64,000 bases of DNA from Effrenium voratum. Its lineage: Eukaryota; Sar; Dinophyceae; Suessiales; Symbiodiniaceae. How positions within the stretch are numbered: position 1 is the stretch's first letter; each line of letters starts with the position of its first letter. This document shows, piece after piece, positions 1-64,000 of this stretch. A program made the position numbers and the translations under genes. The notes beneath the pieces are model-generated. The model made no database searches. It was not told the origin of the DNA and worked only from the letters and a program-made list of their open reading frames with translations. Location: the NCBI GenBank assembly GCA_963377175.1, contig CAUJNA010000591.1, positions 990,001 through 1,054,000 on the forward strand. Reading direction: 5' to 3'.

Positions 1-43
<43 letters not shown>

Positions 44-178
44 TTCATGATGAATGATGAGGACGATGATGATGATGATGATGATGATGCTGATCATGAT
101 GATGATGCTGATCATGATGATGATGATGGATGGTGATGATCACGATGATGCTGGTGATAATGATGATGATGATGGTGA

Positions 179-253
<75 letters not shown>

Positions 254-473
254 GTCATGATGATGATGATGATGATGGGGATGATGCCGATGATGATGAT
301 GGTGATGGATGATGATGATGATGATGATGGATGATGATGATGATGATGATGGTGGTGATGATGATGATGATGTTGATGCCGATGAATGATGATGCTGATG
401 GTGATGATGCATGGTGAGGATGATGCTGATGAGGATGATGATGACACTGATGATGATGATGATGATGATGCTT
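1..473. repeat. (ATG)n trinucleotide satellite
   Basis: Nearly pure GAT/ATG trinucleotide repeat with scattered interruptions. The open frames over it are poly-Asp, poly-His and poly-Ile artefacts. The array probably continues left of the window. Confidence 0.97.
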
Positions 474-1929
474 TCGTTGCCTATCTTATCTGGACACTTG
501 TTTTAATGTAGGGTGATCTTCATTCGGGTACTCTTTTCTTTGATCCAAGATTTCGAGGAGATCCAGTCCATCTTTTATTACACCTTGGAGTTACTTCTGT
601 CTTCTTCTTTCTTCTCTTTTTGCGAATCTGGCCAATTAACAATAATAATAATCATCATCATAATGTTTACCTCGTACCTCGAATTCTTAAAACAACATTT
701 AACACAACATCAACAATAAAAGCACATTGGGGGTCGGCGGCATCAGGCGTCAGCCTGCTTAATAGATCTGGACGTCTGGAACTAAACCTCGTCTTCATTT
801 CATTAGGGGCAGCGTGTGGTGTGTGTGTGTGTGTGTGTTGGTTGAGAGTTTTGGGGCGGAGACGGATTGAACGATTTAATCACCCATCCTCTTGTCTCTT
901 GTGGATTTTGTGTGGGGGGGGAAGTCGCCGGCTATGGGTTGTTGAGCACCTGGCAGGACACTGGGAAAGGGACAGTTTGGGGACCAGGTCCCAGTAATTT
1001 GAGGAAGCTGCGACTGACCCCAAGGGGCACATGATGCGAGGGACGGCCCATGGGTCACACGCTTGAGCCGGTCTGGTGGTATCGCAACCCAGGCCGGATA
1101 GACCAAAGACTCATCCTGAACCGTCTCAGCTACCCCCAAGTATGGTCAATCATGTGGTATGTTGCTCAAGCCCAGCTACTTCAAATGAGGCTGAACAGCT
1201 CTGAAACAGAAACTCTTGAACCAGAAACGGCACATGAGCAACGGTCAACATCCGCCAGAAGGCATGACATACACTCACGTCACAGAGCCAGGTCTTGCCC
1301 AAATTCAGTGTCACCAGTAAACACAGTGGGGGCGACAGAAGTCCCTTAACATGCTTGGTCCGAATTTCCATGGTCCCAGCAAAGGTTGCATGTCCTGTGT
1401 CTAAACTCAGGAGCAGCCTCGGTGCCCCACAACAAGACCAACCCTTTGACATTCCCCAGAAGCTCAGCAGACACCAAAAACTAATCTGGCCCCTGCAACT
1501 GTTGCGAATATTGTGGACCAAGGGCCCATTCCATTTGAGGTCTACCAATATGTTCCAAGCATGTCCAGGGAATGTGATGCATCCATGGACCCAACTGGGG
1601 CCACCTCCAACCCCCCCAGCAAATTCGCCGGCCAGTCGCCTCCCTCAATAAGTTTCGAGGGTTCCGTATACGTCCTGTTTAAGCATCACACCCAAAGGAC
1701 ATGTCGTTTTGATGGTCCCCAAACAAGACATCCCAAGGGAGAGACATATGGGTGTGCTTCGTTGAGGGTACCTGTCTTGGTGTGGCTTCAAAGGGAAAGC
1801 CAGCATAAAAGCGCACATTCTGGTGACCCCCCTATTTTGACGCCAACCTAGAGCATAACCAAATGTGATTACTCTGGCGACGAAATGGCGATTGTTCAGG
1901 TACCCCCACGACCCCATTCAAATCACTTC
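474..1929. other. unrecognised non-coding stretch
   Basis: No exon, RNA gene or element family was recognised here. There is a short (GT)n run near 818-838. Open frames are short and show no domain signature. Confidence 0.5.
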
Positions 1930-2053
1930 ATGTTAACCCCGGATTAATAAGCGCCTGGTTGATTAATAGGGGGCCCCTTTGAGTGGGGATTCATCACTTT
2001 TGGAGGGAACGCCCCCCTAATAATGGGACGGGTTGATTCATCCTGGGTCAACA
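1930..2053. mobile_element. M4 inverted-repeat element, copy 1
   Basis: The ends are ATGTTAACCC and GGGTCAACAT, a 10-bp inverted repeat with one mismatch. The interior matches, in opposite orientation, the copy at 25992-26124. It has no coding capacity, so it is a MITE-like non-autonomous element. Confidence 0.75.
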
Positions 2054-2214
2054 TTAGGGTACTTCCTGCACCGAGGGCTGCGCAGGAGCTGGGGTCGCTG
2101 AAGAGGGGATTGGCCCTGAGCCGCTCGTGGGTCTTGGTGATCTCCATCATGCCCGGCCTCGAATTCGAGTCCAATCGGGCAGCGATACAAACCCGGGGTT
2201 CGGTAACCAGAGCC

Positions 2215-2340
2215 TACTGTGGGTGGACAAATCCTACACCAAATAAGAAACCCTGGAATGATGATTCCCCTGTAAATACCAACAAACAATAATTTCAAAG
2301 TGGATAAGAGAATTCCGTCCATCCACAGAAAAAGCATTGG
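2215..2340. mobile_element. M3 inverted-repeat element, copy 1
   Basis: The left end TACTGTGGGTGG pairs with the right end CCATCCACAG. Relatives lie at 25660, 29618, 33662 and 49890, with fragments at 21301 and 55099. It is about 125 bp and non-coding. Confidence 0.75.
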
Positions 2341-3192
2341 CTCGCCTGTCTAGGGTACTCGCCTGCTGTAAAGCAAAAGGAAACCCCTCTAGACATGCTT
2401 CACCTGCATGTTTCAAGCCAAATGAAGTGGGGGACATGGCTTAAACACCAATAGGTTTGAATCGCTGGTTCAAATCCAATAGGTTTTGTACCACTAAGAG
2501 GCTTGTTAACGCTTTTCCTTGCTTGAACAACCTCCTTGTGCTGTTGGCTTCCCTTGGTTTTAAAAGAAACCCAAAAGGAAAACCACAATTTGGGGGGGCC
2601 GGGGAGTCTCTAAAGGAAGATGTTTGCCCAAGAGGGGCCTGAGCCAAACCAGCAGTTCATTCAGGAGTCAACAACAGGACGCTTAGATTCGCTTCAGGAG
2701 TCGAAACAAAGGTCTGGTTGAAGTTGAGTCAGAACGAACGCAAGCGTGGGGGATATTGATTACGACTCGGTAGAAACCAAGGTTTGCCTATTAGTCACCT
2801 TCTGAACAGAGAGCGTGAAGCCCCTGTTGGTTCGCGCTTTTGCAGAGAAACCAAAAGGAAGCCACCCAATTGTGGACGTCCAAACAGGTTCTGCGCTTTG
2901 GCACTCGGGGCTTGGACGGGGAAGGCTTGCCTGAAACTAGCTCTCCAGAAATCCGGCCATCATGAAGGATCAGAAACTCATGAAGAAACGAATGGAGTCA
3001 TCACCCCTGAAGCTTCAGCATGCTTGATACTTCCCCAGGAGCTTTGAACAGATCACAAGGAAAGCGCGAAGACTTTGGCGGGGTTTCACTTGATGAAACA
3101 TGTGTGAAGCCGTGGGGAAGCTTCAAAAGGTACGAGGGTCCGTTTTGTGGGCAGGTTTCGGCGCCGGGACATGTAACATATTTCTATATGCA
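2341..3192. other. unrecognised flank left of the retroelement
   Basis: No gene was recognised. The last bases before the element read ATGCA followed by the shared AG at 3193-3194, which is one side of the insertion site. Confidence 0.4.
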
Positions 3193-3346
3193 AGACTCTT
3201 CAAAGCACCACATTGGTGCTACTGGCACCTTAATCGCGAAACGGTGCATCCTTTACGCCGCATAAGGATTAGTGCCAAAATGGGAGGATTGCCCAGCTCC
3301 ACTGGGCAGCTCCCCTCAGCAGCTGATGGGAGTAGAATTGATGCCA
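3193..3346 (-). repeat. terminal repeat B, outer copy
   Basis: 154 bp that match 8893-9046 with two differences (3226 C/T and 3248 A/C). It holds three short hairpins: AGCACCA/TGGTGCT with a 3-nt loop, GCCCAG/CTGGGC, and TCAGC/GCTGA inside CTCCC/GGGAG. It lies 51 bp beyond the RT stop, so it forms the 3' end of unit II. The hairpins are candidate recombinase or RNA-structure sites. Confidence 0.92.
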
Positions 3347-3397
3347 CTCCCACAGCGAGGGAGGAATCCTCCCACCTCACCGGATGCCCTCCCGGCA

Positions 3398-5602
3398 TCA
3401 TGGGTGAGGAAGGAAAGTAGCGAAGATCAGCTTGATCAATTCGCTTTCGACTGAGGGGAAGACCCGGTTCTCAGTCGGAAATTGCGGGTCCGGATGAGTA
3501 AGTTCATCCGCCCATGTGTTAAAGTCGCGCTTCACATGCGACGGTCCTAACATGACCTGGTGGTCATGCAGTGTTAACACAATTTCCATGAGGATGGCCG
3601 CATTGGGCATCCTGCGAGTGGAATCGTTAAGCAGGGAGAAAACGTTTCCCTGGTTATCACTAGCAACCAGAATCCTAGTGTGAGAAGCCGAGCCGGCTGC
3701 ACAAAGCAGAACAGCCCTCACCAAAAGGAGGAGGCCGAAGAGCTCCAAGGCCGCTATCGCCCGCTGCGGGTCCCCAGTAGTGAAGGCCCACGGCTCGCCC
3801 TCCGGTGTGATTCTGTGTTGGAACCACTTCACTCGGGACTTGTCGGGGTTGGGCACGTCCGAGCACCAACCACCAACCCATGCATGGTCCGCCTGTTTGC
3901 CAGCTCCCGCATCAGATGCCCCCGTCCATGGAAGTGTGGGAGCAAATGGAGATGCCAGTGGGAACCTCTGGTTGAAGAGCTTCCCCAGAAGGATGGCCAG
4001 AGCACGAACCAGCTTCGGTGGCCTGCCCGAAGTGGTGCAGGCCTTCTTCCAGCTCCAAAAGGGCTGGAGGAAAGGTTTCGTCAATGGACACGCCGAAGTA
4101 GCCCATTGAATCCGGCCCAGGGCTTGTTCCACCTCCTTGCTGGTAAAGATGTCCCCCTGGGCCAGCCGTTTGAGAGTGGCCAGGATTATGACGTGCTTGA
4201 CTGGAGCCAGCAGCACACAGGGCGTGATTGGGTCCACCACGAATCCCAACCAGGTATTGACCGGGGAGAGCGCCGTCTTCTTCCAAGAAAGCGGGACTCC
4301 CAGCGCCAGAAGAGTGGCCAGGATGGCTGTGGCGTCCCAGTCCGCCCTGCTGCATCTGAGGACCCAGCAGTAGTCGTCCACAAAAACTAAGTGCCAGTCC
4401 ACCTGAGGGAAGATGTAGTACAAGAGTCTGAGCACCAAGGATGCCTTTCTTCCCCAGTACAGTTGTGCCGAGGCCATGCCGTACGTGCCCACTCTATTGA
4501 CCCACCACCGGTTCTGGATGCAGGCCACCTGGTATTTCCAGTCTTTCTGGAGCACTTTTATGCGCCTGTAAGCCTTGGTGACATCCGCCTTGAGGATGAT
4601 GAAGGTTTCCCCCTGTGTCGGCGGCTGCCACGTCAGGGGTTCCGTGCCTGGGGGGGTTGGGGGGAAAGGGGCAGTCCCCAGGTGCCGAGGGCCCTGAGAG
4701 GGACCCCCACAGCACCAGCCTGCCCCCAGGTGCCGAGGGCCCTGATAGGGGCAGGCGGATGATGGAGACCTCCGACGACCTGGACGTCTCTCCGCGGTCA
4801 ACACCCTCAGGGAAGGGGCCACTCCCAGGTGCCGAGGGCCCTGATAGGAGGGCCCCTGCACCGGCTGGTGAACATCCCGAAATTCCTCATCAGTGCCCGA
4901 GGATGGGGCTCGGAGTAGATGAGGATGGTCCGCCGCTGTCCTGAGCCAGTGGATGGCATGGAGGCAGTCTCCAACCATCGGTGCGGTGGTCTTCTCCTCC
5001 GTGTGAGCCTGGATGTGTGCGTTTGCTCCCCCTTTTGAGCCATCATAGATCGTCCTGATCTTGTCCGACTCATCAATCCCTGCAAGGGGGCCCGGGCAAA
5101 GTTCCTCCGGTTTGCAGCGGCACCTCTCTGCCGCCTCGGAGCGAGTGAAGGGCCCGTCCACCATGTCCAAGGCTCGTTCCTCGTAAAAGGTTGATTCGAT
5201 TTCCTTGGCAAAGAGTTCAGCCGTTGGGTAGTTATCATGAGCCACTGGCGGGGGGGGATCTTCCCCCAGCCAGGCTTCTCCCTTAAGCTCCTCCTTAGTG
5301 GGCCAAACTCCCGGGGAGGTCAAGGTAGGGTCCGAGACTCCCAAGGGGACCCCCTCTTTCAGTGTTAGGGGGAACTCCCAATCAGGGTCACCTGAAAGGG
5401 ATGCCAAGTGCGACACTAAGTCCAGGAGGAAGGGTTGTCCTGGGCATCGTTCATGGAGGTGCCTCGGTCCTAGGATAGCCCGCAGCTCCTCGAGGTCGGC
5501 TTCCTGGAAGGGGTGTGTGGTGGCACCTGATGCCAGGGACATTCGGACCTTGTCAATCCAGGGCCGGGTAAGGGTCAAGATCAGGGTGCCCAAAGTAGCC
5601 AA
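3398..5602 (-). CDS. reverse transcriptase-RNase H polyprotein
   Basis: This 734-aa frame would copy element RNA to DNA and remove the RNA strand. Visible pieces, in order: a conserved pre-RT block KIRTIYDGSKGGAN (residues about 182-195); RT motif A KADVTKAYRR (338-347); YGMASAQ; the catalytic FVDD box (407-410), a variant of YxDD; and an RNase H-like region with ASDAG near 563, the Glu of ALELFG near 620, SDNQGN near 650 and WADELTHP near 705. Residues about 225-330, between the pre-RT block and motif A, are a Pro/Arg-rich insert carrying three inverted copies of the 19-bp element motif (read as QGPRHLG); it does not break the frame. The frame is otherwise intact. The start is uncertain because the upstream frame at 5708 is close and may once have been joined. 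The RT family call is confident; activity is inferred only. Confidence 0.88.
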   Translation of the reverse strand: MATLGTLILTLTRPWIDKVRMSLASGATTHPFQEADLEELRAILGPRHLHERCPGQPFLLDLVSHLASLSGDPDWEFPLTLKEGVPLGVSDPTLTSPGVWPTKEELKGEAWLGEDPPPPVAHDNYPTAELFAKEIESTFYEERALDMVDGPFTRSEAAERCRCKPEELCPGPLAGIDESDKIRTIYDGSKGGANAHIQAHTEEKTTAPMVGDCLHAIHWLRTAADHPHLLRAPSSGTDEEFRDVHQPVQGPSYQGPRHLGVAPSLRVLTAERRPGRRRSPSSACPYQGPRHLGAGWCCGGPSQGPRHLGTAPFPPTPPGTEPLTWQPPTQGETFIILKADVTKAYRRIKVLQKDWKYQVACIQNRWWVNRVGTYGMASAQLYWGRKASLVLRLLYYIFPQVDWHLVFVDDYCWVLRCSRADWDATAILATLLALGVPLSWKKTALSPVNTWLGFVVDPITPCVLLAPVKHVIILATLKRLAQGDIFTSKEVEQALGRIQWATSACPLTKPFLQPFWSWKKACTTSGRPPKLVRALAILLGKLFNQRFPLASPFAPTLPWTGASDAGAGKQADHAWVGGWCSDVPNPDKSRVKWFQHRITPEGEPWAFTTGDPQRAIAALELFGLLLLVRAVLLCAAGSASHTRILVASDNQGNVFSLLNDSTRRMPNAAILMEIVLTLHDHQVMLGPSHVKRDFNTWADELTHPDPQFPTENRVFPSVESELIKLIFATFLPHP
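4679..4844. repeat. 19-bp motif cluster inside the RT (3 copies, inverted)
   Basis: Exact CAGGTGCCGAGGGCCCTGA lies on the plus strand at 4679-4697, 4727-4745 and 4826-4844. This orientation is opposite to all 15 other copies in the element. On the coding strand all three are read in the same frame, as QGPRHLG. Confidence 0.95.
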
Positions 5603-5707
5603 TGGGGAAATTCTCCGAAAAGGGGGGTTGAGCCTCCTGGGGAAGGTTTTCCCCCCCCATCCCTCAGGGGGCGTGAGCGGAAACCCAATTGGACAATCGC
5701 CACCCGG

Positions 5708-7432
5708 TCAGTGAGGTGTGGGACCCTGAAAGCGGGCAGGCATTCGGGGCGGTCCAGGACCTGGTCCCCCTGTCCCTCCTTCCCCAGTTGTTCCGCATCT
5801 CCGGCCATCGGGCATGAAGTCTGGGTTCATTGTTCCACGAGGGCTTACGGTGTCTGCCTCAGGGTGGAACTGCCCGTGCAGGCGGGGCTTCGGGGCGTTC
5901 TTGCCTCCGGGCTTTGAGCCCTGGTGTGATGAGGAGGGACCGCCTCCTTGACTGGGCCCCCGTATTCCCCGGGGGGAATGGCCTTCCGGGGGGTCCGACC
6001 CCCGCCCCTTAGGTGGTTCCTTGGGGTTTCCCGGAAATTGTGAGGGGATCCGGATGTGCCCCGGCGCTGCGAGAGACACAGCGATGGCTTTGGCCAGGCC
6101 TGCCATCATATCCCAAGGGTATCTGCTAAGAGTCGAGGACTCGTTGGTGCCCACATGTGACTGATGCGTGCACCGCATTTGATCCCAGTCCTGGATCGGG
6201 AGATCCGTGGCCAGCGTAGTGGCCTACTTGACCAGCTGGCCCAGGCGGCACTGGTCGAAGGAGATTGCTGTCAAGGAGTTCTCCTCCATCCAAAGCTGCC
6301 CCTCCTCTGTGATCCAGAAGGATGAGCATTCCTTGGCTTTGGGCAGCGAGCTGCTCACCACTGGGTCCTCCGGGTGTTCCAGGAAGGACCTGGGCCCTGG
6401 CAGAGAAACCGCCGCTCGTGAGGCCCTTGCCAGGCTGGTGATGTACCTCTGTCTCAGAATGAGGATGCTGTCATCATCAAGTTGAGTCTGGGCGGCCTGG
6501 TCCAGGTGTGGAAGGCCCCAAAGTGTCTCTGGAGTGCGCCCTCGCACCGGGGTGGGAGCCCCCGGTTTTGGTATGTGGCGCAGGATGGACCATGTCCTGC
6601 AGTTGGGTCCTCCTCCAATGAAGCCCACTCGGCCCTGCTTTGCTGCCGTGCAAAGAGCTCCATACAGCTCGGGTTGGAGCATATCGTGGTCCCCTTTTGG
6701 TCCAGACCGTAGGATGTCTACCGCCACCACCATGCTGGAAAGGTGTGGGTAGTTGGCATGAAGACAGCTGTCCAAGGAAGTTGGGTCTTCCTTGCCTGCA
6801 TCGAGCAGGACAATGATGGGCCCACTGGATGGAACTTTGGGCGATGTGCCCTGTGTCCATCTCAGCCGCTGTACCAGACGCTCAGGGATGTTCTCCATCC
6901 ACGGGAAGATGTCCAATCCCGGTGACGGCTCCGTTGGACTTGTCAGGGGGGTAGCTGAAAGGCGTTGGCCCCCTTCATTCAGCCACCGAGCTCTTGTGGA
7001 AAACCACCGGGTCCTGCTTGATGATGTTGGGCGCCGGAAGTGGGATCGGCTGCTTCCTGGGAGTGTCCCTTGGCGTTGCGGTGTGCTGCCAGTCATCCGG
7101 CACTCGGGCCTTCTGGGTGCGGCCCCCCGTGTCAGGGCCCTCGGCACCTGCGGGGAACCGTCCCGTCCCCGCCATAACAGGGCCCTCGGCACCTGTGGCT
7201 CGGGACTGAGGCGCCGCCGTTGTGCCGGTTGTGTGGCTGTTCTGATCACGGCGAGGGCGTTGTGCACGCTGGTTCTGCCGTCCCCATCCTTGTTCCGCCG
7301 AGGATGGCCGCCACCTGGCCTGTCCCCCCCCTGTGTCAGGGCCCTCGGCACCTGCAGGAGGGGGCATCTGTGCCTGCTTGGGGCGTTTGCGCCCCTTCTC
7401 GCCCCCCCGGGCCTTATCAGGGCCCTCGGCAC
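5708..7432 (-). pseudogene. cytosine-methyltransferase-like ORF with in-frame TAG
   Basis: The main frame (7432-6224, 402 aa) has a repeat-rich N-terminus with QVPRAL copies made by the 19-bp motif. It then shows a Rossmann-like stretch and the motif GGGPNCRTWS (residues 273-282), which resembles the catalytic PC motif of C5-cytosine methyltransferases (PNC replaces PPC). FLEHPEDP (350-357) resembles the ENP motif. The frame stops at TAG (6226-6224), yet the same frame continues at once with ATTLATDLP and reaches a stop at 5708. So one TAG interrupts what looks like a single protein: a nonsense mutation, or readthrough. Methyltransferase domains are known in DIRS-order elements and cytosine methyltransferases have been reported in dinoflagellate retrotransposons; the target here is unknown. 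The annotated start is a GTG inside a 19-bp copy and is doubtful. Confidence 0.65.
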
Positions 7433-7435
7433 CTG
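7132..7435 (-). repeat. 19-bp motif cluster in the methyltransferase ORF (4 copies)
   Basis: Copies at 7132-7150, 7177-7195 (last base changed), 7336-7354 and 7417-7435 read CAGGTGCCGAGGGCCCTGA on the minus strand. In this ORF they are translated as QVPRAL. Confidence 0.93.
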
Positions 7436-7469
7436 AGGCCTCCCGGGGGGTAGGGGTCAGCGCCCCTAG

Positions 7470-8762
7470 TCAACCCGGGCAGTCCTGCGGGAGGTGGTCC
7501 CCCAGGCAGATGCGGCCCATTGCCAGGATGAGGTTGCACTTGTGGGTGCGGCCGCAGTTGCCCGGGCCGCGCCCGCGCATCCAGTTGTTACAGAACTGGT
7601 TCCCTTTCGGGTCGGTGGCTGCCTGCTTGTTACCGCCCCGGGACGCCTGATTGTTCAGGTGGGGGGGCTTACCCTTCCCTTTGTGCCCAGGCTTGCCCTT
7701 GGACTTCCCCTTGCCCTTGGACTTGTTCTTGCCCTTCTGAGGTGGTGCGTAGTCCATGGATGTCTTGGTTGATGGGCGGCCCCTGGAAAAGGTCTTGATC
7801 TTCTCATAGACCTCACGTGTCCAGAACAATGTGTCCTGCCTGACCGACAGCATGGCCGCCTTGAGGGTGTTGCCCTCATGCATCTTCTCGTGAATCTTTC
7901 GCCATGCGTTGCGTTCGGCAATTGCCAGGACGTGGTCCTCTGGCGAGGGAAAACGGCCCCCGATGTCCTCACCATAGAACCACTCGTACCAGCTCTCCAA
8001 GTCCTCCCGGGTGATGTCGAACTGGCCGAACTGCGGGAACGAGAGGACGCACATGAGGAGGGTGTTGCGGAACACCGCGTGCATCCTCTCGAGCTGTTGG
8101 CGAGTTTTGGGCTCGCCCCGCTCTTCCACCTCATCCTCCCGGTCCCAGCCATCAACCGTGCTCTTCTTAGTGGTCTTCCATGGCCGTTCTCCTGGCTCCG
8201 GGAGTGCGCTTACCAGGTATTTCATGGGGATGAAACCGATCTCGCCTCCTGCGCAGAGCTTGAACTGGCGCTTCACCAGCTGGTCGCTTCCTTGAAGGGC
8301 CAGCTTGGGTTTGGTGAGCTTTGTCTTCTCCTCCCAAACCCTCTCCAGCTGTCCCCGTTCGCACGAGACCGTGAGATTCGGGGCGGTGTCCCCGGGCGTG
8401 TGTGGCCCGGGTCCCGCTGTAGCATGCGCCCCAACTCCCATGGATCGTTGAGCCGCGTGAACCACCTGGAACATGCGGGCCGCGATCAGCCGGGAGGTCA
8501 CATCCGTGTAGTGGTGGTTGTTGGGAGCGAAGCCCAACTCCCCCGGCGCCGTCTCCCTTGCACGGTCGGGCGAGTCCCACCCGGTCGCGAGGTCCTCCAT
8601 CGAGACAAAGCCCTCATCCGACAGTGTCGCTTGGATGAACCACGGGATGCCCTTGAGGACCATGAGGTTCCTGGCGGTCTTGTGGAGCTTAGCCACTGCG
8701 TCCGTGTACACTCCAGGAACTTCCTGTGGTGGTGCCACCAACTCATCTGGTGTCACCGCCAT
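7470..8762 (-). CDS. Gag-like protein with C-terminal zinc knuckle
   Basis: 430 aa starting at ATG only 15 nt beyond repeat A, so A supplies the leader. The N-terminal two thirds is mixed helical sequence with no recognised domain. A Lys/Gly-rich block (GKNKSKGKGKSKGK) follows, then a Cys/His cluster of the form C-x10-C-x5-C with a later C-x3-H and C (FCNNW, GNCGRTHKC, CLGDHLPQDC). A basic tract plus a zinc knuckle at the C-terminus is typical of nucleic-acid-binding Gag-like ORFs of DIRS-order elements. It is intact and is the first gene of unit II, followed by the methyltransferase-like and RT genes. The Gag role is inferred from position and composition. Confidence 0.7.
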   Translation of the reverse strand: MAVTPDELVAPPQEVPGVYTDAVAKLHKTARNLMVLKGIPWFIQATLSDEGFVSMEDLATGWDSPDRARETAPGELGFAPNNHHYTDVTSRLIAARMFQVVHAAQRSMGVGAHATAGPGPHTPGDTAPNLTVSCERGQLERVWEEKTKLTKPKLALQGSDQLVKRQFKLCAGGEIGFIPMKYLVSALPEPGERPWKTTKKSTVDGWDREDEVEERGEPKTRQQLERMHAVFRNTLLMCVLSFPQFGQFDITREDLESWYEWFYGEDIGGRFPSPEDHVLAIAERNAWRKIHEKMHEGNTLKAAMLSVRQDTLFWTREVYEKIKTFSRGRPSTKTSMDYAPPQKGKNKSKGKGKSKGKPGHKGKGKPPHLNNQASRGGNKQAATDPKGNQFCNNWMRGRGPGNCGRTHKCNLILAMGRICLGDHLPQDCPG

Positions 8763-8777
8763 GGTGTGGGTGGGCGG

Positions 8778-8894
8778 GATTTCAAATCACAAGACAAAAG
8801 ATCAAAAGGTCCACTTGAGCCAAATTGGTGGCCCAAGTGGATACTTATTAAGAGTCAAGACAAGCGACCACCTACGGTTAACGCTTTAGCCCAG
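8778..8894 (-). repeat. terminal repeat A, inner copy
   Basis: 117 bp identical to 15543-15659 apart from 8825 (T for A). On the coding strand it sits 15 nt before the ATG of the Gag-like ORF. It overlaps repeat B by the two bases AG (8893-8894). It contains a spliced-leader-like stretch (8828-8814) with one mismatch. Confidence 0.93.
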
Positions 8895-9046
8895 ACTCTT
8901 CAAAGCACCACATTGGTGCTACTGGTACCTTAATCGCGAAACGGTGCCTCCTTTACGCCGCATAAGGATTAGTGCCAAAATGGGAGGATTGCCCAGCTCC
9001 ACTGGGCAGCTCCCCTCAGCAGCTGATGGGAGTAGAATTGATGCCA
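8893..9046 (-). repeat. terminal repeat B, inner copy
   Basis: 154 bp with two mismatches to 3193-3346. It forms the 3' end of unit I and joins directly to repeat A of unit II. Confidence 0.92.
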
Positions 9047-9147
9047 TCCCCAACGGACGGATCGCATCAGCTGCCAATACCAACGGACGAGCTGGTCGTT
9101 GGGGAGGTCCTCCCTCCACGTATGCCGTGTGGTCCCGCTGTCGCATT

Positions 9148-9474
9148 TCAGGGCCCTCGGCACCTGTGCGTCCAGCGGTCCGGCTGCGGTCCACCCGGTG
9201 CGGATGCCCGGGAACATCTCAGGGCCCTCGGCACCTGTGTCCCCTGGTTCCCGGGGCACTGGCCATGTCAGGGCCCTCGGCACCTGTGTCTCCCCCCCTC
9301 CAGGCCCCTTCGGGGTTGCGTGTCAGGGCCTTCGGCACCTGCGCTCCCCGCTGGCCGCGGGGCTGGGCCTGTGGGGGGGGTAGGGCGTATCAGGGCCCTC
9401 GGCACCTGCGCCCTCTCCCCCTGCCTCCTTGCCTTGAGGCATGGGGGGAAGCGTGTCAGGGCCCTCGGCACCTG
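9148..9474 (-). repeat. 19-bp motif array downstream of the recombinase (6 copies)
   Basis: Copies at 9148, 9219, 9268, 9323, 9390 and 9456 (19 bp each) are spaced 49-71 bp with unrelated GC-rich spacers. The copy at 9323 has one change. The array lies between the last coding sequence of unit I and repeat B, so here it is not coding. Confidence 0.95.
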
Positions 9475-9487
9475 CGCTATCCACCCC

Positions 9488-11040
9488 TCACTCAATTTCC
9501 GGGAGGACGACCGCCTCCTTGTCCGACTGAGTGTCCACGCTCTCGTCGGTGTCCGAGGAGAGGGAGATGGAGGCCTCGGAGTCCTGTGCTGCGTAGGGCT
9601 CCACGGCCATCCACGTGTTCGGGTGAAATGCCGGAAACATCTGGTGCATCCAGGTACACCTCCGGCTCAGCATGGAAGTCCTGCTCCGCCAGCTCCGAAA
9701 TCTTGAGCGGTCCCGGCCTCCAGCCGCACCCCACTGTGACTCCATCTGTGTCCAGTAGGTGCATGCTGTAAGCTTTGGTGGGACCCTTTCGGGCCGTGGT
9801 GGCTACCACCGTCAGTGGACCCCCGAGGCGGGGGCACCTCATCCGCAGCCATCTTGGTGATGGCCGGCTTGTTGGCGGGGATCACATCCCAGCTGGCATT
9901 CGAGGGCGGTGTGTCCGGGACTTCCTCGAACAAGGCCTTCGGTGAGGCCGGGCACTCCACCTTGTCCTCCCAGTCCTCATGTCCGAGGTCGACTCGGACC
10001 GCCCTTCCTGCCTCGAGTTGCAAGGACGGGAGCTTCTGGAGGACCTGGTCCCAGATGGAGCACACCACGTGTCGCTTCTCCCGGGTGTAGACATCCGCCG
10101 TGGACTCCTTGAACCAGTTTCCCAGGTACTGGCGCTGGTCCCTCGGTATGTGCGCCTGGAATGCCAAATCCGGCATGAAGACCCGGAAGGAGTACCATGA
10201 GAGTTCAGCCACGTCCTTGACTGGCGCGCCCAGCTTCCCCAAGGCGTCTTTGAGCCACCTCAGGGACCTGTCTGGGGTTCCTGGGCGGGGGATGAAGCCC
10301 GTCCTGTCCTTGTTGATCGTGGGGATCAGGTAGTCCATCTCGCGGAACTCCTCCGAGGCCCTGAATCTCTTCCACCACCGCTCCAAGGGGATCCACCATC
10401 TGGCCCCCGAGAAGGAGAACACTGGGGCGATGAGCGGGACCGGGTTCCGTTTGATGGCCACTGCCGACGTGGTCTTCGTTTGCCAGGCCAGCAGCTCCAG
10501 GGTGTTGCTCGTGGACTTGACCGTCTGCGGCGAGGTGTGCTGCACGTCGTTGAAGCGCGCACTGCAGGCCCGGTTGAACCTGGCCATCGCCATGATGTAC
10601 CTGTCCACTGCTTTGGTCAGCTCCGGGACCCGGTTCTCCGGCGGGGCCCCTTCTGCCCCTTGTTCCAGGGCCCAAACAATTGCCCGGGTCGGAACCACCG
10701 CCTTGCGCTGTGGCTTGACCTGGGTGTCCACCAGCGACTCCTGGATGGCTTTCCGCTTCTCCAGGAGTTGTTTGTGTTCGTCAACGTTGAGCATGCCGAG
10801 TTTAATGGAGAGCCACTTTAAAGTGCCCCACCACTTCTGGAGCTTCGCCGGGGTGACCTCCAACGTGACCGCCGGGTTCATGAGGTGCCGGACGTCGCCG
10901 GCCGTCCAGGGGAGGTTCTGGAAGCCGATCTTGCGCATGCCCTCATAGGCCAAGCAGTGTGCCCGGATGGTACGGAACCGGGCATCACCAAAGAGGTGGC
11001 CAAACTCCTCCAGCTCCCTGGCCCCCATCACCTGGTGCAT
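9488..11040 (-). CDS. tyrosine recombinase (integrase)
   Basis: The main frame is 11040-9667 (457 aa). It would cut and rejoin DNA at the element ends through a 3'-phosphotyrosine intermediate. Candidate active-site residues are Arg162 (ARFND), a Lys in WQTKT near 187, Arg286 in WYSFR, and the nucleophile Tyr318 in ADVYTREKR. The usual HxxR histidine is replaced by Tyr283 (YSFR), and the LGHW-type second histidine reads LGNW. A core-binding region precedes the catalytic part. After about residue 400 two frameshifts (near 9830 and 9635) move the natural C-terminus into other frames. Those frames hold LTVVATTARK, WRPGPLKISELAEQDF and an acidic tail ending at 9488. The recombinase call is confident from the order of motifs; activity is uncertain. 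Confidence 0.82.
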
Positions 11041-11849
11041 GGTGCCGGCTCCGGGCGTACTCCATGACGCCGGGGGCCACGCGGCTCTCCCGGCTGGTGG
11101 GCTGCGCGCTCTCCCTCAGCGTCTTCTTGCTGTGGCAGTCGCCGCACAGCGCCTGCAAAATCTGCACGCTGCCCGCAAAGGCCTGCCTCACCGGCACCAC
11201 GTGGTCCAGCTCGCCCGCAGCCGCACAGCGCGCACTTGCCGTCCTGCGCGGGGAAGGGGATGAAGTATCCTAGGAGGCGTTCCAACCACCTGGCCCTCAA
11301 GTGTTGTTCCAACGCTCTCTGAGATGTCGGCAATTGGGTTTTGATCTTCCCTGGTTTCCAATGCCGCCACTTGTTGGCCACTGCCAGGACATCCGGGGCC
11401 TCAATCGATCCGGAAAGGATCCACTCTTCGCGGTCCCGGATGGCCTGTTCCATTTCCCGTGGAGAATAGGTGTGCGATTGCCTGGCGCCTGCCGCACGAA
11501 ACAGAAGTTGTTGCAGGGTCTTAGTAGCGAGCTCCAAATCCGCCTCCTCCAGCGGTTGTGGTTGGGAGCCGAGTATCCTCGCGAGGATCAAGTTGTAGGT
11601 GTCCGAGGCCACCAGGACGTGGTTGCCGTCCGGTGCCAGCCCCACGATCCGTGTCCACGGCCGCGGGTCAAAGACCACCGCATCCAGGTTGGCGACCTTG
11701 TCCTTTTTGACCCATTCCAGGCAGCACGCCACGAGGATTTCCCCGTCCGACTGCACTGGTGCAAATCCAAGGTCATGCAAAATCAACTGGAGCGCGGTTA
11801 GGAAGGTCGTCCCAAACGGGGAAGGGAGGCGGGGCCTCCACATCATCAT
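10985..11849 (-). pseudogene. HNH-nuclease-domain ORF, frameshifted
   Basis: The frame opens at 11849 and runs through about 200 residues of unrecognised sequence to GKCALCG. One extra base then throws it out of frame. In the next frame (to about 10985) the sequence continues as GELDHVVPV, ILQALCGDCHSKKT and SRVAPGVMEYARS. CxxC, LDH and CxxCHxxKT are the zinc and catalytic signature of HNH endonucleases. The domain lies directly upstream of the recombinase and overlaps its start. A nuclease beside a tyrosine recombinase is unusual for a DIRS-order element. Whether the frameshift is a mutation, a programmed shift or an assembly error cannot be told from one copy. Confidence 0.7.
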
Positions 11850-12743
11850 GATCCACTCGAGCCGGGGGCCTAGTCCCTAGGTGCAAACCCCAACCAAACA
11901 ACAGGGGGCCCCCCAAAACCCCGGAAAGTCAACCCCGAAACGGAGGACACGGGGGAAAAAAGGGGGACCCAGGGAGCCGCCCCGAAAAGGGAAAACCAAA
12001 CAAGAGAGGGGAACCAAGGCGCACCCCGGATCAGCCCAAGCCGCGCCAATTTTCCTCGCCTGGTGCAAGTCTGGGCCTGCGCTGTTCCCTGGGGGGGGAT
12101 ATCAGCCCCCCCGGGGTGCGCTGCGCATCCGTTCCGGATGGCCGCGGTCCTGGATGGTGTGCCGGAAGATGGCGTTGTCCCGCATCATCACGCGGCCCCC
12201 TTCGCGATGACATCGATGCGCTTGAGCGCAGCAGCCTCCGGATTCCGCAGAATCAGCTCCCAGATGGCATTGGAGACGTGGCCTGTCTGGGTGGTCTGGC
12301 TGAATCTGAACCTGGGCACCTTCTGGTCCACGATGGAGACGTCCCGCAACGGGGCCGAGGGCTCCACCCGGCGGTAGTACTCCAGCCGCTCCTTCACCCA
12401 GCGGTTGTAGAGGCCCTCCGGCGGCTCGTCCAACACCAGCTGCAAGATGGCCTTGCCGGCCGATCTGGAGGAGGCGGGTGCCCCCTCCCCCGGCACGCCA
12501 GTACCCCTTACAATACTTGCACATGTAGCCCCCCCGGGTCTCCCCTTTTGTCTTCGGGATGAGTTCCCACGGGGTGACGGAGCTCAGGACCAGGCCACAC
12601 TCCATGTGCGCCCAGAAGACATGCTTCATCTCCACCGGATAGTTCTTCTTCCGGTAGTCCTTACCCACCACGCCGTGGACGTTGTCCGCCGTGATGGGGG
12701 GGTAAACGATCCCCTCATCGCCCTCGCCTCCCCTGGGCGGATG

Positions 12744-12762
12744 TCAGGGCCATCGGCACCTG
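12744..12762 (-). repeat. 19-bp motif, single copy
   Basis: One substitution from the consensus. It is read as GADGPD in the ORF1 remnant. Confidence 0.85.
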
Positions 12763-13573
12763 TCCGGCACCCAGGGGCGGAGGGGTCCAGGCCCATCAGC
12801 TTGATCATGTCGTTGGTGTAGCCGAGCTTGCGGTAGATGGAGGGGGCCACTGAGTCGGGGACTGCGCCGACCCACCACTGCTGCGCCAGTTGACCTTCAC
12901 CTCCGCCAGGGCCCCCGGGCCTCCAATGCGGTCCATGAGGGCCTTGTACACCTCTGGGAACTGCTGGAGGCTCTCCACCGGGACCGAGATGCGCTCGTCG
13001 CATACCGCCCGCAGGATCATCTGCTCCTTGGAGTCCGCCACGTCCTTCAGGGTCTCCCAGCCCTCCAGGCGGGTCTGATTCTGGGCCTTGTTTTTCGGGC
13101 CCCGCTGCCTAGGGCCCTGCAGCAGTGGCAGAGACTCCCAGACTCCCCAGCGCAGGGTGTAGCTGTGCCCGAACATCCCCAGTAGGCCTGGGAGTGTCCA
13201 GGACGAGATCTGGCGCATCCAGTGGAAGTCCTCATCCGGATCGTGGGGGGCAGCCCAAAAGATGGATCGCAGGTCCCCAGGGTAGGGTCGGTCCCCCGCC
13301 TTCGCCTGCTGGTGCAACTCATCAACGGAGTACCTGGCCCAGGGGAGTCCACCCACCTGGTGGTTCCTGGGATGCGTGCCCTTCTCCAACGCCTCCGGAT
13401 TCACCTTGGTGAGGTTTTTCGCCCAATCCGGGACGTGTGCCGGGCCCGGTCGTCGGACCCAGCGGCCCGCAAAGATAGCCTCTCCGACCCGTTTGCTCAT
13501 CATCCAGCGCAGGACCGAGAGCTGCACCTCCGGGTCCTTGGTGTCCAGGCCCACCGGGGTGGCGGACGGCTTG

Positions 13574-13658
13574 TCAGGGCCCTCGGCACCTGAGCTCGGC
13601 ACGCCAGAGCCCGAGGCTGGGGGGATGGTGGGCGGCCTGTCAGGGCCCTCGGCACCTG
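13574..13658 (-). repeat. 19-bp motif, two exact copies
   Basis: Copies at 13574-13592 and 13640-13658, both read as GAEGPD in ORF1. Confidence 0.93.
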
Positions 13659-14475
13659 GGCGCGCCGCACCAGAGCCCCCCGCCTTTGGCATGGGGATCC
13701 CTGTCAGGTCCGGCAGATCTGACAGGAGGGCCGCCGGGAAGGGATTCCTACCCAGCGAGATGACCGCCTTGGCCTCAAGATAGGAGTCCGTGAGGGATGT
13801 GAGGTCGTCCATACTGAAGTCCCTCCATGCCGTTGTCGGCTCGAAGACCCCAGTCTCAATGGCGACCCGGACCTCACTAGGCCACGCACTGAAGGGAGGC
13901 GCGATGGGCTCGAGCAGCCCTTCGCCTGTCTGGCTTGGTGTTTCGCTTTCGCTTCCTCCGCAGTGGTCTGGGCCTGGAGGAGCTCCGGTGTGGGTCTCCC
14001 CCAGTCCGCACCCAGCTTGTCCAGCAGCTTCTCACGGAAGAGGTCCAAGTCCAGGTTCTTCAGGAGCAGGCCTCCATCACCTCCTCCGTCAATGGCCCCC
14101 CCTTGAAGTTCGTGGAGGACCGCCGCGGAGCGCTCCACCGCTTCCACCTGGTCCGCCTTCTTGGCCTCCTCCTGGGCGATGGTGGTGGCGTTGAGCCGGG
14201 TCTGAATCTTGAAGGCCTTCACCGCAGACGGGTGGAAGGCTCTGCATTCCTGGCCCTCTTCATTGTCGCCTGGCAATGGGGGCCTCTCCCCCGGTGGGGC
14301 CGTCAGAAACTCCTCGTCCAGCTCCATGGGGCAGTTCCTGATCACCGCCCGGACCGAGGAGGGGACGAAGTCCGAGAAGCTGGCCTGGTCCGGGTTCTCG
14401 CAGGCCATCGGGTCGGTGGCCAGCGCGCTGACGTCCACCGAGGCACTGAGCTTGAGGTCGCGGGCCCGGTCCGTG

Positions 14476-14494
14476 TCAGGGCCTTCGGCACCCG
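14476..14494 (-). repeat. 19-bp motif, diverged copy
   Basis: Two substitutions from the consensus; read as GAEGPD. Confidence 0.8.
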
Positions 14495-15247
14495 CGGACC
14501 GGGCCGCCGTCCAGACCGCATTGCCCTGGTCATCCACCGTCAACTGCCAATGCGTGCCCGCCATCTCCAGGGTGGCCGAGGTGGTCGCCGTGTCAATGGG
14601 CTCCGTCTTCTTGCCGCACCCCATGCACTTCGTGGCGCCCTTCTTCACCCAGGGCATGGTGCAGCAGGGGCAGATCCAGGATGTGGGCACCTTGCCCAGG
14701 GGGCGGTTCTCCAGGCCCCCGTACCCCAAGCCAGCGCACTTGCCAACCTGCTGTCCCGGGGTGCTGAGCCGGGCCTCATGCTCGTACTTCATCTTGGCGA
14801 TGTAGAAGGCCTCCACAACGCGCTCCAGGCCCCCCTGCTTGAGTTGGGGGCCCTCAAAGCCTCGCAGGAGCCGCTGGACGTCCTTGGCCTGCCGTCGGCG
14901 GAGCCTAGTGGCCGTGGTCGCATCGAAGGAAGTCGCCCGCCATCTGGTCGTCGCTGAACTGGTAGAGGCCCTCCGAGACCTTGAGGGCCTTGGTGAACAC
15001 GCTCCCCCCGGCGGGGGGGCTGCGGGGTTCTCATCCTCCTCCGAGGACGCCTGCTCCTTGACCTTCGCCATCAGCTCCCGGCGCCTCTGCCACTTGGCGT
15101 CTGCCCGGGCATCCAGGCGGGCCTCCTCCAAGCGGGCTGCAGCCGAGGGGGACCTGGGCATCTTCTCGTCCTTCGCCAGGAGCTCCTCCATGGGCACGTC
15201 CTCCTCCGGCGGGTTCAGGAGCTCCAGGAACGCCCCTGGGGGGCGTG

Positions 15248-15266
15248 TCAGGGCCTTCGGCACCTG
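15248..15266 (-). repeat. 19-bp motif, near-exact copy
   Basis: One substitution; read as QVPKAL, a different frame from the ORF1 copies at 13.6 and 14.5 kb. Confidence 0.88.
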
Positions 15267-15542
15267 CGCCACCCCAGGGGCTGCATCTTCCATCGGCTCA
15301 TCCTCTGCCTTGCGCTTGGCCGGGATAAGGGGGGCCTGCTCCAGCTCATCTGCGCTGGAGAAGAAACGCTCGTCAGGTGCCTGAGGGACCTCAGCAGCCA
15401 AAACGGTCCATCCTTCTTCCTCCCTCTTCACGAGGCTCGCCAGGTACTTTGCCATGGAGGCCTTTGCCTTAGCCTTGGCCTCTGCTACCGCGGCACCAGC
15501 GTAGGCGGGGGCGTACATGGCTTTGAGAGTAGGGGAAAGAAA

Positions 15543-15659
15543 GATTTCAAATCACAAGACAAAAGATCAAAAGGTCCACTTGAGCCAAAATGGTGGCCCA
15601 AGTGGATACTTATTAAGAGTCAAGACAAGCGACCACCTACGGTTAACGCTTTAGCCCAG
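15543..15659 (-). repeat. terminal repeat A, outer copy, with spliced-leader-like segment
   Basis: 117 bp. On the coding strand it contains CCATTTTGGCTCAAG (15593-15579), identical to the 3' fifteen bases of the dinoflagellate spliced leader. That segment sits inside a stem CCACTTG/CAAGTGG. The ORF1 ATG follows 24 nt beyond A. A is therefore likely a leader or promoter region as well as a recombination end. Confidence 0.9.
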
Positions 15660-15882
15660 TAATTTTCTCTCCAATGCGGAACCCCTGCAAAGTATTTAAA
15701 CCCTCAAAGCGGCACTCCCAAATCGAAAACACGATTCTACGTCTTTCCGGCTTGTTCGCAACACCCACCCTTCCCCTTTCTAAACCTCCATTTGCTTTTT
15801 TGCTCTCTGGAAAACAATGTGAAGACATTTGCAGTACCCACAACGGGAACTTTAAAAAATAACAAACTTCAACAAATAGAAG
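15660..15882. other. right flank of the retroelement
   Basis: No gene was recognised. The segment 15829-15868 (containing CAGTACCCACAACGGGAAC) recurs at 17546-17585. Both copies are followed by an M1 element, so a longer unit has been duplicated. Confidence 0.6.
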
Positions 15883-16004
15883 CTAGGTCCTCCAGATTTG
15901 AGAGGATAGAATAAGGGTACCAATTATTTTCTCTGTAGTTTATTTTAGTAAAGAAAACCCTCCCGACCAAAAAAGGGTAAAAGGGCACCTAGCTGGGGGA
16001 CCTG
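15883..16004 (-). mobile_element. M1 element, copy 1
   Basis: Left end CTAGGTCCTCCAG, right end CTGGGGGACCTGG (last bases mutated). The interior motif AGAATAAGGGTACC is near consensus. No target duplication is visible. Confidence 0.8.
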
Positions 16005-16108
16005 GTTATTCCTTCAAAACCAACAACGGAGACTAACAAAACAAGACTTCGGCAAATGGAAGCAAACCGGAACTTGTAGCACCTCACCCTGCCGCCCCAA
16101 TTTTGGTT

Positions 16109-16222
16109 TTATCCCTCCTCGGACTTCTCCGCGAGCTCCAGGCCCGCACTGAGCTGCATGGGGCGGTGGCAGTGCCGGCCGCAGCTCAGCTGCATCTCGC
16201 TCAGGGCCGGCACCACGCGCAA
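16109..16222 (-). CDS. terminal exon, 37 aa plus stop
   Basis: After the acceptor CGCCAG the frame reads LRVVPALSEMQLSCGRH and then ends in AEKSEEG with a TAA stop at 16111-16109. It is Cys/His-containing and GC-rich against an AT-richer flank. No family was recognised. Confidence 0.6.
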   Translation of the reverse strand: MRVVPALSEMQLSCGRHCHRPMQLSAGLELAEKSEEG

Positions 16223-17785
16223 CTGGCGGATTTGAGAAATCTGGGCTCCAAGTCCAGAGGTTCTTCTTGACGACTTGCGGGTGAAATGAGTCTTTTGCGA
16301 ACTCCGGATTTCTTGGGGCTTCTTCCGGACTTAAGTCAGGGTAAGTCCGGACGTTCGTTTCCTCCTGTGCACTACATAGGGGTTGTCGCCCCACCAGTGC
16401 CTGAACCCGTGTCGGGTTGGCACTGGCACCTATCAGCCGGAGTTCTTTTTGACTAAGACTTGCAGGGGTGGTCTTGGTAACTCTCGAGTCTTCAACTTGG
16501 GGGTAAAACATGGCATGGTGGATATGGCAACTAGGATGCTCAATCTTATTTCTCCTTGCACGTTTGAAGCCCTTGAAGTAGACATGCCATTGGATTCGCA
16601 GCCGAAAGTGGGGGATTGCATCCCAGTGCGGTACCATGATAGGTACGCAGGGAAACCATCCGGGTGTGGGTCAAAATTAAGCCACCAGGGGACCGCAGGT
16701 TTTAGTCGTTGGTTCCATTTACCAGGGTTCCATTTTGGGGTTACCCTATTTTTGACCCACAGCCATCCCCGTTAAACCTAAACGGTTGACTACTGCTCTT
16801 GTGTTTGGAAGACGATACAAGTTGATGGCCTGACTGGTTTTCGGGTCCTCTTATCCTTCCATAGCCCAGGTTCTAGGAAGCATGATCCTAGCGTGGAAGC
16901 TAACTGGGGCAAGTGAGCGTTTGGGGGGGGCAGCCCAAGGCAGAGTTTAGTTGGGCTCCCTCCCCTCCCCCCCCTTCCCCCCAGTCCCCATGCCAAGAGG
17001 TCTAGCGGTTTACACAAGATCAAAGAAGGCAAGGAGGGCAGAGTCCCCGCGTTTTCGGGGTTGAAACTCAGCGAGTCAAAGCGTCTCTACCAGCTGGGCT
17101 TTCTGAAAATCGGGGGGGGGGGGAAAGGGAGGTCCCAAACAACAGTTGGTTTCTGTTTGGCTTCCCCAATCAAGAGGAGAAACAAAAACGAACGAGCCAC
17201 AGACGACATCAACTGGCGTGTCACTTTTAGGATGCAGAACACCCCCCCCAAAAAAAAACATGATTTATGTGTCTTCCTCTTGGTCGTCCTATAAAACCCC
17301 CCCCCCAAAAAAAAACAAAAAAACACGGGGCCCCCTTTTCCAAGACAAAGCGCCGGGGGCTCGCTCCGCCCCTCCGCGTCGATTTTTTTGGGTTCGCCTG
17401 GCGGCAGATCTCGGAGCCCTGGAAGTCCAGGTCGTGCGCGCCTGGCGCGAGGGAATGAATCTGCGCGCCTCGTTACGTCGTTGCGCGCCGGTGGCTTGAT
17501 CTGGGTCCAGAGGGATGGATGGGTCCTCCAGAGGGATGGACAACATTTGCAGTACCCACAACGGGAACTCTAAAAAATAACACACTTCAGAGGATAGAAT
17601 ATGTTAGAATAAGGGTACCAATTGTTTTTTTCAGCTTTGTCTATTTTAGTTGGGGAACCCTCCCCCCGAAAAAGGGTAAAAGGGCACCTAGCTGGGGGAC
17701 CTAGTTTAGGTGAGGGATGGATGGATACTTAATGAGGCATGGACGCTTATTTAATCCCTTAATCCCTGGCTTAATCTAGGTGGAT

Positions 17786-17822
<37 letters not shown>

Positions 17823-20082
17823 CCCTTAATCTAGGCGTCATATAATTTTTGAGGGATGGATGGATGGTTGTATAATGTTTAAATGATCCATAGGATGATT
17901 ATATGGATGGATATCTGGTGCCAGTGGACAACCTCTCCATCCATCTCCTCCAGAGGTTGTCCAGATATATTTTTTGAGGGATGGATGCTTAATGGAAACC
18001 CTTAGGGCCACGCTTCTATCATTGGTTTTCCCAGAAAGCCCCAAGTTGCCTAGGTCCTCCAGGAGAGGCTAGAATCCCCCGACTACTTCACCAACCTGTT
18101 TATTCATATTGGGGGAACCGGTCCAGCTGGAAGAACTAAACAACTCCACCTAGGTCCTCCAGATTTGAGAGCTTAGACTAGGGGTGCCAACTTTTTTCTG
18201 GACGTCCAGTAGGGGAACTCTGCCAACCAAAAAAGAAATGGGTGAGAGGTCGGGCCCTGGGGGACCTAGTACTGGAAGCCACCAGTTTCATCAACCCTCC
18301 CAAAAACGGGAAAGAACCTCCAACCAGATCTGTTCCCCTTTTTCCCTGGCCTCCAATTGCATTTTTTTGTTTTTTTTGGGGGGGGAATCGACCCCTGTTT
18401 AGTTTCATTCGGGGGTTCCCTAATCTTCCCCAAATTGCTTCATTGGAACCCCCGACCTGTTTATTCATATGGGGGGAATCGGTCCCTGGGTTTCCTGGGG
18501 GGTGGGCTCACTTGAACGGCAAACCACCAAGCGCTCCGTTTTCGGGTGTTCAGGAGCCCAGAATAGCCCGGTCTCGGAGACACACTCCAAACCGCCAAGC
18601 AAGGGTGGACGTGGTGTGTGTGTGTCCCATGTGGTGTGACGCGCGTTTTTTTTCCTTTCACCAAGGCTTCAAATCCAAATCCAAAGAGATCCAAACCACT
18701 AAGGCCGAGGGTCACCTGATCAAATGAACATGGGGTGGGCTCTCCCTTCCCCCCCAAGCAAAAACCTGTGCTGGCGGTGGTTCCTGTGGTTTTGTTTTTC
18801 TCGGCTTTGTCCTGATTGGGGTCAGGTCACTATCAAGCCGTGGTCATAGCCTTACCTGCGGGTTGCCTCGAAGATGAAGAAAAAGAACGCTCAGTCAGGC
18901 GCCATCTTGGAGGACTTTCACCCACAGGTCGATCTCAGTTTGTCTTCGGCGCGTCCGAAAAATAACGGTTCTACAAAGAGCCCGCCCCAAACGAATTGAA
19001 TGCTCGCAGAATCCTCGCATTGGAACCTCCCTTTTTGTGGGGGGGTTGCCTCCATTTGGTTCCCCTTGTAGGTGAATTCGAGAAACCCAGCCGCAGGCAA
19101 GCCTGCGCAGGATTCTTGGTTTTGGGATGCGGACTTTTGATCTAAATCAATCGACTCGTCCGGGGTTCGAAAGGAGTGGGTTACAACTAGGTCCTCCAGT
19201 AGAGAGGTTAGAATAAGGGTACCCTTTTTTCTGTAGTCTATTTTAGTAGGGGAACCCTCCCCCCAAAAAAGGGGTGAGAAAGGGCACTACTGGGGGACCT
19301 AGACAACTGCCGTGCCACAAGGAGCCCACTCCCTTTGATTGCTTCCACCCCCAAAAAAAGGAGCCGCGTAGGTCCGATTTTGGGGATGTAGGACACCAAA
19401 AGGATGCCAAAAAAAAATAGGGTCCTCTATGCTGCCTCAGCTTGTCTACTCCAGCATGTAAAATTAAAGGTTTAAACATGTCATTTGACAGGTCCCAGTA
19501 TTTCTCAGGTGTTGAAAGGCCTGGTAAAAAGGGAATCCTCTTGACCATCTGGGATTCTACTTGAAAATACTTCAGCTTAAAATCAACGTCGCTATCCTCC
19601 CCCTTTCCCAAAAGCCAACTTTGCCTGTCCGTACGAGTAGTTAAGGAAAAGTAAACCCTAGACCCTTTGGTCACACAGGCCTTCGAGTTCTAAGCCCTGT
19701 TCCTTGGCCCATCTGATTGGGCTGTCCTCAAATCCCCTGCTAAAAGCTTAACTTTTGGTGGGTTAAATGGCAACCCCCGCCAAACCCTAAAAAGCTAAAA
19801 ACTAGGTCCTCCAGTAGAGAGGCTAGAATAAGGGTACCCTTTTTTCTGGCTATTTTAGTAGGGGAACCCTACCAAAAGAGGGGTAAAAGAGCGGGCACCT
19901 AGCTGGGGGACCTAGAAAAGCTACGGAACCGGACGGTTGGGCGAATCTGGGAACAAACTTCGCGGCCTGCATGGAGCTTCCGCCACTCAGGCAGCACTCC
20001 GCTGAAGATATCCACCGCCCCGCCCAGGTGCAGATGAAGCAGTGCGTCCTCGGGCGTGTCTGACATCTCCCGGTCCCACTTC
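16109..20082 (-). CDS. unrecognised gene, 3' part (three exons seen)
   Basis: Three exons with coding character lie in order on the minus strand: 20082-19925, 17460-17398 and 16222-16109. The last ends in TAA, so it is terminal. Each is preceded by AG. No domain was recognised, and it is not certain that all three belong to one transcript. The introns hold M1, M8 and M9 elements. The gene lies downstream of the alpha/beta hydrolase in the same direction and could even be its 3' part, though nothing in the hydrolase family predicts these segments. Confidence 0.5.
16653..16764 (+). mobile_element. M5 inverted-repeat element, reverse copy
   Basis: Related to 54428-54538 and 62202-62305 but in opposite orientation. 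The ends resemble TGTGGGTCAAAA and TTTTGACCCACA. Confidence 0.65.
17398..17460 (-). CDS. 63-nt internal exon candidate
   Basis: Acceptor GCGCAG, donor CAG|GC. The frame reads IHSLAPGAHDLDFQGSEICR. Another frame on the plus strand is also open (LAADLGALEVQVVRAWREG), so the strand is not beyond doubt. Confidence 0.45.
17588..17704 (-). mobile_element. M1 element, copy 2
   Basis: The right end CTGGGGGACCTAG is intact. The left end is degraded to CAGAGGATAGAATA. It follows the duplicated segment shared with 15829-15868. Confidence 0.75.
17785..17825. repeat. (TA)n
   Basis: Alternating TA run within AT-rich intron or intergenic DNA. Confidence 0.9.
18050..18269 (-). mobile_element. M1 element, copy 3, with a solo left-end fragment
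   Basis: The full copy is 18150-18269, with the AGAATA region changed to AGACTA. A separate 26-bp left end (CTAGGTCCTCCAGGAGAGG) stands alone at 18050-18075. Confidence 0.75.
18270..19186. other. repeat-rich stretch without a recognised exon
   Basis: Contains homopolymer-interrupted low-complexity sequence and a short GT run near 18620. No exon was seen. Confidence 0.4.
19187..19302 (-). mobile_element. M1 element, copy 4
   Basis: Perfect CTAG termini flanked by the 4-bp direct repeat ACAA (19183-19186 and 19303-19306), taken as a target-site duplication. Confidence 0.9.
19731..19923 (-). mobile_element. M8 element with an M1 element (copy 5) inserted in it
   Basis: The M8 body starts CCCCTGCTAAAAGC and ends near AAAAGCTA. 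M1 copy 5 (19802-19915) sits inside it with flanking AAAA. The 5' edge of this compound element, read on the minus strand, is the 5' splice site of exon 20082-19925 (CC|GTAGC). Confidence 0.75.
19925..20082 (-). CDS. 158-nt internal exon, unrecognised protein
   Basis: Acceptor AGTCAG|G, donor CC|GTAGC. The frame reads KWDREMSDTPEDALLHLHLG and continues VDIFSGVLPEWRKLHAG and REVCSQIRP. It is strongly protein-like, but no family was recognised. M1 copy 5 ends 9 bp beyond the donor. Confidence 0.65.
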
Positions 20083-20112
20083 CTGACTTGAGTTCTAGGG
20101 GACACTTACATG

Positions 20113-20226
20113 TCCATTCTTTCCAGGGATCATTCTTTCCAGAAAGCATCAGAACCCCAGGGGAAACAGCTGGTTTTTGAGAAGTACGATGGTTGAAAAG
20201 AATGGGGAATGAACCCCTAGAGGAGT
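20113..20226 (-). mobile_element. M9 element, copy 1
   Basis: Shares CCATTCTTTCCAGGGAT, an internal CCATCAGAACCCCAGGGGAA and GAATGGGGAATGAACCCC with 30183-30298. Shorter relatives lie at 40478 and 44866. Confidence 0.75.
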
Positions 20227-22373
20227 GGCTAAAGGAAGTCGTACCTTTTTGCTTGCCACTAAAATGGTCTTCCCAGAAAAGTATGTAGTCCAGGAATTGG
20301 GGAAGTGAGCTGGGAACCAAAACGGTATGCACAACCGTTCGATTCAACCCCAGACCTTTTCCAAACACTTCAAAAAGTATGCGTAAAAAGTATGGGTGCT
20401 TGTCAAAATGGCGAAGTGAAGCCAAAAGGAATCATCCATCCTGAGCTGCCCTTTTTTTTGAGAAATGCCCCTATGGGGGGTGGTTGGCCGGCCGGAAACT
20501 GTGGGAGGCACCCTGTCTCTCCATTTACCTTTTGGTTGATGGGCTGTGGGAGCTTACCATTTTAGTGGGACACCAACGAAACCCGGCTCTAGAGAAAGGC
20601 GAACTCCTTCACTGGCACGAGCAAATGGACATAGATCTGCCGAAATCCTACAGTCAGTCAAGCAAAGGTTGCGACGCCGGCCAGCACAAAGAATCATGGA
20701 CACTCAAGACCAGAAGTCACGAGAAAGTGAAATACATATCAACATTTCAGACACTTCCGAACGGATGCCAAAAGGGGATTGGGACCGACTTTTTCACGTG
20801 AGGCGTTGTGTTGTTTGGATTTCGCAGCTTCAGTGACTCAGGCGAACTGATAGCTGAAATACACTCCCCACTAAGATGGAAGCTGACTGAAAAGTTCCCT
20901 TGGTCTTCCAAGGGCCCGCAACAACAGGGTCCTTCTTGATGTTGCTCTTGGTTGAAGAAGGAAAATCGGCCATAGGCCTGCTTTTTCAGGGTCCTGGAAG
21001 ATCAAGGTTGCATAAGACAGTTCTCCTGAGTTCTCCTCTAGCTGGTGCGATACGTCAATGAACCTCCGTGTGTTGAATATTGAACCGGTTTTGAGGATTC
21101 AAGGAAACCCATAGGATGGAGGGGCTTCTTCTCGGGATATTTTCCACGCCTCATTCCCCTGCCTATCCTAGGTCCTCCAGTAGAGAGGTTGGAAAATAAG
21201 GGTACCCGATCTTTTTTTCAGCTTTGTCTACTTTAGTCGGGGAACCCTCCCAACCAAAAAAGGGGTAAAAGAGCGGGCACCTAGCTGGAGGGACGATTTC
21301 CGTGGATGGACGATTTCCTGCACCACTTTGAAGCCATGCTTGCAACCATAAAAATTCTCGGCATGTACGTGGGCGAATCGAGAAAAAATCGTAGGGCTTC
21401 CGAGTTCGGAGCGACATGGGACCACCACCCGGTGACCTGAGATCCTTGCGAGCTTTGGGCAGTGGAAGGCCCTGCAGAGGAAGAGCGTGGCTTTCTGCCT
21501 CGCAGGCACAGATGTGCTCAAGGGACAAAAACCCTTGGTTCACTCCTGGAAGAGGAGCAAACAAGATGTTGGGCACAGGGATCGCTCCCTCAAGAGATAA
21601 AATTTCCTCGCGATCTTGAAAGGAACGCTCCAAGAGGAACCGTTCACGCTCCCTCGTGGAACTGATCTCTTTCTCAAGCGGAACCGTTCAACGTTCGGGA
21701 CCCTCCTTGGTTGACTCCTGGAAGGGGAGCAAACATATTCAATTTTTGGCGGTTAAGTGGATTTGGAGTTCAAGCACTAAACCACAATAAGCAAAAATGT
21801 GTCAAATGTCTCCCAACAACAGCCATGCCTCACACCCTGACCCAAAAGTGGAACCGTTCGACATCGGGAACCGATGCCTTTGAAAGGAAATGGGTCCAAA
21901 CCAGGACCCCCCAAACGTCGGGCTCCATGTGAATTGGTGGGAGGCTACGCTGAGTTCACGCGGCGGTTTCCACAAAAATGGGGGGCCCATCAAGCCGAAT
22001 CATGAAGGGAGACCGGAAGAAGACCAGCCATTGCGACCGGGCGCGCCGTTTAGTTTTAAGGAAAGCCGAATTCCCCTACCAAGTGTTTCTGGACATTTCG
22101 AGAGCCGCCGGTGCAGCTTGCCCTCAGAACCCCTCCCTTCCCCACTGTGTCCATGACTCCCAAGGAGACTAGAGAAGAATGTGTCAGGCCCTCGAAACGC
22201 TACTCACAATCTCCAGGGTGTCTCGAGGGGAAGACCACAATCTCAAAAAAAACACAAACTGCAACCAAGGGTGGGCAACCAAAAGAAAGCCGGACTAAGT
22301 CAACGAAAGGACCTGGAAGCTCGAGGCGTGAGGCTGGCCTTGATCCTCAAGCTGACATGAGGGTGGACCACCA
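20227..22373. other. no confident exon
   Basis: Open frames near 21410-21520 (minus, QKATLFLCRAFHCPKLAR) and 22040-22130 look weakly coding, but no splice context or domain supports them. Otherwise M1 and M3 pieces are all that was recognised. Confidence 0.4.
21168..21294 (-). mobile_element. M1 element, copy 6 (right end damaged)
   Basis: Left end CTAGGTCCTCCAGTAG. The right end reads CTGGAGGGAC and lacks the final CTAG. It is followed at once by a fragment of M3 (21301-21340). Confidence 0.75.
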
Positions 22374-22491
22374 CTGGGTCCTCCAGATTTGAGAGGCTAG
22401 AATCAGGGTACCCGATTTTTTGTCTGTTTCGTCTATTTTAATAGAACCCTCCCAACCAAAAAAGGGGAGAGAAGGGCACTGGGGGACCTAG
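22374..22491 (-). mobile_element. M1 element, copy 7
   Basis: Termini CTGG and CTAG, flanked by the direct repeat ACCA (22370-22373 and 22492-22495). Confidence 0.88.
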
Positions 22492-22637
22492 ACCATGTTC
22501 AGGTCAGGCGAGAAATGGGTCCGAGCTCCTTTCAGATCAGCTCCAAGTGGTCCATCTGTTTCGGTGTCCAAACCGCGTTGCCATTTCGGACAACCCATCC
22601 ACCCACCCATGTAACGAAGACTTGAGCAACACTCATT

Positions 22638-22741
22638 TGGCTGCGGCTCAGAAAATTGTGCCAAAATGGCACCTTGATAAATGGAACCAAAGACGAGAAC
22701 CTGCGTAACCCCAGCTGGTTGATTTTGAGCCACACGCATTT
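22638..22741 (-). mobile_element. M5 element
   Basis: Begins TGGCTGCGGCTCAGAAAA and ends TTTTGAGCCACACGCA, an imperfect inverted repeat. Body shared with 54428 and 62202. Confidence 0.7.
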
Positions 22742-22894
22742 TTGTCGAGAACTCTCACTTTTGGGGATGAGCGGTTTGGTTTTGCTAGGATCATATGAGT
22801 ATAGTCCGAAGCAAGGACGCGCGCCCGTGGAATTAAAAGCATCATTGCCCGTATTGATCGATTCGATCCTTCGCCGTCCCCGCCTGCAAATGAC

Positions 22895-22936
22895 AGAGCG
22901 AGATGAGTGATGGTCACCCTCGGTGAGGTAGTACTC
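22895..22936 (-). CDS. hydrolase exon with catalytic histidine
   Basis: Acceptor CCGAAG. Reads EYYLTEGDHHSSRS; GDHHSSR matches the GDHNSxR histidine motif of the family. The donor may be TCT|GTC (22895) or 11 nt further (CAG|GCGG). Confidence 0.75.
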
Positions 22937-22979
22937 CTTCGGGGAACAGGACACCCTACCAGCAATCCGACCATCAAAC

Positions 22980-23038
<59 letters not shown>

Positions 23039-23153
23039 GCATGCATGCAAGCAAGCAAGCAAGCAAAGGATCAAGCAATCAAACCAAATCATGTCTAATC
23101 CAATCCAATCCAGTCCAATCCAGTTCAGCCCATCAATCAATCAAGCCAATCAG

Positions 23154-23230
<77 letters not shown>

Positions 23231-23299
23231 TCAAATCAAATCAAATCAAATCAAATCAAATCAAATCAAATCAAATCAAATCAATCAATCCATCCATCC

Positions 23300-23382
<83 letters not shown>

Positions 23383-23385
23383 TCA

Positions 23386-23431
<46 letters not shown>

Positions 23432-23436
23432 GCAAG

Positions 23437-23516
<80 letters not shown>

Positions 23517-26500
23517 TCAAGCAAGCAAGCAAGCAATCAAATCAATCAATCAACTCAATTCAATTCATGTCAATTCATTTCACTCGTTCATTCTATCAGT
23601 CGGTCGGTCGGTCTGTCTGTCTGTCTGTTAGTCAGTCAGTCAGTCAGCCAGCCAGCCAATCAATAAACTCTAAACAAATTCATTCCAAACAATCAAGCAA
23701 AGCAATCAATCCGACCAGCCAACCAACCAGCCAACCAACCAACCGGTCCGTTCGTCCGTGCGAATCAGAAGAAGCTAAAGACAGGAGAAACTTGCGCAAG
23801 AACCGATGGCATGGCAGTTGCATAACAGCCTTTGGAAACCAAGAGGATAAATACTCCTTCGGACTCCTTCGCTTAAAGGGACACAACCAACCATTTTCTC
23901 ACTTTGAGAACCCTCCAAAACAGCCAAACCAATTTGATCCCAGCTCCTTCTCTCCCTGGTAAGCCTGAAAAAGCCTCTCCTTGGTGCGAAGCGGGCGATG
24001 TCTCCAAATCAAGCCTTCCTGGACATGAGCCCAACACTCAGATGCCAGTGGATTTCCATGGGTAAAAAATAATCGGCCTCCGATTTTGGGTTGGTTGAGT
24101 TGAAAGGAGTCGGAACCCTCCCCCCCAAAAAAAATGAAAGACGGGTGCCACAGAGCATATAGACCAGAACACATGTATCCAATCCAGACACGGCTCAAAA
24201 ACATGGGCCTTGGCTGAAACTAGAGCAAACCATTCGGAAAAAGGTCGAGTGTCAACGGAAGGCGCTCGCGCGGGTTGGCAGACAACCAAACTCGGCCACG
24301 CCACGGTTCCGAAAGGGAATCCTGGCCATTGTCAAAAACAGTCCTGCTTTCTTTTCCCAACTCGTAAAGGAGCCGGTTAACAGTGACCATGGCACAGTTA
24401 GGTGTTTCTTATGCTTCTGTTCAATGGGTCATGTCTTTTGTTGCTTTGTGTGCGTATTGCTGACGTGTATGTGCCAGACCGCTCCCGAATAGTTGTCTCA
24501 TGCAGGATCCATTCATGATGAACCAAAAAGGGGCTCGGAGGCAATGTGAGCCAGGATTTATTCTCCAAATGATGCTGTGCCATGTTGCTTTGCTGTCTTC
24601 TAAGATCTCCAGTGGCCATGGAGGAAAATGGCCGCCCGTTTCTTCTCATAGTAGTTGAATTCAAAGCAAACTCTCTGCAAAAAGGAGGTACCACTGCAGG
24701 TGTGGGGTTTCGCGAATCTCAGCCAGCGCCACCGTATCTCAAACAAAAAGCGCCAGCTCGCATGCTGGGTCTGCGGTTCGGTTTTCACGCACTCACAGGC
24801 TAAGCAACTGGAGGGGAAAATCGAGTTTGAGTGGACATGCATGATGTCCCAAAGAGTCCCCTTGGGAAATGGGTCACACAAGTGGTCAGCTATGCAAAGC
24901 GGCTTAAGAACTTTGCGTCGGACTAGCAACCTTCAGCATGGTTGTGGAGAATAACCATGACTACTTTATCGCTTTGAAGGGAATTCCCTTGGTATCAAGG
25001 AAACTGGCCCTAACTCCAAATGTTCCATATGACTCCTCAGATCCCCTGCTCTTTTAGTGGGTTAAATGGAAACCCCCACGAAACCAATACAAAGCCAAAA
25101 AGCTAAGGAACCGAATGGCTGCGAACCACCAAGATAACCTTCGAGGTCCTCCAGTGGAGAGGTTGGATTAAGGCTACCCTTTTTTTATCTGTAGTCTATT
25201 TTAGTCCCCCGAAAAGGCGTAAAGAGCGCCTAGCTGGGGGACCTAGCCTTGAACTCGCCACTTGCCAGGCGGCGGCATGTTTGGGGCTGATGAAGTCATC
25301 TTCACGGGCTGCGATGAACCTGAGCGCTAAGAGCTCATGCATGGCATGGCCCACGTCGCCATGCAAAAGCTGAGCTGGACATGCGCTGATCCAACCACAC
25401 CTGCGGGAAAAAACAACAACAAAGCAGCGGCTCGTCTTTTCGGGCAGTCGGTTTACCTCCATTTGCTTAAGCCCCCGGGAAAAAATAAACATTTCCAGTA
25501 GTGATAGGTTTCCTTTAAAACCAAAAGGGGAAATAAACAATATTCATTTCAGCAAATGGAGGTATTTAAAGGGAGGTCCCTTCCAAGAAAAGGAACCAAA
25601 ACAGCTGCCCGAGGTCCCGGAGGATTTTGTCAATCCATGAACCGAGCCATTGCCCAGACTACTGTGGATGGACCGCCCAAGACTCCATGGGAAACCATTG
25701 TTTGTTGGTATTTACAGGGCATCATATCATTCTAGGGTTTCTTAGGTGGTGCAGGATTTCGAACCCAGCACGCCGCCCCCAGAAACCACCAGTCCAACCC
25801 CCCCCCTCTACTTAAAACATTCGATATGAAATTGTTGCTCTTACCAAATCCTGACATCTTTAAATCTACGTCATGGCGCGCTCGTTTTACCTGGTGCGCT
25901 GAGACAATGGCTCAGATCCCCCGTCAGGTTCGAAAGCTCCACGGCTCGGGCAAATGGAGCCAAGTGAATGCATAGGAACCATAGACCAATAATGTTGACC
26001 CAGGATCTAAGTAGAACCCGTCCCATGATTAGGGGGGTGTTCCCTCCAAAAGCGGTCTGAATCCCCACTAAAAGGGGACCCCCCCCTATTAATCAACCAG
26101 GGGTTTATTAATCCGGGGTTAACATTAGTCGACTGTTGTGGCGTTTCATGGGCACACCCCAAAATCGCACGGCGATTTTAAGGAAAGGCCGATGAAACAT
26201 GGGCATGCCTCAAAATGGAGAACCTCTTTTTGGGGGGTATGGCATTTCCTTTTTTCCGGCAAACGGTTAAAGGAGGTTCCCCAGTTGAAGCACCTAAAAG
26301 GGCCACCGATGTTCTTGCCAGGCTGCAAGGCCGGCATGAAGGACTGCCCCACGTGCTTCAACGCCTCCAAATCCTGCGGCTTCATCACTCGTTGACTCGT
26401 GGAAACGGACTCCCCGTTGGCTTGAGACACTTTCCGAGAGAAAAGAAATCGATTTCCTGCCAGCCTCGTGGACATAACCCAATGCCCATCTTCAAGAAGC

Positions 26501-29500
26501 TGTTTGTCCGCACGGAGAGGGGACCGGGTGGGGGGATGTGAAAAAAGCACCCAATCCAGTTGAGCAGCTCCCAGAACCCGACGTTTGCTTCCACCAAGGT
26601 GGGCAGGCTTCAGCTTTGTCATATCCCCAGTGACAAGGTAGTAGAACCGCCTGCCTGTCTCAAATAGGGAACCCCTTTTTGATGTTGCCGAGCAGCCAAA
26701 AGGAAACAAACCACCTCAAGGGGTCCCTAAATATGAGAAATACCCTGATACCACGGGGTTTTGGGCGATGCTCACTCTGACTTGAACTCCTCAACGTCGA
26801 AGCCGGCCCTTGCTTTAATGGACGAGCGCGCGGCGGAAAGCACGGCGCCTCGGACGGATCAGCATTGCTGGGTGTGCAGCAAAAAAGAAGCCTGGTTGGT
26901 TGTTTGGTTGGTCGTTTGTTCCTTCTTTGCTGGCGGGTCGGTCGGTCGGGCAGTCGGGCGGTCGGATGTTGCTGGGTGTTTTGGTTGATTGCTTTGTTGG
27001 TTGGCTGGCTGGTTGGTTGCTTGGTTGCTTGGTTTGGTTGATTGCTTGCTGGCTTGCTTGGTTTTCTTGCTTGCTTGGTTGGTCGCTTGGTTGCTTGGTC
27101 GGTTGGTTAGTCGGTTGCACTTCGGCAACGAAGCCGAGCCATCCCGGAGACAAGCAAGCAAAATGCGATGGGCCGTGTTGCACCCAAATGGGGGTGGGAC
27201 TTGGTTTTGGGAACCCTTGTTGGTTGGTTTTAAAGGGCAAATAGGAAAACCGCAATTTTAGGTGGAGGGGGGGATCCACTTAAAGAACACGCCAAATAGA
27301 TCCAGTGATTAACACGCCCAAATAGATCCAGTGATTTATGGCATAGTCATATCATATTGGCTGTGCCCTCGAATGCTAAACAGCAACGAAGATAGGCTTT
27401 GGGCAAATAAGTAGTAGCAAATGGGTAGTGGTACATGGGGTTGTCTCCTGTCCGCAAGGGTTTCTTGTGGATCCCCATGAGAATAAACAAAACGGCACCT
27501 GATTCACCAGGATTCTGCGCCGCAAACAGTTGGAAGGTCCACAAGGTCCATGCATGTTTGGCTCAAAACGGTTACCACCTAACATGTGGCCATGGGTCAA
27601 AACCCCGCACCCCCAAAGAACATCCCAACCCCCACTAAAATAAGTTCTAAAAATGGGTGGTGCACCTATCCCAAAATAGGATCCCAATTGTTTTGAGCCA
27701 TGGCCATGTGTGCTTTCTTTTTAGCGCCCCTGTGAAGCAAAGTCAAAACGTTTACCGAGCCTCAAACAAGACGTGCCCAAACGGAAGGTGATGAGCCTGA
27801 ATGTATGCTGGCCATTCAAAACAGTCCCAACAATGTGTCAACTGCTTTTGACGTACACTTCCATTTGCTGAAATGAATACTTTATTATTTTCCCCTTTTG
27901 GTTTTAAAGGGAATCTATCACTACTGGAAATTTATAAAACAAATTTCCCGGGGGCTTAAGCAAATGGAGGTACAGCTCTATATTCTCAAACCAACCCTCT
28001 GGGAACCAACATGGAACCAAGCTTTTGAAGGGGTGCCGGGGTTTGACACCTGGAATTGCTCAAAGGCTCCCTGTTTGGGCGCTGTTCCTTCCAAGGCAAC
28101 CTGGTTTCCGCTCACTTGAACTCAAAAAGCCAATTACTTCAAGCCTCTGAGATTGGATGTCAGCCTTAAGCGTTTGCGGTTCAAAGTTTGGAGATTTGAG
28201 GGCCGAGGTGTATTTGCTTCCTCCTAGGGCTGTTTCTGTCTTGCGCTGGTTTTTCTTGGCGCTGGCAACATCCCCAACACTCCAAAACCAATCCTAAACC
28301 ACCCAACACTCGCTGGACCACACCCTAAAGCAGACCTGAGCCAGCAGCACACTCGTTGCGTATGTGGTGCGTGAGGTGCATGTGGGCGTGCGTGGGGTGG
28401 GGTGCGTGGCGCAGGTGCAGGGGTGCTCCAGGCCAGCCCCAAACCCAAAGTCAACCCCGACCCCACCCAACAGCAGCCTGGATGGCCCTTTGAGCCGAAA
28501 ATTTCTCCCCAAAACACGTCACGTGGGCTGCTCCAAGAAGTAAACCCGAATTGGTGGCTTCCCTTTGGTTCAGTCTCTCCCACCTCCATAAAACAATACC
28601 CTCAAACCAAAACACATACACACACAGACACCCAGAAGTGGGCAAATAGACCTGGAATCCCAACAACCTGCACCATTTTTGGGAGGGAAGCCTTCCCTTC
28701 CATTTGGTTAAGACCCCCGGATTATTATTTTTTATCTCCAGCAGTGATAAGTTCCTTTTTAAACCAACAAGGGAAATTAAACAATATTCATTCCAGTAAG
28801 TGGAAAGTTCCCTGTCACGGAGTCGATTTCCAGAGCAAAAATCGGGGCCCCCAAACAATCTCCGCTTTCCAAGGCACGTGTGGCCCACGAAGGCATCAGC
28901 GCCTCGATTCCGATGGCTCGAGGCTGGGCATGGGGCACACGGCTGTGGTGAAACAAATGGATCGAGGACGGGACCGTGGTTGGGATGAGTTGGGTATTCT
29001 GGGCACGCGGTGGCGAAATGAATGAATGAATGAAGAACCCCGAAACCGCTGTGGTTGGGATGGGTTTTTCGTACTGTGGACTACGAATCCAGACCGATTT
29101 TGGAGGGAAGATTCAGCTCTGTAAGTCTGAAAAGCAGAAGTGGATAGCGGACAGCGGGTGGTAATAATGGAAATCCAAGGCGTAACATCATCCGAACGAC
29201 GCAGTGGAGCATTGAAAGTGATTGTCATGTCCCTCCTGGGACATTAGAGACGGAAGGGGTTCATTGCAAGGCTGGGTGATTCCTTACCGCCTGCAAAGAA
29301 ATGGCAATCCCCCATATGAAAATCAAGTCATTTAGATACAGGTCGATTCGTGCCATCTGAAACTTGGTGGTTTAGATCCATGTTGCAGACAGCAAATTGA
29401 CAAGTGGTTGATCCCTCCGAAAAGGACAATGGTCGCGTGAATGGCAATACTCCAAAGCGGTCCACCATGGCTTTGTGTATGCACGCAATCAGCTTGTGAC

Positions 29501-32500
29501 CCACACCTTGTTGGTTCCCGGCCAAGAAGATAACAAGCCCAGGTGGTATCCCGAACAGCCACGGAGCCCACTGGAACCTCCTTTTGAACCCTCCCCGAAA
29601 GCTGCCCCCAAACCCCATACTGTGGATGGACAAATTCCTGCACTACTTTGAAACCATGGGAAACCAGTTTTTGTCGGTTTTTACAGGCGAATCATCATTT
29701 CCAGCGTTTTGAACTGTGGTGCGACATGGATTTCGTCCATCCACAGCAGCCTCCAGCTCCTGAACCCTCCAAATGGCTCTGATTGCCCCAAAACTTCGGG
29801 GATGGTGTCCCTTGTCCAAGGCTAGGTCCTCCAGATTAGAGAGCTTAGAATATGGGTACCAACTCTTTTTCTTTTTTGTCCATTTTGGTAGGGTCCCGGT
29901 TTCCTCCCAACCAAAAAAGGGGAGAGAAAGAGCGGGCATCAATTGCTGGGGGACGCGCCTTGCGAGCCGCCAGCTCGGTGGCCAGGTCTTTCAGCGAAGC
30001 AAACCTGTCCATCAAGGCTGGCTTTCAAGGGTGTGCCAAAGAATAGAATTCTAGCCCTGAGGGTCCTTGTCTTGGACCTCAGATTTCAGGATCTGAAGAA
30101 TCTGTGATTGACGAATCTCCTTGAACCAAACCCAAAGCCGGAACTAGTACTTAGCCCTGTCTGGGTAGGGGCCAACTCCAGTTCCATTCTTTCCAGGGGT
30201 CCTTCCTTCCAGAAACCATCAGAACCCCAGGGGAAACAGCTAATTGTTGAAAAGAGCGATGGCTGAAAATAATGGGGAATGAACCCCTAGAAGAACTCCA
30301 GGTTGTTGGTCAGCTGTGGTAAATGGTTTTCGACGGTTCTGTTTAGTGGGATTCGAGAGTTTCTATGACTTCCTCACTCAAAAGTAGACGACCTCATCAC
30401 AGAAAGTGGACCTCAAAACATCCACGACACCAGCCTAACTGCAGAGCAAGCATCTCGAGACGACTCTCCGGAGGTGACGCTTCCCACCAAAACGCTGGGA
30501 ACCCAACGTTGCAACCAACGATCACCAGCAACAAACCGATTTGCGCGGTTTGCCCTGGACAAAGCCCAAGAACACAAAGCGTACCAAACAGTCAGCCGGT
30601 CCAAAAACTCAAGAGACTTTGGAGCGTCCAAATGTGCAGAGCAATGAAAAGCGTCAGAAGGTACCGCTTTGTGCACCTCATGGATTCACACGCTTCGGTT
30701 ACCAGACCGCATTGACTTGGATACGCACCTCACTCTTTCAGTTGGCCCAGGCAAAGTACTCAAGCCTTGCTGCCATGCACTAGTAGGTCCTCCAGATTTG
30801 AGAGGTTAGAATAAGGGTCCCAACTTTTTCTGTAGTCTATTTTCGTAGGGGAACCCTCCCAACCAAAAAAGGGTAAAAGGGCACTACTGGGGGACCTAGA
30901 CTAGTAAAGTCTGTTTGCTCTGACAGCAGCTACCAAGAACTGGGCAAAAGCTGAAGCAAGTGGTTTGCCCGTTTGCCCATGGACGACCACTCGGAAAAGA
31001 GTTGAAAACATGTCCGAGTTGCAAGTAGGCGCACTGTCAATGTGTGCCATTTAGTCTTGCATAATTCATCTCACCCTGAAATATGCGGTCAAGCAAGCAT
31101 GCACATGAGTGGCGGCGTCCAAGAAAAGGTGCACCGTTGTTTCACGTACATCAAGACTGTGCTCCCACGTACTGAGACCCGGCGAAATAGTTTGTCTATT
31201 CCATATCATGGCGAATGAAATCAAACACTCACCAATCGTATTCCTGCACCAATGCTGAATTTCATGCCCGGTGTTTGCGTGCTGAACAAAAGGCGAGAAC
31301 ACCCAGAAGTTTCGATCACTCGGTTCGACATCTGCGCGTGATATTCTGCCAAAGGCACGGACTGTCCAGGACCAATCCAGCGATGGAAGGGTCCCTGTCG
31401 GCATGCATGATCGCCTAAGCTCAGAACACTAAACTCCAATCCTCCAGATAGCTGTTCTGAAATTCGTGCAGAAATGGTCGTACAGCTTGAGTCTCAATTG
31501 ACCAAAAACATCTCCACTCCTGCCCAACTGCACAACCAAATACGAGCTAGTATCTCTGGGGCTTTTGCCCTCTCCAAGAGGAGAGGAGGAATTTCACTTC
31601 AAATATCATCTCTCGTGTTTAAGCCCACCAAAAAGGGGCAATATAGGGAACGCTGGACAACCCTGCCACCCTCGCTGGGCTTAACAGTCACGCGTGTTTG
31701 TTAGCTACTGGGCAAGCAATCACAACAAATGGTAGGTCAAACCAAACCTAAGAGCAGTCAAGAAGAGGACGTCTTCAACCTCAATTGCCCAGAAACCGGT
31801 AGAAACAAAATGCTGATGCCACTTGAGTTTCTGAACCCAACAGGACGAACTTGGAGAAGTTGCAATCTACTGTGGCAAGGCTTGTCACCTGCCACCACCC
31901 AGCACCACCATCCCAACAGAGTTCCCAAGGAAACAACTTCCGAAATCACCTGTTTCACAAGCCAAATCAGCCAACCGTGATTTTCAACATGGACATGCAT
32001 CCTTTGCTGGGCCCACAGGGGTTCTGCAAAATGTGCTGAAATGGTCCAGCCCCCGTTGGTTTCTTTCAGAAATGATGACAACATGGCATGTGCTATCTAC
32101 CCAGCTTCACTTCACCCCCGGTTTGGGCCCACACACACACACACACATGTTTAATCACCCGTTCGCCGTTTGCCGCCAAACTCGGGCATCTCAAGAACGG
32201 GCCCTGCATCTTTCCAACCCTCCCAAAAACAAGACCATCCAACCATATCCACCCCCCTCCACCCCACCCTCCATTTGCCTAAGTCCCCTAGAAAAAGCAA
32301 AAATCCAGAAATAATAGATTCCCTTTAAAACCCAGAGGGGCAAACACAAACATGAACTTCTTCTTCTTCTTGTGGCTTCTGGGCCCCCCCTCCCCACCCA
32401 AAACGCCCACCGTGGCCACCCCACTACCCCCACCCCTCCCGCGACCGACCGTGGGACGAGCGAGGCGCGGTGAAGGCGCCCATGGAGCGGCCCCAGAGCG

Positions 32501-32890
32501 CCACGCGGCTCACGCGCCCGGAGCGGCGCAGCAGCTCCACGCAGGCCGCCAGGTCCTCCCGCTCGAACCTCGGCGTCGAAAAATCGTCGAGAAATCCGAG
32601 GGGGGAACATCGCAGAGAAAAAACAACAACAACAGAAAAATAAAAAAAATCAAACAAAAGAAAAAACACAAAAAAGAAACAACCACATGCGTTCCTTTTG
32701 GTTTCCCTCTCAACCTTGCCAAACCATGGGATATACGGGAAGGAGGGGACCTGGCGGAAATCACACAGGAAGGGAAAGGGAATGGATGGGAGGAGGGAGG
32801 GCGGCAGGGAGGGAGGGAGGGAGGAAAGGAAGGAAGAAATGAAGCATGAAGACGCGGAAAGGGAAGGAGGAAGGGAAGACATGAAGAAGC

Positions 32891-32935
<45 letters not shown>

Positions 32936-33112
32936 AATAAAGAAAGAAAGAAAGAAAGAAAGAAAGAAACAAAGGATTTTTCATGGGACATCACCCAGGA
33001 AGGGAGGGAAGAAATTCATGGAAAATCACACAGGAAGGGAAGGGATAGGAGGAGGGAGGGAAGGGAAGGGAGGGAAGGAAGAGAGAAAGAACTGAAGACA
33101 GAAGAAGGAGAT

Positions 33113-33161
<49 letters not shown>

Positions 33162-33188
33162 CAGAAAGACAGAAAGAAAGAAAGAAAC

Positions 33189-33247
<59 letters not shown>

Positions 33248-34511
33248 GGGAAGAAAGGGAAGAAAGGGAAGAAAGGAAGGAAGAGAGGAAAGAAAGGAAG
33301 AAAGGAAGACACCATCATTTCTTAAAGGGGCATTGTACGTCAGGCAAGTGGTTCAGCCTGGGGAGACAACCCACTGAACAGCGACTTATAATCAGGGTAA
33401 GTGGGTTATAACCACTGAGTACAACGCCCCTTTAAGTGGGAAGTCCTGGCCAACTCCTTTTTGTAGCCTTGAGATGTGGAAAACCCTGCCCTCGCGGCGG
33501 TATGGCCATGTATGGCCCCCAGGCCCCCCGACCAGCCCAGGGAGATGTAGTCCCCCTCAGACAGCCCGGATCCGCTGAAGTCGAAGCAGAACAAACTGAC
33601 CCGCAGCGGCAGCAGCAGCCTCAATCGACGCGTTTTTGCCAACCTCCAAAAGGGTCAATGCTACTGTGGATGGTTGCGAAATCCCATTTCCCACCGCCTA
33701 CAACACCCTGGAATGATCATTCCCCAGTAAATACCAGCAAACAATTGTTGCCCAGGCATACCGGGGAAGCAGGGATGCGGACAATATTTTCGTCAGGTCA
33801 CATTTCGGCCTGATGTTTCCCTTACACAAAAGAAGAGAAAACATCTCGCACCTCCAGCCGCTTTTCCTCGGTGTCCCAACGCCTTATTTTTGTTCTTTAT
33901 CCCAAAGCGGGTGACTTCCCGGTGCCCTTTGTGACGCGTCTGCAGCGGAGCAACGGCAGCAAGGGCAGAGCCTCCAGCCGGCACGAGGAGTTCCCGTGGA
34001 GGAAGATGACCTGAAGCCAAGCGGCCTCGAAAAAAACAAAGAAACAAAGGGGGTGGCTTGTAAGCGATATTGAATAGCCATTTCGAGGAAAAAAAACAAT
34101 CCGAAGAAAAAACAGGAAAAACAAAAAGTGGACACTCGTGCATCCAGTTGCTAAAAAATAAGACCCCAGGACCAGGAGCTCCCATTCTTTTCACCTGGAA
34201 CCTGACGTTCGGGGCATCCTGGGAGACCATTTTCTTTTTAAGGGGGCCCCCTGTCAGGTTCCATGCTAATTGGTGGGAGGGCAATGTCCAGTAGTAAAAA
34301 ATAGATTCCCAAATTAGCATGAACAGGGGAGAAGAACAGATCTTCTGAAGCAAATGGAAGCGTGTGGATAGGCTGGAACCAAAAAGGAAACGAAACGAAG
34401 CGAGTTCAGCGATATCTTGAGAAACATGCAAAAGGGCCCCCTTCAAACATTTTTCCAAAAGAGCACTAATTTGCTCACAACGATTAAAAGCTGCGATGTT
34501 TCAATCATCCG

Positions 34512-34549
<38 letters not shown>

Positions 34550-37500
34550 GAACTGCGAGGACTGAGGAAGGCCCTTTTGGATCTCCAGTTGTCCCCAGAG
34601 CTAGCTGTGATTTCTGCAACAGGCAATGAGGTCGAGTTGGACCTATAAAACAGGGGACTCAGATTGGCACTTTGCAATTCCAGATAGGTGACCCCCAAAA
34701 AACGGCGGTGTTCGCTTTGGTGCCCTTTGAACACCACCCCAAAAAAGAGAAATTACGCTCAAAAAAGCCACACACTCAAATGATGCCTAACCGTGAGCAT
34801 CACTTCGCGGCTCAGGTTTCTTGAATGCCAGGTGGCACAAGGCCGCTCCCGCGGCCAGGTCTCCTGACGGGCCGAGGCTCTGGCCAGGTTTCGCGAGCTG
34901 AGACTTTCCCGTTGGTTTTCCAAAAGACTAAGGGGATGGCTGGGAACCACCAAGGGTTCAAGGTTCGGGCGAGGGGTTGCCCATGGACTAAAAACATATT
35001 GGGGCAACAAGCCGACGGAGTCGGATGGGCTCGTCTTCGATCATGCTCTTCGTAACTCGGCTTTTGAGGGCAAGCATGTACCCTTCCACCAATGAGCATT
35101 CAGCTTCTTCTCACCCCAGAGCATTGGGATCTTTGAACATCCTTGTTCAACAACAAAACAAAACAACAAAACAAAACAAACAAAACAACACATCCCTTCA
35201 ACAACAAAACAAAAATTTGCATAACAGCGATGCGGGAACTTCACTTCCGTCCTCCGTGGGGACCCCGGGCTCAGGGATCGCCTCGAAGAGCGAGCACCTC
35301 GCGCGTCAGGGGAGAAGTGTGTAACTCTTTCACAGGGGCTGGGGAGGAGGGGAGGCTGGGGGAGGGGAGGGGAACGGAGGGGAGGGGAACGGAGGGGAGG
35401 GGGAAGCTCAAACAAGGCCTTATTAAGTGCTTGTTTTAAGTGCTTGTAAGAGCTTAAGAGCCAATTGGGCTCCCCCTCCCCTCCCCTCCCTCCCTCCTCC
35501 CCCTCCCTCCCCTCCCTCCCCTCCCTCCCTCCCTCCCCTCCCTCCCCTCCCTCCCCTCCCTCCCCTCCCTCCCCTCCCTCCCCCTCCTCCCCTCCCTCCC
35601 TCCCTCCCTCCCTCCTCTCCCTCCCCTCCCTCCCTCCCTCCCTCCCTCCCTCCCTCCCCTCCCTCCCTCCCTCCCTCCCTCCCTCCCTCCCCTCCCTCCC
35701 TCCCTCCCTCCCTCCCCTCCCTCCCCTCCCTCCCTCCCTCCCCTCCCTCCCTCCCTCCCTCCCTCCCCTCCCTCCCCTCCAGGCCCCACCACTCTCCGTA
35801 CTGTGAACTGGCACCTGATCGGTTGCTGCAAAGAGACTCCTTCTGCAAAAAGTCTGATGACTTTCTGTGGATCCAACGGACAATCCACTTTTTCAACCAA
35901 AAGTCAAAGTCCAAAGATCCATTACCAAATAGCCATAAGCCAGGTAGGAGGTAAATTTATCCCAGAAAGGGCCTTATCCCCGGCTGCAGGATTTTAGCTT
36001 CTTCTTTTTTTTCTGAAACCACACATTCCGAATCAGTTTGGTGCTCCCTTCTTTTTTTTCTAGAGTTGACTTAATTAAGGAAAGTCACGTTTGCAGTATG
36101 TATTTCAATTGGGAATCATTTGGCCATCATGAAAAACATTGGGACGCATGACCATCACCCAATCACCTTTGGAGAAAGCGTTCTCCATTCAACGTCAAGA
36201 CACACAGCCACAGACATGGAACCGACCAAGGAGACCGACCATGTTCCGGCAAAAAAAAAGGTTCGGTGGGTTCCAGGTTGGACTGGCTAAAATCGAATGG
36301 TTGTTTGGTACCTATGTCTCTGGAGTTCTCACCCATATGCCAGGCAAAAGATCCAAATGCATCCAAATGATGCTCGCTTATATACCGTCCACCCACTCAA
36401 TCCTGTACTTTCCCTTCCGCCTCTGCATCTGGACGTGATTAAGGGTGTACGTGATTAAGGGTGTCCGTGCTTCCCCCCAACCTTTTAAGGCATTCCCAAA
36501 CAAACATCAAGTAAAGCAGCCCATTGGGGAAACGCAAAGAACCCCCTAAAATGGGAAAGTGTTTGACTTCCCTGAACCATCCCCGTTTACTCACTTCCGT
36601 AGACTGGCCAAAGAAAGTGCCCAAACTTCTTTTGTTTGCCACTCACGGTCCAAACTCAAAAGGCTTTATCCCGCCTCTAGCGACGTACCTGGAAGATCAA
36701 AAGCAACCTCCTGTTCTGTGCCATGCGAGTGGGTGGGATTCCACTTGGATCTTCAAGTCGCCAAAACATATGGAAACCGTAGATGGCCAGGTGCAAAGGG
36801 GAGGTGGGTTGAGAGCCCTAGGGCTGCTTGGATTCGCCTCGGTTCCCTTAGGGAGCCTTAGGGAGCCACCTCCCCCTGCTTGGACCACTCCACCGGCACG
36901 AGACTCGACTCCGAGCGGAGAGCCACCGGGGGCATAGGTGTCCTTTTAGGGTAAATAGATGGATCTTCCTGGTAGATGAGAAAAAAACATCAGGTAAACC
37001 AGGGATGGCCATCTATTTTTCAACCAAACCAACAGGACACCCATGATTGAGGCTGGGGGGGGGGTGGGGAATCGCCATCTATTTTTCGAAAGCAAACCAA
37101 CCAGAAACGACGCCTACCGGGGGTCCCCGCTGCAGCGCTTGGCCGCGAGCGTTCTGCACCACCAGGTCCTCCCGGCGCCCGTGGCCCTGGAGTCGGCTCG
37201 ACACGGCGGCGGCGTTGTTGTTTTCCGTGTTTTTTGGGGGAGAAAAACATGTGAAACCGAAGGAAACCAAAAGGAAACCACAAGGAAACGAAAAGGAAAC
37301 CAAGCAGGGAACCAAACAGGAAACAAAACAAAAAGTCAAAGGAAACCCACCAGGAAACAAAACAAAAAGTCAAAGGAGACCAAAGCAAACCGAAGGAAAC
37401 CAAAACTATGTCCTATGGGCGATCATCCAAACCAAAGGAGGTCGTTTTGGGATCCAGTTGTCCTAGAACTTGAACGGCAATGCGCTGGCTGGATGAGAAT

Positions 37501-38257
37501 GACATGCTGCATCTCATGCTGCATCCCCTACCCCAGGACAATGGGCTGCCTTTGCTTCTTTTTTAAGGTTGGACCCCCCCAAAATGGCAGCTTTCCTTTT
37601 GGCTTCCCGGTAAACCAACCCCAAAAAAGGGTACCCTCAGACAAAAGACAGACCCAAATGCATATGTGCATAAACAAAATATAGTGGCCACGTGTCTGTG
37701 TCGTTTATTCTCACTTCCTGAATGATTGGCAACAAAAGTGTTGCCACTGCGGGCTTCCCATTTGCTTATGCCCTCTGGAAAAATAAGAACGTATGTCCAG
37801 CAGTGAAATCGCTTCCCTTTAAATCCAACAGGGGAACATAAACAAATATGCATGTGAGCAAACGGAAGGCAAAGATGCAAAACGAACAGGACCTATTCTG
37901 AAACTCTGTTGCTTTGCGTACCCCTGCTAAAAGTGACTAACCTTTAGCGGTTTAATACGGACACCCCCACTTGGTCGGCAAAAAGAAGTTAAAGTCCTAA
38001 CATCCCTTGGCAAAAAATGCGAACCAAGTTGAAAGGTGGCACTCAGTTGTTCAGTGGCCCTGGAAAAAGGGAACCCTTTTTGGGGCTTGGACCATTTTTG
38101 GTGGGGCAGCCACCCGAAAAAACAAAGGGAAAAGGAATTGGTGCCACTGGACCACTGAGATTCTGAAAGGCCTTTGCCCTCGCCCAACCGCGCCTTGTCG
38201 CCGATCCGAAAGGTGATGGGCCCCAGCTTGCCGGGCTGATACCGGCAGCGGGGAGGC
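22895..38257 (-). CDS. alpha/beta hydrolase gene, eleven exons recognised
   Basis: The exons, 5' to 3' on the minus strand, are 38257-38194, 37186-37131, 35297-35252, 34010-33952, 33619-33533, 32568-32469, about 30004-29958, 26848-26790, 26373-26324, 25319-25248 and 22936-22895. Joined, they follow the eukaryotic alpha/beta-hydrolase family that has an HGNSS oxyanion region, DFSGSGLSEG, a GRSMG nucleophile elbow, an acidic DDFI segment and a GDHxSxR histidine. All three triad positions are present, so a serine hydrolase (esterase-like) is expected; substrate unknown. Phases agree across most junctions. Gaps remain after 32469 (about 15-20 residues), between 29958 and 26848, and between 25248 and 22936, probably tiny unseen exons. 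The first coding exon and the stop were not identified. Donors are mostly GC or GA. About 700 coding bases spread over 15 kb. Confidence 0.8.
22976..23064. repeat. (AAGC)n with ATGC interruption
   Basis: Tetranucleotide satellite that begins 40 bp upstream (minus-strand sense) of the histidine exon. Confidence 0.95.
23123..23565. repeat. (AATC)n satellite
   Basis: About 440 bp of AATC repeat with an internal AATCA pentamer block (23226-23284) and short ATCC and AAGC blocks. It is followed by diverged GTCA/GTCT runs to about 23660. Confidence 0.97.
24037..24140 (-). mobile_element. M12 dispersed repeat, copy 1
   Basis: CTCAGATGCC, GTGGATTTCCATGGG and GTCGGAACCCTCC are shared in order with 62670-62770. 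Confidence 0.65.
25046..25110 (-). mobile_element. M8 element
   Basis: CCCCTGCT, GTGGGTTAAATGG and AAAAAGCTAAGG are shared with 19731 and 56210. Confidence 0.6.
25142..25246 (-). mobile_element. M1 element, copy 8, abutting a hydrolase exon
   Basis: Termini CGAG and CTAG with target duplication CCTT (25138-25141 and 25247-25250). On the minus strand this reads exon-AAGG-CTAGGTCC...CTCG-AAGG. Splicing AAG|GC...AAG|G at the two duplications would remove the element exactly, as a GC-AG intron. Confidence 0.9.
25248..25319 (-). CDS. hydrolase exon with catalytic acid
   Basis: Acceptor GCTCAG|G, donor AAG|GCTAGG at the edge of M1 copy 8. The frame reads FIAAREDDFISPKHAAAWQ, then VASS. DDFI supplies the expected Asp. 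An alternative GT donor lies after WQ. Confidence 0.8.
25456..25561 (-). mobile_element. M6 element
   Basis: Begins TCCATTTGCTTAAGCCCC and ends TTTCAGCAAATGGA, an inverted repeat. The body shares CCAGTAGTGAT and CCTTTAAAACCAA with copies at 27860 (inverted), 28698, 32271, 37756 and 60276. Confidence 0.8.
25660..25760 (-). mobile_element. M3 element (right end lost)
   Basis: Left end TACTGTGGATGG. The body GGTATTTACAGGG...TTCTAGGGTTTCTTAGG matches 49890-50023. Confidence 0.7.
25992..26124. mobile_element. M4 inverted-repeat element, copy 2
   Basis: Reverse-oriented relative of 1930-2053, ends ATGTTGACCC and GGGGTTAACAT. The two copies agree over most of their length. Confidence 0.75.
26324..26373 (-). 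CDS. hydrolase exon, 50 nt
   Basis: Acceptor CCGCAG|GAT, donor CA|GCCTGG. The frame reads DLEALKHVGQSFMPAL and joins in phase to QFIAAREDDF of the next exon. Confidence 0.75.
26790..26848 (-). CDS. hydrolase exon, 59 nt
   Basis: Acceptor CCGAG, donor GAG|GAGTTC (GA type). The frame reads AVLSAARSSIKARAGFDVE and joins in phase to DLEALKH, giving the RAGFDxxDL segment typical of the family. Confidence 0.75.
26895..27115. repeat. degenerate GGTT/GCTT tetranucleotide satellite
   Basis: Imperfect GGTTG, GGCTG and GCTTG repeats; open frames over it are Trp/Leu/Val low complexity. Confidence 0.9.
27581..27715 (-). mobile_element. M7 inverted-repeat element
   Basis: Ends ACATGTGGCCATGGGTC and GAGCCATGGCCATGTGT. 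Body AACATCCCAA...GGGTGGTGCA shared with 48825 and 60472. Confidence 0.75.
27860..27971 (+). mobile_element. M6 element, inverted copy
   Basis: Reads CTTCCATTTGCTGAAATG to GCTTAAGCAAATGGAG, opposite to most M6 copies. Confidence 0.78.
28698..28804 (-). mobile_element. M6 element
   Basis: CTTCCATTTGGTTAAG to TTCATTCCAGTAAGTGGAA. Confidence 0.72.
29618..29746 (-). mobile_element. M3 element
   Basis: TACTGTGGATGG and CCATCCACAG ends intact; about 129 bp. Confidence 0.8.
29822..29953 (-). mobile_element. M1 element, copy 9, next to a hydrolase exon
   Basis: Left end CTAGGTCCTCCAG. The right end GCTGGGGGACGCG has CTAG mutated to GCG. The donor of the next exon (AAG|GCGCG) falls within 4 bp of this edge. 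Confidence 0.85.
29958..30004 (-). CDS. hydrolase exon, about 47 nt
   Basis: Acceptor GGACAG|G, donor AAG|GCGCG. The frame reads FASLKDLATELAARK, which fits the family segment after the nucleophile strand. The join to the following exon needs one more unseen exon because the phases disagree. The upper boundary may be off by one. Confidence 0.65.
30183..30298 (-). mobile_element. M9 element, copy 2
   Basis: Closely matches 20113-20226 from CCATTCTTTCCAGGG to GAATGAACCCCTAGA. Confidence 0.75.
30783..30899 (-). mobile_element. M1 element, copy 10
   Basis: Termini GTAG (mutated CTAG) and CTAG with target duplication ACTA (30779-30782 and 30900-30903). Confidence 0.88.
30904..32270. other. hydrolase intron; missing exon expected here
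   Basis: The family predicts a short exon between the GRSMG exon (32469) and FASLKDL (30004). None could be picked out with confidence. Open frames near 31080-31180 are not convincing. Confidence 0.4.
32271..32350 (-). mobile_element. M6 element (right end lost)
   Basis: CTCCATTTGCCTAAGTCCCC then AGATTCCCTTTAAAACCC, as in other M6 copies. Confidence 0.65.
32469..32568 (-). CDS. hydrolase exon with catalytic serine
   Basis: Acceptor CCGAG|G, donor ACC|GCGCC. The frame reads FEREDLAACVELLRRSG, then RVSRVALWGRSMGAFT. GRSMG is the GxSxG nucleophile elbow. The preceding exon ends in TG, making SLGW-FERED across the junction, exactly the family sequence pattern. Confidence 0.88.
32787..33310. repeat. 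purine satellite: (GGGA)n and (AAAG)n blocks
   Basis: Two GGAGGGA blocks alternate with two long AAAG blocks (32889-32969, 33112-33246). The strand is almost pure purine on plus. Confidence 0.96.
33533..33619 (-). CDS. hydrolase exon, 87 nt
   Basis: Acceptor TTGAG|G, donor TG|GTCGGG (GT type). The frame reads LPLRVSLFCFDFSGSGLS and EGDYISLG. DFSGSGLSEG is diagnostic for this hydrolase family. Confidence 0.88.
33662..33750 (-). mobile_element. M3 element, partial
   Basis: Left end TACTGTGGATGGTTGCGAAATC as in 49890; the right half lost its end. Confidence 0.65.
33952..34010 (-). CDS. hydrolase exon with HGN oxyanion motif
   Basis: Acceptor CTTCAG, donor TT|GCTCCG. The frame reads VIFLHGNSSCRLEALPLLP; LHGNSSCR is the conserved motif after strand 3. 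It joins in phase to the next exon. Confidence 0.88.
34285..34362 (-). mobile_element. M6 element fragment
   Basis: TGTCCAGTAGTAAAAAATAGATTCCC and a final AAGCAAATGGAAG as in other M6 copies. Confidence 0.55.
34507..34552. repeat. poly(A)-rich run
   Basis: Long A run on plus (T run in the transcript), within a hydrolase intron. Confidence 0.9.
35252..35297 (-). CDS. hydrolase exon, 46 nt
   Basis: Acceptor GCGAG|G, donor GAG|GACGGA (GA type). With CA from the previous exon the frame reads Q-CSLFEAIPEPGVPTE, fitting the LQCSxYxP stretch that precedes the HGNSS motif. Confidence 0.75.
35337..35786. repeat. (GGGGA) block and (CCCT)n satellite
   Basis: 35337-35403 is GGGGA-rich on plus; 35471-35786 is CCCT/CCCTC repeat. 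The strand bias reverses between the two blocks. Confidence 0.96.
36933..37115 (-). mobile_element. M2 hAT-like element with internal duplication
   Basis: Left end CATAGGTGTCC. A first right end GGACACCCATG lies at 37035-37045, then a partial second body to 37115. It is flanked by the exact 8-bp repeat ACCGGGGG (36925-36932 and 37116-37123). An 8-bp duplication is typical of hAT transposition. Confidence 0.8.
37131..37186 (-). CDS. hydrolase exon, 56 nt
   Basis: Acceptor CTCCAG, donor CA|GCGGGG. The frame reads GHGRREDLVVQNARGQAL. RREDLVVQNARG matches the family segment xRxDLxVxNxRG. An M2 element sits just inside the following intron. Confidence 0.82.
37756..37871 (-). mobile_element. M6 element
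   Basis: CCCATTTGCTTATG to GAGCAAACGGAAG with CCAGCAGTGA and CCCTTTAAATCCAA inside. Confidence 0.75.
37922..37995 (-). mobile_element. M8 element, long form
   Basis: Shares CCCTGCTAAAAG, CCCCACTTGGTCGGCAAAAAG and TCCTAACATCCCT with 61909-61990, including the flank CAAAATGCGAACCAA. Confidence 0.75.
38194..38257 (-). CDS. hydrolase exon, most N-terminal one recognised
   Basis: Acceptor TTCGCAG|G, donor AAG|GCGCGG. The frame reads PPRCRYQPGKLGPITFRIGD. RPPRxxYxxxxLGP is the N-terminal signature of this hydrolase family. The exon could extend further 5' because the frame stays open. Confidence 0.75.
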
Positions 38258-38565
38258 CTGCGAAGCGCGACCGCAGGCCAGCGAGAGGGGCGAAGATGTC
38301 GGAATAGGAGTGTGGGCCCCGCAAAAACGCATAATTTCCCGTGGGTTTCGCAAAAAGAGAGAGGAAAAGACACACATACACACACACACACACAAAAAGA
38401 AGAAGCAACAACGTGGACGTTCTTTGCGGTTTTCCTGTAGACCAACCTGAAAATGGTGCGCTCAAGAACCATATGCTCAAATGGGTTGGTACCTCTTGGA
38501 CCCCTTCAGGTGGCTTCCACTCGCGAGCAAGTGTGTGCAGCTCCTCTCTCACGCTTGGATATCTA

Positions 38566-38902
38566 GAGAGAGAAAGAACATGTATGACTGAGTCAGTGAA
38601 TGACTGAGTGAGTGAATGAATGAATAAACCAACGCACGAATGAATGAATGAATGAATGAATGAATGAATGAATGAATGAATGAATGAATGAATGAATGAA
38701 TGAATGAATGAATGAATGAATGAAGGAATGAACAAATGAACGAGCGAACGAACAAATGCAGGAATGCAGGAATGCCTGAATGCATGCATGCATGCATGCA
38801 TGCATGCATGCATGCATGCATGAATGAATGAATGAATGAATGAATGAATGAATGAATGAATGAATGAATGAACGAACGAACGAATGAATGAATGAATGAA
38901 TG
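38566..38902. repeat. (GAAT)n satellite with an ATGC core
   Basis: GAAT repeats flank a (CATG)n block at 38773-38820. The two GAAT arms are in the same orientation. Confidence 0.96.
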
Positions 38903-39339
38903 GTGGGGGCCTCTCGGTTGCTTTAGGGGATGTGGTTGAGTGAGTATTGGGCTAGTTTGGACAGTCAACCCCAAACGCACAGCCACAGCCAGGACATCAG
39001 CCCTTTGTCGAGCCTAAATGAACCCCAAACAAACCCAAGACACCCCCCGCCTTTAATATCTAAGCAAGCCCAAAATTCATCAGAAACCTGCCCCGAGCAA
39101 CAACTGTCACCAAATCAAACAAGCAGCCCCAGGTCCCAGCGAGGCCGGGAGTGCGGCCAAACTCCACCAAGTCAGGGCCATTGGGCACCAAAAAACAGGG
39201 GATGGGGATGCGGCCGCAACCAACCCAACCCACCAACCAGCCACCTGGCCGGGCTTCATCTCCAGCCAGAGGATTAGAGATCAACCAAAAACGGTGAACT
39301 TTCCTTTGACCACGTCAAAAAATAAAAACCTTCCCTGGG

Positions 39340-39461
39340 CAGGGATCCGGATGCACTATACACCTGAACATTGCAACTTGTAAATGGTGCTTTCCCTTTA
39401 TTTTGGCGGAAAAAGCAACATGTTTCAAATGGTTGCAGAATGTATCTTTTAAGGAGCCCTG
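39340..39461 (-). mobile_element. M10 hAT-like element, copy 1
   Basis: Ends CAGGGATCC and GGAGCCCTG. Body ACCTGAACATTGCAACTTG shared with 61371-61504. CAGGG ends are typical of hAT elements. Confidence 0.72.
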
Positions 39462-39536
39462 CTTAGCTTGTTGATTTAATGGGGGTCACCCATTTGTGGG
39501 CTTCCCGTTGGGTTTCCCTTCAACCCCAAAAGGCGC

Positions 39537-39623
39537 TTGGCGCATCGCCATCCCACGTTCAGCTCTCTGCTCGCGCCTGATGACCAAGCTGAGCAACAAG
39601 TCCACCGGCGACCGGAAGTGTGC
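39537..39623 (-). CDS. 87-nt exon candidate, unassigned
   Basis: Acceptor CGCAAG, donor CAA|GCGCC. 29 complete codons read AHFRSPVDLLLSLVIRREQ and continue RAERGMAMRQ. It lies upstream of the hydrolase exons and could be its N-terminal part, or belong to another gene. Confidence 0.5.
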
Positions 39624-39704
39624 CTTGCGGCCGACGGATTTTTGGGACTCTGCGGGGGGGTCCGCTGGCTCCTCTGGGCAAGGTGGGTCTTGGAAATGAA
39701 CCGG

Positions 39705-39807
39705 CCTTTTGGGAAAATAGATGGCCCTGGTAAATGGAAGAAACCCCACCTAAACCAGTGGAACCCATCTATTTTTCATCAAACTAACCTAAAAAGGACA
39801 CCCTTGG
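39705..39807 (-). mobile_element. M2 element, partial
   Basis: CCTTTTGGGAAAATAGATGG at the left and AAAAAGGACACCC at the right. The flank GTCTTGG..ATGAACCGG is duplicated on both sides (39687-39704 and 39808-39825). Confidence 0.65.
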
Positions 39808-39904
39808 TCTTGGGCATGAACCGGACATCCCCTTAAATGAAGCAAGTGATGGTTGCAGAGGTGGGGTGAGAGGTAATAACGTTCGGAAAATTCACAGCCA
39901 AAGG

Positions 39905-39957
39905 GGGGTTGGGGGGGTGGGGTGGGGCGGGGTGGCGGGGTGGCGGGGTGGGGCAGG
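39905..39957. repeat. GGGGT-rich low-complexity run
   Basis: Repeats of GGGGTGGCGGGGTGGGGC type. Confidence 0.85.
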
Positions 39958-40477
39958 GGTCATTTGTTGATTCCCAAAGGAGCATCGGCAAATCCTCTTG
40001 ACAACCTGCTCGGAACGTGGCCCTGTTCTGTAATCCACCCGCCTGTTGAAGGAACGCAAAACCGTTTCCACTTGCAGTACAGGAGTTGATTCCTCATTTT
40101 CAGTTAACCCAATTGACCGAACCATTGGATAGCTGCTATCGGATGTGTATGCCTCTCCGGTTCGGCTTCAACTACCAGAAGCCAAGGTGCGGATTCACCG
40201 AAACACTCAAGGCGGCAATGGAACTGCTGGCTTTGTGTGAACATAGGGGACCCTATGGGTGGTTTTCCTTTCATCCTTTACCACACAAAAAAGGGTACCA
40301 CCCGGGCCCGAAAAGGCTTGCCTTCTGCCCCAAGCTTCCCAGCGCGGGTTCGTCGTTTGGCCCCTTTTTGGGGGAAGCAGATCAGCACCAGTCTATCAAA
40401 CCTCGTTTGGAGAAGTCCTTGCACACAAGGCGGGGGTCAAAAGGGCAAGCTGAGGACAAAACACGCTAACTTCCCCA

Positions 40478-40660
40478 TTCGTTCTAGGGATCCTTCTTTC
40501 CAAAAAACCGCCCAAACCTCAGGCGAACGGCTGGTTGTTGAAAACACCCCCTAGCATAGGTGTCCTTTTAGGGGGATATAGATGGCCCTGGTAGATGATT
40601 AAACCACCAAAACCAGGGCCATCTATTTTCCTAGCAAAGCAACCAGAAAGGACACCTATG
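40478..40660 (-). mobile_element. truncated M9 element followed by an M2 element
   Basis: M9 remnant 40478-40546. M2 is 40555-40660 with intact CATAGGTGTCC and GGACACCTATG ends and a near 8-bp duplication (CCCCCTAG and CCCTCTAG). The right duplication overlaps the TAG stop of the exon at 40665. Confidence 0.75.
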
Positions 40661-40664
40661 CCCT

Positions 40665-40727
40665 CTAGACTTCTGCCTGCTGCAGCTGTATGTCTCCCGC
40701 TTCGGCGGGAGGCATCAGCCATGGGAT
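40665..40727 (-). CDS. terminal exon candidate, 20 aa plus stop
   Basis: Acceptor GCTGAAG, then IPWLMPPAEAGDIQLQQAEV and TAG at 40667-40665. No domain. It would end a gene running from higher coordinates. The frame is also open upstream of the acceptor. Confidence 0.45.
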   Translation of the reverse strand: MPWLMPPAEAGDIQLQQAEV

Positions 40728-41915
40728 CTTCAGCGAGTCATCGCGAGCTTTTTTTTTTTTCCGGAGGCGCCGCGGATGGTCCGAACACTTGTCGCGGGTC
40801 TCAGGCTGCTCGGAATCAGTTCTCCTTTGGAAGGGAAGCCGAAAGGAAAGAAGCTCATGTTGAAGCACGCCAAGCCATGACTGCCATCCTAGCAAACTTA
40901 GCATCCATCTTGCGGACCTGGAACTCAAAGTTAGTTCACATCTTACCTCTTGGCGACAAAATGGCGGCGTGCATTGGAAGTGAGGAACCGATGTGCACGG
41001 CCCGAGCAACTGCATCCATGGCTGAGTGACGTTTGATTTTGCCGGGTGGCTTCGGGGCCTTGCTGTGCAAGCCACACCTTTCATGAGCTTGCCCACTGTC
41101 AAGCTGAAGCCCACGAAGCGCGGCACAGCGCTGCGAAAGGCAACGTCAAAGCTAGCAAAACAAGCCGGCAGCGGCTTCCGGACCCGGAAGCCATCTCAAC
41201 ACGAGCGGGTTTGCTTTTCTTTTTCTTTCCTTTTCCGCCAAGGCGTTGAAGCTATAATTCGAACGACCTTCGACAGTTGCACAAAGCTCGAGCGATGTTC
41301 AAGGAATTCGTGGGGGCCCTGCGATTTCATGTCGTAAGCTCTGTTTTTTCTCACCCTGCAAGGAGCCTTGACCTTTTCCCTTCCGGGTTGCCACCAAGAC
41401 CTATCCGGTCCATGGCACATGCTGCACCGTCGCCCTTTTGCTTGCCCCTTTGTAATGAAGAGACCTTGCTGAACAACTGTCCTGCGATCTGGTAAACACG
41501 GATTCACTGAGGCCTCCTAGCAGATGGAAGGCCTACTAGTTGAGCTTCTGGATTGCGCCATGGCCACGGACAAACAACTCAGACTGACACGGTCCTCCGG
41601 CTTTGAATGCATATTGCTGCCTTCTCTGAAGGCTGAATCAAACGTTCAAGCTGCGCAGTCTGGGAGATGGCTTCGAACTCCTCTCAGCCAGTCTTACTTC
41701 CCTGGTGTAAGCCAGAACCTTCCAACACCGCTCGGGACGCCCCCGAAAATGACCCCGCGATGTTTTTGGACCGGCGCAACCCCCCCCCCAATACTCCCAA
41801 AATCGTGGCGCTCCTTTGGCTCCCCCCTTGCGCCAAGACGGAAGGATACCCCGAGCCCATTTTTTGTTCGGTCGATTTTTCGTAGGGAGCCCTCCCCAAG
41901 GGTGGAAGAGGGCAC

Positions 41916-41990
41916 TGGAAAGAGATCGGCCAGCCAAAGCCACCCGCTGCCAGCCCCCAAGCTGCCGGCCCAGGCATCGCGCGCTGGCTC
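41916..41990 (-). CDS. 75-nt exon candidate, unassigned
   Basis: Acceptor TTTCAG, donor CCA|GTGCCC. 25 codons read EPARDAWAGSLGAGSGWLWL and ADLFP. Good splice context but no domain. Confidence 0.45.
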
Positions 41991-42972
41991 CTGAAAAGCT
42001 GCGAGCTTTTTGTTTGTTCTTCTTTTGTTTTTCCCAAGTTGTTTTTCTCCCCCCAGATAGCTGAAAGCTTTGCTTGTTATTTCCTTTGTTTTCTTTTTTA
42101 GAGTTTGCTTGTTTTTGTCTTTTGTTATATTTTTGTCTCGCTGAGGCGAGGGAGTCCAGCCCGAGTGTCCTGACCCTCCCTCCAGCAATTTTTTGGTCCC
42201 AGGTCCATCCCTCCAATCGAAGCTGCCAGGACGGCTTTGGAAGAGAAAAAGGGCGTTGGTGAGGAGGTGAGGTGTGGATTTTGATCAAAAACAAAATGTG
42301 CTTTGCCGTGCTGCTTGGCCAACACGATTTTTGGGAACTGGTGAGCACCCCTTCTGTTTTGGCTCTCCTTTCGGGAACCAATGCCATGTTGCTGGACAGA
42401 GGGATGGTCTGTGCGTGGGTTCAATGACTGGCTGCCATTGATGAACCAAAATCCCGTGCCACAAAGTGATCGCTACAGTCCAATATCACAGCGCTTCACC
42501 AGAGCTTCTTCCAATGCAGCAGGCAAAAATGTGGCCGCTTCTTGAGTACAACATGTACAGAAAGGTGTCAACCCACTATGGCTTTCAAACTTGGAACCAT
42601 CGCTTGCTTGTCGCAACTGGTCTGTTCTTGCTTAGCGTGCTGGTCACAAACGCTTCCCCGGCCAAGCCTCTGCAGCGCGCCCTGGGCAAGTCCGCATGTC
42701 AATGCACAGTCGGAAACCAATTTTCTGGGACCTTCAAGTGATCAGCTCCTCTGTGATTGGTGGTTTGACTTGGTGGTTTATGTACCCCCTACAAGCACCA
42801 GGGGTTCAAATCCAAATCCAAGCCACCCATCCAAACCACCCCTTGGGGGAGACCTGAAGTGAGAGGCAAGTACTGACTCAGCAAGTCGCAAAGACAAATG
42901 ATTCGGAATGGGGCGCTGAGCGCGGGAACGATCACTTGCATTGTAGCCGAGTAACCTTGTTTGACTCCATAA

Positions 42973-43074
42973 CTAGTAGAGAGGTTAGAATAAGGGTACC
43001 CTTTTTGTGTAGTCTATTTTAGTAGGGGAACCCTCCCCCGAAAAAGGGTAAAAGGGCACTACTGGGGGACCTAG
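42973..43074 (-). mobile_element. M1 element, copy 11
   Basis: The left end lost nine bases (CTAG joins directly to TAGAGAGG). Flanked by target duplication ATAA (42969-42972 and 43075-43078). Confidence 0.88.
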
Positions 43075-44865
43075 ATAATGGTAGAACCTGACTAGTGAAC
43101 CCACTCTGATTCAGGACGCCTGGAATTCCCAGCCAACTGCCAGACAATACTACTTTAAAGGCGCCCACAAGATGATTAAAGACGCCCCTGTCCAGCCCAA
43201 AAATCGGGAAAAAATACAAACACTACCAAAGCTATTGCCAATGCTTTTGCCAATTCTACCTCCTTTCATCGTCTCAAGGGCTGCCATTCCAGAAATCCAA
43301 AAACACGGCTAGCCCGGAAACATCAAATGTCTTTTTACAACTTGGCTAAAAATACAAGTTTGACAAGCTCGCAAAGGGTACTCCGTCCTTCAAGCCTAGC
43401 CCCCCCCCTCGCAAAAAAAAAAAAAACAAGCCCCTCTGATGAATCAAGTCCCTCTCCAGCCCTCACAAATATGGAAATGCCATGTCCTCTTACTTCCCTA
43501 TTTGTTGCAGTCCTCGCAAGACAGGTTTTAGACAGGAAAGGACCGGAGAGGATTGGCCGTGTCCGGATGCATCCGAGAGAGCTGCAGGGACGGGGAGCCA
43601 AAACCCGGCGGTCCCCAACCTCGTCTGCCTGTGGGGTGGGAGGGGGTACTAATCAAGCTCCACCATTATACCCCCTTGCAGGGTTGTGGGGAATGACCAC
43701 TGTGATACAACAAAAAGGGCTTCCCAAAGACTCTTTTGTTCTTATAAAGGGGGATTCCCTTGTTCCGCCAGTTATTTTTTTCCACACCTGCAACCAACTT
43801 CGGTGAAACAAATGTGGCAGAAAAAGCCATGAATCGCGATGGAAAGGAGTATACCCCCTTGTGCTCCTGAAATCAGCCGTGAACCAAGGGAGACATCCCT
43901 TCCAGGTTCCATTGGTGCTCATCGGGAATCAATCCGGCTTGCCCATTGCCAAGAAAAATGTTCGGAGCGCGTCCCCCACAACAAACCACCGCACCACCTG
44001 CCCGAGTCGCCCCTCCCGCGCCTCGGGACTCCCCGAAGCCCCGCCAAAGCCTCAAATCAAACAAAACAAAACGACACCCGGACTCGCAGCTAAGCCACGC
44101 TACGAAAACTCGGAGGCCTTTGGGGAAGCAAGTGCTTCAAGGTATGCCACTTAGGATCATTGTACACAATGGTATTCCAGGATACTTCGTAGCTTTGTAG
44201 CAGGGTTCCACTTTTGACGACCCCCAAGATAGGCTTAAATCCAGGGGCAAGGCCTCTGGGAACCATCAAGTGGAACCCTGGTTCGTAGATGTACTGAAAT
44301 TCTGAAGATCTCCTTTTATCAATTGGGCAAGGCCTCTCCGTGTCTGTACGACTTACCAGAACTCCGACTGAGATCTGCCGAACAAAGGGCTTCGTGGAAC
44401 TGGGCACGCACGCATGTGCTGTCCAGCTTGCAAACGCCACAGCCATGTCAAACCAACCCCTGCCCAAGCTAAAGATTTGGATCAGTGAAGAACTTGTGTG
44501 TGTGTGTGTGTCATGTTCTCGAGGACAAACAAAAAAACGGCAAAGTTGCTCTTACTTGGCTGTTTCTCAAAATTGGGAACCCTGCAGGTAGGCGGTTTCC
44601 TTTTGGTTTCCGTTTTCATTACCTCCAAAGAGGGGTCCCCTATTTTGAGACACACTTAGACACCCATTTGTTGCTGGGGGTGTCTTTTGTGATCGTACCC
44701 GTTGTTGGGTGGTTGTTTATCAATGAGACAACCGGAGCCATTTCCGGGGGGGCGAGGGGGGGGGGGGCGCAACCATGAAAAGAAGACACACCCAAGTTGC
44801 TCTGATTTGTTGCCGGTTCGTTGGAAGAGTTACCTGTGGGAAGAGTTTCTAAGGGTAGCTTCCCC

Positions 44866-44972
44866 ATTCTTTCCAGGGATCCTTCTTTCTAGAAAACCCA
44901 CAAAAACCCAGGGAAAGCAGCTGGTGATTGAAAAGAACGATGGTTGAACAGAATGGTTGGAATCAACCCCTG
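44866..44972 (-). mobile_element. M9 element, copy 4
   Basis: CCATTCTTTCCAGGGATCC to CAACCCCTGG, diverged relative of 20113. Confidence 0.65.
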
Positions 44973-45033
44973 GAGATTTTTCCGTGAAACCCACGGCTCG
45001 ACATCTGTCGCTCTCGCTTCGAGGTTTGGACGC

Positions 45034-45087
45034 TTGCGCCAGGCAGTGCAAGGAGGCGAGGTGCAGGGCTACATCTGCGGGCACTGC
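45034..45087 (-). CDS. 54-nt exon candidate, unassigned
   Basis: Acceptor GCGCCAG, donor CAA|GCGTCC. 18 codons read AVPADVALHLASLHCLAQ. The plus strand is also open here, so the strand is inferred from the splice sites. Confidence 0.42.
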
Positions 45088-45144
45088 CTGGCGCTCGCTT
45101 GGCATTGTGAATGCAGCATGTGTTTACCTATTTATACATTTTAT

Positions 45145-45212
45145 TACATATATATATATATATTATACGTGTATATATCTATAGATTGTGTGTATATATA
45201 TATATATATGTT
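45145..45212. repeat. (TA)n with interruptions
   Basis: TA-rich run split by GTGTATATCT and TGTG. Confidence 0.9.
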
Positions 45213-46639
45213 TTTTTGGGGGGTGGGAAGGTCGGTGGGTGGGGCATTGAGAGATAGGGTTCATTCATGAGGGGAAGGTGATTAGACAAGCTACGACGAG
45301 GTCTTCTCCCTGTGGTTCCTTTTTCGGGGTGACCACTCTGATCCGATAGTTCGAACGGCGACGAGTTGCCAAGGGAGCGGTTCCACCAATTCTCCGAAAA
45401 ATTGTCCTATGTCTTTGGGGAGCCACGAAAACTCGGTTCATGGTTTTTCGCCCTTTGGCAGAAGGACATTCAAACAAGCAACTAAAACGAGGCTGTGGCA
45501 ACTCGATGGCCCCAAAAGCTAATGTTCAAGTCATCTTTCTGGGAAAATAGGGGCTTGGGAAGTTGTACCAGCCTAAGCTTGGCTGAATGCCAGCGCAACA
45601 AGGCCCAATGCAGCAGATTCCCCTGGAAGATCCAAATGGAACCAAGCACTAAAACTTGCGGTCCCTTGGTTGTTTAACTTGGACCCATACCCAGGTTTTC
45701 CTAAATTGCAGTGGAGTCTCCGAATTGTTCCATTCCCTTTCAAGGGCCAAAACCAACTGCGTGAGGAGCAAATTCCACCTGCCCGCCCATCCTGAAACCT
45801 GAGCCATGTTCCTCTAAAGAGAAACTGAACCTCTTGTGGGTTCCCAGCGCCTTACGCAATTGGTATACCAATGTCACAAGACCTGGCGTGTAGGTTGAGT
45901 TTGCTCGCCCCTGGTTTGCTGTTTTCGTGCTTCCTTTTTGGAAACCGAAAGGAAACCGAAAGGACACCCGAAGCCATTTTGGGGTTCCAAACAAAAAAAA
46001 CGAGCAACGGCGCCCACCAGTCCCTGCTCACGGGCGCTTTCTCAGCCCAGTGGCTATAGGGAAGGAAGGCCACTGGGCTGGTGAATTGTTAAGGGTGGCT
46101 AAAGTGATGAAAATTTCTGTTTTCCACCAAAAGGAGAAGAAACAACAAGCTTTGTCACACAAAAAAGGAAGGGTTGTGTTTTGAATTTGGCTGAAGTGAT
46201 TCAAACCCCTTCCCCCAACAAAAAGGAATGGTCCTTTTTGGGGAACCGTCTGTTGGTTGTTGCTTTTTTTCTGGGCAACCCAAAAGAAGAAAACTAAGCG
46301 TTGCGCCATTTTGTGGCTCCGAATCCTGAACAGAAAACCGCAAAACAAACAAAAAAAGCAGCACTTTGTGGGTCCAACCAAACAGGAACCCCCCCCAAAG
46401 AAAGACAGCAAGCACTGTTGCTCCGAATCTTAAGAAAACGAGACACCCACCGAAAAACCACAGCACACTCTGTGGCTCCGAATCCGGGGGAGAAAAAAGG
46501 GGGGGAAAAACAACACCCACCCAAAACAAAAAACAAAAACAGCAAGTTGCGGTTCCGAATCCGAGAACAAAAATCGGTCGGCCCCCCCCATTTTTTTTTC
46601 TTCTCAAATCGAGTCACGTGGCACGCGGCCACCCCGAGC

Positions 46640-46728
46640 CTCGCAGGCCAGTGCCACGCGCGCGGAGTCCACCAGCGAGGCAGGCGGCGCCAGGAAGGCG
46701 AGCGCCTCAAAAACCCGCCGCGGCGGGG
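46640..46728 (-). CDS. exon candidate, unassigned
   Basis: Acceptor GCGGAG, donor GAG|GCTCGG. The frame reads VFEALAFLAPPASLVDSARV and then ALACE. GC-rich island in AT-richer repeat. No family recognised. Confidence 0.5.
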
Positions 46729-46799
46729 CTCCGCTTGGCGCGCGGGGACTTGGCGGGCGTCCGATGTTTTTGTGGTAAAAAATGGTTGATGTGGGAAGG

Positions 46800-48824
46800 G
46801 GGGCAAAAAAACACTCTTTTTTTTTAGCAGCTCAGTGGTTGGATGTCCCAATGAACCAAATCTACTTTTTTGCAGTTCAGTGGGGAGTTCCCACTTCACC
46901 ACAATAAGCGAAAATGCAAAATGGTTCCCAACAACAACCATGGGCAGGGTGCGTCCCTAGGAGAAAACCCCCCAATTTCAGGGTAGACTTAAACCCAGGG
47001 GTTCACTGCCCCCAAGGTAGTTCCACTTTTTCAAGAAGTGGAACCCTGCCGCAAGGAACCCAGGAACCCAGGAACCCGAAATCGGTGTCCCGAGGAGACC
47101 CCCACCTGTTCAAGGCCTCAAATGATGAGGTCTTGATGCCCCTTAGAGCACCCGGCTCCTCGTTCTTTGATAAAACACATGACGCTTCTCGGGACACAGG
47201 AGATTCCACAAACCTGGGTATGTGCCGAAAGAGCTGCCTGGACCCTCAAACCCATACAAAAGGGAATTAATTCACCCCATTTTGGGGCAAACAAAAAACG
47301 TTGGTCCGGGTTTTTTCTGGGCTTAAAGGTGGACCTTTTTGGCAACCAACATGTAAGCCAAAGAGTTGGATGGAGCAACGCCTCACTGTTGAAACATGCC
47401 AAACTCCCCTCAAGCGGGAATTCGGATCCCGATCTGCTCCTGTCCGTCCAAGGGTGCTCCGGCCCAAAGTGCAAGGGTCCGGCTCCCATTCGAGCGATTC
47501 GATCGACTGACTCAAGGCTCGAAAAATTGGCCCCAACATTGTGGGGTACATCCCTTTTTTACGGGTAGTTTCAGGGTGTTTTACGGGTTGTTTGAAAGGG
47601 TTTCTACGGGTAGTTTGAGGGTTTCTACGGGTACTTTGAGGGTCCAGGTACATCGTCGGCTCCTTGGAAATGGTTCAGAGCAGCACTGCCAAAAGTGATA
47701 ATTCTTTGAATCCAGACAAATGGCCAGTCTCCAAGGCTCTTTCTGGATCAACTTTTTACGTGGGAAGGAGATTCTTGGCAAGCAACTGACACGTTGGAAC
47801 CCGAATGATGTGCGGTTTCCCCTTGAAAATGACGACTCCCCCTCAAAAGGGTACTGACATTGTAGTGGAAAGGCTCATATAGGAGCTCACTACAGTCCAC
47901 TGCTCACTTATCAAAACCTCGGATACTCGGCGAAAAACTCGACTGGCGTCGCTGCGCTGATTTCTTTTTGGCCACAAGATGCATCCAGTCGCCCGCCATC
48001 GCTGGGACTGCTGGTCTATCAAAACATCGGTGCCGAGTGACCAGCGGCGCGGAGGACCCTCGCCCCCCCACGGTCCAATCGCCTGATTGGAAAGCGCCTC
48101 TCGGACCTGAGAGAACGAAGAAATTGGGCAGCTCCGACGAAAACGAAAATCACCTTTCCGATCCGGAGTCTAGAAAACCTTCGGAAACCCAGATTGAAAA
48201 CGGGAAACAATGACATGCCTGGAGAATTTTGATGCGGCGGTGTCGCCAAATGTCCGGTGCACGTCCCCTGCATCTGCAGTCTAACATGGAACCCAACCAG
48301 CATGTCCCCAAAACGAACTTCCGCGGGTTCAGTGTTCATCAGAGCCAAGGCGGCTCTACTCAGATCCCGGCCCAGTTCAGCTCCGGCAAAGGTTCCAACC
48401 TGTGGAAACTCACCCTGGCACTGGGAACAGTGCTGGGCTGTCCGTTTTCAGACCTGCTAAAAGTGACTAACTCCTAGTGGGTTAAAGGGAAATCACTAAC
48501 CAACTAAAAAACCCAACAGCCAAAGGGGACAGCTGGGAGCCGCCCAGTTGAAGCTTGCCCCTTGTTTTTGTTGATTGCGTTTGAAGGAAGACTTGCCTGG
48601 AAAAAAGGGACTGGACATGGGGAAACTGTTGGGGATGTGAAGCGAAAGCACCACCAAATCAAAGCGTTACCTTAACACGCTTCTGAGAGAAGCGTCATTT
48701 CTTACTCAGTCGATGTTCTCTTGGCTTCAAATGGACACGCTGAGGATGATTCCCTTTGAAGACCGCCGACAAACGAGACGAATAAGACGGCAGGGTCAGC
48801 GGCAGCAAGGGCTCTTTGATTCGA
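46800..48824. other. no confident exon
   Basis: GC-rich segment 48230-48440 has open frames on both strands (minus: MNTEPAEVRFGDMLVGF), but neither has clear boundaries. M8 remnant near 48451-48520. Confidence 0.35.
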
Positions 48825-48945
48825 CACATGTGGCCATGGGTCCAAAATCCAAATCGTACCTCCAGTGAACATCCCAATAGACTAAAATGGGTGGTGCATC
48901 TACCCCAAAATGGGATCCCATTAGTTTTGACCCACGGCCATGTCG
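48825..48945 (-). mobile_element. M7 inverted-repeat element
   Basis: ACATGTGGCCATGGGTCC and GACCCACGGCCATGTCGT ends; GTGAACATCCCAAT inside. Confidence 0.75.
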
Positions 48946-49004
48946 TGTTTCTTGCTAGACACCTCGGGCACATGCGGCGTCTCAAGCCCAGTCAACCCTC
49001 AAGC

Positions 49005-49078
49005 GCCCCCCTTTCAGCGCCCGGCTGCACCGTCAGCTCAGTGAGAACTTCATCCATGAACGCGAAGGCAGGAAGTAC
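49005..49078 (-). CDS. exon candidate, unassigned
   Basis: Acceptor GCTGAG, frame VLPAFAFMDEVLTELTVQPG and AERGA. A second minus frame (EDLVVRLCSLRYFLPSR) is also open, so even the frame is uncertain. Confidence 0.4.
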
Positions 49079-49889
49079 CTCAGCGAGCAAAGTCTGACCA
49101 CCAGGTCTTCCATGAGGTGCCTGGACCCTCAAACTACCCTTAAACAACTGAAAAAAACACCAACCAGATTGGCGCAATCACCCAAACTGGTATGGGTTGA
49201 GGGTTTAGGTGCCAAGATTCATGGCAAAGAAAACCCAAGGGCTTCTTGAATAGCTTGCTGCTTGCTTGGCTCTCTACCTCGTCAGGTTCTCAGAGCTTGC
49301 CATCTTACTCGTCGAAGGGCAGTTCCATGTCCCATGTCAAGAATTGAAGCCGTATACAGCCTTGACTTCTGGCATGACCTAGCCTTACAGCCATCCGCGT
49401 GTACGTGGTCACATGCCCCACTTGTCTTGCAGCGATGCTGTCCTGGACAACCACGTCCCCCCCACCACCCCACCCAGACTACCCAGACTACCCACTACCC
49501 AGACTACCCAGACTACCCTGGCGCAGCTGCTGTCTTTGCCAAGACCCACGGACTTGCTCGAAAGGTAACTGCCATGCCCAGTTTAGGACATCGACATCTA
49601 ATTTGGATTATCGCACCTAACGCTACATTTGCCATACTGCAGACATGCGCAGCCATGTTGCTGAAAAGCACAAAGCCTCGATTTTCTGAGAGGCCAGATT
49701 AGTTCTTGCGCTAGTGCCAGAGTGATTCTGCATGCAGCGTGCAAGGGTTGAGCTTCTTCTGCTCAACGATAAAAATGGTATGGGAAGGCTCCGAAACATC
49801 AGGACAAGGGTCCCTCTTCGAGACACGACCCGCAACCCACATCTTGAGGGCTTCGGCGCACCTTGTGGCGCACAGGAAAATCCTTGAGC

Positions 49890-50023
49890 TACTGTGGATG
49901 GTTGCGAAATCCGATTCGCACCACTTGGAAACCATGGCAAACTATTGTTGTTGGTATCTACGGGGGAATCATCATTCTAGGGTTTCTTAGGTGATGCGAA
50001 ATGGATTTCGTCCATCCACAGTA
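49890..50023 (-). mobile_element. M3 element, best-preserved copy
   Basis: TACTGTGGATGG and CCATCCACAGTA form a 12-bp perfect inverted repeat; 134 bp long. Confidence 0.85.
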
Positions 50024-50354
50024 ATACACTCCAGCGATTGGGCATCCAATTTTGTGCTCAAGCTAGACAGCTTGGGGTCATAGAGACAAAGGAGAGAAAC
50101 GGAAACGACCGCATCTGCCCCAAGTCCTGGCAAGTCTTGCGCAGGACCCTCCAAGGTTCTAAGACTAAGGAGAGGCTTCTACCGGATCGGAAACATTCCA
50201 AAACAAGCTCAAAGAAGCTTTTATCCATCATATGCTCACAAAACCCCTGCTAGCTCCCAAAAGCTCCCTCTGAAAAGCGAATTTGGAGACCTGCTCCTTA
50301 GCTCCCTTCCAACCAGCAGCTAGTTCTGGCTATGTGCGAATCATTCTGTCTGCC

Positions 50355-52900
50355 TCACCCCGGGCAGATTCTCCAGCCGGGGCCATTGATGCTGGCATCT
50401 GAGAGCCAGTAGATGCTGGTCTCTGGGGTGACACCCTCCGGCCCGTCCGACCCAGAATACGCTTTGCAGTTCACCAGCAGCGTGTCATACCTCGCAAGGG
50501 AGACCGGAACTGGTCAAAATCAAAGCCGAGCAAAGAGGCCCCCGGAAGTGCGATTCATAATTCAATCATTCGACAGCACATCAGCTTCCTTCCGATTTTG
50601 TGTTTGCACTGGTGGTTTGGAGGTTAGGGGTGGCTTCCCATTTTAAACTTTTACAAGAACCAGCAGCTCAACTCCCCCGACCACCAATCCAAACCACCAA
50701 CTAGGGGTTACCTGAGAGCCGCTGGCCAAACCTGAAGCTAAAAATCACCACCCGGAAGCCCCTTCAAGGCGTGGGCTTTCAAAGGTGACCTAAGAAAGCT
50801 GGATGGCGTGTTGGTGAACGGAACAAGATCAATGGAAACCAGTGGAACCCATCCATTTTTAATTTCAAATGAACCTAACACCTATGATTGCCGGATTGAT
50901 GTGCAAATTACGATTAGAAAGGAATCCCAAGGGCCTCAATTGGGTCTCATCTTCGGGCAAATGGGAGAGGAACCTTGGGATTCCGTGGAAGGGAGTGCGA
51001 TCCCTTTTCAGTCTGCCCTGTGGGAAACCCCTAAACATCAGAGGAATTAACACAACTCAAGTCATACTCAAAACCCGGAATTAAAATGGCCGTAACCCCA
51101 GAACCATGCTTCAAGAATTCAGCAGCTATTTATGGCAAGGCATCGTCCCTTGCTAACCTTCATCTACCCGGGTTTTGAGGACGTGGCTCACCTCAAAGAG
51201 CGGAAGTTGTTGCATCTCCAGTAACAATGAGGGCAGGGGGGTGGGGTCTCGGTTTTCCCCATAGGGAAAATGGCCTACATGCGGGCCAAGACGGGTGGTT
51301 GTAAGCATCACTTGAGCCCATTCAATTTGAGGGGGTCCTTTAAGTGAAATGATGCTTGAGGGGGCAGATCTAGGGCGCCCAATTTGTTTGACTGGGTCAA
51401 ACCCGGATGGGTCGGGGGAAGGGGGTGACCCCTGGAATTCCACTTGTGGTCCATTACTGCACATGTTCGTGATTTTTTAAAGCACTGCTCAGACAGTCGT
51501 TCCATTGGATCAAGCATGCCCAAAGCCAAAACAACAATCCTCAGACTCTCTTTCTAGGAAGCAGCCTGCCACTGTGCCAAGAGTTCTGGTAGAAAGTTTG
51601 ATTTTGACAAGTTTTGTCGTTTGTTCTTTTCGGTTTTCGGCATGTGATCCAGTGGTTTTGTGTTTGTGGAAGGGACACCCTACTTAAATTCCAGCTTCAA
51701 ATTAAGTTTGGAGTTGAACTCAGCTTGAATAAGTTGTGCTTTAACCAAATGATGTGTACAGAAATTATTTTGGAAAGGAAACTACGTGTAATGTCTAATC
51801 TGAAATGGAATAATTATTATCTAAGTTCTAAATTGGAATAGACACTCTGATTGGATTCTTTCTTACCAAACTCGCTTTAAACTCCAAATTGAATCTAAGA
51901 TATGATTTCCAATAGGAATCGGAATAAGTAATTCCTTGTTGAGTCCTATTCAAATTCTGTTCAAGATCAAATCTTAGAGAGCGGCCGCTGGTGAAGAGGT
52001 GAATTAGTACGCAAAACGCTACAACCACTGTGTTTGGGACCATGGTAGTTCTGGGGGCTAGGTAGAAACATGATTTGGCACCTCTGAACCCGTTCCTTAT
52101 GAAATTGTACATAACATGTTCTACTCAAAATCTAACTGAATGTAACAGAAACTAATAATAATCCAATCATTGTCTCTATCTTGGAATAGAGCTTAAACAA
52201 CAACTAATATACTTCAAACTGAGCATCACAGAGGATGTCCTGTCCAATCGATTTGTATTTACACACCAGGTAGCATTCAAACACAATGTGTTCACAGTCG
52301 GGACCTCTGAATTGCTGCACTTTGAGATAATACTTGATTTATGTATCAAAGTCTACTCAATTTCTAACTGCATGTAAATACAAGTTATAAAGCAAAGAAT
52401 CCACTCATAATGTCCATTTACTCCAGATGTTGTTTTCTACAAATATAAATATATATATATATATATAACCCAAATAACAAAATATGCAGGAGTTCCTTTC
52501 CCATATAACCGTCTCAAAAAAACAACTGACATTTAGACACAATGTATTCAACACGAGCTCAACATAAGCAAAGCAAATGCAAGCAGCTAATACAGACTGG
52601 CATGCACAAGCAGATCAAATTTTGCAAAAGTGCACGGCCACCGTCCCCTGCCCTCCTTCAGGCTTCAACCTAGTTAGTTTTGGGGGGCCCTCCTTTGTGG
52701 TTTCTAGATCAATGTACCTTGGCTGACAAAGCTGACTAAACAGTTCTGCGTAGCTTTGGAGGAACCAACCAACCAACCGACTGACCAACCAACCAACCAA
52801 CTGACTGAGCGACCAATCAACCAACCGACTGACCGACCAACAAGAAAACAACGAACCAGCCAAACAACCAGCTAGCCAACCAACCAGGCAACCGACCCAC

Positions 52901-52931
<31 letters not shown>

Positions 52932-55900
52932 CCAACCAAAACCAACCCAAACCAACCAAAACCAACCAAAACCAACCAAAACCCACCAACCAACCAACCA
53001 ACCAACCAGGTAGCCAACCAACCAACCAACCAACCAGGTAGCCAACCAACCAACCAACCAACCAACCAACCAACCAACCAGAAAGCCAACCAACCAACCA
53101 ACCAGCCAACCAGCCAAGCAACCAACCAACCAACCAACCAACCAACCAACCAAAACCAACCAAAACCAACCAAAACCAACCAACCAACCAACCAACCAAC
53201 CAACCAACCAACCAACCAACCAACCAACCAACCAACCAACCAACCAACCAACCAACCAACCAACCAACCAACCAACCAACCAACCAACCAACCAACCAAC
53301 CAACCAACCAACCAACCAACCAACCAACCAACCAACCAACCAACCAACCAACCAACCAACCAACCAACCAACCAACCAACCAACCAACCAACCAACCAAC
53401 GCCAACAAGCCAACCAGGTGCAACGAAGGGAGCCCCGGCGATCTCGGCCGAGGCGCCACTCCTCGGTGCTGAAGCCCTCCACGCGGATGGGCGACGCAGC
53501 GGAGGCGTTCACCGCGATGACGCAGGCCTCGGATTTCCAGGCGACACGCTGATCTACCCCATATGGGGGATATGCTTCAGGGACAAGCCAATGATCAGCT
53601 CTTAAGGCTTTACAAAGGGCTTCATAAGGGCTCGCTGGCTGAGTGGATGGCCCAAAAAAAGGCCCCAAACCTTATAATTACCGCTAAAATGGTCCAAACC
53701 CAAAAAGTTTCAAGTTCATGAACTCAGGAAGTGAGTCTAAAGGTCCAAAAACCGGGCGGCGGCGTTTTTTTTGGGTATCTTATTGGTATCTTCTTGGTAT
53801 CTGTTGGGCATCTTATTGGTATATATATATATATATATATTATTTGCATCTTATTGGTACATTTTGGTATCTTGTTGTTTCCTTTGGGTATCTGGTATCC
53901 TCTTGGCATCTTGGTTTGTTGGCTTCTTTCTGTTGCCCTTCTTGGTTTCAAGTTTATACATTTTTGTTGGAACTCCTTGTGGTTTCCCTTGGTTCTTCTT
54001 TTGGCTCCTTGGTACCTACCACCTTCCGCCTCGGAAACTCCGGGGACCTCCAAACTGCTTGCTGGCCATCCTTCGCAAAGTCGTGCGGTGTGTTGGGAAG
54101 CATTCTGTTGAGGTTGAGGGATGCGGGGATGGACGAACACATGCGCTTTCCGTATTGGAAGGCCCTTTCTGTTTCATGTTGGCTCGCTTTCTTGGAAATC
54201 TTGCGGGCTGCGTTGTCTAGAATAAGGGTACCCTTTTTCTTTTTTTTGTCTATTTTAGTAGGGGAACAAAAAAGGGGTGAGAAAGGGCACGAATTACTGG
54301 GGCACCTAGTCAAACTTGCGAGCCCAATGGCCTGAGGAACATCTTCTCTTGCCTCAAAGTACCGACCCGAGCGAATTCCAGAGCTGAAATCCAAGGCTTC
54401 AGCATCGGTCCGCCCTGATGCTCTACATGGCTGTGGCTCAAAAACCGGTACCCAAAATGGAACCTTGGTAAGTGGAAACATGGACCAAAACCTGCGGTTT
54501 GCCCCTCCCGTTTAATTTCGAGCCACACCCACATGGCAAAGGGCGAGCCCAACGGCCCCAAAGTTCGTCGAGGTTACCCCAAAGTTCGTCGGTGTTACCA
54601 GAGGCTTGTCGCGGTTACCCCCCTTCCTGGGGCTCAACGGGACACAAAATTTAGGGCACGACGGTACCTGCTCCAAAAGCATCCTACCGTAGACGATGGA
54701 TTCATGCAACCGACGACAATACTTCTTGTGGTAGTCCCCCCCTTCATCCTGGCCCCTAGCCCAAAAAATTACCAGGTTTGCGCCTCTGCTTTGCTAAAAA
54801 ACATCAACGCGGAGAAAGGGAAACGCACCACATCCAGAGGGTGCCTTTGGCCAGTGAAGCCTTGGTGCCATAGGTCGGGAATGACTTTCCGAGTGTGGGT
54901 TTGGGGAATGAACGAATGAACCGGTTTTGGGGATTCCCTGAAAGGAAACCACCAGTTGCATGTTCCTTCTTGGGGTCATTCCATTTCTCCTGCGTGTCGA
55001 ACCAGCAAGAAGCGTCTCTGCGCCAAAGAAACTCGTCGGACCCGGCCAGAAAAGGTTCCATTGGCAGGGGCCCACCGGGCCCCCGGGGAAAGTGCCAATA
55101 CTGTGGATGGATGAAATCCTGCACCGTTGGTAGGTGGTTTATCCCACTTGTCCTTTTCGTCTGGAAAAGGATGCGACGTTTTAAGTCGCAAGTCATCCAA
55201 GTTATGCTGCTGGATCTTGTGGCCAATAGCTTTGTGGGGCCGAATGACCGGGTCCCGCTTCAGTTTGTGGAGGGTCGTCAGAGAAAGGCTCGGAGCGCGC
55301 GCGACGCAAGTTGACGGGCGGCTTCCAGGGCACTGTAGTTCTGCGGGAAGCTGGGGCTCTGGATGCACTGAGAGTCATCCTCGGCTCAGACAGCCAAGAA
55401 GAAAAAAACAAAACAAAAAAGTAAGTCCCTTTCCCTGGTGATGTACGTCACTATGGGGGACCACCCTTTAAACACTTCACGGAAAAAAAAGCCTTCTTGT
55501 TACCTACTCGAGTGGCGAACCGCCATCCACGGGGTATGCTGCCAAATAGGGAAGCCCCCACACAAATCCATGGTATCCGCGGAGCGTTTTCCGGAAGCTG
55601 CCAGAGGTGCCAGAATCCCATTGGCTAGGACGCTGTTCGCTGAACGCTTTGCAGGTGGCCAGGGTCTGGTGGTTTTTAAACACATTTTGAGAAACCCTTC
55701 ACTTGGATGAAAGCAGATGGGCACACTTCCCTTCATGTTGGCTAAAGGGGATTATGCCATCTTCATAGATGATTCGTGGCATCTTGATTCACCCAGGTGT
55801 AATGAGGGGCATCCCACCGTCCCGCTGAAAGACTCCCCACGAGACAATGACGCCCTGGACGAGCTCCAAGCCTATTCATCAGAGCTACACGGTAGCCCTC

Positions 55901-58900
55901 CCTCCCACGGTACCATGGCACTGGACATGGAATTGGTCCCAAGAGGAAATTCATCTTCCCTGTGCCTCCCGGCCATGCCAGTGGGAAGGGTAGTTGATGC
56001 CCACATTTTCCCCAAAAAGCTGTGGGGGTTGATCAATCCCTTCGGCCACCAAACGATGTGTTCAACTTCTCCCACGTGGCTGAACCATCCATTCTTGCAA
56101 GTTGCTTTTTTTTTCCAATCATCAATATTCCTGGCCCCAAACAACCATGGCTCACTTTTCCCATGTGGTTGAGAAATATATTCTTTTCGGTGGCTTTCCA
56201 AGCCATTCCTCAACTCCCCTTCACTTTTAGTGGGTTAAAAGAACACCCCCACTCAACCCTAAAAAGCTAGCGCCACGCACCAATTGCCATCCCATCCAAA
56301 GCAGGGCTGTGGGAAATGAACAACTAAAATGGGCTTCCCAAAGACTAACCCCCGAAATTTGAAGGGGGAGATTCCCCAAAAAAGAAGAGCACAGAAGTGG
56401 TTGGATGAAACCCCTTGACATAGGTGTCCTTTTGGGGCAAACAGATGGGTTGCCCTGGTAGATGATTAAACCACCAGGTAAACCAGGAATCGCCCTCTAT
56501 TTTTGGACCAAAACAACCAAAAAGGACACCTGTGCCCCTTAATCAACCACACCCCTGATCCAAAGCAAGCCTGGGTCCTCCAGTAGAGAGGTTAGAACAA
56601 GGGTACCCTTTTTTCTGTAGTCTATTTTAGGGGAACCCTCCCCCAAGAAAGGGTACAAGGGCACCCAGCTGGGGGACCTAGTAGAGCCACCCACCAATGG
56701 TCATCCCATCCAACGCAAGCGCCAGAAACGCCATGACCTCCGAGCCGCCATGACGCAATTCCCCCGCAGCACCCGCCACATGGCGCCCTCAAAGTTCACC
56801 TCGCCCTCGTCCACGTCGGAGGCCACGCCACCAGCCAGGACCTGCATGGGGTCACAGAGCCTCTGCCAATCTGCCATCTTTTTTGGGGGGGTGCCTTTTC
56901 TTTGAGGGCAACCCATTCCAACAGGAAAAACCACCATCTAGGGGAAAGTTGCCTAGGGTTCACACAGCCTCTGCCACGTTTTGGGGTGCCGTTGTTTTTT
57001 CGTGTGACTTGAGGGTATTGAATTTCTGGTCGTCTTGAGGAACCCTGTATACTTTGTTTTTGTTTTTGTTGGGGGGGGGGGGTTGGGGGTACCCAATATC
57101 TGGTTGTCTCAAAGGAGAACCAACAGGAAAACCCAGCATTGTGGGAGTTGCCCCAAAAAAGAGACTTGCCCTTTTGCACGTTGTTCCACCCAAAAAGAGT
57201 CGACCAAAATTCTGGCAAACGGTCATGACTCAACTTGTCGCCTCCCCTTGTTGAATCCAAGTTGGCTCCGCCGGAACTTTGGCCCAAAACCCATAAAAAG
57301 CCAGAAAGGCAACAACTCGAGCAGAAAGGTTCAAACACCCCCAGCCAATAATCAGTGCACCAGCCGCAACTAGGCTGGGAGCGTGCCTTCTACACAGAAA
57401 CCTGATCCAAGTGCCGAGCTTCTTTGCTCCCTGTTGCCCAGCGCCGCTGGGACAAGAGATGGCACCCCGCAGGTCTTGGTGGATCGCCTTTACCGGGGCT
57501 TCCCAGCCAAAGGGGTAGTTTTCCCGACCAGTTGCACCCTCTGAACATCGAATGGCTCCATCCAAAACAAAGCAAATGCGGATGTCCGAAAAGATGAGCG
57601 ATTCCGCTATCTAAACCTGCATGGGTCCCACCCGAAAACTTGACCAAACCAACTACCGGAATTTCTACAAACTGGCCAACCCCCCTCTAAAAACCGGGGA
57701 TTTGTCTTGCAATTGTGCTGCATTCTGGCGTTTTAGACCCACGTCCCCCGTCGCGACCCATGTCGCCTTTCGCCCCATGTCGTTCGCCCCACGCCCCCCC
57801 CGACGTCCGCCGTCAACGCCGTCCGCCGCCCCGCTCCGTGAACCGCGCCGTTTTTCGCCCGCCTCGCGGATCCAGGGCAGCGCCGAGGTCACCCGCGCGT
57901 AGACCCCGGGGAAGTTCTCCAAGGCACAGCCGTCACCCCAGGAGGTGACACCACGCACCACGTACCGCCCCGAGGAGTCCTTGCAGGAGCTGGGACCTGA
58001 GGTGTCTCTGGCCCCCTTTATTTTGGGAGGGAACCCCCCAAAAGAAGTGAGCCGTGCCGAATAACCCCGCTTTACTTTGTAGTTCTTTGTATTGTCAGGG
58101 TTTATGGCGCTGCTCAATTGGTGTCTCTTTGGTCCCCTTTCAGTTTGCCTCTGTTTTTTTTGCTGGGTTCCATTTGGTTTGGGTTTCCCTTTGGTTTGCC
58201 TTAGGCTTCCCTGCGAAGCAACCCCCGAAAAAGGGTACCCTCAAGAAAAGACATCCACATGTGGGCTTGTCTCAAAACAGCGGAACCCCAACAGTGGTGG
58301 TCTTCCTTTCATCCTCCTTCAAACGAACCATTTCTATGGGCCTCAAACAACAACACCCCGCCCCCCGTAAACAGCCCAAGGGGCGCGTCCCTTTGAGGGG
58401 ACCCCTGGCCCAGCGTGTTGTTCTTGTTTGGGGGAACTTCAGGGAAACAATCTGAAGCCATATGCGGGCTCCGTTTTGCCGTTTCGGCACTTCCAAGCAC
58501 ACGTTCGGCCAACCCAAGCCCCAGCTGAAAAACGGAGGAAACGTCCTGACATACCAGCGGCCCCCCGCTGTCCTGAGTCAGAGTGGAGTCACTACGAAAT
58601 CCAGAACTCGCACCAATTTGAAACCATTTGCCGAAATCAACAGGGGAATCGAATCAGAAACCGAGAAAAGAGTTCCCGTGGCCTTGGAGAATGGAATCAG
58701 ACACCGTTGGGTTTCTGAGTTCGCTGGTGCGATTTCTGGATTTCGCGAAAAAACATCCACGGTACCATGTCCTGACAGAACTCCGATAGCTCAGCTCCCT
58801 TCCAATGCTCCAAGCACTGGCAGGAGATCCATGACCCTCCCTCCCAACACGACACATCCTTACCCCTTAAAACTCCAAGCCCTGGGGAAGTTAATCTTTT

Positions 58901-61900
58901 AAAGACATATAGCCCATGTTACCCAAAAAGTTGAAAAGTTGTGTTTTTAAGAGGTAAGCATCAGTGGGACCTGCAAGATCCACTTTTCAAGGGACCAATG
59001 AAACCCCTGAGGTGCCATACGTGGGAGTGAGGGAAGCTTGGCCAGGCTGACTAGCTTTGCTTCGAACTAGTTTCCGCCCAAAACAACTCGTCAGACTGAA
59101 AAGTGGTGTTACGGACTTCAGGGATGATTCCCTCTTGTTGGCAACCAATGTTAAACAATCGATCATGTGTTTCCCTTGGGCTTCAGGTTGGATTTGATTC
59201 TCCCTAGGTGAACGGTGAACTCATGTGGACATGTCAACATGAGAGTACCCAACAAATGATAGCTTTCCTTCTGGTTTTCCCTTTCAGCCCAATGCAACAC
59301 AAAGGCCAAGCTCATCTAGAATGGTGTTGTGGGGTAATACAAAACCATATTCAGCCATCAAAATGATGGCATGTCGCAATTGATTTAAGCCCTTTCCATC
59401 AAACAGGGGGGGTTGTCTCAAAATAGGGGTACCCAAAACGAGTGGAGTTTTCCAGTTGCCCTAAATATGCCCAGGTGGCATCCCTGCAGCCCCGACAGTC
59501 CCTCGAACTTTGCGGAACCTTCTTCTTTCAGCTGCCCCAACCCACCCCCCCAACGAGCCTGTTCCGGGCCTATTGACCCCATAGCCTATGGCTGTTGGGG
59601 AAAACAGGCAGACCTTCATGGTGAATTTCTGCTTCACAAGCCCAACAAGGGCACCCCTGAAAAAGGGACAGACCCATGGTGACCATCTTCCACTTGCTTC
59701 TTCGCGGTTTCCCTTTAAACGAAGCCCGACAAGGGTACCATAGGGTACCCTAAAAACAGGGGACAAACCCATGGTGACCAGCTTCCTCTTGCTTTGGCCC
59801 CCTTGCAAAAATACAAACTTCTGTCCAGTAGGGAAATCGATTCCCTTTAAAATCCAGCCAGGTTTTTTGGTTTAAAAAAACAACAACTCCCAAACCCAAA
59901 TGATCGTGCCAGTTCTGCTTCCCGTTTTTTTGGGGTTTCCCCTTTAAACCAAGCCCAACAAGGGTACCCTAGAGACTCTGCAAGTCGAGTTATTCCTACA
60001 AAAGGGAACATACCTGAAATCGATTCCCTTCGAAAACCAACAAGGGCATTCCTTTTGTTCAATAAACATATGTTAAACCCAAGTGGGCGCGCCAGTGCGA
60101 CCCATGGCGCTCCCTGGCAGGTGTCGGTGATGCCCAGCTGGGAGCTGCCGCTGGCACAGACCATGGCCGCCGTCACCGTCTCGTTGGCGGCAGCGTAGCT
60201 TGCGGCGCAGGCGGCGTTGCTCAGCAGCTGCACCTGGCGGTGGCTCAAAATGTACCCGAATGGCACTGGATGAACTTCCATTTGGTTAAGACCCCTGGAA
60301 GAAATGAAAACATATGTCCAGTAGTATAGATTCCCTTTAAAACCAACAGGGGAAATTCCAAATGACTGTGGCTCAAAAAACCGGTACCAAAATGGAACCC
60401 TGCTAAATGGAAACAGGCCGGGTAGAACGACCTTTTATTTGGGTCGCACATTCTCAGGGGGCTCTCAAAATCATATGGCACTGGGTCAAAAGCCCGGTTA
60501 GCCCCAGTGAACATCCCAATCCCCACTAAAATTGGTTCCAAAATAGGTGGTGAGTTCACCAACCAACCAAAATGGGATCCCAAAACGGTTTTGACAACCA
60601 CAGCCAAATGGCACTGGGTATATGGAAAAAAGGAACAAAACCTGCTTCACCCCAGCTCTTGCATTTGGAGCCACGCCCACCTGGGGAATCGAATCTGGCT
60701 GAAGCCGCTTCGCCCCGTGGGGGGGGGTTTTCGGTGTTTGGGGGGGGTCCCACTCCCAAAATGAGGGGGAAGGTCGGTCAGCTGCACCTGAGTGACAATC
60801 AAAACCGATCGGTATTAAAATGGTCCACCCAGAGCCATGCTTCAAGAATCAAGAAGGCGGCGAAGGTACCTATTTATGGTTGGGACGGATTTTTACTAAC
60901 CTTCACTTACCCAGCTTCTAATTCTGACTCACCCGGCGAATCGCTTCGGCGGTGCAAAAAAACTCCTTCGCCCGGCAGAGCCGGGGTGTTGGGTGTTTTT
61001 TTTGGGGGATTTTCAACACTCCCAAAATCAGGAGGGTCTTTGGTCACCTTGGCCGCCTTGGCCTCGGGAAAACCGCCAAGCTCCTTGGAGTTGAAGAGCT
61101 GGATGGATGCGGCCATTGGGAGTCTCGCCCTTTTGGGAGCTGGACATAAAGGGTCATCACCTTTGGGGGCCACAGGCCACAAATGGACCATGGAAAGCAC
61201 TAACATGTCTTTTCAGGTGGTTTGGGAGAACTGAGGAGTTGGCACCCTTATGGTTCAAAGGATTGAACTGAAAGGCAAAGCGTCGCTCCCCATACCCAAG
61301 TACCCAAGTACCCACACGCTCAAGAAAACCTGCCAGGTTGGAACACCGCACCTTTTTGGGCACGTTGCAACAGGGATCCGGATGCATGAAAAACACCTGA
61401 ACATTGCAACTTGTAAATGGTGGCAACTCCAACTTTATTTTGGCGTTGAAAAATTGCCATGAATTTCAACCGGTTGCAAAATGAATTTCTTTTAAGGAGC
61501 CCTGTGCAACTTCCGGACTTCCTCTGGAAAGTGGGTCCAACTCTTTTCGGGGGTCTTAGCAGGCAAACCCGCGACTGAATGCTACCTCATAGCACATGCA
61601 AAGAAACGACTTGGGCCCATGACAAAACCTACGCTGCTGAAAATAACATGCTACATTCAACAACGCCTCCAACTCGAACACCCACCTAAGCAGGGTGCAT
61701 TTCTCCGGGTGGTTCCCAAAGGAAACCAAGCCACCCGTCTTGTGCGGTTGTTTTGATACCTGCTGACATGTTCGACCTCACCGTGTCACCTGCTTGGTTG
61801 GGGAAAAAATGATCGGTGGGTCGGCCAAAACCGGAGTTGCGCGCCGATGGACATATGGGGGCTGGGGGGGCCTTAATAAGGGCTTAATAAGCTCGGTTGC

Positions 61901-63019
61901 TTTCTGCTCCCCTGCTAAAAGCTTAACTTTTAGTGGTTTAGTGGAAAACCCCACTTAGTTGGCAAAAAGTTGTTCAGTCCTAACATCCCTCGGCAAAATG
62001 CGAACCAAAGTTTAAGGGTTATTGGTTGGCTCCTCCCTGGACCCACCCAGCGGCTCGGTCGGTCAGCCTGCGCCTGCTGCAAAACCTCCGGGTTCGGTCC
62101 TGCGATCCGCGATCCGCGATCCGCTCGCGTTTTTCACGAGCTGCCGCGAGGTTCCAACAGAGGCCCTGGAGGCTCCGGCCCACAAATTGGGGCAACAGAT
62201 ATGGCTGCGGCTCAAAGACATGTACCAAAATGGCCCCTTGGTAAATGGAACCAAGGACTAAAACCTGCGTAGCCCTGCTTGTTAATTTTTGAGCCACACC
62301 CAAATATCTCCGAAGTCAGGCCCCAAACCTAACAGGATGACTCGAATCTAACCCCCCCCCTCGTTCCCCTGGTTTCCTCCATAATCAATGCCATCAGGTT
62401 CATGAAATGTCCAGAACACCGGCAAAAGGTGCTCATTGGCCATGTCAACCCAGGAGATTTTCGTGCCAATGAACCCAGGGCTTCCCAAATAAAGGAAACC
62501 ACAAGTTGGATGCTTTGTTTTTTCTTTTTCTTCTTTGAATTTTGTCGGGTCAGACTCCAGTTCTCAATCCTTGCATCTGTCGCACAGGCAACTTGATCTT
62601 CCAGGTACCCTCCCATGTTTCATGTTGGGAGGGAGGGTCATGGATCTCCCCAAGGCCCATTGGCCATATCTCAGATGCCCAGTGGATTTCCATGGGAAAA
62701 AAGCGGGCATCCGATTTTTGGCTTGTTGAGTTTAAAGGAATCGGAACCCTTCCCCAAAACAAAAGTTGAAACAAGGGCGGAAGCCACTGGGCAACTGGCC
62801 ACATCAACCCAGACCAAGGTCTGACCATAGCTAGGTCCTCCAGATTTGAGAGGTTGTCTATTCTAGGGGAACCGAAAATCTCCCAACCCAAAAACGGGGT
62901 GAGCAAGGGCACCAAGCTGCTGGGGGACCGATCGGCTCCTGCGCTCATCAAAGTCCCCCAGCCGGTGATGCTGCAGGAGGCCCCCGTCTCGTCGGGGGAG
63001 CTCGGCAAGCACGCCGGGC
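50355..63019 (-). CDS. trypsin-like serine protease with CUB domain, seven exons recognised
   Basis: The exons in order are 63019-62913, 60233-60111, 58572-58546, 57979-57863, 55379-55323, 53527-53460 and 50490-50359, with TGA at 50357-50355. The first four give the C-terminal half of an S1-family protease: GWGTL, the SNAAC/MVCA disulphide region, DTCQG-DSGGP with Ser195 and Asp189 (predicting cleavage after Lys/Arg), and VTSWGDGC and FPGVYARV. The last three form one CUB domain ([25 protein letters not shown]). A secreted or surface protein is expected. His57, Asp102 and the signal peptide would lie beyond 64000. Two further exon candidates (57402-57487, 56773-56862) lie between protease and CUB parts. 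Phases agree at all protease and CUB junctions checked. Introns are up to 2.9 kb and full of M elements and an AACC satellite. Confidence 0.85.
50359..50490 (-). CDS. CUB domain exon, C-terminal part
   Basis: Acceptor TGCGAG|G. Reads [19 protein letters not shown], then [20 protein letters not shown], the typical CUB ending with a W-x-SD and GW-x-C pattern. TGA follows directly. A GTGAGG at the same place could instead be a donor, so the stop is likely but not certain. Confidence 0.85.
50491..51687. other. CUB intron, first part
   Basis: Contains an M2 right-end fragment (50838-50884) and one copy of repeat M11 (51088-51190, shared with 60818-60935: AGCCATGCTTCAAGAA, CTATTTATGG, ACTAACCTTCA). 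No exon seen. Confidence 0.5.
51690..52620. other. AT-rich island
   Basis: About 930 bp clearly richer in A and T than everything around it, with no M elements. Two segments are related: CTACTCAAAATCTAACTGAATGTAA near 52116 and CTACTCAATTTCTAACTGCATGTAA near 52353 share most bases. No gene recognised. It looks foreign to the surrounding intron. Confidence 0.6.
52760..53402. repeat. (AACC)n satellite
   Basis: Over 600 bp of CCAA repeat with ACCAAA variants in the left part; the right 230 bp is pure. It ends 58 bp from the donor of the middle CUB exon. Confidence 0.98.
53460..53527 (-). CDS. CUB domain exon, middle part
   Basis: Acceptor TCCGAG, donor GA|GTGGCG (GT type). Reads [19 protein letters not shown] and STE. 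It joins in phase to the next exon to give FSTEEYDTLLVN. Confidence 0.82.
53815..53842. repeat. (TA)n
   Basis: Short alternating TA run inside a stretch of GGTATCTT repeats (53772-53910). Confidence 0.9.
54217..54309 (-). mobile_element. M1 element, copy 12 (left end shortened)
   Basis: Starts CTAGAATAAGGGTACC, missing the left inverted repeat; right end reads CTGGGGCACCTAG. Confidence 0.78.
54428..54538 (-). mobile_element. M5 inverted-repeat element
   Basis: TGGCTGTGGCTCAAAAA and TTCGAGCCACACCCA ends; GGTAAGTGGAAAC inside. Confidence 0.72.
55323..55379 (-). CDS. CUB domain exon, N-terminal part
   Basis: Acceptor GCCGAG, donor GAA|GCCGCC. Nineteen codons, [19 protein letters not shown], the classic CUB opening (C, SPxFPxNY). 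GAAGCC at the donor and GAGGCC at the next acceptor form a near direct repeat. Confidence 0.85.
56419..56534 (-). mobile_element. M2 hAT-like element
   Basis: CATAGGTGTCC and GGACACCTGTG ends, flanked by CCCCTTGA and CCCCTTAA (7 of 8 identical). Confidence 0.85.
56571..56681 (-). mobile_element. M1 element, copy 13
   Basis: CTGGGTCCTCCAGTAG to CTGGGGGACCTAG. No clear target duplication. Confidence 0.82.
56773..56862 (-). CDS. 90-nt exon candidate between protease and CUB
   Basis: Acceptor GGCAG, donor CGG|GTGCTG. Thirty codons include [20 protein letters not shown], followed by [10 protein letters not shown]. No known domain; could be linker. Confidence 0.5.
57402..57487 (-). CDS. 86-nt exon candidate after the protease domain
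   Basis: Acceptor TAAAG, donor AG|GTTTCTG. The frame includes [20 protein letters not shown] and AKKLGTWI. A second frame is open. Confidence 0.42.
57863..57979 (-). CDS. protease exon with VTSWGDGC and PGVYARV
   Basis: Acceptor GCAAG|GAC, donor GAG|GCGGGC. 39 codons from [10 protein letters not shown] to TSALPWIRE. Gly216 and Gly226 equivalents are present, supporting trypsin-like specificity. Confidence 0.88.
58546..58572 (-). CDS. 27-nt micro-exon with catalytic serine
   Basis: Acceptor GACTCAG, then GACAGCGGGGGGCCGCTG and [18 protein letters not shown]. The donor is CAG|GACG (GA type) or, three bases later, GAC|GTTT. It supplies exactly the segment missing between TCQG and DSSGRYV. Confidence 0.82.
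59797..59850 (-). mobile_element. M6 element fragment
   Basis: TTCTGTCCAGTAGGGAAATC and GATTCCCTTTAAAATCC as in other M6 copies. Confidence 0.5.
60111..60233 (-). CDS. protease exon with DTCQG
   Basis: Acceptor CCGCCAG, donor GGA|GCGCC (GC type). 41 codons from VQLLSNAAC through [11 protein letters not shown] to ITDTCQG. The Asp of DTCQG is the Asp189 position. Confidence 0.88.
60276..60358 (-). mobile_element. M6 element
   Basis: CTTCCATTTGGTTAAG, CCAGTAGTAT and CCCTTTAAAACCAACAGG in order. Confidence 0.68.
60366..60678 (-). mobile_element. broken M5 element flanking an M7 element
   Basis: M5 left half 60366-60425, M7 60472-60605, then M5-like right half 60606-60678 ending GAGCCACGCCCACC. 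M7 appears inserted in or next to M5. Confidence 0.6.
60818..60935 (-). mobile_element. M11 dispersed repeat
   Basis: Shares AGCCATGCTTCAAGAA, CTATTTATGG and CTAACCTTCA in order with 51088-51190. Confidence 0.6.
61371..61504 (-). mobile_element. M10 hAT-like element, copy 2
   Basis: CAGGGATCCGG and AAGGAGCCCTG ends; flanks GTTGCAA and TGCAAC resemble an imperfect 8-bp duplication. Confidence 0.72.
61909..61990 (-). mobile_element. M8 element, long form
   Basis: Near copy of 37922-37995, including the shared right flank. Confidence 0.75.
62202..62305 (-). mobile_element. M5 inverted-repeat element
   Basis: TGGCTGCGGCTCAAAG and TTTTTGAGCCACACCCA ends; related to 22638 and 54428. Confidence 0.75.
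62670..62770 (-). mobile_element. M12 dispersed repeat, copy 2
   Basis: CTCAGATGCCCAGTGGATTT, CCATGGG and ATCGGAACCCTTCC, as at 24037. Confidence 0.65.
62831..62930 (-). mobile_element. M1 element, copy 14, overlapping a protease exon
   Basis: Left end CTAGGTCCTCCAG, body with AAAACGGGGTGAGCAAGGGCACC, right end GCTGGGGGACCGAT. Its last 18 bp (62913-62930) are the end of the protease exon. Confidence 0.85.
62913..63019 (-). CDS. protease exon with GWGTL
   Basis: Acceptor TTGCCAG, donor TTG|GTGCCC (GT type). Two bases plus 35 codons: [35 protein letters not shown]. The final RSPSSL is encoded by the right end of M1 copy 14. It joins in phase to VQLLSNAAC. Confidence 0.87.
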
Positions 63020-64000
63020 CTGGCAAAAACGAAGAAACAAAACACGGCAAAACGGGCTGCAGAACCAAAAGGGCAGAGAAAACGAACGAGTGAGTGTATT
63101 TTGATTTTTGTTGCTTCAACAAACCGGTGTTTTGTTTTTTTCTGTTTCAGTTGATTGATTGCTTTGATTCTTGCTTCAACGAACTAGTGTTTGTTCTGCT
63201 TCCTTGCTGTTGTTTGGGGGGGTTGGTGTGCCTCAAAAGAGACGGAGCCATTGGGTCCGTTGCAGTTACATCAAAAAGGTGGCTCAAAGGGAAACAGCCG
63301 CAAAAGTAATTTGCTGAATGAAACCCGATTTGCTTTCCATCCATGATGTGCTTGTCTTCGTGCTCTACACGCGGTAAAGATTTCCCTGTACGACTGGCGG
63401 AGGCTGTCTTCAAAGCAACCCTCCCTCTAAGCGCGTCTAAGTGCTGTAAAGGGGCCGATGCAGTCGTTCGTGGGCATCTCTTTGTCCAATTCCTCGCTGC
63501 GCCAATGTGCGGAACGAATCGAATTGCCCCCCTCAAAAAGGATTCGGACCAGGTGAAAGTAGATGGCCCAATTCTCTTTCTCTGGGTCAGAAAAGGGGAA
63601 TTGTGTGCCCTGATAAATGTTGGCTCCTTTGTTCCGTGGGTAGTCTGGCGAGTGTGCGTTACCAGCTCAAAGCCCAACTTTGTGGTTCTCACCAAACCGG
63701 TCGCAAGAAGTACAATCAAGTCTTCTTGGTCTGTCCTTCTTTGTGGGCCCCCTTTTTCGGTGGTTTTTAAGAGAAACCAAACGGTTTCCACCGCCAGTTT
63801 GGTGGTCCAGCCTCAAAACAAACGACGGTGTCCTACTGAGTGTTCATGGCCGCAAGTTTCCATGGGCTCCCCAAGAAGCTGAAAGCCGATTCGGCGGATT
63901 CACTGGCAAGCAACATCGTTTCAGTTCAAGAGCAAAACTTAGTTGGTCCTCAGTATCAAAGAAAACCTTGGGGGATGGTTGTTCTCGGGCCCTGAGAACC
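63020..64000. other. upstream intron of the protease gene; no exon recognised
   Basis: No IVGG, AAHC or DIALL segment was found, so the N-terminal exons lie beyond the window. A plus-strand frame at 63343-63882 (179 aa, including RLAEAVFKATLPLSASKCC) and the minus frame opposite it are both open. Neither has domain or splice support. Confidence 0.45.

Follow-up and report, generated by a model that had tools for sequence, protein, structure and literature searches.

The window analysed here, 64,000 nt of contig CAUJNA010000591.1 (GCA_963377175.1) from Effrenium voratum, contains two sets of genes enclosed by the same pair of repeats, A and B, and raises the question of whether they form one mobile element with a split repeat in its centre or two cooperating elements with shared ends. 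The order A-genes-B-A-genes-B with near-identical repeats, as given in the preliminary description of the locus, was borne out by BLAST, with the element lying on the minus strand. The A copies (15659-15543 versus 8894-8778) differ by 1 mismatch in 117 positions (E 4e-54) and the B copies (9052-8893 versus 3352-3193) by 4 mismatches in 160 (E 1e-73), values that rule out repetition by chance; no third copy of A or B was found by BLAST within the 64-kb window. From 15658 to 3194 the locus reads A1-[ORF1, tyrosine recombinase]-B1A2-[Gag, Pol]-B2 (~12.5 kb), its recombinase half being designated unit I and its Gag-Pol half unit II. The whole is very probably a single autonomous tyrosine-recombinase retrotransposon of about 12.5 kb with split direct repeats arranged as A1-I-B1A2-II-B2. 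Its repeats are as follows:

15543..15658, minus strand: A1, the 5' terminal repeat, beginning with TGGGCTAAAG
8894..9052, minus strand: B1, the inner copy of the 3' terminal repeat, ending with GAAGAGTC
8778..8893, minus strand: A2, the inner copy of the 5' terminal repeat, directly abutting B1
3194..3352, minus strand: B2, the 3' terminal repeat, ending with GAAGAGTC and followed by non-element flank

The boundaries could be drawn more sharply than before, B ending with the sequence given above and A starting with TGGGCTA; the T preceding GGGCTA was present in all 18 outer A1 ends read. At the inner B|A junction the end of B is joined to the start of A with 0 extra bases, so that its sequence is exactly what a head-to-tail joining of the outer ends would give. 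In other words, the element already contains, in its middle, the junction that would form if its two ends were joined. In 8 of 10 copies A1 equals A2 throughout the 115 nt compared, and B1 equals B2 in 9 of 11, except for two edge bases that differ identically in all of them. The copies of the element are nearly identical to one another, which suggests recent activity.

The genes of unit I, together with an insert found within them, are located as follows:

12805..15518, minus strand: ORF1, 604 + 335 aa in two frames, broken in the window copy
9491..11849, minus strand: tyrosine recombinase gene, with an insert inside and the frame shifted near its 3' end in the window copy
about 11042..11258, minus strand: stretch bearing an HNH nuclease motif, inserted in the window copy and not belonging to the element

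The preliminary description had assigned ORF1, an HNH gene and a recombinase to this unit; the first and the last stand, both interrupted in the window copy, and HNH has to be removed as an insert private to that copy. The HNH motif was recognized by Pfam with E=4e-4 and 20.9 bits, the cut-off being 21.4. At its site eight other copies match both sides with 16 nt between them, on which ground HNH was rejected as a unit I gene. The other two copies show a deletion and a rearrangement, respectively, to the right of the site. In three of the ten other copies ORF1 is open over 850, 1029 and 1178 aa, and the full-length relatives of the recombinase comprise 723-767 aa. Since neither Pfam (applied to the window ORFs) nor a profile search of solved structures named the recombinase, fold comparison was used. 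The predicted fold is Cre/XerH-like (best E 2e-3, probability 1.00), and ranks 1-27 of the fold search are occupied by Cre, Tre, XerH or integrases, none at E <=1e-3. It is by this predicted, Cre-like fold that the protein is assigned to the tyrosine recombinases.

Unit II carries the following parts:

7470..8762, minus strand: Gag-like ORF, 430 aa, open, with a basic KGKGKSKGK stretch
6053..6913, minus strand: N-terminal part of Pol, methyltransferase-like by motif only (GGPNCRTWS, EHPxDP)
3398..5689, minus strand: reverse transcriptase and RNase H-like part of Pol, with a VDD motif

The Gag-like ORF gave no Pfam match. The reverse transcriptase in Pol was identified by sequence, the Pfam family RVT_1 being found in 5 of the 19 sequences scanned and RT/RNase H polyprotein chains being matched at E 0.0025, while RNase H is weakly backed by one RVT_3 match among the 19 (E 0.015). 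The Gag-like and reverse transcriptase assignments made earlier are retained, and the methyltransferase-like one stays at the level of motifs: the 9 window ORFs and the 19 sequences gave no Pfam match to a methyltransferase (PF00145 included), and no convincing fold match was obtained for the N-terminal part of Pol. As had also been noticed, a first ATG opens shortly after A in both units, at 15518 (24 nt past the end of A1) for ORF1 and at 8762 (15 nt past the end of A2) for the Gag-like ORF, and coding stops ahead of B, the Pol frame ending at 3398, 45 nt before B2. Probably A serves as the 5' leader and B as the 3' end of each half, so that two messages could be produced from one element.

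Copies were surveyed in the window's own assembly (1.16 Gb), which contains 866 candidate B|A junctions, all 40 of those scored being full length. Ten further copies were read at length and ten near their ends, and all lie in different flanks. Differing non-element sequence follows the outer B2 end in 21 of 21 cases, the window copy included, and different non-element flanks precede all 18 outer A1 ends found (in the other copies, two A1 ends were not in the fetched stretch and one fell into an assembly gap). No target duplication is visible at the insertion sites. The layout with Gag and Pol between A2 and B2 recurs in 9 of the 10 other copies that were read through; in the remaining one Gag and Pol are present as well, rearranged by an internal inversion and a deletion. 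Scans of genome contigs and viral contigs confirmed no relatives.

The order of the units, tested through searches with the junction, the unit I 3' end and the unit II 5' end, was examined at 61 of the 64 located junctions and was I-II in each; the reverse order, which the preliminary description had envisaged, was seen at none. All of the 40 top-scoring 3' ends of unit I continue into A. Of the 40 top-scoring 5' ends of unit II, 38 are preceded by B, and a fragment and a true solo unit II account for the other two. At the 5' side of unit I, 40 ends were scored: 27 have a junction by coordinate, and the 13 that were fetched divide into 5 with a junction, 2 in which unit II sequence was seen, 1 at an assembly gap and 5 unassigned. 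These counts are samples of the best-scoring ends and do not constitute a census. The fixed I-II order and the nearly invariable joining of the unit ends indicate that what moves is a single element containing a B|A junction at its centre, and an obligate two-part system is not supported. The opposite proposal, that units I and II move separately by means of shared ends, complement each other in trans and meet through frequent co-insertion or tandem joining, draws on the full A and B ends present on both units and on the clean solo unit II; we give it hardly any credence, as no solo unit I occurs among the 40 scored 3' ends and none was shown among the 40 scored 5' ends, and as the fixed order differs from what random tandem joining would produce. 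By the test put forward in the preliminary description, a search for single units with A and B ends, such a unit does exist, namely the one copy of unit II, and independent solo insertions of both units, the mark of an obligate bipartite system, did not appear in the samples scored. The alternative in the preliminary description of one element with a central split repeat thus prevails, resting on the distinct flanks at 18 A1 and 21 B2 ends and on the constant order.

The presence of an inner copy of the end-to-end junction makes the order of the halves in genomic copies a test of the circular-intermediate model of DIRS/PAT elements. Following the published DIRS-type model, RNA extending from A1 to B2 would be copied into cDNA, the inner B1A2 would provide a template for joining the ends of B2 and A1, and the recombinase would insert the product with no duplication of the target, insertion of this kind being part of the circle model in the available portion of PMC3266345. 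If a double-stranded circle carried two equivalent B|A junctions, insertion at either of them should yield both orders as well as free single-unit circles. Since the swapped order was shown at none of the 64 located junctions, the simple circle model either needs an extra rule, for example that the newly made junction alone is used, or is wrong here. The recombinase might then leave the pre-formed inner junction unused. The solo unit II (A-Gag-Pol-B, 5,648 nt, on contig C69) would most simply have arisen by recombination between A1 and A2. It is unlikely, though less so than separate mobility of the units, that the recombinase occasionally cuts the inner B|A and resolves a double-junction circle into circles of one unit each, which then insert on their own, as the solo unit II would have done; the identity of the inner B|A to the fused outer ends agrees with this, as do the clean ends of the solo unit and its usual T before GGGCTA, but ordinary recombination between the A copies yields the same product, and cutting at the inner junction also predicts the swapped order.

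Apart from its repeats, the retrotransposon contains about 18 hairpins spread through both units, with a fixed apex (CAGG-U-GCC-GAG-GGC-CCUG plus an ANA bulge) and copy-specific covarying stems. They are mostly in the transcript sense, and some lie inside genes:

12724..15284, minus strand: five hairpins in ORF1 and just past it (cores at 15248, 14476, 13640, 13574 and 12744)
9128..9492, minus strand: array of six hairpins in the stretch separating the recombinase gene from B1
7112..7453, minus strand: four hairpins in the stretch separating Gag from the methyltransferase-like part of Pol
4667..4856, plus strand: block with three hairpins, inverted in the window copy relative to other copies

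The 114 kb of sequence read beyond the elements contained none, and Rfam returned for them two matches far below the gathering scores, nothing credible. Covarying hairpins running through the genes of both halves represent a second constraint on a family with nearly identical copies. We tentatively suggest, as one possibility among others, that they are a repeated cis-acting recognition element of the retrotransposon, acting as RNA or single-strand cDNA; in such a putative role they would label RNA of the element for the Gag or ORF1 protein that the element itself encodes, or direct strand transfer. If true, hairpin recognition combined with an unused inner junction would make up a mode of packaging and joining undescribed for tyrosine-recombinase elements in the literature searched. 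The palindromic or double-hairpin elements of organelle genomes likewise form many dispersed hairpins and are thought to be selfish, according to the accessible part of PMC2670323; unlike them, the hairpins described here occur, in the sequence read, in one retrotransposon only, mostly in one orientation, also within genes, and combine a constant apex with a covarying stem.

Ngaro elements share split direct repeats and a tyrosine recombinase with the element of E. voratum (PMC8547959, available part), which could suggest a Ngaro-type element that gained coding capacity through an insertion between A2 and B2. Such an origin is very unlikely, because Ngaro is presented in that source as A1-[ORFs]-B1A2B2, with all ORFs ahead of B1A2B2, whereas here the essential Gag and Pol are encoded between A2 and B2; the earlier remark that the locus does not fit the Ngaro pattern was correct. 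The Symbiodinium element SymbioDIRS-Dnmt3 (de Mendoza et al. 2018; PMC5890265, as far as its available text extends) is similarly a dinoflagellate DIRS-type element with A and B repeats and a separate recombinase ORF; its Pol has a methyltransferase part, and two forms with the order of Pol and recombinase shuffled are reported. It differs in being arranged as A-coding region-B-A-B, while both halves are coding here, and in having a DNA methylase detectable by Pfam, while the methyltransferase-like part here is recognized by motif only. Exactly this layout or these hairpins were not described in the available portions of the literature searched, including PMC5890265, PMC8547959, PMC4157794, PMC6681497 and PMC3266345.

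Taken together, the layout A1-I-B1A2-II-B2 is a variant of an already known type, and the element resembles PAT/Kangaroo in this respect, with the recombinase half leading. In PAT elements the Gag-Pol half comes first and the recombinase half second, and relative to this order the present arrangement, with the recombinase half 5' and the Gag-Pol half 3', is a cyclic permutation, 61 of the 64 located junctions being shown in the order opposite to that of PAT. As in the PAT group (Kangaroo and the nematode form of Pat1), split direct repeats, a tyrosine recombinase and a reverse transcriptase are combined, and in Kangaroo of Volvox and nematode-form Pat1 the internal repeats lie between MT and YR (PMC4157794, in the part available). 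This matches the internal repeats that separate the Pol half from the recombinase half in 9 of the 10 other copies read through, a parallel that the preliminary description had not considered when it found the layout to deviate from Ngaro. In Kangaroo the recombinase is inverted, as stated in the same part of PMC4157794, whereas here it is encoded in sense; and the element of E. voratum is further distinguished from Kangaroo and Pat1 by a long ORF1 of unit I's own, by its hairpin repeats and by its length of about 12.5 kb.

The element lies on the minus strand of the window, where the order A-genes-B-A-genes-B with near-identical A and B copies, put forward in the preliminary description, was confirmed by repeat comparison and BLAST.

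Terminal repeats of the window copy
15659-15543, minus strand, A1, copy of the 5' repeat
9052-8893, minus strand, B1, inner copy of the 3' repeat
8894-8778, minus strand, A2, inner copy of the 5' repeat
3352-3193, minus strand, B2, copy of the 3' repeat

One of 117 positions is different between the A copies, and four of 160 between the B copies; BLAST revealed no additional A or B copies across the 64-kb window. B terminates in GAAGAGTC, A starts with TGGGCTA, and the inner B|A junction is a direct fusion of the two. A perfect 7-bp hairpin (AGCACCA-ATG-TGGTGCT), recognized by eye only, is located shortly before the end of B in both copies (8893-9052 and 3193-3352) and is possibly a 3'-end signal.

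A search of the window's own assembly (1,155,904,702 bases, 3,699 contigs) with a 275-nt B|A stretch gave 866 candidates, the best 40 of which were scored, all being full length at no less than 99%. Ten copies were read over 18 kb each and ten more near their expected ends. Unit I, the junction and unit II were collinear in nine of the former, including that on contig C1379 with an assembly gap across its 5' part, while the tenth (C1207) carries an internal inversion and a deletion removing the junction. The element length was 12.06-12.47 kb in eight of the ten copies measured (window copy counted; C1379, being unmeasurable, left out), and 11.5 and 7.9 kb in the other two. With the window copy counted, non-element sequence follows B2 in 21/21 copies and precedes A1 in all 18 where A1 was found (in the remaining three, A1 was twice not found in an 801-nt stretch and once fell in a gap). 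The base preceding GGGCTA was T in 18/18 outer A1 ends, and no target duplication was seen at the copy ends read. A1 equals A2 over 115 nt in 8/10 copies, and B1 equals B2, two edge bases excepted, in 9/11.

The junction and end searches scored only the copies most similar to the query, so that their counts represent samples, not a census. The search for single units, proposed earlier, succeeded once for unit II but not for unit I: among the best 40 of 571 unit I 3' ends with B, A followed in every case (35 by coordinate, 5 by reading). Twenty-four of the best 40 of 580 unit II 5' ends coincided with B|A junctions already located, and the other 16 had B upstream in 14 cases and flank in two. 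One of these two, C779:847842, is without Pol and B at the expected place and is taken as a fragment; the other, C69:519334, represents a solo unit II with clean ends (A-Gag-MT-RT-B, 5,648 nt, ~519333-524981; stretches L076, L078 and L097), which has non-element flanks and no unit I in ~0.6 kb upstream. For unit I 5' ends (best 40 of 595), the downstream junction was located by coordinate in 27, that of C1207 in inverted sense; the other 13, when fetched, comprised five with a junction (one with a diverged A), two with unit II sequence after a deletion, one gap and five left unclassified.

Altogether, 64 junctions were located, 59 in the coordinate comparison plus 5 more. The order I-II was shown from at least one side for 61 of them, on the basis of the 20 loci read and the places of unit II 5' ends and unit I 3' ends, the other three (from the best-40 set) being viewed from neither; the reverse order II-I, also proposed to be sought, was shown for none of the 64.

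The element is built of the parts of a tyrosine-recombinase retrotransposon. The DIRS model outlined in PMC3266345 has the ends joined by means of internal complementary regions, followed by recombination between the circle and its target without duplication. The inner B|A sequence of the present element is the sequence of its joined ends. If a double-strand circle were formed and its two junctions served equally well, the order II-I would be expected in about half of all insertions; as it is shown for none of the 64 located junctions, either only the new junction would be used or the intermediate would be different.

In unit I, ORF1 was located and its relatives were found, and full-length relatives of the recombinase comprise 723-767 aa. 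For the predicted recombinase structure P0001 (mean pLDDT 74.7, pTM 0.44), the fold matches at ranks 1-27 were Cre, Tre, XerH and integrases; the best had an E of 2e-3 and probability 1.00, no match reaching E ≤ 1e-3. The window recombinase gene is interrupted by an insert and shifted in frame close to its 3' end. An HNH motif is present within this insert (~11258-11042), the Pfam HNH match (E 4e-4) being slightly below the cut-off. At the insert position, eight of ten copies read at length match the window over 49 nt on one side and 42 nt on the other, the two matches lying 16 nt apart; the right side is deleted in stretch L025, and the region is rearranged in L029. The HNH insert is thus absent from all eight other copies readable on both sides, and HNH, previously listed as a unit I gene, belongs to an insert of the window copy.

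Unit II encodes a Gag-like ORF of 430 aa and Pol; relatives of Pol each form one ORF, the longest being 1,221 aa. All 19 aligned Pol sequences share the VDD motif, RVT_1 (Pfam) matches 5 of 19 sequences scanned, and the Pol profile hits RT/RNase H polyprotein chains with an E of 0.0025. As to the methyltransferase-like part proposed earlier, the motifs GGPNCRTWS and EHPxDP are found in N-terminal Pol and are reminiscent of C5 methyltransferases, but neither Pfam nor Foldseek confirmed this identity. Some recombinase and Pol protein matches bear Symbiodinium, Polarella or symbB/Skav names, which makes a dinoflagellate close to Symbiodinium the probable host.

The element also carries a family of hairpins with the 19-nt core CAGGTGCCGAGGGCCCTGA, occurring 18 times with up to 3 mismatches (0.06 expected in the window).

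Hairpin cores of the window copy
15248, 14476, 13640, 13574, 12744, 9456, 9390, 9323, minus strand
9268, 9219, 9148, 7417, 7336, 7177, 7132, minus strand
4679, 4727, 4826, plus strand

They span 15284-4661, both inside and between genes. Outside the element, the core was absent both from the rest of the window and from 113,882 non-element bases searched (window and stretches around the copies read over 18 kb); in the sequence read, the hairpins are confined to the present element family. The apex is constant and its helix appears in the minimum-energy fold of 17/18 copies (that at 7195 folds differently), while the stem letters are copy-specific yet paired. When left and right flanks were re-paired 20,000 times, the score never reached the observed 294 (highest 266). 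In total, 88.5% of cells are paired, and 77.0% in the outer stem, the three outermost pairs of which fail in 7-10 of 18 copies. Cells changed on both sides numbered 43 versus 18.0 in shuffles, and the covariation score was 0.370 versus 0.107 in shuffles and at most 0.139 when slid, the structure being derived from the same sequences tested and the controls leaving in the relatedness among copies. By weaker measures, seven pairs with both-side change were matched by 41/500 shuffles, and further pair types by 10/500.

A nineteenth hairpin, which bears a double apex change (CAGC..GCTG for CAGG..CCTG), is present in 9/10 other copies and was found neither in L023 nor in the window copy. Fifteen of the 18 window hairpins are in transcript sense, the other three forming one inverted block (4667-4856) in Pol; these are forward in 9/10 other copies, L025 having one of three reversed. 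Inversions touch hairpins in 3/11 copies (window, L025/L026, L029/L030). In the Pol alignment, the segment bearing the Pol hairpins is missing from distant relatives. Candidate roles of the hairpin are to mark the RNA for protein binding or to help in strand transfer; alternatively, it may be an element-confined selfish hairpin.

Coding in both halves has precedents among known elements, as Kangaroo and nematode-form Pat1 are described as having internal repeats between MT and YR (Szitenberg et al., 2014; PMC4157794). The Ngaro layout is given as A1-[ORFs]-B1A2B2 (PMC8547959). Symbiodinium DIRS elements are described as A-coding region-B-A-B and as having two forms differing in Pol/recombinase order (de Mendoza et al., 2018; PMC5890265), one of which, compared by its description only, may resemble the present element.
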